Below, piece after piece: positions 1 through 64,000 of a stretch of 64,000 bases of DNA (position 1 is the stretch's first letter; every line of letters begins with the position of its first letter). The notes under the pieces were generated by a model. It was not told the origin of the DNA. It saw only the letters and a list, made by a program, of their open reading frames with translations, and made no database searches. The DNA lies in assembly GCF_020520425.1 (NCBI RefSeq), contig NC_079489.1, forward strand, positions 18,996,001 through 19,060,000. Reading direction: 5' to 3'. This stretch comes from Spinacia oleracea (taxonomy: Eukaryota > Streptophyta > Magnoliopsida > Caryophyllales > Amaranthaceae). The position numbers and the translations under genes are program-made.

Positions 1-105
1 TTATTCAAAAACCAAGATTATGCTTTTAAAGAGGAATATCTATGCTGCAAAAACTAAAAGGTGAATAGTTTTGGTAGTAAATTCATTTTTTTAGATAAAC
101 ATATA

Positions 106-375
106 CTACCTCCGTTCCTAAATGATCTTTACGGTTACTATTTGCACGGTAATTAAGGAATTTTGGTGAACATGTGATGGTGGGGTAACAAATGGAAAAT
201 AAGTGGCTGTAAATTGTCCAACAATGTGAGTGGGTGGAAACTAATATTAAAGTATTGTGAGTGGGTAAGTTATGGTGGTCAAATAAGAGTAAAAATGGAA
301 TAAAGTAGGAATGTAAAGAACTTTCAGGAACGGACTAAAACGGAAAGCGTAAAGAACTTTTAGGAACGGAGGTAG
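106..375. mobile_element. Stowaway-like MITE
   Basis: A 270-bp element has terminal inverted repeats: CTACCTCCGTTCCTAAATGA at the left end is mirrored by TTTAGGAACGGAGGTAG at the right end. TA dinucleotides flank it on both sides (104-105 and 376-377). The CTCCGTTCC-type terminus and TA duplication are the hallmarks of Stowaway (Tc1/Mariner-derived) MITEs. There is no coding capacity. Transposition would depend on a mariner-like transposase encoded elsewhere. Confidence 0.85.
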
Positions 376-377
376 TA

Positions 378-1702
378 CTATGTATTATTTAATGTAATTG
401 CGAGTTGTAATTTTGGCAAAGGTATCGCATTGTATTGTAATATAGGTAATTCTTTAATTGTCTTAAATTCGAAATCTTTTAACTACACATTATTATATCT
501 AGATGCTACTTTAGGTCATACGTATTAATAACAAGTTTCGTGATATTTTGATTTATAGTATCTAAAACTGAGGGAAATATCTTGGGTTTTTCTAAAGAGT
601 AAACTGAAAGGTGACCTACCAAGTTTTAAATCCTGGATTCTGTGTAAGCATTAAGCTATCAACTAGTCATGCCATGGTAGAAGTTTTGAGTTCAACATGT
701 GAGAATACTTAGCTGTTAGGGAATTTTGAGAAGCCTTGTACGTAAAAGATGCAATAAGCCCTGCGGTGCGGTGATGACCCATACCGGGAAGGACATTTAT
801 AATTATAGTGGGAAGTGTCGCTATGCCTGGGATGGATCAGTTTTGACGTTTGATATTTGAGTAAATGGATTAAAGGAAAAATTGTCAAAAATGACTTATT
901 ATTCTAAAACACCCACCTTTCTGACTATAAAAGCCCAAAATATCCCTTCTGACAATTTCCTATTTTAAAACATCAAAAATGGAGGAGGGGGGGGGGGAAG
1001 AACTTTATTCATTTACCTTTAAAAAGTCACAGGAAATGGAAGGTTTCATCTAAAACACCCACCTTCTCGGAAAGAGGTCCAAAAACGAAGTAAACGGTCA
1101 AGTCTGACAGCTGAGCTTCGTTCAAGCAGTAAGGCGCTTAATTTTTTTTTTTTTTTTTTTTGGAGAAAGAGCCGTAAACCACTTGAAACAACAGGAGTAA
1201 AAATAATTGCACGAAATATAAAAATTCCTGTGCTGGATTGCCTGAAACTAATAGAATCTCTGGTTTGTTGGAGACTTGCACAGTTTAATTAAGTTTTTGG
1301 GTTGAGTGGAGATCTTCACTTATATCATCTCTGTAAAACATGAATATACTAATTTGCATATTCGGTTTAATTTTCCTATGGCAGAATGAACTGGTTTCAC
1401 CAATTCTGCTCATATTTTTTTGTATCTTCTCCGTTTAGCTGATTTAATATATGTATATGGAATGCATTAGAACTCATACTTTTCTTTTTGAAATGTAAAT
1501 GAATGCATAATGCAAGTCATTATTTTGGCAGGACTAGGATAGTTAAAACATGATGCTAGCTTATTGTTGTTATAAAAGCTGCAGTTTTTTATTTAGACTA
1601 CCACCATGGAAGTAGGAGTTCTGATGCTTGAGTTTACCAGCTAGTCTGATGCTTTCAAGTCTGTCAACTAGCGTTGTCTAACTTTGAATTCATTGTTTGC
1701 AG
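378..1702. other. Non-coding stretch, probably intron of a gene entering from the left
   Basis: AT-rich sequence with no convincing open frame. It holds a run of G at about 988-998, a run of T at about 1142-1160, and two copies of the short phrase CTAAAACACCCACCTT (about 904 and 1051) that may mark an old insertion or local duplication. The next recognisable feature is a splice acceptor at 1701-1702, so intron is the simplest reading, but this is inference. Confidence 0.35.
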
Positions 1703-1777
1703 TTCAATCAAGAGAAAGGAGCGGTGGTTAAAGAGCCTAACCTTACTGAAGGTGTCAACTTAGTTGTTAATTCATGA
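1703..1777 (+). CDS. Putative terminal exon of an unidentified gene
   Basis: A pyrimidine-rich stretch ending TTTGCAG (AG at 1701-1702) is followed by a 24-codon open frame ending in TGA at 1775-1777. The peptide begins FNQEKGAVVKEPNLTEG and ends NLVVNS. The composition (alternating charged and hydrophobic residues) looks like real coding sequence, and the position suits the last exon of a plus-strand gene whose earlier exons lie before the window. I do not recognise the family. The downstream sequence to about 2400 would be its 3' UTR, converging on the TFIIS gene. The alternative is a chance open frame behind a chance acceptor. Confidence 0.35.
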   Translation, partial: FNQEKGAVVKEPNLTEGVNLVVNS

Positions 1778-3067
1778 TCAGTTCTAATAGCAAATTTGTA
1801 ACAAACACCCACTTGCAAACTGTTGAGCTCCCGGCATTTGTGCTTGTTTGCGCCATTACCTGTTGGTCAGCTGGGCTGGGTCAACACAGAGAACTGCTTG
1901 TAAATCTTACAGAATACAAATCAAAAATTTGTAGTAGTATTAAATGTATGCATCAGAGTTGGTGATCCGATCCCCATATAGGCATCAGTGCCGCTTTTCG
2001 TGTGGTAACCTCTAATGAAATTGTTTAGGAACATAGGACATGTGAACTTAATGGATCTTATTTTGAAGGAAAGTGTCCTATGAAAACTGCACTTGTTTTC
2101 AAAAGTTGTGACCTTAACTTTAAAATCTCAGTTTGCTGATTTGAACATGTTATGGTACTTTGCTGTAACAGGGGTTTCTGCACCTCATGAATGAATCCAT
2201 GCTGAATTTAGTCTGTGGTCGCAGTCATGGCACTTTTCAGTTTTAATAGTCACATCCTGCATATCTGATTCTCTTAAAGAATGTTCTTGCTATACAGTTC
2301 ATCACCACTTTAATAGAAACCTGAAAATTGATGTACATTTAGAATCATTGGTGTACAGAATTTCAATGGGGTTAGATCGAATACAATTGACCCTCTATTA
2401 CCAACTTTAAAAATTGCTTAGTTTGAGCGGAGCTGAAGTTTGAAATCTTCCATATACCATTGAGGTTTCACAAAGCAAAATATGGCATTCTGTACTACTG
2501 GTAGCATGGGCACCTGGATGGTTGACGCCGCCTGAATGTCTGATGGTCGAGATAAGAGCAAGCCCCTTTCTGAGGGAGGATTAAAAGCTAGTTCGTGCTC
2601 AAAGATGGAATTACTGCAAATTGTCAGAAACTGTACAAAAGATGTATCACAGACATGAGTAAACATATGGAAGTAAAAATATAGACTTCGTCAATGTCAA
2701 GGTAATTGTTCAAATAATTACAGCTCAACCAGAGCTGATCTGACAATTAAGTAACATCTCTTGAACAAATGGAAGAGCAACACTTATAATAATATCCTAC
2801 AAACACATCTAAACTCATCAGAGACATAACTAACATACAGCTAACGAACAAATAAATAAATAAAAATGAAGAACATGTCGATTCCATCCTCAAATACCAG
2901 AAAAGAAATAGCAGAACTGTAAACAGGCAACTGCACAAGAGCCACAAAAATACTTGCACAAGAGAAGGCAACAAAAACCAGGTCGGTAAGTCTGACGCGG
3001 TAGCATTGTAACACCTCCTATGTGCCAAGCAGCTCGGCAATGCCAGCCTTTACCCATGAAATTAAGC
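1778..3067. other. Convergent 3' regions between the left-edge gene and TFIIS
   Basis: No supported coding sequence. The left part is probably the 3' UTR of the plus-strand exon ending at 1777. The right part, up to 3067, is probably the 3' UTR of the minus-strand TFIIS gene. The short open frames here are not preserved as families that I recognise. Confidence 0.4.
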
Positions 3068-5867
3068 TCAGCAAAATTTCCAATGATTATTGCAGTTAAC
3101 ACAAGTTACAAAAGTTGTCATAGGTTCATCAGCACTCCGAGTTTGCAGCTGGTGGTATGTGGTCTTGCGCTGACCACATCTACCACATCTAAACTGGTCA
3201 GTTGTGGCCTTTGGTGCACCCATCCGCTCACATTCAAATAGTGCCTTTTTTTCAATCTTCTGGTTCTCTATTCGTCTTTGCTCACTCGCCATTTCTTCAG
3301 GTGTCAAGTTGACAATCCTTTCAGGCTTTATATCCCCTAAAAGGACTTTCCTGCGAAAATCTGGGTTCTTGTCATCCTTGATGTTAAACATAATGCTTCT
3401 GTATTTAAACTTGTGAGCACCAGTGGAACGGCCCCACTTATCAAACATAACGGACTCTACCGATACAGCCACTCGAACCGGGTCACAAGCATCAACATCT
3501 CCTTTAATGCTTTCGTGTGCCTCGTTACAAACTTTGGATAGAGCCTCTAAAAGAAGCTCTCGCACCTTATCACGTGTTGCATCACCAGACTTCAACATTG
3601 AAGGCAACTTCGGGGGAGCATTAGCAACTGGTTTATTTGCACTGGAGCTCGGTTTCACTTGATTTGCTGTTCTCTCAACCTTTACAGGTTCCTCTGAAAT
3701 CAAACTTTCAGCCTTTACTGCATTACCATTTCCAAACTTCCTTTCCACAGGACCTTGTTCGGTCTTAGCAAGCTTTCGTGGTCTGGGTGAAACACCTTCT
3801 TCAACTTTCTCGACTTTCCCATTTCCTCCCCATGTACTCTTTTCAGCCTTGACTGGAATTGCTTTGGTGGTGCTGTCAGCATTTATAGGGACAACTTTCA
3901 CTGAATTATTACCAACTTCACCATTTTTTTTCTGTGCTGTTTCCTGAAGTATTATGTTTTTCCATATCTCAATCAAATCAGCTGCAAAACTCTGAATCTT
4001 CCTTCTAGGATGTTTCGTAAGATGCCGTAGCCGCTTTCCAACCTGATGATTAAGTGCACATCGACTCGATCAGTTCAAATTACAAAAATAAAATAAAAGA
4101 TACAGATATCCCTAATATAAAATATTAAAAGCGACTTTGAATGTGAAGTAAAATTCGAACAAAGAAGTCTTTATGCAGCTCATAGACAAGCTAATCTACA
4201 TATGCTGTATTTTGAGAAGGCTGCATGCATATACAGTGGTGACAGAACACTATGATAATATTTCAAGTCTTCTGCCTCTATTATACAAATTCAGATCCTT
4301 AAGATGGAAAGCTTTGCAAGCAAGTTCTAAACTTGCAAAATAACTTCATAACTGATACCTGCTGATTTTCTCTCTCATTTCACTCACTTTCTTCTTCTCC
4401 CTTAACTTTTCCCCTTTAATTTTGATATTAATTACAGCTTTTGAAAATTTAAACCGATTCGATGGTAATTTAAGATTCGATTAGTATTTGTTGGAAATGA
4501 GATTCATACTAAGGAATCTAAAGGCATTCGACTTCCTTGTGCGTTTTAACTTTAGTTGGTAAATTTAAAATTCCGGTTAAGCAGCTAAACAGCAGACTGG
4601 ACTATGGAATCCAATTGATGAGAAACATTTTGTAGACAATGGTCCCTTCCATTTCCTTATAATACGTTTATCCTAAAAAAATATACAATATAATCTTTCT
4701 CCCCCTACCCCCTTCCTTTATTTTGCTCCCTCCATAAAACTAATACCAACATAGTCTAAGAAATTGGTGAAACATCTGATGAAACATAACAAAGGCACTT
4801 TTCGCAATTTAGCAGCAACTCTGCAGCACAACCACCCAACATGACCATCAGCTCAACTATTCAGCATGATTTTAACAAAAGAAAGAAACGGGAAATCCAT
4901 CCTTGTTTTCAAAGAAAGATGTGCCGATGAGAGTCCAACGACCTTTCACAATGATCTCCATCCACATTCTTCCCAATCAACTACCATTCCCAAATGACAT
5001 GTTGCAACAAAAAGTATGCAATTTCAATCTGACTTCTACTGAATTATTCAATTCATAGATGGAAACTTGAAAAGCACCAGACCACAATATTTGTTGAGAG
5101 ATAGCTGTTCTAGTATACCAACTGTCTATCTAGGTTATCCTACGCTGGCACTAATTATCTGCTCAAAATTCAGATAATTAGTCAACATCTATCTGTTACC
5201 ATATCCTAACTGATAATTAAATTCCAAAACTCACATTATGAGAAAATTACAAAAGTGCCATGGAGTTCATAGATTGGCTTTATGCGACTCCCATTATTCT
5301 CCTTCACTATCCGAAAACAGAAAACATTAAAACAATCCCTTCAAAAGACAATGTTTCATCCAATACTGGAAACTTTGCATCAGAAACCAAGACAGAATAG
5401 AAGTTAACCAGTAGCTAATTTCGGGTTACCCAATAAGCCAATAAGTTAATTTGTCTGTTCTCTAGTTGTCTAATGTTAAAGTTAAGTTCCCAAAGCTGAC
5501 ACGTTCTTAATTAAGAATTAGGCTCGGATTCTCGATTGATTACAAGAAAAATGCTAACAGGATAATTGTCAGTGAGAAAAAGGGAGTACAAATTTTGACA
5601 ACACTTGGGAACTACATACTCCCTATATATGAATTGATGAAAGATAATATTGTTACTAAAAATCAATGAAACAGAAGGAACAAAAAGAATAGAATTCGAA
5701 CAAACCTGAGTTGAAACAAGAATCTGATAATTGACAGGGAAATCCTTAAGCACTTTCAAGGCTTCAAGGCACAGACTTTCCTCATTGGTGGAGCTGACGT
5801 CTTCAGCTGCTGCTGCATCTGCCGCCTTCTTGGCGGCCTCAAACAATTCCACCAACTCACTCTCCAT
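3068..5867 (-). CDS. TFIIS: Transcription elongation factor TFIIS
   Basis: Two coding exons: 5867-5706 (54 codons) and 4042-3068 (325 codons including stop), joined by GT-AG splicing across a 1.66-kb intron. The product is 378 aa, the size I recall for Arabidopsis TFIIS. TFIIS binds arrested RNA polymerase II and stimulates cleavage of the nascent RNA so that elongation can resume; it acts in the nucleus. Visible parts are an N-terminal TFS2N/LW bundle (about residues 1-100, starting MESELVELFEAAKKAADA), a charged Lys/Glu/Pro-rich linker, the Pol II-binding central domain (about 205-325), and the C-terminal zinc ribbon with CGRC and CVNC pairs. The zinc ribbon has the catalytic loop RSADEP, with the Asp-Glu pair intact. 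The ATG at 5867 is preferred over an upstream in-frame ATG because it gives the conserved family N-terminus and the upstream part looks like UTR. Confidence 0.96.
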
Positions 5868-6680
5868 TCTCCTGATCACCGTATTCCACTCGCTACCACT
5901 CCCCTCTGTTATCCGGTTTCTTCTCCTTTTAATTACAACCTCACCAAAATTTCTCAGATTCTTCCTCAAAACCCAACAACTGCAAACAGCAATATACAAT
6001 CATAAATATTCATATTCCCATTGAATATTCTCAATCAAACCAAAAGATTAATATTTTTTTTCATCAAATGTTCATCATTATTGAGTCGTTGACACAAAAT
6101 CATACACGAAAAAAAAAAAAAAAAAAAAAAAAACCTTCAACATTAACGTATATATTTATCAAGCGTACGCAATGCAGAAACCCTAATTTGGGAATCGCTA
6201 AACTTCGTCAACAACAATAAAATTGATAACCCTAATCAGCAACCAAAAAAAGCTCCATATTAGCCAAACTAATACATGATTTCATAAGAATTAGCTCTCA
6301 AAATCAACCAAAAACACCGTAAATCATTGAAACACCAAAGTAATGAATCAAACCAAAAAATCGAAAGAACATAATATAACATTGGTTGAAAAAATTGAAG
6401 AGCTTGAAAGGGATTGTTACTATAGAAAGAATAAGAAAAGAACCTTGAGAAAATTGAAGAAATCAGAAAATTCGAGAGAGAAACACAAACAGTAGACGAA
6501 GATGAAGATGAGGGTGAGGGTGAGTTTTGCGCAGCTATTCTGTTTTTTTGAGCTTCAAACCGAAGACAAGACAAACCAAGCTAGTTTTATCCTATTTCTA
6601 TTCGTAGTCCAATTCTTAGGTTTTGCAAACCGTTTTTGTTACCTAATTCCGTAGTTAGTTTGTGTGAGGGTTAAATTAGT
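5868..6680 (-). promoter_or_regulatory. TFIIS 5' UTR, probable UTR intron and promoter
   Basis: Upstream of the TFIIS start, a donor (AAG|GT at 6444/6443) and an acceptor (TTTGCAG, AG at 5981-5980) would define a 5'-UTR intron of about 460 bp. First-intron placement in the leader is common in plant housekeeping genes. A run of more than 20 A lies at about 6110-6133. The likely transcription start is around 6560-6590, about 100 bp from the MULE end at 6681, so the proximal promoter is short and borders the transposon. Confidence 0.5.
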
Positions 6681-6760
6681 GGAGCGCTAAAAGCCGCCCT
6701 ACATTACTCAAAACCGCCCTAATATTTCTCACTTTTTATCCTTAATACCCTTATTTAATT
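6681..6760 (+). repeat. MULE left terminal inverted repeat
   Basis: About 75-80 bp inverted relative to 17145-17223. The core, from CCGCCCTACATTACTC onward, is nearly identical; the outer 20 bp and the inner AT-rich part are diverged. In MuDR-type elements such repeats bind the transposase and hold the promoter of the adjacent gene. Here the left repeat lies upstream of the PMD gene. Confidence 0.88.
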
Positions 6761-6929
6761 CAACTTCCCAAATCTGATTTTCAACTTTCACCTCATCCAT
6801 CTTGGAGAGAGAAAATCCCACAACCACCACAAACGTAAAACCACTCAACGCCGGCAGTCAGAGGGCGGGGCCGCAACACCTTTGGCTGGTAAGGTGGTCG
6901 GAAAACCAGTGGCGCTTCTTGCCGGCCGA

Positions 6930-7060
6930 CCACCACCGTCTCCGTCGTCCGTCGTTCCCCTTCCCTGTTGCTCGATCTTCTTTCTTGTTGCTCGATCTTC
7001 TTCGCTGCAACCCGTCGTCCATCGTTCCCCTTTCCTGTTGCTCGATCTTCTTCTCGCAGC
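6930..7060 (+). repeat. Short direct repeats in the PMD gene leader
   Basis: The phrase GTTGCTCGATCTTCTT occurs three times (about 6968, 6986 and 7038), and a GTCGTCCATCGTTCCCC-like phrase precedes two of these. The stretch is CT-rich and lies between the left TIR and the start codon at 7202, so it would be the transcribed leader. Overlapping open frames here are low-complexity shadows. Confidence 0.6.
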
Positions 7061-7699
7061 AGCACGTCCCAGCCACCAAGGTCGTTGTTTCCGGCCAAGT
7101 TTCCGACGAACAACCCCCACCTTGTTGAACAACCCAGCGACGACGGTAGCTCACGTCCGACTCTCCTTTGGATCTAGCAGCAGCAGCACCGGCGGAATCT
7201 TATGACGGGTCGTCGAAACCATCCTGCGAAGCCAAGAAAAGAACCACCGGCGACGAGAGCCAAGCAACCGGCGGCGAAGGGAGTTAAAATACCGGCGAGG
7301 AAGAGCAAAGCACAACCTGTAAGTCTGATTTTAAGTCTGATTTTAAGTCGATTTTAGAACCTATTGTAAGTCTGATTTTTTCTGGATTCGTGAACCTATT
7401 GTTCAATTAGATGATGCGTTTTTTGTTCAATTAGATGCTGCGAATTTGTTGGGTTTTTATGTATTGCAATTTGCTAGAATTGATGTACTGTTGTTTTTTG
7501 ATTTTCAATTTTCTGTTTTGGGATGATATTTGTGGTTTATTGTTTGTTCAATTAGTTCGATTTTAACGACAAAGTGCAAATCACATTGGGTTGAATTGTG
7601 TGGTTTATTTTTTAAATTTGTTTGTTGAATTTGAAGTTTTGTTGTTGAATGTTAATGTTGTTGTGGATGTGCGTACAGAAATCGAATTTGGGTTTAGGA

Positions 7700-7945
7700 A
7701 ACATAGACTTATGCGAATTGAGCCTATTCCACGGTATAGACTTATGTAAATTAAGCCTCATCCATGGATGGAGCCTAAAATGCATAAGTCTCTTTTTTTT
7801 TTTTTAACAAATTAAATAGTCATGGACTTATGCGATTTTAGCTTCGTCCATGGTTTAGACTTATGCAGATTAAGCTCAAGCCATGGAACGAGCTTAAATT
7901 TCATAAGTCCATTCCATGGACGGAGCCTAAAATGCATAAGTCTAC
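7700..7945. repeat. Left subterminal array of CCATGG-centred palindromes
   Basis: About seven units of a 35-40 bp motif containing ACTTATG, then TAAGCTC-like sequence, then CCATGG, alternating with their reverse complements ending CATAAGTC. Paired units form palindromes centred on CCATGG. The array lies inside the first intron of the PMD gene. A matching, longer array lies near the other end of the MULE at 16283-16885. Confidence 0.85.
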
Positions 7946-8704
7946 AACTTTTTCTAAGAAATAAAATCGACACCTTTTTTCCCATGGTCTTGACTATAAA
8001 ATTAATTTTAATTATTATGTTTATTAATTATAATTATTACGTTTTAAACTTGTATTGTTAATTAATTATAAACATAATCTTAAAAGATGACTATATATAT
8101 TAAATAATTTATTTAAATGAAATAAAAATGAAAAAACTAGCATAAATAGTAGAAATAATGTTTTTTTTTTTTTTTACTATAAGCACTCTTGTACCTTGAA
8201 AAAACTAGCGTAAATAGTAGAAAAAATGTTAAAAATAATCATATTAATAAAAAATACCTAAGTTTGAGTTTACTAAATATTAGGCATTTGTTATGAATAG
8301 TGAAATAATATTCAAAATTGATAGTGTTATTAGGCTCCATTGATGCTAATAAAAAAAATACTTGTTATGAGAATAAGAAAAAATATACTCATGATTATAA
8401 ATTATTTTGATGGTAATTAATTATTGATTTTCAAATATATAGCAAAAAGTTGGGGAATCTTCCTCCGTGTATCTCACTAGCGATGTTGACTCTGGTGCTC
8501 GACATACTCGAGATCGATGTATTGATGCTTCAGTTAGGAGAGAGAAGCAGGTTGCACGAGTTATGCAACCGGTGCATGAGAGTGAGTCTTCTCGTCCGTT
8601 TGATGATGAGGATGTGGATCATGGCTTTGAGCAGGAGCTGGAGGCCGAGTTGGCTTTGGAGGATGAGGATGTTAATGTGGCTAGGGAGGATGTTAATGTG
8701 GCTA

Positions 8705-11631
8705 TGTAATCCCCCGTAATTTTATACATTGTTTATATTTTTTTACGTATATTTAATATATTTAAGTACAATTTGCGGATTTTAGAAATGAATATGTAAT
8801 TAAAATATAATTATTTTATCTCATTTTGAATACTTTAATGATTTACGAAATCAAAATGTATTTTCGAATTTTACGTTAAAACGAATTCGAATTACGAAAA
8901 TCGATTAAATTTAGAAAACGATCCTATCCGATTTTGGATTCGAATCCTAAAACTAAATTCCTAAGTCTAGCCCAATTGAATAAAGCCCAATATTATAAAC
9001 CCATAACCCCATACTTCTACTCCATGTAAAACACAAAACACCAAACCCCTCTATTCCTACTTCACGTAAAAACCAAAAAGGGCAAAACCCATCTCTCTCC
9101 TTTCCTGCTTCCTCTTCCTCCCTCTGCCCAGCCGCCGACCACCACGAGCACGCCACCAAGGCCGCCAGACCACCTCGCCGGTAAGCCACCGCTTCATCCC
9201 CTTCTCCTTCTTTCTTTCTCTTCCGTTCTCCTTTTTGTGTGACTCTCTTTCTCACTCGTTCTTTGTTGCCCGAGCCAACAGCCACGTCGCTGACCACCAG
9301 CTCTCACCACCACCTTGCTCGCGCAGCCCCCGCGTCGCCACCCAGCCTGCGCCGCCGCTGCCTTGTCCCTGCTCGCCGGTAGTTCTCTTTCCTCCTCCCT
9401 TTCTCTTTTCTCTTTTATTCTTTTGTTGTGGTTGTGTATTCAACTGATTGTGGCTGACCACCACTCGTTCGCGCAGCCACCGCAAGTAGCACCACCGTGT
9501 GCCGCCGTCTCTCAGCCCTGCCGCAAGCCACCTCTGTCCGCCAGCCAACTCTCTCTCCTCCTTCTTGAATTGGTTACTTTCTTAAACCCTAAGTAACTAA
9601 TTATTTTAAATTAAAGTTTGTTAATTTAGATTATGTTCTTAAATTAAATTTATAATTTTTATGGTAAATATGATTTTCAGATTTGATGTTGAGATTAAAA
9701 ACGAATTAATTTTCAGTTTTGATTAATTAAAATTAAGATTAGGGCTTAATCATAATTTATTAACTTGAATTATGTTTTCTTGAATTAAAGTTATGGGTTT
9801 TGTGATTTAAATTATAAATTTGAGATTATATGGATTTTATAATAAAGTTATTAATTTTCAGATTATCTAATTACATTGAAATATTGATTTTTGATTATTT
9901 AAAGTATGAAATTCAAGGTTTTTATGATTATTAATCATGATGGGTTGAGTATGGATCATTGAATTGGTTGTGTTGAGATACTAGGAACGTAGATTGACCA
10001 TGGTGAAGCTTTTAAATGAAATTATATTGCTGAAAATTTAAAGTACGATGTTTGCAAAAGTTTTCAACGAATTTCAATCACTAATTCAATAATCATGATT
10101 CTAGAAAATCAAATGTTTAAGTTTTGATATTGGGGAAAGTTCTAAATATGTTTAGGATGCATTTAGAATGCTTTCTTATGGTTGTCAATGATTAGGAATT
10201 TATTGGGATTATTTGTTGGTTGTTTTAGGCGGAGAATTCTCTTTAGGCGACTTTTGAAAGTGTTAAAGTGGCCTATCAGTTTGTTTACACAAGGTACGTA
10301 CATACCTGTGTGCTTGGAATGTGTGCTAATTGTTGAAACCATGTTGAATCTTGTTGTTGAACTTGGTTATGTTGATATTATGGACGAACTGGGTTATATT
10401 GAATGTGCATGTTTAATACTGTTGGACAAACTTATTGAACTTATTTTGCACTATGAGAACTGTAACATGTTAGTATGGATGATTGATACAAACATGTTGG
10501 TTGGGAACACTAGATTATTCTATATGATTGGTTTGGATCGATTGGTTGTTGTTCCCTTTCTATCTTTTCACTACTTTATGAGGGCGGAGGACCTTGTTTA
10601 GTAAGTTGAAACTTTATGCCCATATACAGGGTTGCTCATGGTTAAAGGAAAGGTTGGATAAATTGGAATGAGTCTTGATTGATGCTTTTATGATCACTTA
10701 CTTAATTCCAAGATAAAAACAGTTGTGAACAAATGTGAATTGTATGTCTTATGTAATGGTTGAGTCATAACGGAATCTCAATTTGTAAATCATGTAAAGT
10801 GAAACCGAATAGCAATAGCTTTAGACTGTGCACGTCTGAAGTGACGGACAAACAGGAGTTGGGGTTCATGGTGGTAGCCCATGGCCTTTTCTGGGACCGG
10901 ATTGATCACCGTGTCCTATTTTTATTTAAACGTTCCTCGATATCGCAGGTCACTGAGGTTACGGAGTCGCGCCCGTACCTCGTCTTCCTTAGTGAAGACT
11001 TCTGGATGGTCAACTCGGTCCATTGTCTATTTCAACTAAAATAATATTATGGTTATTAAGCCTAGCTTAGTCTAGTCAAGTATAGTCGTCAAATTATTAT
11101 GTTTTGTCTGTCCTTACTTATATTTATTAGTATCATGATAGGGTTGTTGGTTTGATAGTATCATGCTAGGATTGTTGTTGTTTTAGTATGTAGTACTCAG
11201 CTTTGCTGATTACGTGCTTTGTTTGTGTGTGTTGATCATGGCTATGCCTTATTGATCCTGTGATGACCCATCTTTGGTGAGCAGTCTCTAAGGATCAATA
11301 AGCGTCGCCCATCTACAGGTTTGAAGATGATGCATCATTGGGATCGGGATTAGAGAGCTTGTAGTTCTATTCGTTTAATTAAGTGATTTAATTTGTTAAC
11401 TTGGATTTGAAATTTGTCGTACTATTCGTATTTCCTTAATTCAGTTAATTGGTTTGGACCTAATATGTAATAGATTATTTATGAACCTAAAAGTTAGTTT
11501 TATGTTTTCCGCTGCAAAATTCTGAATAAGCCGTAACGTTTTCACACGGGCGATAATACTTTGATAATTCCCTACAGTTATATTTAAAAAGAGGTTATTT
11601 TAGAAAATGGGAATTGTTGGGGTGTTACAGG
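8705..11631. mobile_element. Solo LTR (Ty3/gypsy-like), fossil
   Basis: A 2,927-bp block starts TGTAATCCCCCG and ends GGGGTGTTACA, the TG...CA boundaries of an LTR. It is flanked by a perfect 5-bp duplication GGCTA (8700-8704 and 11632-11636). No gag or pol sequence lies inside, so it is a lone LTR left by recombination between the two LTRs of a larger element. The terminal motifs and great length resemble plant Ty3/gypsy LTRs, but the lineage is not established. It sits in exon 2 of the PMD gene and is therefore younger than that gene's arrival in the MULE. Confidence 0.9.
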
Positions 11632-13445
11632 CTAGGGATGATGTTAATGTGGCTAGGGATGATGTGGCTAGTGACGATGATTTTGTACCAGATGTTGTTT
11701 CGATTATGAAGGGTGAAGGAGGGAAGTTTGTTAGATCTGAGTCGAGCACTGCGAGGATGAGTAAACGACAGAAGCAATTGGCAAATGAGTCTTGGATAGT
11801 TAGGTCTCATATCTCGGGTGGCCCGGTTGATGGAAGCGTCATTCCTAGCTTTGGGGGGCATGTCGCCCGACAGATTTGGGATGGGGAAGAGCGAAAGGTG
11901 TTGTTGTGCCAAAATAGAAGTCAGGCTTGTTCGACACTTAACTACTGGAGAGAGTCAGAGGAGTCACAGGAGTTGAAGCGACGCGTAGATGCGACTGGAT
12001 TAGCCCACCTACCATATTGCATGTTTGCACACATCGATATGCCTTTGATTTCTGCGTTCGTTGAACGTTGGCAGCCTGACACGAACACTTTTCACATGTC
12101 GTTTGGGGAGATGACTATTATGTTGCATGATGTATGGCATATCCTTCGCATTCCAGTTGATGGGCGATTGATTTCTGCGCAAAGTGACTCCGTGCAGTTA
12201 AAGGTTGATATGATTGAGCTACTTGGAGTTAGTGTGGAAGATATGAAGTCTCAGTCTCACTGGCGTGGTGGAGGTGTTGCCATTGATTCCATAGTCGATT
12301 ATTGTCGTGATAGTCAGCGCTCCGTTGAGACGAGTGTGGTTGGTTGGATGTTGTTGATGCTTGGTACATCATTGTTTGTTGACAAGAGTGGTAGTAGACT
12401 GAGACCAGCGAGCATACTTGAGCTTAAGGATGGTGGTGTAGAGAGTATTGCTGAGTATTCGTGGGGTTCCGCGACCCTATGCTATCTTTATCACCAGCTT
12501 GGAGTGGCTAGTCGCGGTGGAGCTCAGGGCATCGCCGGATGTTTGACGCTTCTGCAAGCATGGATATATGAGTATTTCCCTACTTTTCGGCCACACACTT
12601 CTCGACTTACATGTGAGCCTGGTAGAGCTCGTGCCGTCATGTGGAGCATCAGAAATGAGGGCAAGAGTTTAGTTCGAACAGTCCTTTCGTAGGTCCATAG
12701 ATCGGTTGACATCTGCAGAGGTAAATAATTTATTTTCATATGTATTACGTTTGCAACTAATTGCAATATAACTTATGATTTTGATTTTCAATTAATATTG
12801 TAACTATAGGTGACTTGGTTGCCTTACGGTCCTGATCCTGCATCGACTGTTCCGAGGACTACATTTTGTGGTTGGCTTCGATATCGTGATATTATTAAGC
12901 CATATACGCCGGACCGTGTTTTACGTCAGTTAGGGTATGTCCAGGTCATTCCATCCCCTATTTTGACACCAGAGTTTGCATATAGGCCGATAGAGAGCCA
13001 TTTGTATGAGGTTCGCTTTTCCATTGCCTCCACTGAGTCGGCTTGGCAGATGTTCCCGAGAGGATTCAGGCTATTTTTAGCCGAGTTTCAGATAGCGGAG
13101 TTTGATCCATCCACATGTTCCTCTGACTACCTTCTTTGGTTAGTTCGGTATTCGCATCCTGGTGTAGCTAACGTGGATCATGCAGGTGCATTTCCGGATC
13201 GGACAAATGCACCATATGTGAGTGTCTTTATATTTATTTAAGTATTTGAACACATATATAGGAAAGTTTTTATGTTATTTGATATTGCACTAACATATTA
13301 TTTGATATTGCAGTGGGTGGAGAGGCTATTTAGGGCTATACAGCCTTTGTTGGATGCTAGAGACGTCATGCCGTCTGAGGAGTCTAGAGCAGCTGTGGAT
13401 GATGTTGAGCAGATCATCTATGATTGGAACATGTTTGCTAAATGA

Positions 13446-13743
13446 TGTATTTCATGTTTAGTTACTTTTTCTTATTTGGACTTTTAGATGTTCGATTATG
13501 TTATTTTCATTTGGATTATGTGTAGTTACTTTTTCTTATGTGGACTTTGATTTCATGTTTAGACACTTAGATATTATTCGTTTATGTTTTTTTTTTCATT
13601 TGGACTTTTATATATTGTGTGTGGGCTTTGATTCATGTTTAGACACTTTGATTTCATTTGGATATTATTCGTAGCAATATACGCAATTAAAAAAAGAAAA
13701 AGAGTTGATGATATAACACTCAATAAAAGTACAATGTCTTCAA
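13446..13743. other. Intergenic gap between convergent MULE genes
   Basis: About 300 bp, T-rich, between the PMD stop (13445) and the stop of the OTU frame (13744, opposite strand). Short phrases such as TTCATGTTTAGACACTT and CATTTGGATTATT are repeated. It presumably holds both 3' ends. Confidence 0.6.
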
Positions 13744-14355
13744 TTACACCAAAGTCTCCAAACGCTGCCATTCTGCTATCCGATGTTGAAATATTTGCTC
13801 CCAACCAATGACACTTGGCTCTCGAACCATAAACCACAAGTCGGCTAAAGGAGGAATAGGACAACCAGGTGAAAGATCCAATCGAATGAAATAGTTATAC
13901 TCTATTAGATGGAGAATAAAAATTTCTCTGCTAGGTTGTGTCACGTTGCACTCAGCATCCCAAGGCAAAATTGTCATACATGGATACAAGGAACCGCCTT
14001 GCACTCCTAACAAAATCACCGCACAGTTCCAGAATTGAGCAATAGGGAACAAGTCTTCCATCACTTCCATATAATGATCTGATGTGCAATGCCCTCCGGG
14101 CCATTTGATACGTCTCATAGCTTCGTCGACACCACCATGGTGAATATGTTGATACTTCCATCTATTGGCCCCTACCTCATTCGCAATTATCTTCCTCGCC
14201 TCCACATATTTATCTTGATCACCTAGGAAAAAATCAGCAAGACAACGAAAACCACAATTTCCATCACCCATTACATCGATCCAATCTTCTACAAAATCCA
14301 CAATAATTCCCGGGATTCTGTCTAGGTAGCGAAACTCCGATATGTCCCTTTGAGG
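13744..14355 (-). pseudogene. OTU-type cysteine protease domain downstream of the MULE transposase
   Basis: About 185-205 aa of OTU fold. The N-terminal catalytic signature DVMGDGNCGFRCLA is present with the Asp and the nucleophile Cys, then a helical stretch, and near the end REIFILHLIEYNYFIRL, which corresponds to the strand that normally carries the catalytic His (usually N-H-F/Y). Here that position reads Tyr (NYF), so catalysis is doubtful. OTU enzymes cleave ubiquitin chains. The frame is open upstream of its first ATG (14301) with residues like PQRDISEFRYLD, which matches the linker of known plant MULE transposase-OTU fusions. It is one frame away from the transposase, so I read this as the broken C-terminal half of one fused gene rather than a separate gene. 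Confidence 0.82.
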
Positions 14356-16952
14356 ACCATCTGCAGACGAGTATTTGGCCTACCTCTTGTTGACATATTA
14401 GGTTCGGGTTGAATGTAACCGGCCTGATCTGGGTGTAGATAGTTATGCATCATTCGGGACATGTGGCGTATCACTGCAGGATCGCTAGAAGACACTTCAT
14501 CGACAAGAGACTGGAAAAACTGAGTATCCTGTGCGCAGGGATCTATGTCGGCCAACTCAATTATGTGATCTCCATCATTGATCTTAAGTGTCCTCCAAAA
14601 TGAATGAATCTGTTGCCGAGCGAAATATGTGCCTGAGTGAATTGCATCGAAAATCTGGCACGCACAAGGAAGACCATGTGTAGTCCTATACGCACATCCA
14701 CAACGTACATGAACCTCATGACTTAACGCCTTCATCCGTGTTTCCTCCTTCACCAAAAGGTTTAAACAGTAGTGGGACGCATGGCCACTCAAATGCTGGA
14801 ACGGAAGTCGGGTCGACATCTGACCATGAGTACGCATCGACGCCTCAAGGGTGTTTCTAATCTCTGTGAGTTGTGAGTTGATCGTTGCATTGACCTTCCC
14901 CCACACGGTGTCAAAAGACCCATTAGCACATGACAACCAATTCTTCATCATCGAATGTGCACTCTCTACTCTACAATTGTTGATGTTGCCAAAGTGAAGC
15001 ACATTATTTGTCCATGCTAAGACAAATTTTTCCGCATGGGGTAACCATGTACCATTCAAATACTCAATTACCTTAGGAAAAGCCCGCCAGGAATCCTGCA
15101 TGTTCAACACAGCTAGATCATACTCAACACTAGTTGGAGCCTCCATTATTCTCTTCCATTTTCCATTCTTGAATCTCTCACCCATGATTTTATTTCCACA
15201 TATATTTCCCACAGCCGCCTCTACATCCTTGTTGATATGCCACGAACAAAGTAAGTGTTTGGAGCGAGGAAAGATTTCGCGAATAGGTCTCATAAGACCT
15301 AACTCACGATCTGTCACAATTGCTGTTGGATGTACCTCATTACCAAGCAACAACCTTAGTTTATCTAACACCCACCCGTAGCTTTCAGCAGTCTCGTCCT
15401 TCATGAATGCATATGCAATGAGAAAATTCTTGTTACACGGTGTAACCCCACAAATTTCAAGGAATGGCATCTTGTATATATTCGTCTTGTACGTAGAATC
15501 CATGCCAATGACCCATGGATATGTGCGTAACAATTTCACCGATGTAGGGTGTGCCATGAATGCGTGTGTCACGACATGAGCCTCCTCCCTAATGTAGTGC
15601 AAGTAATCACTCTCTTTAGCAAGATGAAGAAATTGACTTATACTATCTCTTCCTTCTGCATCATTCCTCCTCATCCGATCTCTAAAATTGTAGATGTGTC
15701 TTCTATTGGGGTTCTCCTCAGGGAATTGTTCTTGGACAGCCGCCAATATGACATTTGGCCTTGCTTGAGCGGAAGACATATCACGAACAAGTTGCTTTGC
15801 GCCTAGACTAAGGCCGCTCATCTGCCGATTGCCCTCTCGATATGTAATTAATTCATGGTTGTGAATACCATATTGTTCAGGACCCAAAACAATATTCCAA
15901 CCTTCACCATCTTTGCATGGTGCCACCTTAATCAAAAACTTGCAACCACATGCTTGAGTTTTCGTGTTTGGTCGTTCCGCAGTTTCCAAATTTCTTCCTT
16001 TGCCTCTATTTCTTTCACCGCGGTTACATCTCAAGTACAATTCTCCTCGTTTCTATGAGGACTTCACAAGCTTAAAACCATTGCTAATAGCAATGTTTCT
16101 AGCCCACTCAACAGCAGCATCATCACTCGAAAATATTTCAGAAGTTACGAATTTTGGATTATAATTAATACCATCGCTTCCAAAATCTAGTAACGGAACC
16201 TGCCCATTTAAAAAAAAAAAAAACTTTAAACAAAGTAATTCTTATAATCAATATATAAGAAAAATACTAATTTTATTTTTATGACACAAACTTATGCAGT
16301 TTAAGTTTATGCCATGGTAGGGACTTATGCATTTTAAGCTCAACCATGGTGTAGACTTATGCAGTTTAAGCTCCTGCCATGGTATGAGCTTAAAACACAT
16401 AAGTCTGTCCCATGGTACAAACTTAAAATGCATAAGTCTGTACCATGGTCGGAGCTAGAATTGCATAAGTTTATGAATTGTTTTAAGTACACAAATTTTA
16501 AAAAAAATCATGTGAATTAACAGACTTATGTATCGTAAGCCCACACCATGGTGTAGACTTATGCATTGTAAGCCCCAGCCATGGTACGAGCTTAAAATTC
16601 ATAAGTCTGTACCATGGTACAAACTTAAAATGCATAAGTCACTAATGTTTTTTTCGGAAAAATTTAACCAAATTAAACAACAAATAAAAAACTTAAAATT
16701 TAACGGGCTTATGAATTTCTAGTTCCATCCATGGTATAGACTTATGAAGTTTTAGCTCCGTCCATGGTTGGAGCTAGAATTGCATAAGTCTGTCCCATAG
16801 TTGGAGCTAGAATTGCATAAGTCTGTACCATGGTACAGACTTATAAGTCTGTACCATGGTCGGAGCTAGAATTGCATAAGTCCATTAAATTTTTTTCCGG
16901 AAAAAAAAAATACCTCTTGTGAATTTGAATTTACTCCGTTAGTCTCGACCAT
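14322..16952 (-). pseudogene. MULE transposase (FAR1-like, SWIM zinc finger)
   Basis: A short first exon (16952-16914, MVETNGVNSNSQE) is spliced over an intron of 714 bp (holding the right palindrome array) to an exon starting at 16199. Domains in order are an N-terminal FAR1/WRKY-GCM1-like zinc domain (ACGCKFLIKV ... GIHNHEL), the MULE DDE core with first Asp in VIGMDSTYKTN and second Asp in AIVTDRELGL, the LLCSWHINKD motif, and a C-terminal SWIM-like finger (VRCGCAYRTTHGLPCACQI). In the SWIM finger, the usual final His is Cys. There is an in-frame TAG at 16055-16053 (after FKLVKSS), and near 14340-14370 the frame switches into the OTU domain. The transposase cuts and pastes the element by binding its TIRs. 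With a stop and a frameshift the copy is probably inactive, although most of the sequence is open and so decay is recent. Confidence 0.9.
16283..16885. repeat. Right subterminal array of CCATGG-centred palindromes
   Basis: About sixteen ACTTATG/CATAAGT motifs, spaced about 30-45 bp, interleaved with CCATGG and TAAGCTC/GAGCTTA blocks in both orientations. The units are the same as in the left array at 7700-7945. The array lies within the intron between transposase exons 1 and 2. Candidate roles are transposase binding sites or a replication/silencing signal; neither is shown here. Confidence 0.85.
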
Positions 16953-16964
16953 GTAAAAGTTGTT

Positions 16965-17100
16965 TCACCGGTGGTGGTGCTCCGGCAGGAGGTGGTGCTC
17001 CGGCGGCGGCGGTGGTGCTCCGGTGGCGGCGATGGTGCTCCGGTGGCGGCGCTCCGGCAGAGGTGGTCCGGCGGTGGTGCTCCGGCAGTGATGGTAATGG
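16965..17100 (-). repeat. GGTGGTGCTCCGG tandem repeat in transposase leader
   Basis: At least six GC-rich units of about 13-20 bp built on GGTGGTGCTCCGG. On the minus strand they fall between the right TIR and the transposase start codon at 16952, so they would be in the 5' leader. They contrast strongly with the AT-rich surroundings. Confidence 0.7.
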
Positions 17101-17144
17101 TAAATGTTAATGTTAAAAATGGTAATGGTAAATGTTAAAAATAA

Positions 17145-17223
17145 AGGGGTAAATAAAGAGGGTTATATAGGTAAAATATTAGGGCGGTTTTGAGTAATGT
17201 GGGGCGGTAAATAGTAAGCCCCG
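17145..17223 (-). repeat. MULE right terminal inverted repeat
   Basis: Inverted copy of the left terminus: GGGCGGTTTTGAGTAATGTG reads inward-out as its complement. It lies just upstream of the transposase leader and would supply that gene's promoter by analogy with MuDR. Confidence 0.88.
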
Positions 17224-17411
17224 TAAATTATCAAACTATCAAAGGTTTGGTTCTAGCCCGTGCCCGTGGCGACCCAGTTGTGTCGTAAGTCGTTGCTCAT
17301 AGCGACCACTCTCGATATCCCGACTCGCCTAGAGTGGTGATGGTTCTCTAAGCACTTTCTCATGGCTTAGCACATTTTTTTCATTATAATGGTACATTAT
17401 TTATAAGTAAG

Positions 17412-17893
17412 GAAAATTTGTAAAATACAACCTAATAAAGTTTATATTTGTCAATTACAACCTCAAACTTCTAATTTTATCATTTACAACCTTAAATTTA
17501 TACATTTATTTTAAATTACAACCCGAATTCATTTTTCGGCAAAATAACCAGAGATGATGTCATAAAGTAATTAATAAAAACAATTACACAACGCTTATTA
17601 AAAGAAATAATTTTCGATTTATTTTGTTTTAGTTCTTATTTTTAAATTTAATATTTTTATAGAATTATCATCATACCGTACTCTTTTGATCAAGGCATCA
17701 TGGGTAGATTGTTTTTTTTAAAATAACATTTTGACATCATTTTCCGGTTGTTTTTGACGGAAAATGACTTCGGGTTGTAATTAAAAATTGATGTATAAGT
17801 TTAACTTTGTAAATTTATAATTGACAAAATTAGAAATTTGAGGTTGTATTTGACAAATATGAAACTTTAGTAGGTTGTATTTGCCAAATATTC
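17412..17893. mobile_element. Long-TIR foldback/MITE-like element
   Basis: The left arm (AAAATACAACCTAATAAAG ... CAATTACAACCTCAAACTTC) is mirrored by the right arm (read on the minus strand: CAAATACAACCTACTAAAG ... CAAATACAACCTCAAATTTC) over more than 100 bp. The 480-bp interior has no open frame. The long imperfect inverted repeats suggest a non-autonomous Mutator-type or foldback element. I could not define a clean target duplication. Confidence 0.65.
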
Positions 17894-18636
17894 TTTTAAA
17901 TAAAGGTGTGTTTTTTATTTGTTTTGTTTCTACCCAACAAAAAAACATGTCATGCGCCCAGGGATGTCAACCCCTACAAATATATTTAGCTTTTTTGGCT
18001 CATTTTGAATTATCCCGTCTAATAATCATATAACCAACTAAGGCCCCGCCTAGTTCACCTTATTTCTCCTGACCTGATCTGATCTGGTCTGGTCTGATCT
18101 GATCTGATGTGATCTGAACTTATTTTTTCTGATCTGAACATATTTTTTAGTCTGGTCTTATCTTATCTTATCTAATCTGGTCTGGTCTGGTCTTATCTGA
18201 TCTGATTTGATTTTTCAAAATTAAGTTTAAACAAAAATCTACATTTATTAATATTAAACGACTTACGTGTAAAATAAACGTTACACAAATTTATAATATT
18301 GTATTATTTATTTGACTTTGCTCGTGATTTAACTATTCCTTATATTAGATAAACCTAGACATGATCTAGATAGAGGGGTTATGATCTAGACATATCAGTT
18401 CTGATTTGGATATGATATGTACAGATCGGCTCTGATTTGGGGATGATATGTACAAATTTGGTTCTGATCTGGATATGATCTGGACAGATCGGTTCTAATA
18501 TGGACATGACCTATACAGAGAAGTTTTGATCTGAACATGATCTGTACAGACAAGTTTTGATTTGGGCATAATCTCGACAGATCGGCTTTGATCTAAATAG
18601 ATCGATTCAAATTTGGACATGATCTAGATATATGGG

Positions 18637-19196
18637 TAGGGATGGAAATATCCAGTGGATGATCCATGAACTCGGTCACCCGCTATAATTAAACAGATGA
18701 AAACTCGAATTAAATGGATGAAAAGCGGGTGATGGGTGAAGCGGGTGATGGATACGGGTGATGTTTTTTTATCCATCACCCGGTCCATCACCCGTTTACC
18801 ACCCGATCCATCACCCGTTTATTTTAAATATATTATTTATATTTATATTTAAACATAAAACTTGTTGATAAATCCATTACTTATTAAAGTTAGTGCTTGT
18901 TTTATTTTTTTCAGTTTAAGTTATGGGTAATAAGAAATAATTATATGTTTCGGAGATGAATGTAGGCATATAATTTTTCTTTTCTTTTGGCTAATTATTA
19001 TGCATATCATTAGGTGGTTATTTTTTAATGGTTTACCACTTTCACCCGAATATCACTCGATCCACCCGGTTCACCTATGGGTGATGGATGGATGGAATGC
19101 GGGTGATGAGTAAAGCGGGTGACGGATGGACCGGGTGGAGCGGATGGATGCGGGTGATGCTCCACCCGATCCAAATCCCACCCATTTCCATCCCTA
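18637..19196. mobile_element. Non-autonomous hAT element
   Basis: The termini TAGGGATGGAAAT and ATTTCCATCCCTA are inverted repeats, and the element is flanked by a perfect 8-bp duplication TATATGGG (18629-18636 and 19197-19204). This is diagnostic of hAT transposons. It is 560 bp with no transposase. The interior is rich in GGGTGATGG/CCATCACCC repeats in both orientations that could form hairpins. It inserted into the GATCTG minisatellite. Confidence 0.92.
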
Positions 19197-19539
19197 TATA
19201 TGGGTTTTGATATGGACTTAATCTTGACAAATCAATACAGATTTAGACATAATCTAGATAGATCGATCTGAATATATGGGTTCTGATCTACACGTATGAG
19301 TTCTGATCTGGACAGATCGGTTCTGATCTGGACATGATCTTTGTATATCAATTATGATATGGACATGATCTATATAGATCGATTTTGATCTGGACATGAT
19401 TTGTACAGGTCAGTTCTGATCTGGATAGGATCTGTACAGATCTGTTTTGATCTGGACACGATCTGTACAAATCAGTTCTGATCTAGACATGATCTGTACA
19501 GATCAGTTTTGATCTGGACATGATTTGTATAGATCAGTC

Positions 19540-20935
19540 TGAAGGAAATAATGCCCTTGGTCCAAGTATGCATTCAATGTTAAGTCTAATAAATGCGGTT
19601 CAGTATTAATTAACAAGTTAATAATTCAGTGAGATCAAGTGAGCTGAATGCCTAGCTAGAGGCCGCTTCAGTTCAAGTGGAATTAATGATATTAATCCAC
19701 AACTTACTCTTGACTGAACCCGTAGGGTCACACAAATAGTACGTAAACGGATCAAGTATTTAATGGCATTAAATACTCCATCTATGGATATTCGGAATCG
19801 ACGGATCTTGGTTTCAGTGGGAGCTGAGATCGTCAGGCAAGAAATGAATGCTCCGGAAATGATGATATTGCCGGAAACGGAAATATGGATCGTATCGGAA
19901 ATATAAATATTATCCAAGCCGTAGATGTTGCCGGAAACGGAAACATGGTACGTATCGGAAAATATTATCGGAAATGGAAATATTGTCGGAATCGGAAATA
20001 TTGCCGGAAACGGAAATATTGTCAGAATCGGAAATATTATCGGAATCGGAAAATAATTCCGGAAACGGAAATATTAAATATTTGTTCGAAACGGAAATTA
20101 ATTCCGGAATCGGAAATATTAAATATTGTTCGTATCGGAAATGAATTCCGGAATCGGGAAATTAATCGGAAGCGTATCGTACGAATTAGCATCGGACGAG
20201 GCCTGCCAGACGAAGGCCCAGCACGAAGCCGGGCCATCGCCCAGCAAGCCAGCGCGCCACAACGCACCAGCCAAGGCTGCGCCAGGCCCACCGCAAGGCA
20301 GGCCCAGCGCGCGCCAACGCTGCGGCAGCGTGTGGGCCTCGCAGCAATGGGCTGCGAGCTCGCGGGCTGGGCGCGCGCGCATGGCGCCCCTCGTGGGCTG
20401 CTGTGCGTGCGTGTGTGTGTTGGTGTGCTATACGAATCCTAAAGCCATCAGGTTTCGACTAATGATTAAATTCCTAAACCTAAAAGGATGAATTAATTAA
20501 ATAAGAATTCTATTAGGATTCTAGTTTAATTAATTCGTATCCTAATAGGATTACGATTCCCTTTCCATACCTCTATAAATAAAGGCCTAGGGTCATTAAT
20601 TTGTAGAGAGTATTCAAGTATTCAAAGTGATTTTTGAGAGCAAAAATTCAGTCATACAATTGCCTATACTAGCCGAAAATTCTAAGTACCTTAAGGGCGA
20701 TCCTAGTTGGTCAAGCTTAAGGCGGATCCGGACGTGCTGTGGACTATCTACGGAGGGACGACACTTGGAGACCTAAAGACTTGTTCTTGTTCGGTTCGGG
20801 CGCAGCTATGGAAGGCACGCAACAAAGTGTATGCATCTAAACTATGCTAAATGATTATGTGTAAATAATATGTTTTCCTGGCTTTATGGTTTTTCCGCAT
20901 GATTTATGAATTGTCATATGTATCATAACCTAACA
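19540..20935. mobile_element. Solo LTR (Copia, SIRE/Maximus-like), fossil
   Basis: A 1.4-kb block with TG...CA boundaries (TGAAGGAAATAATGCC ... CATAACCTAACA). The flanking 5-mers CAGTC and CATTC match at four of five positions. The interior has CGGAAATATT-type short repeats and a GC-rich patch (about 20190-20400), then a CTCTATAAATAAAGG box near 20571 that looks like a promoter TATA region. The assignment to the SIRE/Maximus group rests on general resemblance of the terminus. No coding region is present. Confidence 0.8.
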
Positions 20936-21553
20936 CATTCCTGATCTAGACATGATCTGTACATATCAGTTCTGATCTGGACATGATGCGTACAGATCAG
21001 TTCATGATCGTTAGTTCGTTACAGACCAGTTCAGATCTAGACATGATCTATGCAGATCAATTCTGATCTGAACATAATCTGTACAGGATCGATATCTAGA
21101 CCAGTTCTAATCTAGACATATTGATTTTGATCTGGACATTTATCTGTACAAATTGGTTCTGATCTGAACATATTGGTTTTGTAAGGATCGAACATGATTG
21201 GTAAGGATCGGTTCTGATCTAGACAAGATCTTTGCAAATCTAAACATGATCTGGATATGATCTGTACATATCAGTTATGATCTGGATATTATGTGATCAT
21301 ACCGGTTCTGGTCTGGATATATAATGGTTATGTTCTGTAAAAATCAGTTCTAATATGGTCATGATCTGATCATATCGTTTCTGATCTGGACTTAATGGTT
21401 TTAATTTGGACATGATGAATTTGAATGTTTTGTTAATGTTTTTTTATGCCTTATATAATAGATTTAAATTGCATCAACAACAACATTCTTTTTTATTAAA
21501 TCAATAATAGTAATAAAATTATAGTAATAATAACAATGATATAAATATATACC

Positions 21554-21556
<3 letters not shown>

Positions 21557-21622
<66 letters not shown>
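21557..21622. repeat. (AAT)n microsatellite
   Basis: Uninterrupted ATA/AAT trinucleotide tract of about 65 bp inside the right part of the Harbinger-like element. Confidence 0.95.
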
Positions 21623-21623
<1 letters not shown>

Positions 21624-21737
21624 TAATATGGTCTGATCTGAACTTATTTTTTCTGATCTGAACTGATCTGGTCTGATCTGATTAAATCCGAAATAAGTAA
21701 TAAGGTCCTGAAATAAGGTGAACTAAACAGACCCTAA

Positions 21738-23184
21738 CCCTCAATAGGGCAATATCAATAGAATAAAATTCAATGAGGTTTGTTTCCATGCCACATCATC
21801 ATTTTACAAACCTTGATTGTAATGAACCCTCTACCAACAATATACAAACCTATACAAAGGTTTATATGTGGGACACAATATCATTCATCTCATTTAAAAC
21901 AAGACGAAAATTAAAAGAAAATTAAAATATTTTGCATACATGGCAAAATTTCAACAAATAGTGAGGTTTATCTACAAGCATCTAAAATGCAACACAAATC
22001 TCTTGACAAACCTCTTATTGTCATTGCCCTCTCCTTTAAAGACTCATTGACACTTGTCATGATCTAAAAGATATCTTGAACTCACTGTAGCTTGTTACTC
22101 ATATTCTTCGTTAGGTTTGAGTCTTTATTCACATAAACTAGCTTTTGGGCCCGTTTTTCGCACGGGCTTTTACTTACTTGAAACTTGAAACTATTTTTTT
22201 GAGGGAGAAACTACAATTTTTCAAACAAATGATAAGTTACATACAATTGCACAAGCTGCTATTATAATGCTTAAAAGAAAAAATAACGGCAATCTACACG
22301 AATGCATATATTTACAAAGAGAATGCTAATTTAAACCCGCAAAAAAATGGTTTCATCTAAGATGGATCAATAATTTTGTTGTCTAAAATTGTAGAAAATA
22401 GTCTCTCATAACTGAAACCATTTTCCAAAATTTTTAAATAGTCTCTCATCACCCCCTTGTTTAACATGGTCCATTTTCACCTTATAATCCAATCCTTTGA
22501 TAGAATATCTTATTGTTGAATTATGCACATTGATTTCAATAATAATTATCAACTATCAACTGCTCATATATACATATAAATGGAATTCAACTTAAAATAG
22601 AGTGAAAGATATAGAAATTAAAGTCATCAGAGATCTTGAGGCAGTCGACAACGTTCAATTGTACCTTAATAGTTTGGGATGAAAATTGCAATCCAAGTGA
22701 GTATCTGAAAGTGAGGTACTTATAAGGGATGTTGAATTTGTAAGGAATGTTATGAGTTAATGACAAACTCATTTCAGTTACATTGGAAGGGAGGGTGGAG
22801 GGAGAAGAGGAGAAGATTAGGAATTGAAGAAATTAATTTATTAATTCATTGAATTAAATTGAATTAAATTTGGAGGTTATAGAAGCTGAAAGGGAGGATT
22901 GAAGGCCACGTGTTTTCAAAATGTTAATGCTTACGTGTCTGCCACATGTCTTCAAAATGATGTTACTTATGTGTCCTTGAAATGGAGATGGTTATGTTTT
23001 TTAAATACTAGGTATTGATTTTAAAAGGGGAGATTCAAACAAACTCTTGGCTTTTGGTTTTTCTTTTTTATCATTATAAATTTACAATTTACAATTTGAA
23101 ATAAAAAAATAATTATGGAAAGTTAAACATTTTTAATTTAAACATTTCATTCCTAAACTAATTAAGTGTGCAAGTACTAATTGA
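21738..23184. other. Non-coding stretch, no gene seen
   Basis: AT-rich sequence without a supported open frame. A sequence resembling the GGGCCCGTTTTTCGCACGGGC phrase near 22147-22168 is a short inverted repeat often seen at edges of plant repeats. I could not define a whole element from it. Confidence 0.4.
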
Positions 23185-23369
23185 AGTTGGCATGAGCGGT
23201 TAAGAGCCTGTTGCTCCTTAACCAAAGTCTCGGGTTCGAGCCTTGGATATGGAAAAAACTTCAACTGGGAGGGATGTTGTCCATCGAGGTACCCATACAA
23301 TCTCCTGCGGGAGAATAGTCCACTCGCCAAAGGCGGTGAGAACTCCTCGTAGTAGAACCAAAAAAAAAT
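23185..23369 (+). mobile_element. tRNA-derived SINE
   Basis: It begins with a tRNA-like Pol III promoter: A box TGGCATGAGCGGTTAAGAG and B box GGTTCGAGCC, about 35 bp apart. A non-tRNA body with CTGCGGGAGAATAGTCCACT follows, ending in an A-rich tail (about 23360-23369). The size (about 185 bp) and order fit plant SINEs. The target duplication is not clear. Confidence 0.8.
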
Positions 23370-23454
23370 AAGTCGGCAAGTGTTTAAGAAAGAGGGTCGT
23401 ATGACTAATGTTGACGTTAATTTATTTCTCGGCCGAGTGTGGCACGATTCGGCT

Positions 23455-24215
23455 TATGAGTGCAACTATTTATATTACACTAAAACTCATCTATGTAATA
23501 ATTTAACTATTATGCTCATATTTGTAACTATTTATATTATATTTTAACTAATCGATATAAGAATTTAACTATTTAGCTTGTAAGTTCAACTATTTGTATT
23601 GTACTTTAATTAATTTATAAAAGAACACAATTATTCGGCCCATAATTAAAGTGAAATTTGTATTATACTATAACTAATTTATGTAATACTCAGTTTAACT
23701 ATTCAGCTCATAAGTGTAATTATGTATATTTTAACTAATTTATATAAGAACTTAACTATTATCTCACAAGTGCAACTATTTGTATTTTGCTTTCACTAAC
23801 TTATATAACAATTTAATTATTCGGCTCATAAGTGCAACTATTTGTATTATACGTAGTATTTTTTCCTACTTGTGTTATACTTCCTCCGTCTTTTAATACT
23901 CGCAACGTTTGTTAGTTTCACGCATGTCAATGCACAACTTTGATAATTTATATCTTAAATTCTCTTTATGCAAAAATTATAAAAAGTTGATATTTTGAAA
24001 ATACACATTGAGACGAATCTAACAAGATCCCACATGACTATGTTTTATCTTATACAAAAAACACTACGAATAGTCAAAGTAGATTATATGAATAGTGGCA
24101 AAAGTCCAAACGTTGCGAGTATTAAAAGACGGAGGAAGTATATCATAACTAATTTAGATAACTATTCAGCTCATAGGTGCAACTATTTGTATTGTATTGT
24201 ATTGTAATTATTTTG
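23455..24215. repeat. Degenerate ~60-bp tandem array
   Basis: Repeated phrases (GGCTCATAAGTGCAACTATT, TTGTATTATAC, TAACTAATTTATATAAGAA) recur about every 55-65 bp for roughly ten units. The array is interrupted by the Stowaway MITE at 23880-24138. No coding content. Confidence 0.75.
23880..24138. mobile_element. Stowaway MITE
   Basis: The 259-bp element has nearly perfect TIRs (CTTCCTCCGTCTTTTAATAC at the left end, its complement at the right) and TA duplications (23878-23879, 24139-24140). The TIRs extend about 32 bp, to AACGTTTG. It is inserted in the 60-bp tandem array. Confidence 0.92.
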
Positions 24216-24832
24216 TTTTGGGATTAATTACCTTCTACGAGTATTACTTTTAGTTATGTTCTATATTAATTTTTTGTAACAAAATTTAATTTTTAGAAGT
24301 AAATAAAAATGACGTCATGCTGACATCAACACGCGCTGGACAACACATTAAAATTGGTCTCATAGTCAATCACGAGACAGTCTCACAGGAAAGCCACTTA
24401 AGTGTTATCCTACACATTCACGCTCACATACCTTAGTCTTAACAACCGGACCAATACTTCACTGATCGCGTACGTATAGACACTAGTAGCTACTTTTTCC
24501 GTTCTATAATGACGAGCTTCTACTTCTCACGTTTGACAAATGCAATATCATTTTATTTTATCTCTAACTAGTGTGTGGCCCGCTCCGATTGCTACATTGA
24601 ATAGTTAAATTTTTAGATTTTTCTTGAGCTCAATATTTGACAAAATACATGTATAGCATAAAGTGAAAAATATCCATCAAGCTCGTCAGCTACACAAACA
24701 CACTATGTCGCTCGTCAACTACACAGACACACTATGTCATATATCATGCTAAGTAAATTTTCAGATAAATCATCTTACATTTTGTATAATTTGTTTTCTA
24801 GTGGAACTAAGTGCTTCAAATTAATAAACACC

Positions 24833-24836
<4 letters not shown>
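24216..24836. other. Non-coding stretch, no gene seen
   Basis: No supported gene. A duplicated phrase CACACTATGTC with AGCTACACA/AACTACACA occurs near 24690-24740, and an ACTAGTGTGTGGCCCGCTCCG phrase lies near 24567. Confidence 0.4.

Positions 24837-24870
<34 letters not shown>
24837..24870. repeat. (TA)n microsatellite at the left edge of a composite element
   Basis: About 34 bp of alternating TA directly abutting the sequence GAATCATGATCTGGTGAGAA. Confidence 0.95.
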
Positions 24871-24874
<4 letters not shown>

Positions 24875-25693
24875 CATGATCTGGTGAGAACCACCCCTTA
24901 AGATGAGAACTGAGAACTAATCTCAGCCGTCGATCAAATCAATCTAACGATCCACATCTCACCCGAACAAATCAAAAAAGTAAGGGCAATCTGGTAATAT
25001 TGCATTGCTGAACGACCTCCTCCCCACACAATAGAGAATCCATAATTCTTTCTCTCTCTTCATTCAGTTTTCTCTCTCCTCTTGCAAATCCTCTCTACTA
25101 TCGGGCTTCATCTTCTTCAACATTCTCGTTGTCCTTGCAAATATCTTCGAAAAAAAATTGCAACTCTTTTCCAATTAATTTGTCAGGTACGTAATTGATT
25201 TTTTGGATTTTGTTTCAGTTTTTTCTATTTTAATTTTTCTCCCTTCATTCAATTAGTATGCAGTTGTTCTTCGATTTTGCTGATTATTTTGTTGTTGTTC
25301 TTCAATTTTTATGTTCACGTACTTGATTTGTATTCAATTAGGTTTTCGAATAATTTTTTGTTCCCTTATTCATGTTCCTTATCTTGTTCTGTTGCTATTT
25401 TCGACTGATTTTACAAATTAGGGTTTTGAATCAGTGTTTGTTTATTTAATTCCGTTAAATTAGTGTTTTCTATTGATTAACTTTTGTATTATTCAAATCG
25501 AATGTATATTTGTCAGAGCAATAATTGAGTTATCTTAGAACCACTCTAGAGCCAATGAAGATCTGACATTAAAAAAAAGGGAGGATTAGGGGAAACCATG
25601 GTATTAGGAGAAGTATAACAGATGGATGCTCCCAGCTCTACAAGTTTGATTTATGCTGTTGTATATAAGAAATTATAACCTTTATAAATCACA

Positions 25694-25780
25694 GGCTGCC
25701 AATTGGAGGGACATTTTGGCTGTTAATATTGCAAATTCTGGCCATCTTGATCCCGAAGAATTACCTGAAATATGCAGGTG
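25694..25780 (+). pseudogene. Captured exon-like fragment
   Basis: A stretch bounded by a good acceptor (ATCACAG) and a donor (CAG|GTGAGT) encodes AANWRDILAVNIAN followed by SGHLDPEELPEICR in one frame. A CT-rich leader-like region with a CAG|GTACGT donor lies at about 25040-25190, upstream. It reads like a transduplicated piece of a host gene. I do not recognise the source gene. Confidence 0.4.
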
Positions 25781-27118
25781 AGTTGTAATTGCCTGTAAAC
25801 TGTTCAATTGTTAAAGTGTTTGATCAGGTTATTTTTGAGTAGACACTATGTCTGTTTTATTACAAAATTGACATAGGTTGTCATCTGTAATTTTTGTCTG
25901 ATTTTGGCGGCCTAACTGCAGTGTCTAACGTCTTGACTTGGAGCCATGTTCAGTTTTGAGAGATACATGGATACACTGTAAATTGAAGAGTCCATCAGAC
26001 TCTGTAGTCTATTGTGTTTAATGACTACAAATAGGGATCATAGGTGGGAAAAAAAGGTGAATGCATACCTATATTTCAATTTTCTACCCATCTTTGGTAG
26101 TGGGATGAGAGTGGAACTATGGATATAGTCATACTCACCCGCCTGATCCCCATCCTTCCTACCTCACCAGTATATAGTACTAATCTAATAAATAGTATGG
26201 TAGACTAACTTAGAGGTGCTAGAGCCATTAATAGTGGATTTTCAGTTTTATATCCAAAGTTGTTTATATTTAGATGTATTAAGTGGCAATCCTTGAAGAT
26301 GTAGTGAGTATTTGAGGCTGTAGTGGGGCTGGTATGGTGGATATATTTATGTTCTTCTATATGCTGTAGCAGTCTTGTTTGCAAACGAGGGTTTAGTTCT
26401 GTTAGAGGCAGCCTTTGTTCTGACCAGCCAGGCACCCACGTTCAGATCTGTTGGTTGTGCAGGTATGTTTGCACTTTGGCAGTAGCTAGTTGCCGTAGAC
26501 CTGATGCAGGATGTTCGAATCTGAAGTCAACTGTACAAGGTTGAATTTTGTAGCAGGTCGATACATAGTCTGTTATGCTAAGAGAGGTTCCTGAATGATG
26601 GGTTGGTTTTGTGGACTCTGTTGGAGTTTCTTAACTACTTTTGTCTTTTTTTCTTCTTTACTTCGACTGTCAATTTACGCTACTTATTATCAGATAGCAA
26701 TGAGAGTACACAATAACATAGACACGTAGCAATGGCTTTATTGCATATAATTAAGTTTTTTTTACTTTTTGTATTATTTTATTTACTTTTAATGTGAAAA
26801 CCTTTACTTTAATCTCATATTACTTCTTTGTTATTCTTATTGCCTATGTTACCTACATTTTTACTCCTCAAATCTCAACACCATAAACAAGCATCAAACC
26901 AGTAAGTCCGTGATAGATTTTCCCAATAAATCAACTTTGGCATTGCCAACAGTTCAGACTTTTTCCAACTGACCCAACCTACTAATTTAGCACTACATCA
27001 TCCTCCTGTCCTTCCTACTTCTAAGCAAAAAAGCATCACATCCTTTAAACCATCACAAGACTGCATACAACATATATGTGATTGTATTCTAGTTATCCCG
27101 AATCTATGTTCAGATAAT

Positions 27119-27189
27119 AACCTACTAGCTCAATTGGAAGAGCATTGTGCAAAAGCGCAAAAGATGTGGGTTCGAATCCCACGTGGGTT
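27119..27189 (+). ncRNA. tRNA-like sequence, copy 1
   Basis: 71 bp fold as a cloverleaf: acceptor AACCTAC/GTGGGTT (one G-T pair), D arm TAGCTCAATTGGAAGAGCA, and T arm GTGGGTTCGAATCCCAC with the canonical TTCGAAT loop. The anticodon arm is abnormal. TTGTGCAAAAGCGCAA forms a six-pair stem with a four-base loop, or a 16-nt arm where 17 is normal. It is therefore not a standard tRNA gene. Internal A and B boxes could still recruit TFIIIC. Confidence 0.6.
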
Positions 27190-28086
27190 TATCTTTGTGT
27201 GTTGGATAAGAGCGTTGTGCAAATGCGCAAAATATGAAACTCATCCTACAATTCCAACCCACTAACTCAGCTTCCTGAAACAGAAACTGAACAGATTCAA
27301 CCTTTTGTTCTGATCAGATGCAACCTTTGTTCTTATCACCTAGGCAGCTGCGTACTGATCTGTTGGCAGTAGCTAGCTAGTTGTTGTAGACTTGATGCAG
27401 AATGTTTAATTATTATTTTGTTTACTTTTGGAGGTATTGAGTTTACTATTAAAGATATTAAGTTTGCTTTTGGACAATTTGGTGTATGTCAAACCAAGTT
27501 GATATTGATGTTGTTCGGGTGAACTCTCTACTTAACACTACAAACTGAATACAGATGCAGCTGTAACCAAAGAAGGAAGTCTCAGACTTTCATTTAGGCT
27601 AGTATTGATGTCAAGAGACTCAAGACCACTATACCAGTGACGATTCTACCCTGAGTATGTTCTGTGAGAACCTTTACTTTGACCTTAGGTCCCTGCTGCT
27701 GGGCATACTTTAAACCTAGATTAAAACAGGCTTTATATATGAAAGTGAGGATGTAAAGAAGACAGTTTTTGACGTTGAGGATTCAAAGGCGCCTAAAGCT
27801 TGCTGGCTATTCCAGTAAGTTTTTCAAATCTTCTTGGGACACTGTTGGTAAATACATTTAGAAAATTTCTATTTACTTTTGAGATTTTTTAATCTACTTA
27901 TGAGTTATTATTATTTACATTTGAGTTTTAAGTACACATATGCTTAATTTTGAGATTTACTTTTGAGTTCTTTCGATTTACTTTTAAGTTCTTTTTATTT
28001 ACTTTATGAATAATTTTGATGAACAATGTAACAAATGAGTTGATTGGCTTCAGGGAATGGATGTGATGCATTGAATCTAATCATAA

Positions 28087-28157
28087 AACCTACTAGCTCA
28101 ATTGGTAGAGCATTGTGCAAAAGCACAAAAGATGTGGGTTCGAATCCCACGTAGGTT
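28087..28157 (+). ncRNA. tRNA-like sequence, copy 2
   Basis: The same structure as the copy at 27119, with a perfect acceptor stem (AACCTAC/GTAGGTT) and a perfect six-pair anticodon-arm hairpin TTGTGC-AAAA-GCACAA. The T arm GTGGGTTCGAATCCCAC is identical. Flanks carry TTTACTTTTGAG motifs. Confidence 0.65.
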
Positions 28158-28465
28158 CTATATTTTTTACTTTTCAGTTTCCTTTATTTACTTTTGAGTA
28201 TATTGTTTACTTTTGCTGAACTGGACAAAAACTATCTCAACGAGCACTGGAGCGCTTGCAATAGGCCTGCAGACCCTCAAAATTTTCTGCAACACTAAAC
28301 ATACCAACGGAAAAAGTACTGATTTCATTTCTCAAAAAACTACCAATCTGCTGATTACTTATTTTCTTATTTACTTCTGAGTACTTTTAATTTACTTTTG
28401 AGTATTTTTAATTTACTTTTGAGTTTATTATCCACTTTTGAGTTTTTTTACGCGTGTGAATCACC

Positions 28466-28535
28466 AACCTATGTAGGAGTTGAACCTACATCCATGTGCA
28501 ATGGCACATTGCTCTCCCATTTGAGCTAATAGGTT
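28466..28535 (-). ncRNA. tRNA-like sequence, copy 3
   Basis: Minus-strand member of the same family: acceptor AACCTAT/ATAGGTT perfect, D arm with TAGCTCAAATGGGAGAGCA, anticodon-arm hairpin ATGTGC-CATT-GCACAT, T arm GTAGGTTCAACTCCTAC. Base changes in the stems are matched by changes on the opposite side (compared with the other two copies), which suggests that the fold was maintained. Confidence 0.6.
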
Positions 28536-28926
28536 TCGGCTTAATATTTAAGAAAAAAATTACAACCAAAGTTCCATTATCATTTTGTTTACTTTTACAG
28601 AGATTTAGTTTACTTTTAGAGAGATTTAGTTTACTCTTGCACAAATTAGTCACTTTATCTGTTTGGCCTGGTTTGGTCAAAACACCATCTTAATGATATT
28701 AAAAGATGCCAAATGTAAAAATTATGGAAAAAGCTCAATGAATTTACTGCTGAGCATAATTAACAAAAGTAGATAATTAACTCTGAAAAGTAAATGGAAC
28801 TAATTTTAAAGTAAATGGAACTGATTTAAAGTAATTCACATAAACAAAATCTCAAGTTGCTTAAAAGTAGATAAATAACTAAAAAGAAGTAAATGGAACT
28901 AATTTAAAAGTAAAGCTTATAAACAA

Positions 28927-30785
28927 TGGTTTTTTCATGAAATGCCCCTGAGGTTTGCAATAATACACCAAATACCCCTGCGCGTTTCAAAATTCATAGA
29001 ATACCCCTATTTAAACTTAAAGTGCACCAAATACCCTTGGATTTAACGGCCGTTAGTACTCCGTTAGCGTTAATTTACGTTTATGCCCTTATTCACCCAA
29101 TATTCTACATTTTAACTTAAAAAAAAAATCTTATTTCTTCTCTCTCCTCTCATCTCCTCTATTGTTTCTGGCCCTTCTTAAATACTCGCCCCTCTTCTTC
29201 TTCTTAATCGTTTCTCTTCTCCCCTCACCCTCCTCTTTCCTCTCAATCTCACATCTCTTTTTCCTGGGTATCAAAATGGTGAACCCAACCACAATTTTTC
29301 CTTCTTCAAACCATCTTCATCAAACATCAATTGCTAACTCAAATCCCCAAATAATCGAACCCAAATTTTCTAGTGAATTGAAATCGTGAATTGAAGTTTG
29401 ATGAAGAAGGGGAGGTTTAAGACGATGACGAATGGTGATGATATGCGGGTTAGCATGTGCCCATGAACATGAATTCATATTTCTGTTGAAATTGAAGATG
29501 TTGAATTCAGATTTCATGTTGCCCCTATTTTCTGGGCTGATTTTTTTTTTGCGAATTTGGGGGTTGGATTCGAAGGACGGAGAACAAAAATAGATAGAGT
29601 AGAGAGCATAGAGGGTAGCGCAACAATTAAGAGAGAATACATAACTAAATCGAGGGAGCATATGAAATTAGAGGAGATTTTGGAGCAACATTTGTTTTTC
29701 AGATTTTGATTTTCGTTGGTTTTCCTATTTTAGATTTTGGAGCTGAGTTCTTCGTGAGCATAGAATAGCAGCGGCAGCAGCAAGGGGCGAAAAACAGCAG
29801 AATTTCGGTAGATTAGAGAGAGATTGTAGACACTGGAATTCGAATTTGTAGTTTAGATTTTTCGATTTTAGGAATTAAACTCTCAAAATTTAATGTTTTC
29901 TTCTTCAACATTATGGGTTTTTGTGTTAGAAGGCTGTGTATGTTTCATGGTTGCTCCTGCTGTGTATTTGGTGAAGGTTGTGTATGTGTTGTAGTCATTC
30001 TGCAGGTTCTGGTTTCTGCAGGTTCTCTGCAAGCTCTCCCTTTCTGCTTGATGCTGCTGTGCAATACTATGGTCTTTGTATCAGGTGTTTGACCTGGTTT
30101 TGGTTGTGCTGCTGCTGTGAAGTTCTTGTGTGCAGGGTGTCCAGTTAAGGCTGGTTTTGAATACCTGGTTTTGGTTTTGTTGTTGTTGTGCAGTCCTTGT
30201 GTGCAGGATGTCCAGTTAAGGCTGTGGTTTGCTTGCTTACTGGTTTGCTTCCCAGCTGCTGATGTTGTGTTTATGCTTGTTTGTTCTTTGCTGCCCTGGT
30301 TCTGCTGGTTGTTTTGCAGTTCGAGTGGCTTGTAATTGATGTTTTTTTGTGTTTTAGTTAGGGATGCGGTTGTGCTCCCCTTGCTGTTTGTTTCCTTGTT
30401 ATTTGGGTTTGTTCTTAACTGGTTTCTACCATTTTGGTAATAAAATTTGCCTTATTTACCAAAAAATTTATTATGGGTTTTGTTCTTCAATTTTCAGATG
30501 TATTGATCTTCAATTTTGGGCTTCAAATTCATTTATTAATGGTATAAGTTGTTTGGATATTTGGTGCAAAAAACTTTATAAATAGGTGTGTATTATGCAA
30601 AAAGTTTATAAATAGGTGTATTTGGTGAATTATAAACATGACTTAATGGAGGACTAACGAAAAGTCATAATAGGGGTATTTGATGAACAGTACAGAAAAA
30701 ATAGGGGTATTTTATGAATTTTGAAACGCGCAGGGGTATTTCGTGCATTATTGCAAACCTCAGGGGCATTTCATGAAAAAAACCG
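28927..30785. mobile_element. Non-autonomous MULE (Pack-MULE-like)
   Basis: TIRs of about 100 bp, nearly identical (GGTTTTTTCATGAAATGCCC, continuing through TGAGGTTTGCAATAAT and GCGCGTTTCAAAATTCATA). A perfect 9-bp duplication TATAAACAA (28918-28926 and 30786-30794) is typical of MULEs. The 1.86-kb element has no transposase. The interior has a CT-rich leader-like stretch (29125-29270) and a gene-like segment with short open frames, possibly captured host DNA. I do not recognise it. Confidence 0.88.
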
Positions 30786-31001
30786 TATAAACAAAATCTC
30801 ATCTTTATCGCTTTCCTTTGTACAGGCTTTGTTAGCTAGTTGCCATGACTGATTTCAAATTAACTATGAAATCCCATCGAATTCACATGAATCTGTATTA
30901 CCTACACTGAGTAGTGAGTAATGTCTTTGCAGATTCAACAAGTAATCGTTGGTATTAAACCAGGGCTAGGAAGCTGCTGGACAGGGTAAGACACTCAACA
31001 T

Positions 31002-31211
31002 GTGGGAGTTTCAATCAAAATTCATGGAAGCCAAAATAGGGAAGTAAACAGGGCTTATGATGCTACTTTCGCGCTAGCTAAAGCTGCAAAGGAAGCATGT
31101 ATCAGTAGCTTTAACGACTGCAGTAATACTAATACTAACATTAATACTTCAATTGATCTAGATTATATTGCAGTCTCCAATATAGGGCCAACCCTTCTTC
31201 AAGTTGTATAG
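31002..31211 (+). pseudogene. Short gene-fragment-like open frame
   Basis: A 69-codon open frame (VSIKIHGSQNREVNRAYDAT ... LDYIAVSNIG) has amino-acid composition more like coding DNA than the AT-rich surroundings. I do not recognise the family with confidence. It lies about 100 bp before the PKS-like fragment and may come from the same captured gene. Confidence 0.3.
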
Positions 31212-31312
31212 AGGTGTTGCAGGAGATTTTAGCCTTAACAAAACCAGAGAGCTAAAACCTCAGTGTACAGAATAATTGGGGAAAAGAGAACAACACACAA
31301 ACATGTATTGTT

Positions 31313-31589
31313 CATTTGTCCAGAGGAACTGAGGAGTTTAGCACCTCAGACGCGCCTAGTGAGACGTACAAGGACACAGAGAGCGATGCTAGCTCCGACT
31401 TGTTTGAGATCGAGTGCCTTTCGTGTACTTCCAACCCAGTGAATCAGATGCCTGGGCTAGTAGTACCCTCTGATGGCAGTACAACCCCAAACAACTCATA
31501 ATACACCTAACGACGCTAGCATCGAGTGGAGTGTTGTAACTGCTAGTGTTGCTGATTTCTTAGTTGCTTATGATTTCTAGGACCACAGA
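31313..31589 (+). pseudogene. PHYTOCHROME KINASE SUBSTRATE-like gene fragment
   Basis: One frame reads EFSTSDAPSETYKDTESDAS then SDLFEIECL, matching the SDASSDLFEIE motif of plant PKS proteins. A second frame a little downstream reads DASIEWSVVTASVADF, matching the SEASIEWSVVTASAADF motif of the same family, then stops. The two motifs are in the right order but different frames, with a stop (TAA, 31499-31501) between, so this is a decayed fragment. PKS proteins act in phototropin and phytochrome signalling at the plasma membrane. The fragment lies within a composite transposon and was probably captured. Family recognition is from memory of the motifs. Confidence 0.55.
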
Positions 31590-32470
31590 TCGAGGAAACT
31601 ACACTCAGTACCCCAGCACAGGATAACAACCTCAAAATCAAGTTTAACTACTTCTAAAGCAGCTAATTCCAGTTTTACACACAAATTTTCTCTAGATCAG
31701 TTTATACATCAGCTAATTCCAGAACCAAAACTGACTATCAAGATTCATAAGTAAACAAGCATTGCTTCAAAATTACACTTAATATACTCAGAAGTAAACA
31801 AAATATCTTCAAAAGTAAGCAAAATATCTTCAAAAGTAAACAAAAGTTAAGTTACATTACCTTTTTGTGGAAATTTTTCATTTTTGATGTACTTGCTTCA
31901 ATTATGAGTTGTTTCAATCAATGATGAAGGAGGACGACAATCAGTCCGGTAACCAAAAGGGGATGAACATCGAACCCCAATATTCAATTTAAAAACCTAG
32001 AAATCGAATTGGACTGAATTAATAACACTTATCTCTATCTAAGGGAAATTCACACCAAATTATTGATGAACTTGCAATTCATGCCAAAAAATGATTCAAT
32101 CCACATGCGAAGATCAAAGAAATTAGCAATTAAAATTAGCGAAATTAAAAATCGAGAAATCTAATTGAATTTACTAACAACATTTACCTCTACGATAGAT
32201 AATTTTTGGAGTGAATTCACCAAATAACTTGAAGACTCTCAAATAACTGATCGAAATCATCTCAAGAAATTGGCATAAAATCCAGTACCAAAAAACCACA
32301 AAATCGCAACAATTTCGAAGATATTTGAAGAGACATGGATCGCAGTCGATTTCTCAGGAGAGTAGATACTGAAAGTCGTTGATATTTCTGGGAAAGAGGA
32401 GAGAGAAACGCATATGTTTGAATTTTGGAACCAAAGGTGATCGGGAGTGAGTTTGTTAAAATTGGATCTC
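31590..32470. other. Non-coding right arm of the composite element, no gene seen
   Basis: AT-rich DNA with AAAAGTAAAC repeats (31780-31850) and paired phrases such as TCTCTATCTAAGGGAAATTC and ACCTCTACGATAGATAATTT that look like diverged duplicates. The approach to the terminus includes CCGTCGGAT on the minus strand. Confidence 0.4.
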
Positions 32471-32848
32471 ATCCGTTAATCTAGGTTTAATCCGACGGTG
32501 ATGAGAGGTTCTCATTATAAGGAGTTCTCATCTTACAATTCCACTTGCATGGACCCGGTCCACCATAAGATTACCATGGACCAGGGTAATTAGGTAATTT
32601 TAACAGTGAGTAATTATAGAAACTGTAGGTTCTGTAAAGTAACTATATCTCCAGAATAATAACTATGAACATAATAATGATAAGAATAACTATTCTATCC
32701 AAAGAGTAACTATATCATATAGAAAAGTAATTTTAACTGTAAAACAATTACTACTATATATATTCATTCTTGCAGACAAAAAGAGTAAATTATAGAAACT
32801 ATAGGTTCTGTAAAGTAACTATATTTTCAGAATAGTAACTATGAAATA

Positions 32849-32849
<1 letters not shown>

Positions 32850-32906
<57 letters not shown>
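32850..32906. repeat. (AAT)n microsatellite
   Basis: Trinucleotide AAT/ATA tract of about 55 bp. Confidence 0.95.
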
Positions 32907-33539
32907 TAGTAATTTCGATGAGAACAATTATTCTATCCAAAGATTAACTATATTATATAGAAAAATAACTTTAGCTGTAAAACAATTACTATATTATAAA
33001 AATAAACAATATGATATAGATGGTTTAGCGGTCATATAGTAATTTTTTCTATTATATATCACATAATTACTGAAATATAAAAGAGTAACTATATCAAAAG
33101 TAACAGTAATTATAACTCTTGAACAATAATAAAGAAAACATTAACTACTTGGTTAGTTGTTTTAGCTACGACATTCTAATTCTTTGCATCTATTAAATAA
33201 ACCATGTTAAACTCAAATGTTTTTTGAACTAAAAAATACTAATCGACACGTCCACGTGGACCACGTCTCTTTTTTCCACCAACACATCATGTGCTTCCTC
33301 TACCACGTTCTTGGTTTCCATTGTTGTCAGGATTTTCTTCTTCTCCTCCTGCTTTTGTTTTCCTTGCAGAATTTATTCTTTGCACGATTTCAATTTTGGG
33401 TGCATAATCTTTGTATTTCTGAATCAATAATATTTAAACTAAGTTAATAATTTAACATTTAAATATGAAAAAATAACATAGTAACTATGTAAAATATGTA
33501 GTTTCTATTATGCATCATATAGTAACTCTTACAATTAAC

Positions 33540-35650
33540 GATGGTAAAATACTTGCAGAATTGCATATATAGTTATTGTTATTGTTATAGTCATATAGTT
33601 ACTGTCAAAATAATATAGTCACTTTTATTAATAATAACATGGAGTACAAAGAAAGATCATTAAAAGAACATAATGATAAGATAATAACTATTAAAAATAT
33701 ATAGTTATTATTATACATGATATAGTAACTCTTAATATTAATGATAGTCATATACGAGCAAGGTTGTAGATATAGTTATTGTTATGATCATATAGTTGTT
33801 GTGATCATAACATAGTAACTCTTATTACTAATAACATAGAAGACAACAAAGAACATAAAAAGAACATTATAATATACACAAAAAACTATACCAAACATAT
33901 AGTTACTATAATACAAGATATAATACCTATAAATATTATTGATGGTCATTTAGTCACAGAGTTGCAGACATAGTTGATGTGATAATAATATAGTAACACT
34001 ATCCATAATACAGTAACTATATCATTAAAAATATAGAATAACATAAAAACATGCACATAACATAATAAACTAACATAGTACTTATTTCAAAAATATAGTA
34101 ACTATATAAAACGTACAATAACTATTAAAGAAAATAAACATATGGTAACAAGTCATGATAAAATAAACATAATATCTATTTCAAATATATAGTAACTATA
34201 TAAATAATATAGTAACTATTGAAAAAAATAAACATATGGTAACAAATCATGATGAAATAAACATAGTACCTATTTCAAACATATAGTAACTAATATAATA
34301 ATATAGTAACTATTGTACACATATAGTAACCATTATAATCACACAACAACTAGCTTAACATATTGTGACTATTATTATAATATAGTAACTATTGTACAAA
34401 TATAGTAACCATTATAATCATATAGTCACTATCTAAGAAGCAGACAAAAATATACTCGAAATAAAATAGTACATAATGTAATCGTATAGTAACTATTATT
34501 TATCAAAAAGTCACTATAAACTGTTCTTAACATAGTAACTATCTTAAACATATAATTATTGTTTTAAATTTATAATAACTTTCTAAAAAATATAGTAACT
34601 ATTTTAAACACATAGTTACTGTTTTAAAGTTATAGTAACTTTTTAAAAAATATAGTTACTCTAAAAACTACTACTAACATAAACAAACGAACATTCTGGT
34701 GACTATTAAAAACACTATTTCGCAACATAAATTAAAGGTGACTATATCATTTATATACTAACTATGTGAAACACTAACCCTAATTTCAACAAAACAACAA
34801 ACACTATTTCTACCTCTTGTGCTTTGCTGCATCAATTCTTAAAGTTTACAGCCTTTGTCTCTTTTTTCTAAATTTAAGGCATTATTTCTTCTTATACAAA
34901 TGATAATGTAAAGTATTTTTGGAGATTCGTCACTAGATAGTGCAACTTTAGGACCTGGAACAACATGTGATTGATACTTCGTATTATTTTCTTATACAAA
35001 TATCAAATATATAGTAACTATATAAACCATATAGTAACTATATAAACCATATAGTAACTATTATTAAAATATAGTAACTATTGAACACATATAGTAACCA
35101 TTATAATCATATAGTCGCTATCTAAGAAGCGGACAAATACATACTCTAAATAACATAGTACATAATGTAATCGTATAGTAACTATTATTTATCAAAAAGT
35201 CACTATAAACTGTTCATAACATAATAACTATCTTAAACACATAGTTACTGTTTTAAACTTATAATAACTTTCTAAAAAATATAGTGACTATTTTAAACAC
35301 ATAGTTACTGTTTTAAAGTTATAATAACTTTTTTAAAAAATATAGTTACTCTAAAAACTACTACTAACATAAACACAACGAACATTCCAGTGACTATTAA
35401 AAACACTATTTCGCAACATAAATTAAAGGTGACTATATCATTTATATACTAACTATGTGAAACACTAACCCTAATTTCAACAAAACAACAAACATTTCGA
35501 ATCACTCAACAAAATAATAACTATTGTACACATATAATAACTGTTGTGCACATATAGTAACCATTAAAATAATATAGTAACTATTGTACACATATAGTAA
35601 CCATTAAAATTACATAATACCTCTTTAAACCATATAGTTACTGTATTACT
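33540..35650. repeat. ATATAGTAACTAT degenerate repeat field
   Basis: The phrase ATATAGTAACTAT and close variants (CATATAGTTACTGT, ATATAGTAACCATT) occur dozens of times at irregular spacing in both orientations across about 2 kb. Confidence 0.8.
34370..35494. repeat. Direct duplication of ~435 bp
   Basis: The segment at about 34370-34803 recurs at about 35059-35494 with only scattered differences (for example CTAAGAAGCAGACAAA and CTAAGAAGCGGACAAA). The offset is about 690 bp. Confidence 0.85.
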
Positions 35651-36213
35651 CATATAGTTACTATTTAAAATCGTGAAGTCACTGATCGAATTCGCGATGT
35701 GAAAACGATTCTTCGGTAAAACACAAACATTAATTTCTTCAAAACAACAAATATTTTCAATTTTTGATCTACTACTTCCTCCAATTTTTCCTCATCTAAT
35801 AGATCCAATCATAAGAATTATAAGATAATTACGAAGAAAATCGAACAAAACCTAGAAATTTGGGCTAAATTTTGAAAAGCATAGAGAGAAAATGAAGAGA
35901 GAGAGAATGAAAGAAAATGAACAGATTGTAGATCTGAAATTTTGAAAAAGAAAAAAGTTTAAAACGTATATAAAGTGGGCTAGACACAAATCGCATTAAA
36001 ACTCTTCAAAACACATAGTTGCTCTTTAAAACACATAGTTACTGTAATACGCATATAGTTACTATTTAAAATTACAAAATAACTGTCACGTGACAGTTAC
36101 ATATGTTACCCATACAAATTACTCCGTTGCCCTGGTCCACGCTAAGTTAGCATGGACCAGGTTTATATTAGTGTAAATACTCATCTTAAGCGAGGTTCTC
36201 ACCAGAACCTGGT

Positions 36214-36215
<2 letters not shown>

Positions 36216-36297
<82 letters not shown>
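36216..36297. repeat. (TA)n microsatellite shared by two composite elements
   Basis: About 82 bp of alternating TA. The right terminus of the 24871-36215 composite abuts its left edge, and a related terminus (GGGATCCGGTGAGAAG) begins just after its right edge. Confidence 0.97.
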
Positions 36298-36301
<4 letters not shown>

Positions 36302-37176
36302 GGTTGGGATCCGGTGAGAAGTATAGTTAAGGTGAGAAACATGAGAAGCTATTTCAGCCCTTGTATTAAAGAGATCATACGACTTTAATTACTACGGATT
36401 ACATACGAGTAAATTAATACCCGCGGCCACAACTTGATTAAAGGGGTTACTTGCTGCAAAACTGGATTAAAAATGAGTACAACTGGCAAGCTGACTTCCC
36501 ACGTCAGTCACAAATCAACACTTCTCACTCTCCTAGACTCCTACCATCTTCTTCCTTATGTTTCCAAACAAGACCAAAATAAAAACATACTGCTTTCAGT
36601 AATTGAGTCCTCTCTATTCCAACCTCCATACCTCCCCTTTCTCTTTCTCACTCCTTCTTGTTCCCCCTCCTCATCTTCATTATAAAAAAAATACAAATAC
36701 ACTGCAAATACCATTGAAATACATCTCAAATGCACTAAAGATACATCAATAAGAATTGGAGATACATCAACTCTAAACTATAGATACATTGATGCTACCC
36801 TACAAATACATCAACTCTAAACTATAGATACATTGATGCTACCCTACAAATACATCAAAACTCACCTGTAACTACCATTGTGTAATCACACAAACTAATT
36901 TTGCAATTTCCATTAACACTGATACATCAAATTGATTGAATACGCAATTTTTCCTACCAAGTTCAGCCTCAATCACCAGTTAACCAACAGACAATTGGTA
37001 TAGTGGTACGCTTATTCATTACCGTAATTTGGATTATACACCCGGGTGCACAGTGCTCATCGTGCACCCTGTTGAACATTTATTGAAAATCTAATGAACA
37101 TGGAGAATGATTTCAATGTACATGTACTAGTGAAATATTTAAACTATATGTTCTATAGATTTGAACTATATGTTCA

Positions 37177-37582
37177 TGTTAGTGATCACCTTCTTGGTTG
37201 ATCACAAACTGAAAGTTGCTAAGCAACTTAACAGAAAATGCAGAGAGAAAGAGAGAAAGAAAGAGAGAGAGATTATTTTCTTATTGAATGAATAATGATT
37301 ACAGCATAATTGGCCTTATATACAATGATTAGGTGACGTGTTGGAGCCAATCAATGTGCTCCAAACTAACACATCAGCAAGCTCTAACTAACACTCTCTA
37401 TAACAGAAACAGAAGCTAACAACTACACTAACAGAATTCAGTTACACTGAACATTCTAGAAGGCTGTGATGCAGTTAGCTGTTGCTGCTTGAGGTGAGCT
37501 TGTGCACGAATATTGCTTGCTGCATTGCTGTAAGGTTGAGTTGATCATATCAGCATTGAGATCATGAGTGTGTACACCAACA
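37177..37582 (-). repeat. Copia 3' LTR
   Basis: 406 bp, TG...CA. It is the downstream LTR relative to the element's minus-strand genes and is next to the polypurine tract. Confidence 0.95.
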
Positions 37583-40500
37583 CCCCCCCTCAAACTTGGG
37601 ATGGGTGAAACATGAGTCATACCAAGTTTGGAAGAAAGAGTTCTGTGTTGATGACTAGGGAGAATCTTAGTGAATATGTCAGCTAACTGGTGCTGAGTAG
37701 GGAGATAGCTGAGTTGTAACAGACCTTCAAGAACTTTATCCCTTGTAAAGTGGCAATCAACCTCAATATGCTTGGTTCTTTCATGGAAAATAGGGTTAGT
37801 GGCAATGTGAAGAGCAGATTGATTGTCACAATTAAGTTGAACAGGTTGTAAACCAGTGACCCCCAATTCCTCTAGAAGTCTCACAATCCAAGAAACTTCA
37901 CTAGCTGCTTGTGACATAGCTCTATACTTAGCTTCTGAAGAGCTTTTAGAGATAGTTGTTTGCTTCTTGGATTTCCAGCTAATAGGAGAATTGCCTAGCA
38001 AGAGAATATATCCAGTTACTGATCTTCTAGTTGAAGGGCAAGCAGCCCAATCAGAATCAGAGAAAGCTTGGAGTGTGAGTTTATCAGTAGCTCTAAGCAA
38101 AATCCCTTGACCAGCAGTGTGATTAACATACCTCAAGGTATGAGTGAGAGCAGCAATGTGATCAATCCTGGGTGAATGCATGAATTGACTAAGTGATTGA
38201 ACAGCAAAGGCCAAGTCAGGTCTTGTGTTGGTGAGGAAATTTAGCTTGCCTACATAGCATCTATACAAGTCAGGATTTGCATAAAGATCACCCTCAGGAG
38301 AAAGCTTTAGATTCAAAGGGAAAGGTGTGACTGCTGGTTTAGAAAGATCCAGTTCACAATCATGGAGCATTTCCTTAGTATACTTCTTCTGAGTAAGGAT
38401 GTAACCTTCTGTTGTGTGACAGATTTCAATCCCTAGGAAGAAGTTAAGTAATCCCAAGTCTTTGATGCTAAATGTCTGATGTAAATGAGTCTTTAGTGCA
38501 GTAATAACAGATTCATTTGATCTTGTGATGATAATATCATCAACATAAACAGCCACCACTGTAATGTCAGTAAGATCATGTTTGATGAAAAGAGAATAGT
38601 CATTCTTTGACTGTGTAAACCCTTGAGATTTCAACTCAGCTAAAAGTCTGGCAAACCACTGCCTAGATGCTTGTTTGAGACCATAAAGGGACTTAGTAAG
38701 CTTGCACACATGTCCAACAGGAGCATTGACACCTTCAGGAACTTTCATGTAAACTTCCTCATCAAGATTTCCATGTAAAAAGGCATTGTTAATATCCAGT
38801 TGGAACAATTTCCAGTTTCTGCTTGCAGCAATAGAAATCAGACACCTAACTGTGGACATTTTCACAACTGGGGAGAATGTTTCATGGTAATCAATACCAT
38901 ATTTTTGAGTGAAACCCTTGGCCACTAATCTGGCTTTGTACCTTTCAATAGAACCATCAGCATTTTTCTTAATTCTGTAAACCCATTTGCAGCCAATTGC
39001 TTTCTTGCCTTTAGGAAGAACCACAAAATCCCATGTGTGATTTTTGTTTAGAGCTGTAATCTCCTTTTCCATGGCTGTAACCCAGTTATGATCACCAGCA
39101 GCTTCAGAATAAGAGGTGGGCTCAATCAAGTCCATATTTGCTGCAATTAGGACCTTTTGTTTGTCAGGTAACTGGTCAAAAGCAACAAGGTTGCACCAGT
39201 GCCTAACTGGTTTTGAACAAATAAAATCTTGATAGTGAGATGGCTGTTTTGGTACTCTAGTGGACCTTCTTGGAGGAGGAGCACAAGGTTGAGTGAGATC
39301 TGAAGAAGTGTGAACAGTTTCTGGGGAAGAAGGAGATGGTATGGAAGAAGGAGAATTGTGAGCAGGAGGTGAAGAAGTTAAAGGAGTAGAAATGGAGGAG
39401 ATATGAGAAGAGATATGAGATTCTCCATTTTGAGCAATAGAAAGAGAAGAGGAATCTGAAATATCAGTAACAATTGGAAGGAAAAATTTGGTTTTGTAAG
39501 TGGAATAGGGGGAAGATGAAAAATGATATGGAAAGTGTTTTTCATGAAAAACAACATCCCTGGATGTAACAAGCTTATGAGTAGCAAGGTTAAGAACCTT
39601 GTATGCTTTCTGATCACAAGGATATCCTATGAAGACACATGGATCAGCTCTGGGATCAAATTTTGATCTCTGTGTCTTTGCAGTAGTAATGTAGCAAAGA
39701 CATCCAAACACCCTTAGATGAGACAAGTCTGGTTTTGTACCAAATAGCTTTTCATAAGGAGTGCAGAAATTGATACTTTTCAAGGGCATTCTGTTAATGA
39801 GATAAGTAGCAACAAGAATACATTCACTCCAGTATTTATCAGGGAGATTGGATTGAAATGAGAGGGCTCTAGCTGTTTCAAGTATGTGTTTGTGTTTTCT
39901 CTCAACAACCCCATTTTGTTGAGGTGTATAGCTACAACTTTTCTGGTTTAGAATACCCCTCGATTGAAACAACTCTTCCATGCTACCTTCTGTCAAATCA
40001 GGTGCATTATCTGATCTAACATGTTTAACCTTTAAGCTAAACTGATTTTCAACATAAATAAGAAATTGAGTCATGATTTTCAAAGAATCTGTTTTATTTC
40101 TCATAAGATGAGTCCAAGTCATCCTTGTGTGATCATCTACAATTGTAAGAAACTGATTACAATGAGAAGAATCAGGAATAGAGTAAGGGCCCCATACATC
40201 AATGTGTATTAATTCAAAAGGCCTAGTTGTTTTGATGCTACTATTAGAGAAAGGAAACCTAGCCTGCTTAGCTAAAGGGCATATCTGACAGAAAGATTCA
40301 GCTAAGCATCCTGGTACATCAACTCCTTGTAATCCCTTTATTTTGCCAAATGACATATGTCCTAACCTAAGATGCCAGAGTTTGGCTTCTTGGACAGCAG
40401 CTGACCCAACAGTAGAGAGAGCATACTTATTCTTGCTAGACACCAGTAAATCTTCACTTAAACTGTACAATCCCTTCTCCAATCTACCAAGCAGAATAAG

Positions 40501-40764
40501 CTTGTTCTTGGAAAGGTCCTGAAGTAAAAATTCATTAGTTGTGAATGAAACAGAATAACCATCATCACAACAAAGTTTGGATACTGATATCAAATTGAAC
40601 TGAAACTCAGGAATATGCAGCACATCTTTAAGTGTAATATTTCCACCTAAATGAATGACACCTTTGTGCTTAACTGTCAATTCTGAACCATCAGGAATAG
40701 TAATAGTATGCTGAGCATCATTCACAGATTCAAAAGAACTGAATAATGACAGATCTGAACACAT
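37456..40764 (-). CDS. Copia pol (integrase, reverse transcriptase, RNase H)
   Basis: A long open frame of about 1,100 codons within the Copia fossil. Visible parts are the GAG-pre-integrase zinc motif (LWHLRLGHMS ... CQIC), the integrase core (FELIHIDVWGP, HVRSDNAPDL, QNGVVERKH), the reverse transcriptase (WVYRIKKNADGSIERYKARL, VAVYVDDIIITRS) and the RNase H region (GYILLLGNSPISWKSKKQTT, EAKYRAMS). The frame runs through the polypurine tract into the 3' LTR. It encodes the replication enzymes of the element, not a host function. Confidence 0.95.
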   Translation of the reverse strand: MCSDLSLFSSFESVNDAQHTITIPDGSELTVKHKGVIHLGGNITLKDVLHIPEFQFNLISVSKLCCDDGYSVSFTTNEFLLQDLSKNKLILLGRLEKGLYSLSEDLLVSSKNKYALSTVGSAAVQEAKLWHLRLGHMSFGKIKGLQGVDVPGCLAESFCQICPLAKQARFPFSNSSIKTTRPFELIHIDVWGPYSIPDSSHCNQFLTIVDDHTRMTWTHLMRNKTDSLKIMTQFLIYVENQFSLKVKHVRSDNAPDLTEGSMEELFQSRGILNQKSCSYTPQQNGVVERKHKHILETARALSFQSNLPDKYWSECILVATYLINRMPLKSINFCTPYEKLFGTKPDLSHLRVFGCLCYITTAKTQRSKFDPRADPCVFIGYPCDQKAYKVLNLATHKLVTSRDVVFHEKHFPYHFSSSPYSTYKTKFFLPIVTDISDSSSLSIAQNGESHISSHISSISTPLTSSPPAHNSPSSIPSPSSPETVHTSSDLTQPCAPPPRRSTRVPKQPSHYQDFICSKPVRHWCNLVAFDQLPDKQKVLIAANMDLIEPTSYSEAAGDHNWVTAMEKEITALNKNHTWDFVVLPKGKKAIGCKWVYRIKKNADGSIERYKARLVAKGFTQKYGIDYHETFSPVVKMSTVRCLISIAASRNWKLFQLDINNAFLHGNLDEEVYMKVPEGVNAPVGHVCKLTKSLYGLKQASRQWFARLLAELKSQGFTQSKNDYSLFIKHDLTDITVVAVYVDDIIITRSNESVITALKTHLHQTFSIKDLGLLNFFLGIEICHTTEGYILTQKKYTKEMLHDCELDLSKPAVTPFPLNLKLSPEGDLYANPDLYRCYVGKLNFLTNTRPDLAFAVQSLSQFMHSPRIDHIAALTHTLRYVNHTAGQGILLRATDKLTLQAFSDSDWAACPSTRRSVTGYILLLGNSPISWKSKKQTTISKSSSEAKYRAMSQAASEVSWIVRLLEELGVTGLQPVQLNCDNQSALHIATNPIFHERTKHIEVDCHFTRDKVLEGLLQLSYLPTQHQLADIFTKILPSHQHRTLSSKLGMTHVSPIPSLRGGVGVHTHDLNADMINSTLQQCSKQYSCTSSPQAATANCITAF

Positions 40765-40850
40765 ATGATCACTAGCACCACTGTCTAAAATCCATTTTTT
40801 CTTGAGATTGGAAAATAAACAGAAAGTACCTTTGTGCTGAGAAGTTGTTG

Positions 40851-41936
40851 CTAATCCAAGTGAGTGAGAGCTGGAATTCTCAACTTGATTAGAAACCTGA
40901 TTATGGGGTATTGCATCAATTGACTGTATTGATCTTCAGTGAAAGTAGCATGAACCATTCCTGAATCTGTTTCATTCTGATTTTCTTTGTTGAAGCTTTC
41001 ATCAAGCTGTGCTGCTGCTGCAATCCTCTTTCCTTTATTTTTGAAATCTTTTGGATAGCCATGTAGCTTCCAGCATTTGTCAACAGTGTGATTTCTCATT
41101 TTGCAATGATCACAAAAGAAATTATTCCTGGTTGAGGTTGTAATCTGAGAGCCAGAATTAGAGCTGTATTGAGGCTTATAGAACTTGTTGTCAAACCTTT
41201 TGACACTAAATGCAGCAGATTCTGTTGCTTGCAATTGATTTCTGACAGTGTGCAACTCTTTCTGCTGCTCTTCTTGGAGTAAGAGTCCATAAGCCTTAGA
41301 TATTGTAGGTAAGGGATTCATCATGAGAATTGCACTTTTAGGATGCTCATATTTCTGGTTTAATTTCATCAAGAATTGTATCAATCTCTGATTCTGCTGA
41401 GTTTTCAGAAGTTGTTGTGTGAGATTACAATTACAACCAGTGCAAACACACGTAGGTAGGGGTTCTAATCCATCTAGTTGGTCCCAAAATAGCTTGATTT
41501 TAGTGAAAAAACTAGCAATTCCTTCATCCTCTTCTTGTGTTAATTCACTCAACTGATGCTGTACAGAAAACAATTGAGGACCAGATTCTCTACAAAATCT
41601 GTCAGCCAATTCAAGCCAAATTGCTCTTGCTGTCTTGAGATACAAGACACTTCTTGCTATTTTAGGTTCAAGTGAAGCTAACATCCAAGAAATCACCAAA
41701 TCATTACATCTGCACCACAATCTGTAGTTTACAAAATTTATTGCTGGCTGATTTAGTGTTCCATCAACAAAACACAATTTGTTTCTTGCAGATAAAGCTA
41801 TCATCATAGATCGTTTCCAATCATTGAAAAATTGTCCCTCAAATTCAATATTCACCAATTTTGTAGCATTTAGATCACTGTTGCTCAGATAGTAAACAGA
41901 ACTAGGATTTTGAGATTGATCTGTTTGATCAGGCAT
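40851..41936 (-). CDS. Copia gag
   Basis: A 361-codon frame of the Copia fossil. It contains the copia gag domain (EFEGQFFNDWKRSMMIALSA, KLCFVDGTLNQP, AIWLELADRF) and a CCHC zinc knuckle (CDHCKMRNHTVDKCWKLHG). It packages element RNA. The start is just inside the primer-binding site and 5' LTR. Confidence 0.93.
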   Translation of the reverse strand: MPDQTDQSQNPSSVYYLSNSDLNATKLVNIEFEGQFFNDWKRSMMIALSARNKLCFVDGTLNQPAINFVNYRLWCRCNDLVISWMLASLEPKIARSVLYLKTARAIWLELADRFCRESGPQLFSVQHQLSELTQEEDEGIASFFTKIKLFWDQLDGLEPLPTCVCTGCNCNLTQQLLKTQQNQRLIQFLMKLNQKYEHPKSAILMMNPLPTISKAYGLLLQEEQQKELHTVRNQLQATESAAFSVKRFDNKFYKPQYSSNSGSQITTSTRNNFFCDHCKMRNHTVDKCWKLHGYPKDFKNKGKRIAAAAQLDESFNKENQNETDSGMVHATFTEDQYSQLMQYPIIRFLIKLRIPALTHLD

Positions 41937-42029
41937 TCTTGATTGATCTTTTTGAGTGTTTTGCTGATTGAATATGCAAAGAAGAAACGGATTATAGCAG
42001 GATCTGATTTAATCACTGCTCTGATACCA

Positions 42030-42435
42030 TGTTAGTGATCACCTTCTTGGTTGATCACAAACTGAAAGTTGCTAAGCAACTTAACAGAAAATGCAGAGAG
42101 AAAGAGAGAAAGAAAGAGAGAGAGATTATTTTCTTATTGAATGAATAATGATTACAGCATAATTGGCCTTATATACAATGATTAGGTGACGTGTTGGAGC
42201 CAATCAATGTGCTCCAAACTAACACATCAGCAAGCTCTAACTAACACTCTCTATAACAGAAACAGAAGTTAACAACTACACTAACAGAATTCAGTTACAC
42301 TGAACATTCTAGAAGGCTGTGATGCAGTTAGCTGTTGCTGCTTGAGGTGAGCTTGTGCACGAATATTGCTTGCTGCATTGCTGTAAGGTTGAGTTGATCA
42401 TACCAGCATTGAGATCATGAGTGTGTACACCAACA
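42030..42435 (-). repeat. Copia 5' LTR
   Basis: 406 bp, TG...CA. Adjacent to the primer-binding site at about 42018-42029 (read on the minus strand). Confidence 0.95.
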
Positions 42436-42714
42436 GTTCATTAGCTATATATTCTTTGGGTATTAATAATATGTTATTTGGGTATGAATAATATGTTCTT
42501 TGTATTTCAACTATATGTTCATTTAAAAACAGGGTGCACAATGAGCATTATGCACCCGAGTGCATAAACTATATTGTGATTAATTACGTTTTCCGCTTTT
42601 TTCTTCCCTTTGCGTAAACCATATTAGAATTCTCTAGCCTAATCAAGTAGAGATTCTTGTTTTTTTTCTTTTCTTATTATCTTAGGAATAGTAGTATCAT
42701 CCTAGTAATATCAT

Positions 42715-45700
42715 AAGCAACGATGAACAAATCAAACCCGACGGCATCCCAAATCCACCCTCGAGTGAATATTATCCTGCTCTATCTGTCAATAATATCA
42801 AGAATACCATCCCTTTAATTCTTTATCGGAAAAATATTTAATACACGAATTGAGTTAAATTATTCGAATGTCATGTTGATGTCTTTAGTATCCTCAATCA
42901 CATAGATCCAAAAACTCCCCGTCCTATGGACATCTCCAACGCTATGTGGAAGAGACTTGATTCAATAGTGAAAAATTAGATTTATGGGACATGCTCTATA
43001 GATCTCCTTCAAACAATTTTTTGCAGGGGAGCCGCCACTCAACAGATGTGGGGTAAACTCAAGGCGATACTAGGGTGGTTTATTTGGAAAATCAATTTTA
43101 ACATCTTCATTTGAATAATTTTTCCAACACGGATTCTTATTGATCGGGTTACCATGTGTGGGAATTTGACTATTATCCTTTCAAATTATTTTGTGTCAAG
43201 AACGGGTTAATTTTCTGATTTTCTTGTCCTCATACTTCCTCTCATAATGGAAAAGCCGAATGCGTGGTTAGGACAACCATTAGTATGTCTCATACTCTGC
43301 TTTTCCGTGCATCATTTCCACCACAATATTGGGTCGATTCTTTAGAAACGACTACATATTTGTTAAACATCTTGCCTACCAAGTAACTAAACAATTGCAC
43401 TCCCTCACAAGTGTTGTTTAGAAAAATTCTATCATATTTCCATATTCGGATTTTTGGATGTTTATGATTTTCCAACATATCGGCAACTGCTCCCCGTATA
43501 TTAGCACCACGGTCCACCCCATGTGTCTTTTTGGGTTACCCTTCAAACCATGGGGGGATACAAGTGCCTTGGAATGCGGCGATACAAGATGAATATCGTG
43601 CTTTAATTAAAATAGGGACATGGGATTTGGTGTTTAAGCCTACGGGGGTGAATATTGTTAATTGCATGTGGATTTTTCTCATAAAGAAATGACAAGGGTG
43701 ACCTCATAAGCGCAAAAGTCATCTTGTTTGTGATGGCAGCTAGGTCGCAGGAAGTCGGAGTTGATTGCGATGAGACCTTTAGCCTAGTTGTTAAGTTGAC
43801 TACTATTCACATTGTTTTGGGTCTGGCTATGACTAGAAGTGGTCTATCCATCAACTAGATGTTAAAAATGATTTCCTTCATGGTGACTTAAAAGAGACGG
43901 TTTATATGCATCAACCCCCCCGCTTTTTTGATCTTATGGCTCCTAATCATGTTTGCCTACTTCGTAATTATATGGCCTCAAACAAGCACCTCTTTCATGG
44001 TACCAAACTTTTGCTAAATTTTTATTATTGCAAATGAGTTTTATAATTGCAATGAGCGATACTTCTTTGTTCACTTTGAATAAAGACGTCACATGGCCTA
44101 TCTCCTTCTCTATTTTGCTATTATTTTGATCACTTTAGATATTTCGAGAGACCCATACATGTATGGGGAATTGTAAGCTTGTAGCTACTCCTGTGGACGC
44201 TCAGTCTAAACTTAGTGCGGATTTGGGTCCAAAGGTTCAAGATCATACTAATTAAGTACCAAAAATTGGAAGGTGTTCTCCAGTACCTCACATTCACTCA
44301 TACTGATACAGCTTATGCGGTACAGCTAGTGTGTCTTTTAACGTATGATCTCCGGGAGACCTACTTTGATGCATTAAAGAGTATTTTGCAATTTATATGA
44401 ATAGGGTGCTATTGATTATATGCTACAATTGATTTACAATTGATTTCTGATACTGATGTAGATTGGGGCGGATGTCTAGACACATGCCCGCCGACTTCAG
44501 GTTATTCTTGTTTTCTAGGCGACAATTTAATTTCTTGGCCCTCCAAGCATCAACATACATTGTCCAGATCTAATGTAGAATCATAAGAGATATATAGAGT
44601 GTAGGAACATATAGATGCATAAAGCGGAATTTCAGGAAACAATTTCCTAACATCTATCACAAGATCACATGCATAACAATAGTATAGATCAGATTAAGAC
44701 GAAAGAATAATCATCTTTGTAGCGTGTTATCCCGTTCGTATGCAAGCTCCGAAGATCTTAGAGCCCCACTTGTTGCTCCTCTACTTAGTCCACAAGCACC
44801 AATTGAATCTCACGTATGCTAGTACGGAAGAGAACGATCACGATCAATCTCTTGCTTTGTTTGGGAAGAGCGGCGTTTCAGAGAATAAGAATTAGGGTTT
44901 TTGTGTTTTCCTTTTGTCAGATATTGAATTACGTAATTCCTAAATCCCTGACATTATAACTATTATAATGTGAGAGTTTTAGGTTAACACAAAACCAAAG
45001 CCCAACATTCTTTCCCTTAATAGACCGGTTGCCATCGGGCCTTTTGGGCCCATTCCAATTAGTGCTTATATGTGTGACCTTATAGGATTAATATATTTTA
45101 GTTGTAGGTCCAATCAATATTTTCTTACTAATCACATTTATTCTCTAGCAAGAAAATATGATTACTAAAATAATTAACTTATTATCTTCATAATTAATTC
45201 CTATTTATATTTAGTAATTGCCGGAAATGTCTAAGGACATAATTCCTTCATAGAGGCGTATCAAATGTTGTTGTTAAGGCATGTTGGTTACGTAGTCTCT
45301 TACTTGAGCTACATTGTCCTCTTCGAAAGGCCACCATTATGTCAATACAGTCTATCTTGCTTGCAACCCAGTATAACACCAATGGACCAAGCACGTCGAG
45401 ATGGATATGTATTTTGTTTCGGAAAAGGTGGCGTTGGGTCAAATACTGGTGCTCCATGTTCCTTCCCGGTACCAGTTTGCAGACATTTTCATGATAGGCA
45501 TTTCGCGGTTTTTGATTTTAGGAATAGTCTTATCGTACGACCTCCTCCCACTATGACTGCGGAGGTGTGATAGAGATAGAATATCTTAGGATATTTTATG
45601 TACTAGTCTTACAAAGATATATGAACATCGAAAAGGTCTCAATTAATCACTGATTTATTTTGGAAAAAGAGAGAGAAATAAAATATTCAATCACCTAATA

Positions 45701-46260
45701 ACATTCATACATCACAAACCGATGCGTGCAAAGATATAAGAATTGAACATTGGAAAGGTCTCAGTTCATCACTGATTTATAATGAACTAAGTGAGAGATT
45801 GCAGTAACTCCGTGATGATCGTTGGATCATTTCTGTTTTTTTAAAAAATAATAATTATGAACGGTATAATGGACTATTTCATAGGGGACACGAAAAATGT
45901 GACTACTATTTTAACCTCAACTCTTCCCTTATATAATAGAGATAATATAATTTTAGTGGCATTATGTTTTCTAATATAATTAGGACTAACGTTGTAATCC
46001 ACCATATATATTTGATCAATGATAACACTTCAATTCTCGAAGTTTGACAATATCTAACAATTACCACTTTCATTTGTGTGGTCGTTCTGCGCTTTGATTG
46101 ATAGGGTGTGATAGAGATAGAATCTCTTAAGATATTTTATGTACAATAGCTTTATAGTCGCATTAGATTTCCTAATATAATTAGGACTAATGTTTGTAAC
46201 CCACCATACATCTTTGATCAATGGTAACACTCCAATTCACTGAGTTTTATAATACTAACA
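42715..46260 (+). mobile_element. Older Copia retrotransposon, broken fossil
   Basis: Plus-strand remnants in Copia order: gag-like (about 42715-43110), integrase (near HTSSHNGKAECVVRTT, about 43225-43385), reverse transcriptase fragments (about 43560-44060) and RNase H (ISWPSKHQHTLSRSN near 44530, resumed after 45250). It is heavily decayed, with many breaks. Downstream, a block starting TGTGATAGAGATAGAAT occurs twice (about 45567 and 46108) with shared sequence after it (AATATAATTAGGACTAA), probably LTR remnants. A solo LTR is nested at 44600-45250. It is much older than the Copia element at 37177. Confidence 0.8.
44600..45250. mobile_element. Solo LTR, fossil
   Basis: A 651-bp block with TG...CA boundaries (TGTAGGAACATATAG ... 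AATTCCTTCA) and a perfect 5-bp duplication TAGAG (44595-44599, 45251-45255). It lies inside the RNase H region of the older Copia fossil. No coding sequence. Probably a Copia-type LTR, read on the minus strand as TGAAGGAATTATG. Confidence 0.9.
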
Positions 46261-46960
46261 ATTACCACTTTGCAATAGAAATACATCAAGTTTTAATTAA
46301 ATTTGCAATAGAAATATCTCAAGGTTCATTTTCTCCGACATGGACAAGCAACCAATTCCAGGAATGAGCATCTCAAAGAAATGGTAGATTCCAGAAAGAA
46401 TGAAATTAAAAAGTTGGGAGGAGAGAGAAAGGAGTTCTGTTTTTATTTGGCATGGAAGAGACCGGTCCTTTTTATTTGGGCTGGTTATATACAAAAATGC
46501 TCATACTTCGTATTTACTTACTCCGTATTTTTTCATTAGTTAGGCGCGATTAATTACCGCCATTGATACATCAATATGAATTGCAGATACATAACAAGTA
46601 AATTATAAATACATCGAAATTAATTTCGAGATACATTATCATTCCTTTCCTTTGAAAATGAAACTGGAAATCCATACAACCAATTGGTCAAATTAATTGG
46701 AAATCCTAATCGACGTTGCACTCTAAATTAAAGCTAAACTCCAAATTCAATTTCCTGGGTGTGTTTAATTTTTTGGTTTTGGAGGAGAGGGAGTGCAAGA
46801 GAGAGAGGAGAGAGAATGGTCTATGTTTTTAGCTGGAAAGTGGGAAGAGACGACGGGTCTCTTTTATTTGGGAGGGGTTATGTAAAAAAAATCTCATATT
46901 TACTATTTTTCCATTAATGAGGCGGGATTAAATCAGCCACTGATTTTTTCAATCCGACGG

Positions 46961-47940
<980 letters not shown>

Positions 47941-48294
47941 CAAAAGCACTGATTTACCACTTGAAAGTGTTTTAGGGTTTTTCGCGGGTTTTATCCCCTC
48001 TCTCTTTCTACCTTTGGAAAACATCTCAATTTGCTTCACACTTCCCTTCTCCCCTTTCTTTCTCTCTCCTCCGACGATTCCACAGTTACATTCTCTCGCT
48101 CAGGTACCTATCTCCGATTCCCCTTTTCTTCAATTTCTGCTGAATTTCATGAATTCCATATCTAACTCCGACTAATCATTTTATTAATTAATCTGCAAGC
48201 ATAACATGATTTCTCCCATTTCAAATTATTACGAACCCTAATTTTTTTGATTTTGTTCTCTTGCTGCAGAACTCATCTAATTAGTGAAAAAGAT
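47941..48294 (+). promoter_or_regulatory. LSM6 leader with probable 5'-UTR intron
   Basis: A CT-rich leader (CTCTCTTTCTACC, CCCTTTCTTTCTCTCTCCTC) ends in CTCAG|GTACCT (donor at 48104). An acceptor TTGCTGCAG (48267-48269) follows, giving a UTR intron of 166 bp just before the start codon at 48295. This arrangement is common in plant housekeeping genes. Transcription probably begins near 47980-48030. Confidence 0.6.
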
Positions 48295-51200
48295 ATGAGT
48301 ACTGGGGGAGAAAAAGCGTCAGGTAACACCAAAACTCCTGCAGATTTTCTCAAATCTATTCGGGGTCGTCCTGTTGTTGTTAAGCTTAATTCCGGTGTCG
48401 ATTATCGTGGTAATTTCCCCTATTTCCGTCTCTTTTATCAAAAATAAAATAAAATGCTACATTTTAAGTACTTTGTTAATTCATGTATGCGTTTTTTGTT
48501 GGTGTTTGATATTGTCTCTACGAATTTCAGTAAATTGATATTATTGTGATGTTATTGACTTAGTAAATAGAACAGGATTTCAATATTATTCGATGTTTAG
48601 GGCTGGATTTCTAATGATTTTAACCTCACGGAGATATTTTTACACTATTATTGCATTCACTTTGACTCAGTAACAAGTGTCGCTTTTGGATTTGGATATT
48701 CGTTGCAAAATTTGAATGGGGTTTTAGTGTGTTCTATGCTGGTGCAGATTTTGCGGTTTTATTGCCTTGTTCATCATCTGTTATGCTTAACACTTGGTAA
48801 TTGATATTATATTTTATCCGAGGCAGGGTGTGAGTGCGCAGTTACAATGAGTGAAAAATGGTAAATTTGTGACAGAAGCCAAAAGATCTAGGGTCTTCTT
48901 TTGATTTTTCCTTCTTTATTCAAAAGATCTTGCGCGCACAAGGTGTACAATAAATTTATTGTACACCAAGATAACTTTTATACAGTTTTTTTGTAACTTT
49001 AACCTATTTTTCTGTAACTTTTATATTATAAAAATAAAAAGTTGATAAATAAACATTTTAAAGGGTTAAATGATTAATTTATACATTATTAGTGATTTTG
49101 AAGAAATAATTTTGATTCAAATGAAAAAATTTATCATTAAAAAATAGATAACTTTTACATATATAAATGTAACTTTTAAGCATTTTGAGTCAACTTTTAC
49201 TCCGGTGTACAATATTTATTGTACAACCATTGTAAATAAGAATTTGTGTTCTTTATTAAACTTTCTTGTGAAGTGAATAGCTTGTGCACATGATGGAGCC
49301 CAGATTTTTGGCTGCATACCTATGCATGCAGAGCTGGGTGTATATGAGCTTTTATAGACATCGTGAAACAGTTGAAATTGAACATGATGATAAAAAAAAT
49401 GAACATGAAAAAAATATCCTTCTTCATACTTGTTTTTTGAGAAATAATAATTTAGACTAATTAAGTAATATTAATTAATATATCAGAAACTCTAGTACGT
49501 CCGCACAAATTTAATAACTACGCTACATTTCGGTAGAAAATTATCATCGGAAAATAAACAAATAAAAAATATGAAAATTGATGAATCTTTTTATTCTTCT
49601 ATATTCCTCTTTCCTCTATGTTTCTTTCTCTCTAATCAGCAACTTTTCTCCATCTTAATAGTTCTTATTTGCCCCTCCTCGTCGATAAGTTTCCTGCCAT
49701 GATTTGCAAACGGATTGGGCTAACCAACTTCTCCTCCACTTCTTCGACTCTGTCTTTTTTCCTCCTTGTTAAATTCTGAAAATTGAACATAGAACCTTTA
49801 TTAAATAAAAATGAACTTGACAGGATATCAAACGTAGTATGAACATTAAATTTCTAAAACTGAACATTGAGTTTTAAAAATTGAACATAACCAAGAATAA
49901 TATGTGATTTTTTTAGAAACTAAAAAAAATAACCTATTATTGATTTAAACACATTTACTCCAGAATCGAGTATTAAATATTTTAACAGTAATTTAAATTT
50001 ACAAACCCTGAAATCGAACATATATATCCTTATATATGAACATGAAACTTAAGAAACTGAACATCACACAAAATTATTGAACATATATTAGTTTTATAAG
50101 TTGAATTTAGTTGAACATGATTTTATATAAGTTGAACATAAGACTTTAAAAACTGAACATCACACAAAAGTATTGAATATATATTAGTTTTATAAGTTAA
50201 AATTAGTTGAACATGATTTTGTATAAGTTGAACATAAGACTTGAGAAACCAAACATCACACAAAAGTATTGAACATATACTTATTAGTTTAATGAGTTAA
50301 ATTTAGTTGCACGTGATTTTGTATAAGTTGGACATAAGACTTGAGAAACTGAACATCACACAGAACATGATATCAAACATAGCATGAACATTATATTTCT
50401 AAAATTGAACATTGGGCTTTTAAAATTGAACATAACCAAGAATAATAGGTGATTCTTTTAGAAACTAATTATGTAAGTAGATTCGGGAAATAAACTTGTA
50501 TGAAAACATTTTCATCACAATTGATTTAAACATATACTCCAGAATCAAGTATTAAATATTTTAACAGTAATTTAAATTTAGAAACCCAGAAATCGAACAT
50601 ATATATCCTTATGTATGAATGTTATGACTTGAGAAACCGAACATCACATAAAGTGTTGAAGATATCACAGTTTTATAAGTTAAATTTAGAACATAATTCT
50701 TTAAAAGTTGAACATGAGTCTTGAGAAACTGAACATCACACAAAAGTAATATATCATAATTTTATAAGTTGAATATAATTTTGTATAAGTTGAACATATA
50801 ACTTGAGACACTGAACATCACACAAAAGTGTTCTTATTTATGAACATATCATAGTTTTATAAGCTGAATTTAGTTGAACATGATTCTTTATAAGTTGAAC
50901 ATGAGACTTGAGAAAGTGAACATCACCAAAAAAAATGTTCTTATTTGTGAATATCATCCTTTATAATTAAATTAAACATCATCTTTTATAGGTTGAACAT
51001 GATGAATTATAAACTGAACATAACAATAGAATTTTTAGTAATGAATAATGAACATCTGCTGATTACTGTTGTTGTTTGTCTTTTAGTTGAACATGACTCT
51101 GTATAAGTAGAACATAACAATTTGAGAAGCTGAACATCACACAAAGTGTTGAAGATATCATAGTTTTATAGGTTAAATTTAACTATACATAATTCTTTTT

Positions 51201-54200
51201 AAGTTGAACATGAGTCTTGAGAAACTGAACATCACACGATACTGAACATATAGTCATATACTCCGTATTAGTTTAATAAGTTAAATTTAGTTGAACATGA
51301 TTTTGTATAATGTGAACTGAGAAACTGAACATCACACAAAAATATTGAACGTTATATTAGTTTTATAAGTTAAATTTAATTGAACATAATTTTGTATAAT
51401 TTGAACATAAGACTTGAAAAACTGAACATCACACAAAACTCGTTCACAAAAATTAACCTCTGTCATCCACCATAAGGGCAGGGAAACACTTATAAATATA
51501 TAGCAGATACATTGATTATAACTTTCATCTCTATCATTACAGAGAATATCTACCAATCACCAAAATGATTAATAAAATAAGAAACCAAGGCTAATGACAA
51601 AAAATTAAAACATTAGATTGCATAAACAACCAACAAGAAATGAACACATCTGGAAGTCGAACCTGGTATCACTAAGATACGAAATCGAATCACCTCTATC
51701 AGATGAGCTAGGTCCAGAACTTTGTCGCCAAGTCGCCAAACTTTTGTAATTTTGACATTTTAACCTAACATTTCATTGAATATGTATGGTTAACAAATGC
51801 AAGCAAATCGGCAATTTGTGATGGATGCAAAATGTAATCAATTACTCCAAAAAGAAACGAAATAACAAAGAGAATCATAGTATTATGTATTTTTCAATTC
51901 GATCAGGAAATCGCTGATCAATTGTAAGAACACAAATTGAAAAGTCAAAACACATAGAGAGAGAACCATAGAGGACATTCAAAAGTGAGATTCGATCTCC
52001 GGAAGTGGATTATTTTGATTCGACAGAGGCACGATTGCTTGCGCTGTAGATTCCACCATTGTTGACGAGCTTCAGCGCTTATCGAAGAGAGCAGAGAGGA
52101 ACAAAACACCGACTATGGAGGTAATCGCTGGGAGAAATCGCCGAGAAAATCAATTGTTGCTGGTGATATTATGATGGAGGTGGTGGTGGTGGTGGCGTCG
52201 TCGGTGAATCGCCATGACGTTAAAAAATGGAGAGAGAAAATGGTGAGAGATTGAGAATGGGGTTTGATCAGAGAGAAAATGGCGAGGGACGAGGTTAGAG
52301 GAGATATAAAAATAGATATGTTATAATAAGCATGTGCAGGTGTTGTTTTTAGCTCATATGCAGCTATCTTTAGCTGCATAGGTATGCAGCTATTAATTAT
52401 TACATGATGGAGCTCTTAAGCATTGCAGTAGTCTAGTAATTTAGTATTCAAACTGGCGATAATTTGATGATTCACCAATGGTTTGCTTGCCTGCTTTGAA
52501 ATATTGAGAGCCATCTAATTGTCCAGATTAGCCCATCTATTGCATATTTTCTTTCATAGTCTGTAAAGATTTTAAACCTTCAATGTTATATGCTCAAAAT
52601 ATAACCCCAATACATACATCCAGAGATAGAACTTCTAAATTTGGTTGAGTCTTTCCCAATACGTATTTAATAGAAATGAATTACCCAATACGTATTTAAT
52701 AGAAATGAATTACATTTCTCGCACTGTGCATAAGGAATATTTGACCTTCAGGAAGAATTCCAAATTTTATTCACACTTTCACAGGCAAATGAAAACATAG
52801 ATGTTTGTAACCGACTGTTGAAGAATCTTTTTTTTTTTTTTTTCCAAATGCTTTTGCAAATGCAACTATATGTCCCAAAAAGTGAAACCAAACAGTTGTC
52901 TTTTGGGTATTTTCTATGTTACGGACACAATGTCGGGAATTCTCTCTCCCTCACTTCCCATTGATCTACAGGTCTCTTGAAATGGAATACTCAGCAGAAG
53001 CTTCCAGTTATGTTGACAACTTAGTGAATGGTTCATATATTCCATGTCTGTTTGTATAGCTTTTGAATCTACACTACGGAGATTACTGGGCCCTTTCTTT
53101 TAGACTTGGGTTATATGCTGTGCGTTGGGTTATTTGGTTTCGACTTGTTTTTTGACCTCTAAGGAGGGCACAACTAAATTATGATTGCAGAAACTTCAAA
53201 TAGAATTAAGAGGACCAAAAGAGGTCATAGAACGCATCCTCATTGGCAACATAAGTGAATGCTTTTAATTCCCAGAATGAAGATTCTAACTATTATGTCT
53301 GTGGGAAACTTGTGATTTATTTACATACATATATTAGTATAGTATTATTCACTCTTTTGTATAATGATTTCCCTTTTCCCTTTTTCCTATTTGTTTTTTT
53401 TTTTTGTTTTGGTTCTTCTGAACTTATGATTTCAAATAATGTTAGTGGTGAGTAAACAATGAACATGTCTTACTAGTTACGCACTTACACACACTCAGTA
53501 ATTGTAATTGTAACTATATGGTTTTAACCACATGAGGCGTTTGGTGAGAGGGAGTTAGAGATATATTTATTTTAAGACAAATACTTTTGAATTTGATACC
53601 TTTTCTACTCTTTTGCCAAATATCCCAACTTTTATATTTCGTATTATGTAGTTCGTAACCTAGAAACTTGCTTGTAACAATTTTCGCTCCTCCAAATCAA
53701 ATATATTGAGTAGTTACAATTTAGGTTTAGCATACATTAGTGAAAAGTTCACGACTTTGACAAAATCAATGTAGTGATGTAAACATAGTATTCTTTTTGT
53801 CTAATAAGATATTGCAGGAGATGGCCATCTTGTCTCATTGTTTCCGTTCTGATGCTTTGTGGTGGCATACCACAGTAAGTATACTATTGATAAGGAGTTC
53901 GCAAATCTGCAGAAAATGATAAGGAGTTCGCAAATCTGGAGTCATTATTGTTTGAATTTCTGAACAAATATTTACTTAAATGAGGTTACATGCTAAATTG
54001 TCCTCCCTTGTTCTTGTTAACATAAATATAAAGGAACGCATGAGGCGGCGTCAAAAAAGTGATTGCCTGTATTAACCTTTACTTAAATCAGTAAATATAA
54101 ACAAATTAAACACAAAAACATTTTATATTACAAAATAAAAGGGAGTCATTTGAAAAATATTACTAAAATCACCAAATATTAAAATAGGAAAAAATATCAA

Positions 54201-55613
54201 TAAAAAAAGGGGCAAGAATTAATTCACCATTTAAGTATTATTGTGTGTGCATTTTTAAATTACAAGCATGCATCACGTGCATAAAAATTTAGTTAACATA
54301 AACCAAACTAATCCTTACTGTATTTATGTCACCTATGGGCTATGACCCCATTCATCACATCCTCGTTTCTTTTTTACGGAATATTTATATATGTATATTT
54401 TTTTTTTGCGACTCTAACTGTTAGCAAAGGCATGAATGCCCTAGAATCCTGGATCAGTTGAATCCTTTAGTTGAATATATTGTTTTCCCTCTTGCCTCTC
54501 TAAGACAGAAGATAGATTTAGCGTCTTTTTAGCTTTAGCCTATTCAGGAGTTATACTATCCAGGATTCCAGGGTAACAGGCCAAGAACCGGGATAATTTG
54601 GCTTTCTGCTCCCAAAATTTAAACTTGTGACCGCCAGTCAGGGATCCTAACAGTTTAGGTCCATCTTGTGTGCTCATAGTAGACATCCAAATTGTCATGG
54701 TCCTCTCTCTGTTGTTACTACCGGTTTTTTGCAGTGCTCTTTCCTGAACTTCTGGACAAATTATGTTGTTGGCTGCTTGGTGAACTGGCTATCTGAACTT
54801 GAGAACTGGGACACATTACAGTGTTGGTTGTTTGGTGAACTGCTATTTGAAGTCTGGCGTTTTCACCTTAGCCGGTGTTATCTAAGTTTCCTTAACATGC
54901 CAAGAATTTTTAACTCGAATTACTTAACAGTCTAGAATAGAAGTTTCCGTGTTCCTAATGGTTCTTTCACTTGGAAATTCGTTTATCCTTGTCTTTTGTT
55001 GAGTAGGTTTTCTCTTACTGCAATATCTTTGGCTTTCCAGGCTTGCGTTTGTTGGCATTATAAGGACATTTTTAACAAAGAAAAATTGTCCTGATATTTT
55101 GGTATAATTAATCACTGGAAGTTAGGGTACTTGGGAGTTGAGAGGGTTTTTGTCTTGATGGATTTCATAACAGAACTTCCGAGGTTAATGAGAATAGTTT
55201 AATCATACAAAAGAAGGTTAGATAAAAAGAAATGTCTACGTAACAGGAAAAAGTCGGTTGAAAACAAGATATGTGTTGAGAATTTGAGATGGTAGCTCAA
55301 GTCGACCTGGGCTGTGAAAGCGTGTCTGATTTCAAGTAATCTGTATCTGCAGGTATTTTAGCTTGCCTAGATGGATACATGAACATTGCAATGGAGCAAA
55401 CAGAAGAGTATGTTAACGGCCAGCTGAAAAATAAATATGGTGACGCATTTATTCGTGGAAACAATGGTAATTGCTGGAAGCTGTTCTCTTTTTCCAAATT
55501 TTAATTGTTGGTTTTCGTGCTTCCAAAATTATGTTTCTCTGAACTGGTTCCCTTTTTCAAATGCAGTGCTTTATATCAGTACAACAAAGAGGACACTTGC
55601 TGATGGAGCATAG
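48295..55613 (+). CDS. LSM6: Sm-like protein LSM6
   Basis: Three coding exons: 48295-48409, 55353-55466 and 55567-55613, all GT-AG and in phase, giving 91 aa. The product starts MSTGGEKASGNTKTPADFLK, continues RGRPVVVKLNSGVDYRG (Sm1 motif), then ILACLDGYMNIAMEQTEEYV, then FIRGNNVLYISTTKR (Sm2 motif). The length and sequence match plant LSm6. LSm6 is one of seven subunits in two rings: LSm1-7 in the cytoplasm (mRNA decapping and decay) and LSm2-8 in the nucleus (binding the 3' end of U6 snRNA). The gene is intact, but intron 1 is about 6.94 kb and full of repeats. Intron 2 is 100 bp. Confidence 0.97.
48930..49236. mobile_element. MITE with self-palindromic ends in LSM6 intron 1
   Basis: The left end contains the palindrome GGTGTACAATAAATT followed by TATTGTACACC. 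The right end has CCGGTGTACAATATTTATTG then TACAACC. The ends are inverted relative to each other over about 40 bp, and each folds on itself. About 300 bp with no coding capacity. Superfamily uncertain. Confidence 0.6.
49800..51440. repeat. GAACATCACACAAAAGTATT minisatellite
   Basis: Around fifteen degenerate units of roughly 80-120 bp. Each has a variant of AGTTGAACATAAGACTTGAG, then AAACTGAACATCACAC and TTGAACATATATTAGTTTTA. The word GAACAT recurs very frequently. Non-coding. Confidence 0.85.
51641..51718 (-). ncRNA. Degenerate tRNA-like sequence
   Basis: On the minus strand, an A-box-like TAGCTCATCTGATAGAG is followed after about 30 bp by a B-box-like GGTTCGACTTC. The stems are imperfect, so this is a tRNA relic or the head of a SINE rather than a tRNA gene. 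It lies within the minisatellite-bearing element of the LSM6 intron. Confidence 0.4.
52414..55352 (+). other. Remainder of LSM6 intron 1
   Basis: AT-rich intron DNA with no supported exon. It includes a direct duplication of TTACCCAATACGTATTTAAT with the following AGAAATGAATTACA (about 52640-52710), a second short duplication around GATAAGGAGTTCGCAAATCT (53891 and 53920), and a poly-T run near 52830. A segment at 54400-54650 shares CCTAGAATCCTGGATC / GGATTCCAGGG words in opposite orientation, possibly an old inverted repeat. Confidence 0.5.
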
Positions 55614-56073
55614 TTCTGGGCTGAAAATTGGTTGAAGCAACCTGAACCTTGTGCCGTTGTTATTCTGACATTGAAGTTATAGGCTTTATAGATCTATATT
55701 GGGGCAGGAGATTGTAACTGGTGAACCTGGTTTTCTTCCCGTTCCAGATTACTGTATGTAACAAGCACATCGACGTGAAGAGTTAATTGTTAGAATGACA
55801 TTTAAAATCATCAGTTAGTTCAATTTTGTTTTTGCATATTTTGGGTGTGGCTGATGTAATCCATATGAGTGTCAGAGAACATGTGACCTTATTTTGTTCT
55901 AGACATAATCGGTTTATTTCCCAAACTCTGTTCTTTTCATCTTATTGTTTATTAGATCAGATCAGAAAAATCTAGACCATACTAGAAAAAGCAAAACCAC
56001 TTACATAAACATTTAGGCCAGACCATAACTAGAAAAATCAGATAAGATTAGGTGAGGAAAACAAAAGGGGGCC
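55614..56073. other. LSM6 3' UTR and intergenic DNA
   Basis: The first 300 bp or so are probably the LSM6 3' UTR. From about 55950 a sequence with TCTAGACCATACTAGAAAAA and CCATAACTAGAAAAATCAGA appears. It looks like the right part of a Tourist-like element related to 47520-47700. Confidence 0.45.
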
Positions 56074-56758
56074 TTTGGTTTAACAAAGGAAAAGGGAAAG
56101 AAAGAGAAAGGAAGGCAAAAGTGTTTGATTTCCTGCCTTAGTTTGTTTTAGAAGTATTAGAATTCACCCCACCACACTATACTTCCTTGACCTTAAGGTA
56201 ATTTATTTCTCTCTCCTCTATCTCTTAGATCGGTTGGTTAGGGTTGTCTTAGCGGTGGGTTGGGTGTTTTTCTGGGTAGTTGGGTTTGTTTTAAGGGTGG
56301 GTTTGGTGGTCAAAGTCGATTTCTGGGTGGTGTGGTTATTTGAGGTGGTGTTTTGGGTGTTGGGTTGGTTTTTTCGAGGGTCGAGGTGGGTTTTGTGGTG
56401 GTTGGCTCCGGCAAAGATGGTGGTTGGGTTTTCATGGGCGGTGAGGTTATTTTAGGTGGTGGGTTGGGTTTTGTGATGTTGGCTCCGACGAGGATGACAC
56501 ACCGGCGAAAATGGCGACTCCAGGGATCTAATGAGAGTGGCATGTGGTTGTGGGATGGTGTTGGCATGAAGGTGTATTGGTGGTCACGGTGGATGTGGTG
56601 GTGTGTTGATGACTTAGGGAAAGGGAATGTAAATACAATGGGGGGTGGGGTGAATCTGAACAGAGCACTTTAGGGGTAAGGAGGGGGTAAAGAGAATGAT
56701 TAAAATGCCATAACAAAGGGAACTTTTCCCTTTTCTGAATACTCCAACCAAACGGCCC
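56074..56758. mobile_element. Non-autonomous TIR element (Tourist-like) with GT-rich core
   Basis: The left end GGGGCCTTTGGTTTAACAAA then GGAAAAGGGAAA is mirrored by the right end (minus strand) AGGGCCGTTTGGTTGGAGTA then GAAAAGGGAAAA. The core (56225-56620) is a GT-rich, low-complexity stretch of TGGGTTTGGTGG-like words, open in several frames on both strands. That openness is compositional and does not indicate a gene. The target duplication is not clear. Confidence 0.6.
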
Positions 56759-57378
56759 TTAAGTGTTTGGTTGTTACTTTGTTCTCAACTGGAATTTGAT
56801 AAAAGTATTTGGTGAAAATATATCTTGAAGACAAACGAAAAGACAACTATTATCATCCAAACATAGGGTTTGCTTTAAAGCTTGTAAAAATTGACCAATT
56901 TTTATGCTAATCTTTAGCAGGGGCGGGTTTGGGCAGGTTAGTCTCGATTTCAGGTCTGAAATGCATTTTGATGCAAAATTTCTAAGATTTCAGAATCTGA
57001 AATCAGTTTAGGCCAGTTTTCTTTGTTAAAGTTAGAAATACTTGTATGTTGCAGTACTACCTTGCAAAATCAGTCTAGACATGACCAAAAACGCGATTCC
57101 GGAGAGTTCTTGATCAAAATCAGGTTTGAACAGCAAATTGCTGTTTCCTCTTCATGATGGTTTAACAAAGTTTGTCATCCAAGGAGGAATAATCGAAATC
57201 TAGGTATTATTTGTATCTACATCTTGCCGAGATTTACATTCGAATACCCCTTACAGTATGGAGGAATATCTAACTCCATCAAGTCCCAATATCTAGCTTA
57301 AATTGCCTCACTATTTTAATACGAGGAGGCGTATAAATATGCTGTCTTCCCAAGGTTGCACCGAGGTTGTTAAAATGG
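56759..57378. other. Intergenic region and BTB-TAZ 3' UTR
   Basis: No supported gene. The part next to 57379 should be the 3' UTR of the minus-strand BTB-TAZ gene. Confidence 0.45.
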
Positions 57379-59037
57379 TCAAGATGAACCTGGGAACCGA
57401 GCTGCATAAAAATTCGATGAATTCCTTGCTTCCATCACTTTTATTACCAATAGTTTCCACTTTGCCTCTTCTTTCTTACTCTGTTGCCTCACCTTTCCCT
57501 TGAAGTGCCTGAAAATGTGGAACAAAAATGCTTATCTCTTAAAAACTTTATACCAAACATGCTCTTAGTTCTAATAAATAAAGGTGATCCTTGCTTACCT
57601 ACAGAGCGGAACATTGCAAGATTCAGGGATGTCACACATGCGTGAATGAAGTTCAAGAAGTTGCCACATACGCTTGCATTGAGCACAACCGCCTGGAACT
57701 CTAGTCTTGCAACTGAAAAAATGGCGTACTAGCATTTCAATCCCCTTACAAGCTGGGAATCCGCATGGAACTTCACTTCCTTTAAGCATCTTGTCTCTTG
57801 GTCCGATACTGCTACAACCATCCCTGCATATATGAATCAGGGCTTCAATTGCCTTGTGCAGTTGCAAGTACACCTTTTTCTCTTCCATCTTACGCTGCCT
57901 CTCTTGCTTCCTCTGCCAACATAAATCAGTACCATGATAACACTATATCATTTCAGATTTTCTTTTCTTTTCTGGGTTCTATATACATACAGTAATCACG
58001 TTAATTATGAAAAATGTTTCAGTTCACTCACAGAATCTGCTTCGACAACAGACTCCAAAAGCTCTTGTTCAAGTGCAGGATTAACACGCCTCATGACCTT
58101 CCATCCTTCGGTGGATGCAACAGTTTTAAAGTGTTTCACGACCATTCTGATACATATCAAGGTAAGCCTGGGTGCATCACACTTGCATGCTAATTGGAGC
58201 ACATCTATTACATTTTCTGTGTTCACCCAGCAGTTCTCTAGATACTTCATACAGATTCGTTTCAATAAAGGAACCACAAAAGAATGTGACAGAACCAACA
58301 AGTGGAGAACATGATTCTTTAGATCTTCTTCTTCGTAGCTGTGATAAGAAAACAGAAAGAAAGAACATTTGGTATATTCATGTGATATGAAACTGACACT
58401 CGAGGATATAAAATAATGAGAAAAAGGATGCAGACATACCAAGACGAGTACAAGAAACGGATAAAATTACAGACAGCTCCATGAGGCACCCCGGGAATCT
58501 TGACATACCGAATTCCATTCTTAGGCTTGGAATCCTCAAGATACTTCGCCAGAACAGGTGATGCAACACTCTACATTACACAAACACAGGAAAAAAAAGA
58601 TGCTTATTGACCTTCTAAAACAATTTCCGTGTTTCAACTAAGGTTTAAACCGAAAATTACTACTTATAACTGCATAGTATATGAATTATCACAGTTGAAC
58701 ATAAAAGTTAGTTAAGAGCAGTTACCAGAACACAGAAATGTGCAGGAACAATTGCATTGTCTTCAGTAATGAGATAAACATCAGCAGCATAACCCCCTTC
58801 AAAGAGCTTGTCCCATTGATCCCTTGTTTCTTTTGGAATGAAGCAACATTCCTCTGAATTCCCTCGATAACTCCTTTTTGAACTGATCGATCTAGGTAAG
58901 GGAGGCGGAGCAGGAATATTACTCTGTGACGAGGAACAGGAGATTGGGATTTCCTCCGTTTTACTGGTTTTGATAGAGCTATGCAGATGATTATTAGTAG
59001 GCGGTGCACACGAATAATCACACACAGCTGAAGCCAT
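57379..59037 (-). CDS. BTB/POZ and TAZ zinc-finger protein (BT family)
   Basis: Five coding exons, GT-AG and phase-consistent: 59037-58726, 58570-58440, 58338-58032, 57912-57599 and 57508-57379. They give 397 aa, close to Arabidopsis BT proteins (about 365-380). The N-terminus has a Ser/Pro-rich tail, then a BTB domain ([20 protein letters not shown] ... [20 protein letters not shown]), a BACK-like helical region ([40 protein letters not shown]), and a TAZ zinc finger ([50 protein letters not shown]). A Lys-rich C-terminus follows ([19 protein letters not shown]), matching the calmodulin-binding end of the family. BT proteins are plant-specific scaffolds linked to CUL3 ubiquitin ligases, bromodomain proteins and calmodulin. 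All Cys/His ligands appear present. The closest named relative by eye is BT4; orthology is not tested. Confidence 0.95.
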
Positions 59038-60780
59038 TAACTGCTGCCAAGGAACCTTTACAAGTTAGCTTATTGTTCCGAACTTGATCTAACCGAATTT
59101 ATAAGCTAGCTAATAACTTCGTTGGTTAATCAACCTACCAAGATAACATTATCCATCACATAACTCAACTTAACAAGCTTAACCAACAAACGATTAATCG
59201 CGTTTGTAATTAAAGAATATGTAAGAGTCTCTCACAAGTAATTCCCAGAAAGAAGGCCTAGTATTGTGGATTAAGATAAGTAGTTTCGTATTAAAGAAGC
59301 TAGTAAGTACAATGTATAGAATAAAAAGGGTCATAAACTCCTAGGATCATCCATTATTGGATTATAAACATGATTATATTAATACAACTATACAAGTATA
59401 CAATAATTGAGATTAGCAGATGCAGTTAAGTGTTAACACACTTACACAAGCATGTCAACTTCAAAACTAAAAGTAGGAAAGAGATGTGCATGCACATGAG
59501 TGGATCAGATCCGAGGTTCTTGAATATAGTAAGTCTATTTTAAACAATAATATAAATAAATTATTAATCCAAATTACTAGTCTAAAAATAAGTGTAGACG
59601 TGTAGTTTTAGGACATTTTTGTAAAACGACCTTTTACAATTCCCTTTTTCGTTTTATTTTATCGAGGATGAGACGGTAGTCTGCAGAGCACTGGGATCGG
59701 TTTCAGACTTTCAGCTATGTTATTCGGACTCTTCATTTCACCTTAAATACCCGAGTTGGACAATTAGACACTTAACACGCACATAACCGAGTCGTACATT
59801 TGGACACATGTAACAAGGGGTCCCACCTTAGATCGATACTTGTCATCAAGCTTACTAGAGGGATTTGCTTTGCCTAACCGAATATACCAAATTCTTACGA
59901 GCCTAGCTTTATGGGTCACATGTAACGTTTGAAACTCATAAAAAAAAGGCCAAGTTGAAGTGTTTTAATGGGATAGGATTATAGGAAGTATTGATTGACT
60001 ATTCAAGCAAATTGAAATACGGTGTACAAACAAAATTCTACTCTCATTAATTAAATCGAAAGAGATCATGAAAAAATCCCTTCACATGATTTCGCAAACA
60101 AAGTCTTAGAAAGTTTCTGCTACCATTAGCTTAACCTGACACCCCCACTCCTTAGTCACTTATTTTATTCCCTCATGCATATTGTAATACAACTTACATA
60201 CAAATATACAATTGAGCAAATTAATACGAGCTATTTAAATTACATAATTAACGTAACTATTAATATACGAAATACATAACACGCAGTTGAACACGTTCAG
60301 GGAGGTCAAAAATCATAACTACCAAAGACAAATTACTAATTTTGATTAACACAATGATGAACTACCCTTCTAAGTAGAAACCAACCCCTCCCTACAAAAG
60401 AAAAATAATCTGGCAACATTTAATCTTAAAGATATAATCTTTGATACTAAAAACAACATCAAAACCAAAACCCACAAAAGAAATTGAAACAGGATTGAAA
60501 GACAGAAAGAATCTTGTGAAAATAGCCAAAAAAAATAAAAATAAAATACATACCTAAATAATAGATAATGAATTGGAAATCGGAAATGGGGTTGACTGAA
60601 AATGAGTTGATCGGAGGTTAAAGAAGAAGATAATAAAGAGTGTGGGTTTTGAGGAGAGAGAAAATAGGGGGAAATGGGGATTGGGTAATCTTCCTCTGTT
60701 TTATGCACACCGAAAGTTTTCGAGGTGGGTATGTATTATGTATGGTACCAGAGTCCCAGACTAATACTGACAATCACAAA
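59038..60780 (-). promoter_or_regulatory. BTB-TAZ 5' leader, probable long UTR intron and promoter
   Basis: Just upstream of the ATG on the minus strand is an acceptor (CCTTGGCAG, AG at 59045-59044). A good donor TTTAG|GTATGT lies at 60554/60553, giving a 5'-UTR intron of about 1.5 kb, a layout common in regulatory plant genes. The leader exon would be about 60555-60720. The region between has no open frame of note. The exact structure needs transcript data. Confidence 0.5.
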
Positions 60781-61456
60781 TTCATGGGTTTTTAATTTTA
60801 TTATGTGTATATTTGTCAATTTTTTGGGGGAAATTTCATTCTTTTTTTATTTATTTTAGAGGGTGAAGCTGATTTGGCTTGTCATTGTTCATTTTGGCTT
60901 TTTTGTGACTATCATTAATTGGGGTGGTCACTTGGTGAAGTTTTTCTAACCATTAATTATCATTTCTTGTATTAGATAGTCCACCCTCAAACGTGTACCA
61001 CCTTACCAAGTGATAAAATTTATCACTTTTTACCTAAAGCCTAAACGTGTTAGTTTTGGCAATTGGTTGTTGTTCATCCGGTTATTCAATTTAATTTTAT
61101 TGAAACTAAATCATAATTATTCATCATTAGAACGCGATTTTGTTCGAATTTGTTTTTACCACATTAGATCCAAATAATGTGATTGCCACCTTTAAGTCTA
61201 TATATGAGTATGCACCAATGAACTGTTACGTATATGTTAGGGAGTATTGTAAGATTATACTACCTCAATTTATTTTTAATCGTCTTATTTGGAATCTTTA
61301 TACACTATATTTTAATAGATAAAGAATACAATACTTTACCAATAAATATGTATATACGTGTAGATATTTTAAGATATTTATGCTTCTTCAATATTGCGTT
61401 GAACACTATGCAAAAAGTGAAACAAGATTGGTAAAAAGAAACAAACAGATTATTTA
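60781..61456. other. Non-coding stretch, no gene seen
   Basis: AT-rich upstream DNA of the BTB-TAZ gene. No element boundaries or supported frames identified. Confidence 0.4.
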
Positions 61457-61679
61457 GGGCTCGTTCGATATCGTCTTTTATTTTCAGTTTTCAATTTTTT
61501 ACAAAACTAAAAATCAAAATATGACCACCACTAAAAGTAGTTTTTAGTTTTTGTTGCCAGATTCAAAATTAACATGATTACTATAAGTATGATTATTTAT
61601 TAGTTCATTATTCAATATAAATCATATGACTTATTAAACCAAAAAAATTAAAAACTGAAAACGATACCGAACAAACACT
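61457..61679. mobile_element. MITE with GGGCTCGTTCG-type termini
   Basis: The left end GGGCTCGTTCGATATCGTCT, then TTTTCAGTTTTCAATTTTT, is mirrored by the right end (minus strand: AGTGTTTGTTCGGTATCGTT, then TTCAGTTTTTAATTTTT). 223 bp, no coding capacity. The flanking TTA/TAA hints at a Tourist (PIF/Harbinger) origin but is not exact. Confidence 0.7.
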
Positions 61680-61914
61680 AATAATTAGATTTCGCAAAAA
61701 ATTAATTCTTGAGTTTCTATTTATTTTTTTTATTTTTTTTGTCATCGAGTTTCTAGTTTATTTATTGGTATAAATAAAATATATAGAAATTATAAAGTGA
61801 GTAATTTTCTTCCAAAACTTAACAATAACGGAGGATTTGATTCATTAAAAGGGGAAGATAATCCCTCTTATTCTCTTTCCTTCCGCTTGAGTATATTTTG
61901 GGTGCAATTTGGAT

Positions 61915-62085
61915 TATACACCCGGGAGTACAGTGTCTAATGTGCACTCTGGTGAACCCTCGTTGAGCGTCTAATGAATATGGAGAACCATTTCAGTGTA
62001 CGCATACAAATATTTGAGTTATATGTTCTTTGGATTTGAAGTATATGTTCATTTGCTATATGTTTTTTGGGTATTTTAAAAACAG
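61915..62085. mobile_element. Truncated copy of the GGATTATACACCCGGG MITE
   Basis: GGATTATACACCCGGGAGTA and the following 160 bp closely match 37031-37176 and then 42441-42500, the MITE interrupted by the Copia element. The right end is missing. The sequence passes directly into the Stowaway element at TATTTTAAAAACAGATACAC. Confidence 0.7.
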
Positions 62086-62340
62086 ATACACTTTGACTGG
62101 CACGTAGTTGTAGGAGAGTGCGTTGAATTTATTAAAATAAGATGAGAGTGAGGTAGTATATGAATTATTTATTATAGTAAAAAGATGAAATGAGTAAGTC
62201 TGTGGACCACAAGAAAGAGAAAAATATTACGGAGTAATATAATTGGAAGTGGGGACCAACATGTAAACAAAAGTGTATCTCTTTTTAAAATACGGCCGTT
62301 TAAGGAAAGTGTATCTCTTTTTAAAATACGGAGGGAGTAT
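62086..62340. mobile_element. Stowaway-like MITE, left end lost
   Basis: The right end CTTTTTAAAATACGGAGGGA followed by GTA is a typical Stowaway terminus. The left end begins at AAAACAGATACACTTTGACT without the CTCCCTCCG tip. A duplicated AAAGTGTATCTCTTTTTAAA (62269 and 62307) marks a local repeat. Confidence 0.65.
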
Positions 62341-62343
62341 ATG

Positions 62344-62861
62344 TGTCACGGTCCGAGTGTTTTGACACGGGATCGTGCGGCGCGCTCTTGCCTATAGGGC
62401 GGCAAGGGCGCAAGCCTTGTACGGAAAGTGAATCTCAAGGCTTGGGGTACGAGCGGGTATTTGCTTCAAAATGGGCACCCATGCCTATTGGCGACAAGAG
62501 CGAGGGTCGATGGTCGAACGGGGCGCTTGTGTGCGCACAACAGGCACAAGCGGGACCGTCGACGAGAATGTATCTGTTTTGAGGAGACTTTGTTGGGTCT
62601 TAGAAAGCTTAAAAAACATGCGACAACACAATATCTATAAAGGCTAGCAACAACGCAAGTAATTAAGCAAAGGCAATTTCTGATTAGAGGTATTGGTTCA
62701 TACCCCTCATAGAGGTTTATTTTGAATTTGCTAAAACTTGCCATTGAGCACTGGAATTACAGTAACATAATAATTCTCTCTAAAGCCTAGAAAACTATTA
62801 GAAAGATCCTAGAAAGCAATAGAAAAGAGAAATACAAGTAAAGGAAGGTTGGATTCTAACA
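62344..62861 (-). repeat. LTR of the right-edge Ty3/gypsy-like element
   Basis: About 518 bp. Ends inferred from TG...CA and the adjoining purine-rich tract on the minus strand. The outer boundary could be 62342 because TGTG repeats there. It directly abuts the Stowaway element at 62340. Confidence 0.7.
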
Positions 62862-64000
62862 TCCTCCACCACTTAAGCTGTCGACGCCCTCGTCGACTTA
62901 CAAGAGTTACAAAAGATGAAAGAAAAAACTCATATTCTAAACTCTGTAGTCTTCTCTGAGCCGTTGGTTGATGGCGGTTGCTGGAGTCTTATTGAATCTT
63001 GTTGTGTCTTGATAGGTTGGTGAATCTTGTGAATCCAAGTCTTCCTTGTTTCTGGTTTCTGGCTCGGAGCGGCTGGGCTTGAGCTTGTATCTTGTTTATG
63101 ATGCGAGGGAGTATATGAGATGTCGCCTTTCTGAGTGGCTCCATCACTCGCATTGCCGAAAGGTCTTGGCCCTTCTCTTTCGTCTTTGTGGGAGTACCTA
63201 TACTTCGAACTAGACAAGCTTGACCACCTGCTACAAGCAAAGAATTCAAGTGAGGAATTACAACTGCTTTGCTGGCGCGGAGGAACTCCAATCCAAGTAC
63301 AAGGTTGAATTCGTCCATGTTGGCGGCAGTGTAGTTCATTTTTCCTTCCCAGTCTCCCAACTTTCCTTCCACCTGTTCTGCCACACCAAGAATCGGCTTG
63401 GCTTTAGAGTTGACGGATTTTATGCTACCGCCTCCTTTCTTGAGCACTAACCTCAATTTTCGGGCTTCTGCTTCGGTCACAAAGTTGTGAGAGGCGCCGG
63501 TGTCGACCATGGCTCGAGCATTCCTCCCATTCACCAGAAGGTCCACATACATCATATCTGCGGAGCCTTATCTTGTCTTGGGGGTCTCTTTCCCCATTGC
63601 ATACATCATGTAGACGGAGCTCATTCTGCGGGGCTCATCGTCCTCACTGCCTACTTCTTGTTCTGTCTCTTTTGGGGTTTCCTCCACGGACATGGCCGAG
63701 AACTTCCTCTGTAGGTTGTCGATCTCCCCTTTGTGTTTGCACTTCCACCATTTGTGTGGGCCTCGACATAGCAAACAATTAAGTCTACTAATGTTTCCAG
63801 AGGGCGTGCTGATCTTGGATTCCTTTGTTGATACAGAAGGTGATGACCAGGATGTCTGTGAATCTCCTCCCCCTTTTCCTTTCTTGAATCCCCCAACTGA
63901 GCTGGACGACACCCTTGACTCACTTCTCGCACTCTTGGGTGATCTTGGAGTCGGTCCCTCCAAGCTTGTAGGCATCCCCCTTGTTCCTTCTTCCGAGCGA
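62344..64000 (-). mobile_element. Ty3/gypsy-like LTR element, partial, fossil
   Basis: An LTR-like block (62344-62861) has TG...CA boundaries on the minus strand (TGTTAGAATCC ... GGTCCGTGACA). Next to it is a purine-rich tract with GTGGTGGAGGA. Upstream on the minus strand are a retroviral-type aspartic protease (MVDTGASHNFVTEAE, 62989-63555) and the end of gag with a zinc knuckle (CLLCRGPHKWWKC, 63568-63975). Reverse transcriptase and integrase are absent between the protease and the LTR, so it is internally reduced or a gag-protease-only non-autonomous form. It continues past the right edge of the window. Broken, with at least about one or two breaks. Confidence 0.78.

Follow-up and report, generated by a model that had tools for sequence, protein, structure and literature searches.

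In maize MuDR the second gene, mudrB, is convergent with the transposase gene, and in Spm/En the element-encoded protein TnpA has numerous short sites, subterminal and in either orientation, and has reported roles in transposition and demethylation. The plant mobile domain (PMD) is known both from transposons and from host silencing factors. It has been listed among the domains of unknown function (PMC8616336), and its capture by MULEs was reported by Ikeda 2017, where an anti-silencing role for MULE-borne PMDs was also suggested speculatively (PMC5418596). The pairing of a transposase with a PMD has been tabulated for several plant MULE groups; the same table gives an antisense PMD for most MUDR-group members, which the accompanying text does not spell out, and a PMD and/or DUF for half of the VANDAL members, an earlier hint of a link (PMC6446971, Table 1). 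VANDAL21 of Arabidopsis is a MULE with a transposase and an accessory protein, VANC21, which is characterised by sequence-specific anti-silencing and has a variable region bearing tandem repeats; family-specific tandem motifs, differing between related families, lie in its non-coding regions including introns (PMC5735166). Absent or degenerate TIRs are typical of VANDALs but not universal among them. Subterminal tandem repeats are also found in Muta1 of Aedes aegypti, of which many short derivatives keep variable numbers; these repeats are 12 bp long and lie inside the TIRs, and the passages describing Muta1 mention no PMD (PMC5225508).

The element described here lies in a window of 64,000 nucleotides of spinach (Spinacia oleracea) DNA and was assigned to the MULEs on its DDE transposase, its TIRs and a target site duplication (TSD) within the 8–11 bp range (Table 1). 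Its limits were set from sister copies: in copies B-G and I the TSD is perfect at 8 bp and the left end begins with GTGGAGC, and the element is therefore placed at 6679–17222. The two duplications of the window copy agree at seven of eight bases. The original prediction had proposed a 9-bp duplication, of which only seven of nine bases match (P ~0.003 if the offset is fixed, 0.04 when 25 offset pairs are considered), and this length is superseded by the 8 bp of the sister copies. Its matching TIRs were borne out, with 33 of 34 bases identical between the cores (E 1.8e-9 in a self-search of the window), as were its two convergent spliced genes, which are supported by Pfam matches and by GT-AG intron borders in the sequence. 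The PMD gene converges with the transposase gene and starts behind the other TIR, which is the two-gene arrangement of MuDR, and the TSD is likewise in the MULE range. The spinach element differs from MuDR in having a PMD (by Pfam) in place of mudrB, an OTU-like C-terminal exon, a TIR core of only 34 bp, and intron arrays. Its clear TIRs set it apart from typical VANDALs, and as a MULE it belongs to a different superfamily from Spm/En, a CACTA element. With MAIN, MAIL1 and the MULE-borne PMDs of Ikeda 2017 it has the domain itself in common; the latter are transposase fusions from several grasses and Amborella, whereas the spinach PMD is a separate convergent gene (PMC5418596).

Table 1. Features of the spinach element (window coordinates).
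Feature	Position	Strand	Details
Left TSD	6671..6678	.	TTAAATTA; 8-bp length from sister copies B-G and I
Left terminal inverted repeat	6679..6727	+	Core 6694-6727
PMD exon 1	7202..7318	+	39 codons, basic; ATG to GTAAGT donor in sequence
PMD-side intron array	7706..7942	.	7 units of GAGCTTAAAATGCATAAGTC, CCATGG centres, order ffrffrr
PMD exon 2, first part	8443..8704	+	Acidic N-terminal region, tandem repeats including a 21-bp tandem repeat
Solo LTR inside PMD exon 2	8705..11629	+	2,925 bp; TSD GGCTA at 8700-8704 and 11630-11634
PMD exon 2, second part	11635..12720	+	Plant mobile domain, Pfam PF10536, E 1.9e-37
PMD exon 3	12810..13217	+	PF10536 positions 271-345; AG/GT borders
PMD exon 4 with stop	13314..13445	+	From sequence; also present in sister copies, among them C, E, G, I
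OTU-like exon of transposase gene	13744..14346	-	From sequence comparison
Transposase main exon	14368..16199	-	MULE DDE domain, PF10551, E 3.2e-25
Transposase-side intron array	16289..16882	.	15 units of GAGCTTAAAATGCATAAGTC motif, order fffrrrffrrffrrr
Transposase exon 1	16914..16952	-	13 codons; ATG and GT donor in sequence; matched in sister and short copies
Right terminal inverted repeat	17174..17222	-	Core 17174-17207
Right TSD	17223..17230	.	GTAAATTA

The PMD protein matched PF10536 with 129.7 bits in the window copy and 136.6 bits in L011 (cut-off 34.9), while exon 3 alone reached 23.5 bits, below this cut-off. The Pfam search of the protein returned no family besides PMD, and in being a PMD by sequence the accessory gene differs from VANC21; the tandem repeats near its N-terminus recall the variable region of that protein (PMC5735166). 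Exon 1 was present at 72–97% identity in all nine copies B-J. The window copy itself is dead. Its PMD gene is split by a solo LTR, the sequence of which was found elsewhere as same-strand pairs ~8 kb apart, and PMD exon 2 has a frameshift near its end. The transposase main exon holds one in-frame stop (16053–16055), and a deletion of ~0.4 kb at the transposase-OTU junction removed the 3' end of this exon and most of the next intron, so that the intron structure and phase, originally claimed as intact in all exons, are not so in this copy.

The OTU-like exon of the window copy retains the active-site Cys, the active-site His being replaced, and the motif GDGNCGFR/PDGNCGFR is retained in all six aligned rows of this exon. 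A Pfam search with three OTU exons found no family at E up to 5. In a profile search of the PDB the best five matches had E values of 0.03–0.07; three are named OTU domain proteins, and the other two are viral polymerase entries which we take to be OTU domains. The corresponding exon of family S matched OTUD1 at E 0.007. An AlphaFold model of the OTU exon was set aside, its mean pLDDT being 42.6.

Sister copies were searched for across the host genome of 894 Mb, and many copies with both genes were found; all copy counts are lower bounds, 40 of 47 (first look), 40 of 76, 40 of 524 and 117 of 4487 candidates having been scored. A convergent PMD was located within 20 kb of at least 13 of 18 transposase matches of the window family (it was lacking nearby at five of the 18 listed) and of at least 13 of 15 in a family ~65% identical, and it faces the transposase in at least 11 of the 12 near-complete members of the window family. 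For this count transposase matches <700 bp were excluded, C4:68901580 and C3:78797442 (each split into two matches) were entered once, and PMD places came from the first-look set (40 of 47 scored) with five from the set of 117 of 4487. The PMD recurs in the convergent position across three families. Between subfamilies the dN/dS ratio (omega) of PMD exon 2 was 0.36–0.45, with wrong-frame controls at 0.82–1.36, although constraint is weaker on the PMD than on the transposase. Within subfamilies it was 0.74–0.98 in four of five pairs and 2.22 in the fifth (95% 1.26–6.14; dS only 0.019). Exon 3 of the pair E-J is uninformative because its omega of 0.83 exceeds one wrong-frame control (0.46), and omega against family S was left unused, the shared DNA of 81 codons being too short. 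Given the many two-gene copies and the low omega between subfamilies, the PMD is a retained accessory gene, as the original prediction had suggested, and since it is constrained it is not a one-off capture.

The first introns of both genes contain repeat arrays, which did not figure in the original prediction. These are phased dyads of ~33–36 bp (with steps of 32–33 bp within the blocks of the PMD-side array), lying 0.3–1.3 kb inside the element ends, and in both their form and their location in each gene's first intron they differ from the motifs of VANDAL21. The PMD-side array forms an island of conservation; the transposase-side array was no better conserved than its flanks in two of five comparisons (two flank windows each). 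Unit number and block order vary across copies. The array motif differs from family to family and is common to both ends, so that family-specific tandem motifs in non-coding regions, as in the VANDAL/VANC system, are present here. The arrays of families S and T were identified by a repeat finder together with visual inspection of the sequence; in family S eight ten-mers are shared, barely exceeding the shuffle maxima of 5 and 6, and a period scan at fixed thresholds detected the S array only in L030. In L048 no PMD-side array was seen in the stretch read and the transposase-side array is interrupted by another insertion, and in L031, which retains one terminal motif and an array, no PMD was found in the 8 kb. 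Short TIR-to-TIR copies were also considered, from pairs drawn from 100 of 217 TIR ends; 14 were fetched of the 19 pairs listed (21 pairs minus two full copies), and 13 of these retain an array. The exception, L033, has no array yet has an 8-bp TSD; as it moved in this state, the arrays are not strictly required for movement.

The predicted model of the PMD domain gave a fold match to the crystal structure of VANC21 bound to its target DNA (9lnj). The match is loose (Foldseek TM 0.39/0.46, rmsd 6.7) with 9% identity, and it derives from a single model of mean pLDDT 57.7 in which residues 1–172 are below 50. Foldseek returned nothing for the model at E 0.001 or better, and in the PDB the A2 profile did not retrieve VANC21 at any E value up to 10. 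A fold in common with VANC21 demonstrates no function. The match does suggest that the spinach element resembles VANDAL21 in pairing a transposase with an accessory protein for which the VANC21 fold is predicted, and it would give the anti-silencing guess of the original prediction a structural basis. The transposase-PMD pairing itself has already been tabulated for MULEs. No statement joining the PMD and VANC proteins was found in the literature searched, and the link is not claimed here as unpublished.

It is considered fairly probable, from the predicted fold together with the arrays, that this TIR-bearing MULE family carries a VANC-like self-protection module, in which the PMD protein would bind the arrays and relieve methylation there. 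One gene encodes a transposase fused to an OTU-like domain; the PMD protein of the other gene would bind the dyad arrays in the first introns, just behind each TIR, and would remove or block DNA methylation at them; both promoters would thereby stay on and the element ends stay usable. The arrays are likely docking sites for the PMD protein, and we infer its binding to them, the loss of methylation and a gain in transposition. Since the array motif is specific to the family and found at both ends, the effect would be family-specific and would extend to those short copies in which an array is retained. Anti-silencing, a feature of VANC21, is for the spinach PMD a proposal, and the host PMD proteins MAIN and MAIL1, which promote silencing, count against an anti-silencing PMD (PMC5418596). 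More tentatively, at slightly less than even chances, the PMD fold may be one of sequence-specific DNA binding and homologous to VANC, with TIR-bearing PMD-MULEs running VANC-type anti-silencing systems of their own and the phased dyad array at both ends of each co-evolving with its PMD protein.

The arrays could instead be subterminal sites for transposition, at which the transposase, or the PMD as a helper comparable to mudrB of MuDR or TnpA of Spm, pairs the ends and silencing is not involved. The position of the arrays near both ends and their retention in nearly all the short copies fetched would fit this, as would the mosquito MULEs, whose TIRs include tandem repeats in subterminal position (PMC5225508), and the apparent need for mudrB in integration (PMC6446971). 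We regard it as unlikely: the arrays are intronic, well inside the ends and variable in unit number and block order, L033 moved without one, and the PMD model resembles an anti-silencing protein.

It is improbable that the PMD mimics MAIN/MAIL as a decoy against the silencing complex, with the arrays being, for example, intronic hairpin RNA or enhancers. Host PMD proteins do work in silencing (PMC5418596), and RNA folding of the arrays is very strong (z -11.3 and -12.5). However, partner units were overall no more alike than non-partners, being highest in only three of eight introns tested: on the transposase side of copy C partners scored 0.73 against 0.76 and 0.71 for non-partners, and the differences were within 0.05 either way for C and H (PMD side) and for H and I (transposase side). 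There is therefore no clear sign of pairing being conserved, and the hairpin is rated low. Family-specific motifs common to both ends better fit a DNA-binding partner, and the MULE PMD is only 20–21% identical to three genic-looking PMDs. That the PMD is a chance host-gene capture, functionless in the element, is very improbable and was rejected: MULEs often capture gene fragments, the window PMD is broken by the LTR and frameshift, and omega within subfamilies is near or above neutrality, but near-neutral values are expected from dead copies, and the PMD recurs convergently in three families, in many two-gene copies, with omega well below 1 between subfamilies.

A VANC21-like fold would give the PMD a concrete and testable biochemical role, with the arrays as the DNA on which to test it. 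If the proposal is true, sequence-specific anti-silencing is not confined to the VANDALs but extends to MULEs whose TIRs are clear, and the host MAIN/MAIL1 pathway becomes linked with the element's own counter-measure. Should the wider homology also hold, the MAIN/MAIL1 silencing factors and the element anti-silencers would represent two opposing branches of a single DNA-binding family. The family-specific arrays could also act as address tags for targeted demethylation.

The Mutator-like element of the window (see table) has terminal inverted repeats (TIRs) whose cores are identical at 33 of 34 bases (E 1.8e-9 for the pair in a search within the window), and Pfam placed a MULE domain on its minus strand and a plant mobile domain (PMD) on its plus strand. 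Borders taken directly from the window sequence gave a PMD gene of four exons and a transposase gene with a first exon of 13 codons, the introns being GT-AG. The ends were set by the sister copies, of which B–G and I start with GTGGAGC and have perfect 8-bp duplications; those of the window copy (TTAAATTA and GTAAATTA) are 7/8 identical. The matching TIRs and two convergent genes of the original prediction were thus recovered, with a duplication of 8 bp and not 9. The element lies less than 1 kb upstream of a TFIIS gene, and regions upstream of genes are a usual site of MULE insertions.

Coordinates of the element and other features within the window
Feature	Position	Strand	Remarks
TFIIS transcription elongation factor gene	3071–5999	minus	
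TFIIS_M and zinc ribbon (Pfam)	3071–4069		within TFIIS gene
Exon-like ORF	5514–5999		resembles, by eye, the TFIIS gene N-terminus
Mutator-like element	6679–17222		
Insert in PMD exon 2	8705–11629		2,925 bp; TG/CA ends, GGCTA duplications
GC-rich minisatellite	16969–17095		CGGCGGTGGTGCTCC; transposase 5′ leader, adjoining right TIR
Copia-type LTR retrotransposon	37459–42008	minus	pol frame 1159 aa (RVT_2, rve, gag_pre-integrs), adjoined by a 385-aa reading frame

The window copy of the MULE is dead. Further copies of the insert interrupting its PMD exon 2, 99% identical to it, lie elsewhere in the genome in same-strand pairs approximately 8 kb apart, which identifies the insert as a solo LTR whose parent LTR retrotransposon the genome still contains. 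Some of these copies form runs, such as C1:128505526-128524561 with three LTRs. The PMD gene also has a frameshift close to the end of exon 2, the transposase has one in-frame stop, and the OTU active-site His is replaced, being kept in the sister copies which reach that part. Furthermore, the window copy lacks approximately 0.4 kb at the junction of transposase and OTU, where copies C and E have an arginine-glycine tail and an intron (splice sites judged by eye), splicing of which would fuse the OTU in frame; the claim that intron structure and phase survive across all exons does not hold for this copy.

To describe the family, a PMD exon and the transposase were used as genome-wide queries (894.2-Mb assembly, 242 contigs), with pairing counts being lower bounds as best candidates alone were scored. 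A convergent PMD was found within 20 kb of at least 13 of the 18 transposase matches of the window element's family (at least 11 of the 12 of 1.4 kb or longer) and for at least 13 of 15 in family S, a relative with approximately 65% DNA identity. Many copies thus hold both genes, which the original prediction had named as support. The gene pair recurs in a third family, T (L048, L049), at 39–51% protein identity. Copies B and D, of 5.7 kb each, have an internal deletion in common with different duplications, showing that deletion derivatives have moved. Copies B, D, E, and F (L009, L011, L012, L014) look as though their 5′ module had been swapped: PMD exon 1 (approximately 71–74% identical to the window), the flanks of the intron and the left end belong to another lineage, with PMD exon 2 97–100% identical. 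Among the 126 matches listed in a PF10536 genome search were a cluster of long stop-free PMD reading frames (G000:C4:141.7-143.7 Mb) and two groups of many copies each, in which the PMD frame measures approximately 310 and 687 aa.

Selection was estimated as omega (dN/dS, Nei-Gojobori) in the between-subfamily pairs C-H, E-J, C-L, and H-L. PMD exon 2 gave 0.36–0.45, in line with the predicted constraint among copies, against 0.82–1.36 in wrong-frame controls; the transposase gave 0.17–0.31 (controls 0.98–1.71) and the OTU 0.29–0.40 (controls 0.62–1.62). For PMD exon 3, omega was 0.83 in E-J and 0.25–0.45 in the other three pairs (controls 0.46–1.78, the low end being E-J). These values show that selection keeps PMD, less strictly than the transposase. 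Within subfamilies, PMD exon 2 gave 0.74–0.98 (C-E, H-J, K-L, L-M) and, where dS is only 0.019, 2.22 (L-N), values that decaying copies would be expected to give.

The first intron of each gene of the window copy contains an array with units of GAGCTTAAAATGCATAAGTC between CCATGG centres; the PMD intron has seven units and the transposase intron 15. Units form head-to-head blocks, for example ffrr (f and r being the two orientations), with steps mostly of 32–33 bp; outside the element seven matches were found at up to six mismatches, with 9.0 expected in the whole window. Arrays were present in both introns of all ten copies A–J. Five comparisons were made in the PMD intron: in four, array windows were 84–87% identical, compared to 45–51% for flanks, and in C-I the values were 97% and 81%. 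In the transposase intron the array was better conserved than the flanks in three of five pairs (two flank windows per pair). The boxes conserved most were CCATGG and TAAGTC.

A 27-base TIR word was found at 217 genome places with up to three mismatches (reversed control, 0), and at least 36 of 40 scored array places lay within 1.2 kb of a TIR end, 100 of the 217 ends being listed. Of 14 TIR-to-TIR copies of 0.8–4.5 kb examined, all but L033 contained an array, and eight of these 13 are of 0.82–0.89 kb, consisting of the ends, first transposase exon and array. Being alike, the short copies probably descend from one founder and are not counted as independent events.

The motif differs between families. 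In the subfamily of copies K, L, M, and N (roughly 78–89% DNA identity) it is altered, mostly with AGAAGTCT, in both introns of all four copies. In family S, L029 and L030 have units resembling CTGGCGCACAGAATTTGCGCCAGG at both ends, with steps of 33 bp and centres of CATG, and family T has GGAATAGGG...CCCTATTCC with CCTAGG centres and steps of approximately 36 bp at both ends of L049. Sharing was measured as common ten-mers with at least three G/C, checked against shuffles: the two introns of one element shared 8–36 (shuffle maxima 5–12, each below the observed value), introns across families A, S, and T 0–7, and subfamilies A, H, and L 1–98. These motif changes and ten-mer counts indicate that, within an element, one end changes in step with the other, and that families differ.

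The combination of a MULE transposase with an antisense PMD has been tabulated for several groups, with PMD and/or DUF in half of VANDAL members (PMC6446971, Table 1). MULE-borne PMD was described with speculation on anti-silencing by Ikeda et al. (PMC5418596) and likewise speculated on in a review (PMC8616336), and subterminal tandem repeats are known from mosquito MULEs (PMC5225508). The literature searched, with key papers outside its reach, yielded no account of a fold common to PMD and VANC, nor one of PMD-MULEs with phased dyad arrays. A role in anti-silencing is suggested by resemblance to VANC21 of the Arabidopsis MULE VANDAL21, which recognises short motifs within the tandem repeats of the element encoding it, also in introns, leading to methylation loss, with motifs of related VANCs differing (PMC5735166; PMC10398659). 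The main alternative would give the arrays a function in transposition as such. The PMD element has the same anatomy, namely a protein of that fold in one predicted model, together with non-coding arrays whose motif is specific to the family, and for this reason the PMD protein would most likely bind the arrays and keep both promoters open. Demethylation and an effect on the movement of the element are predicted along with this binding.
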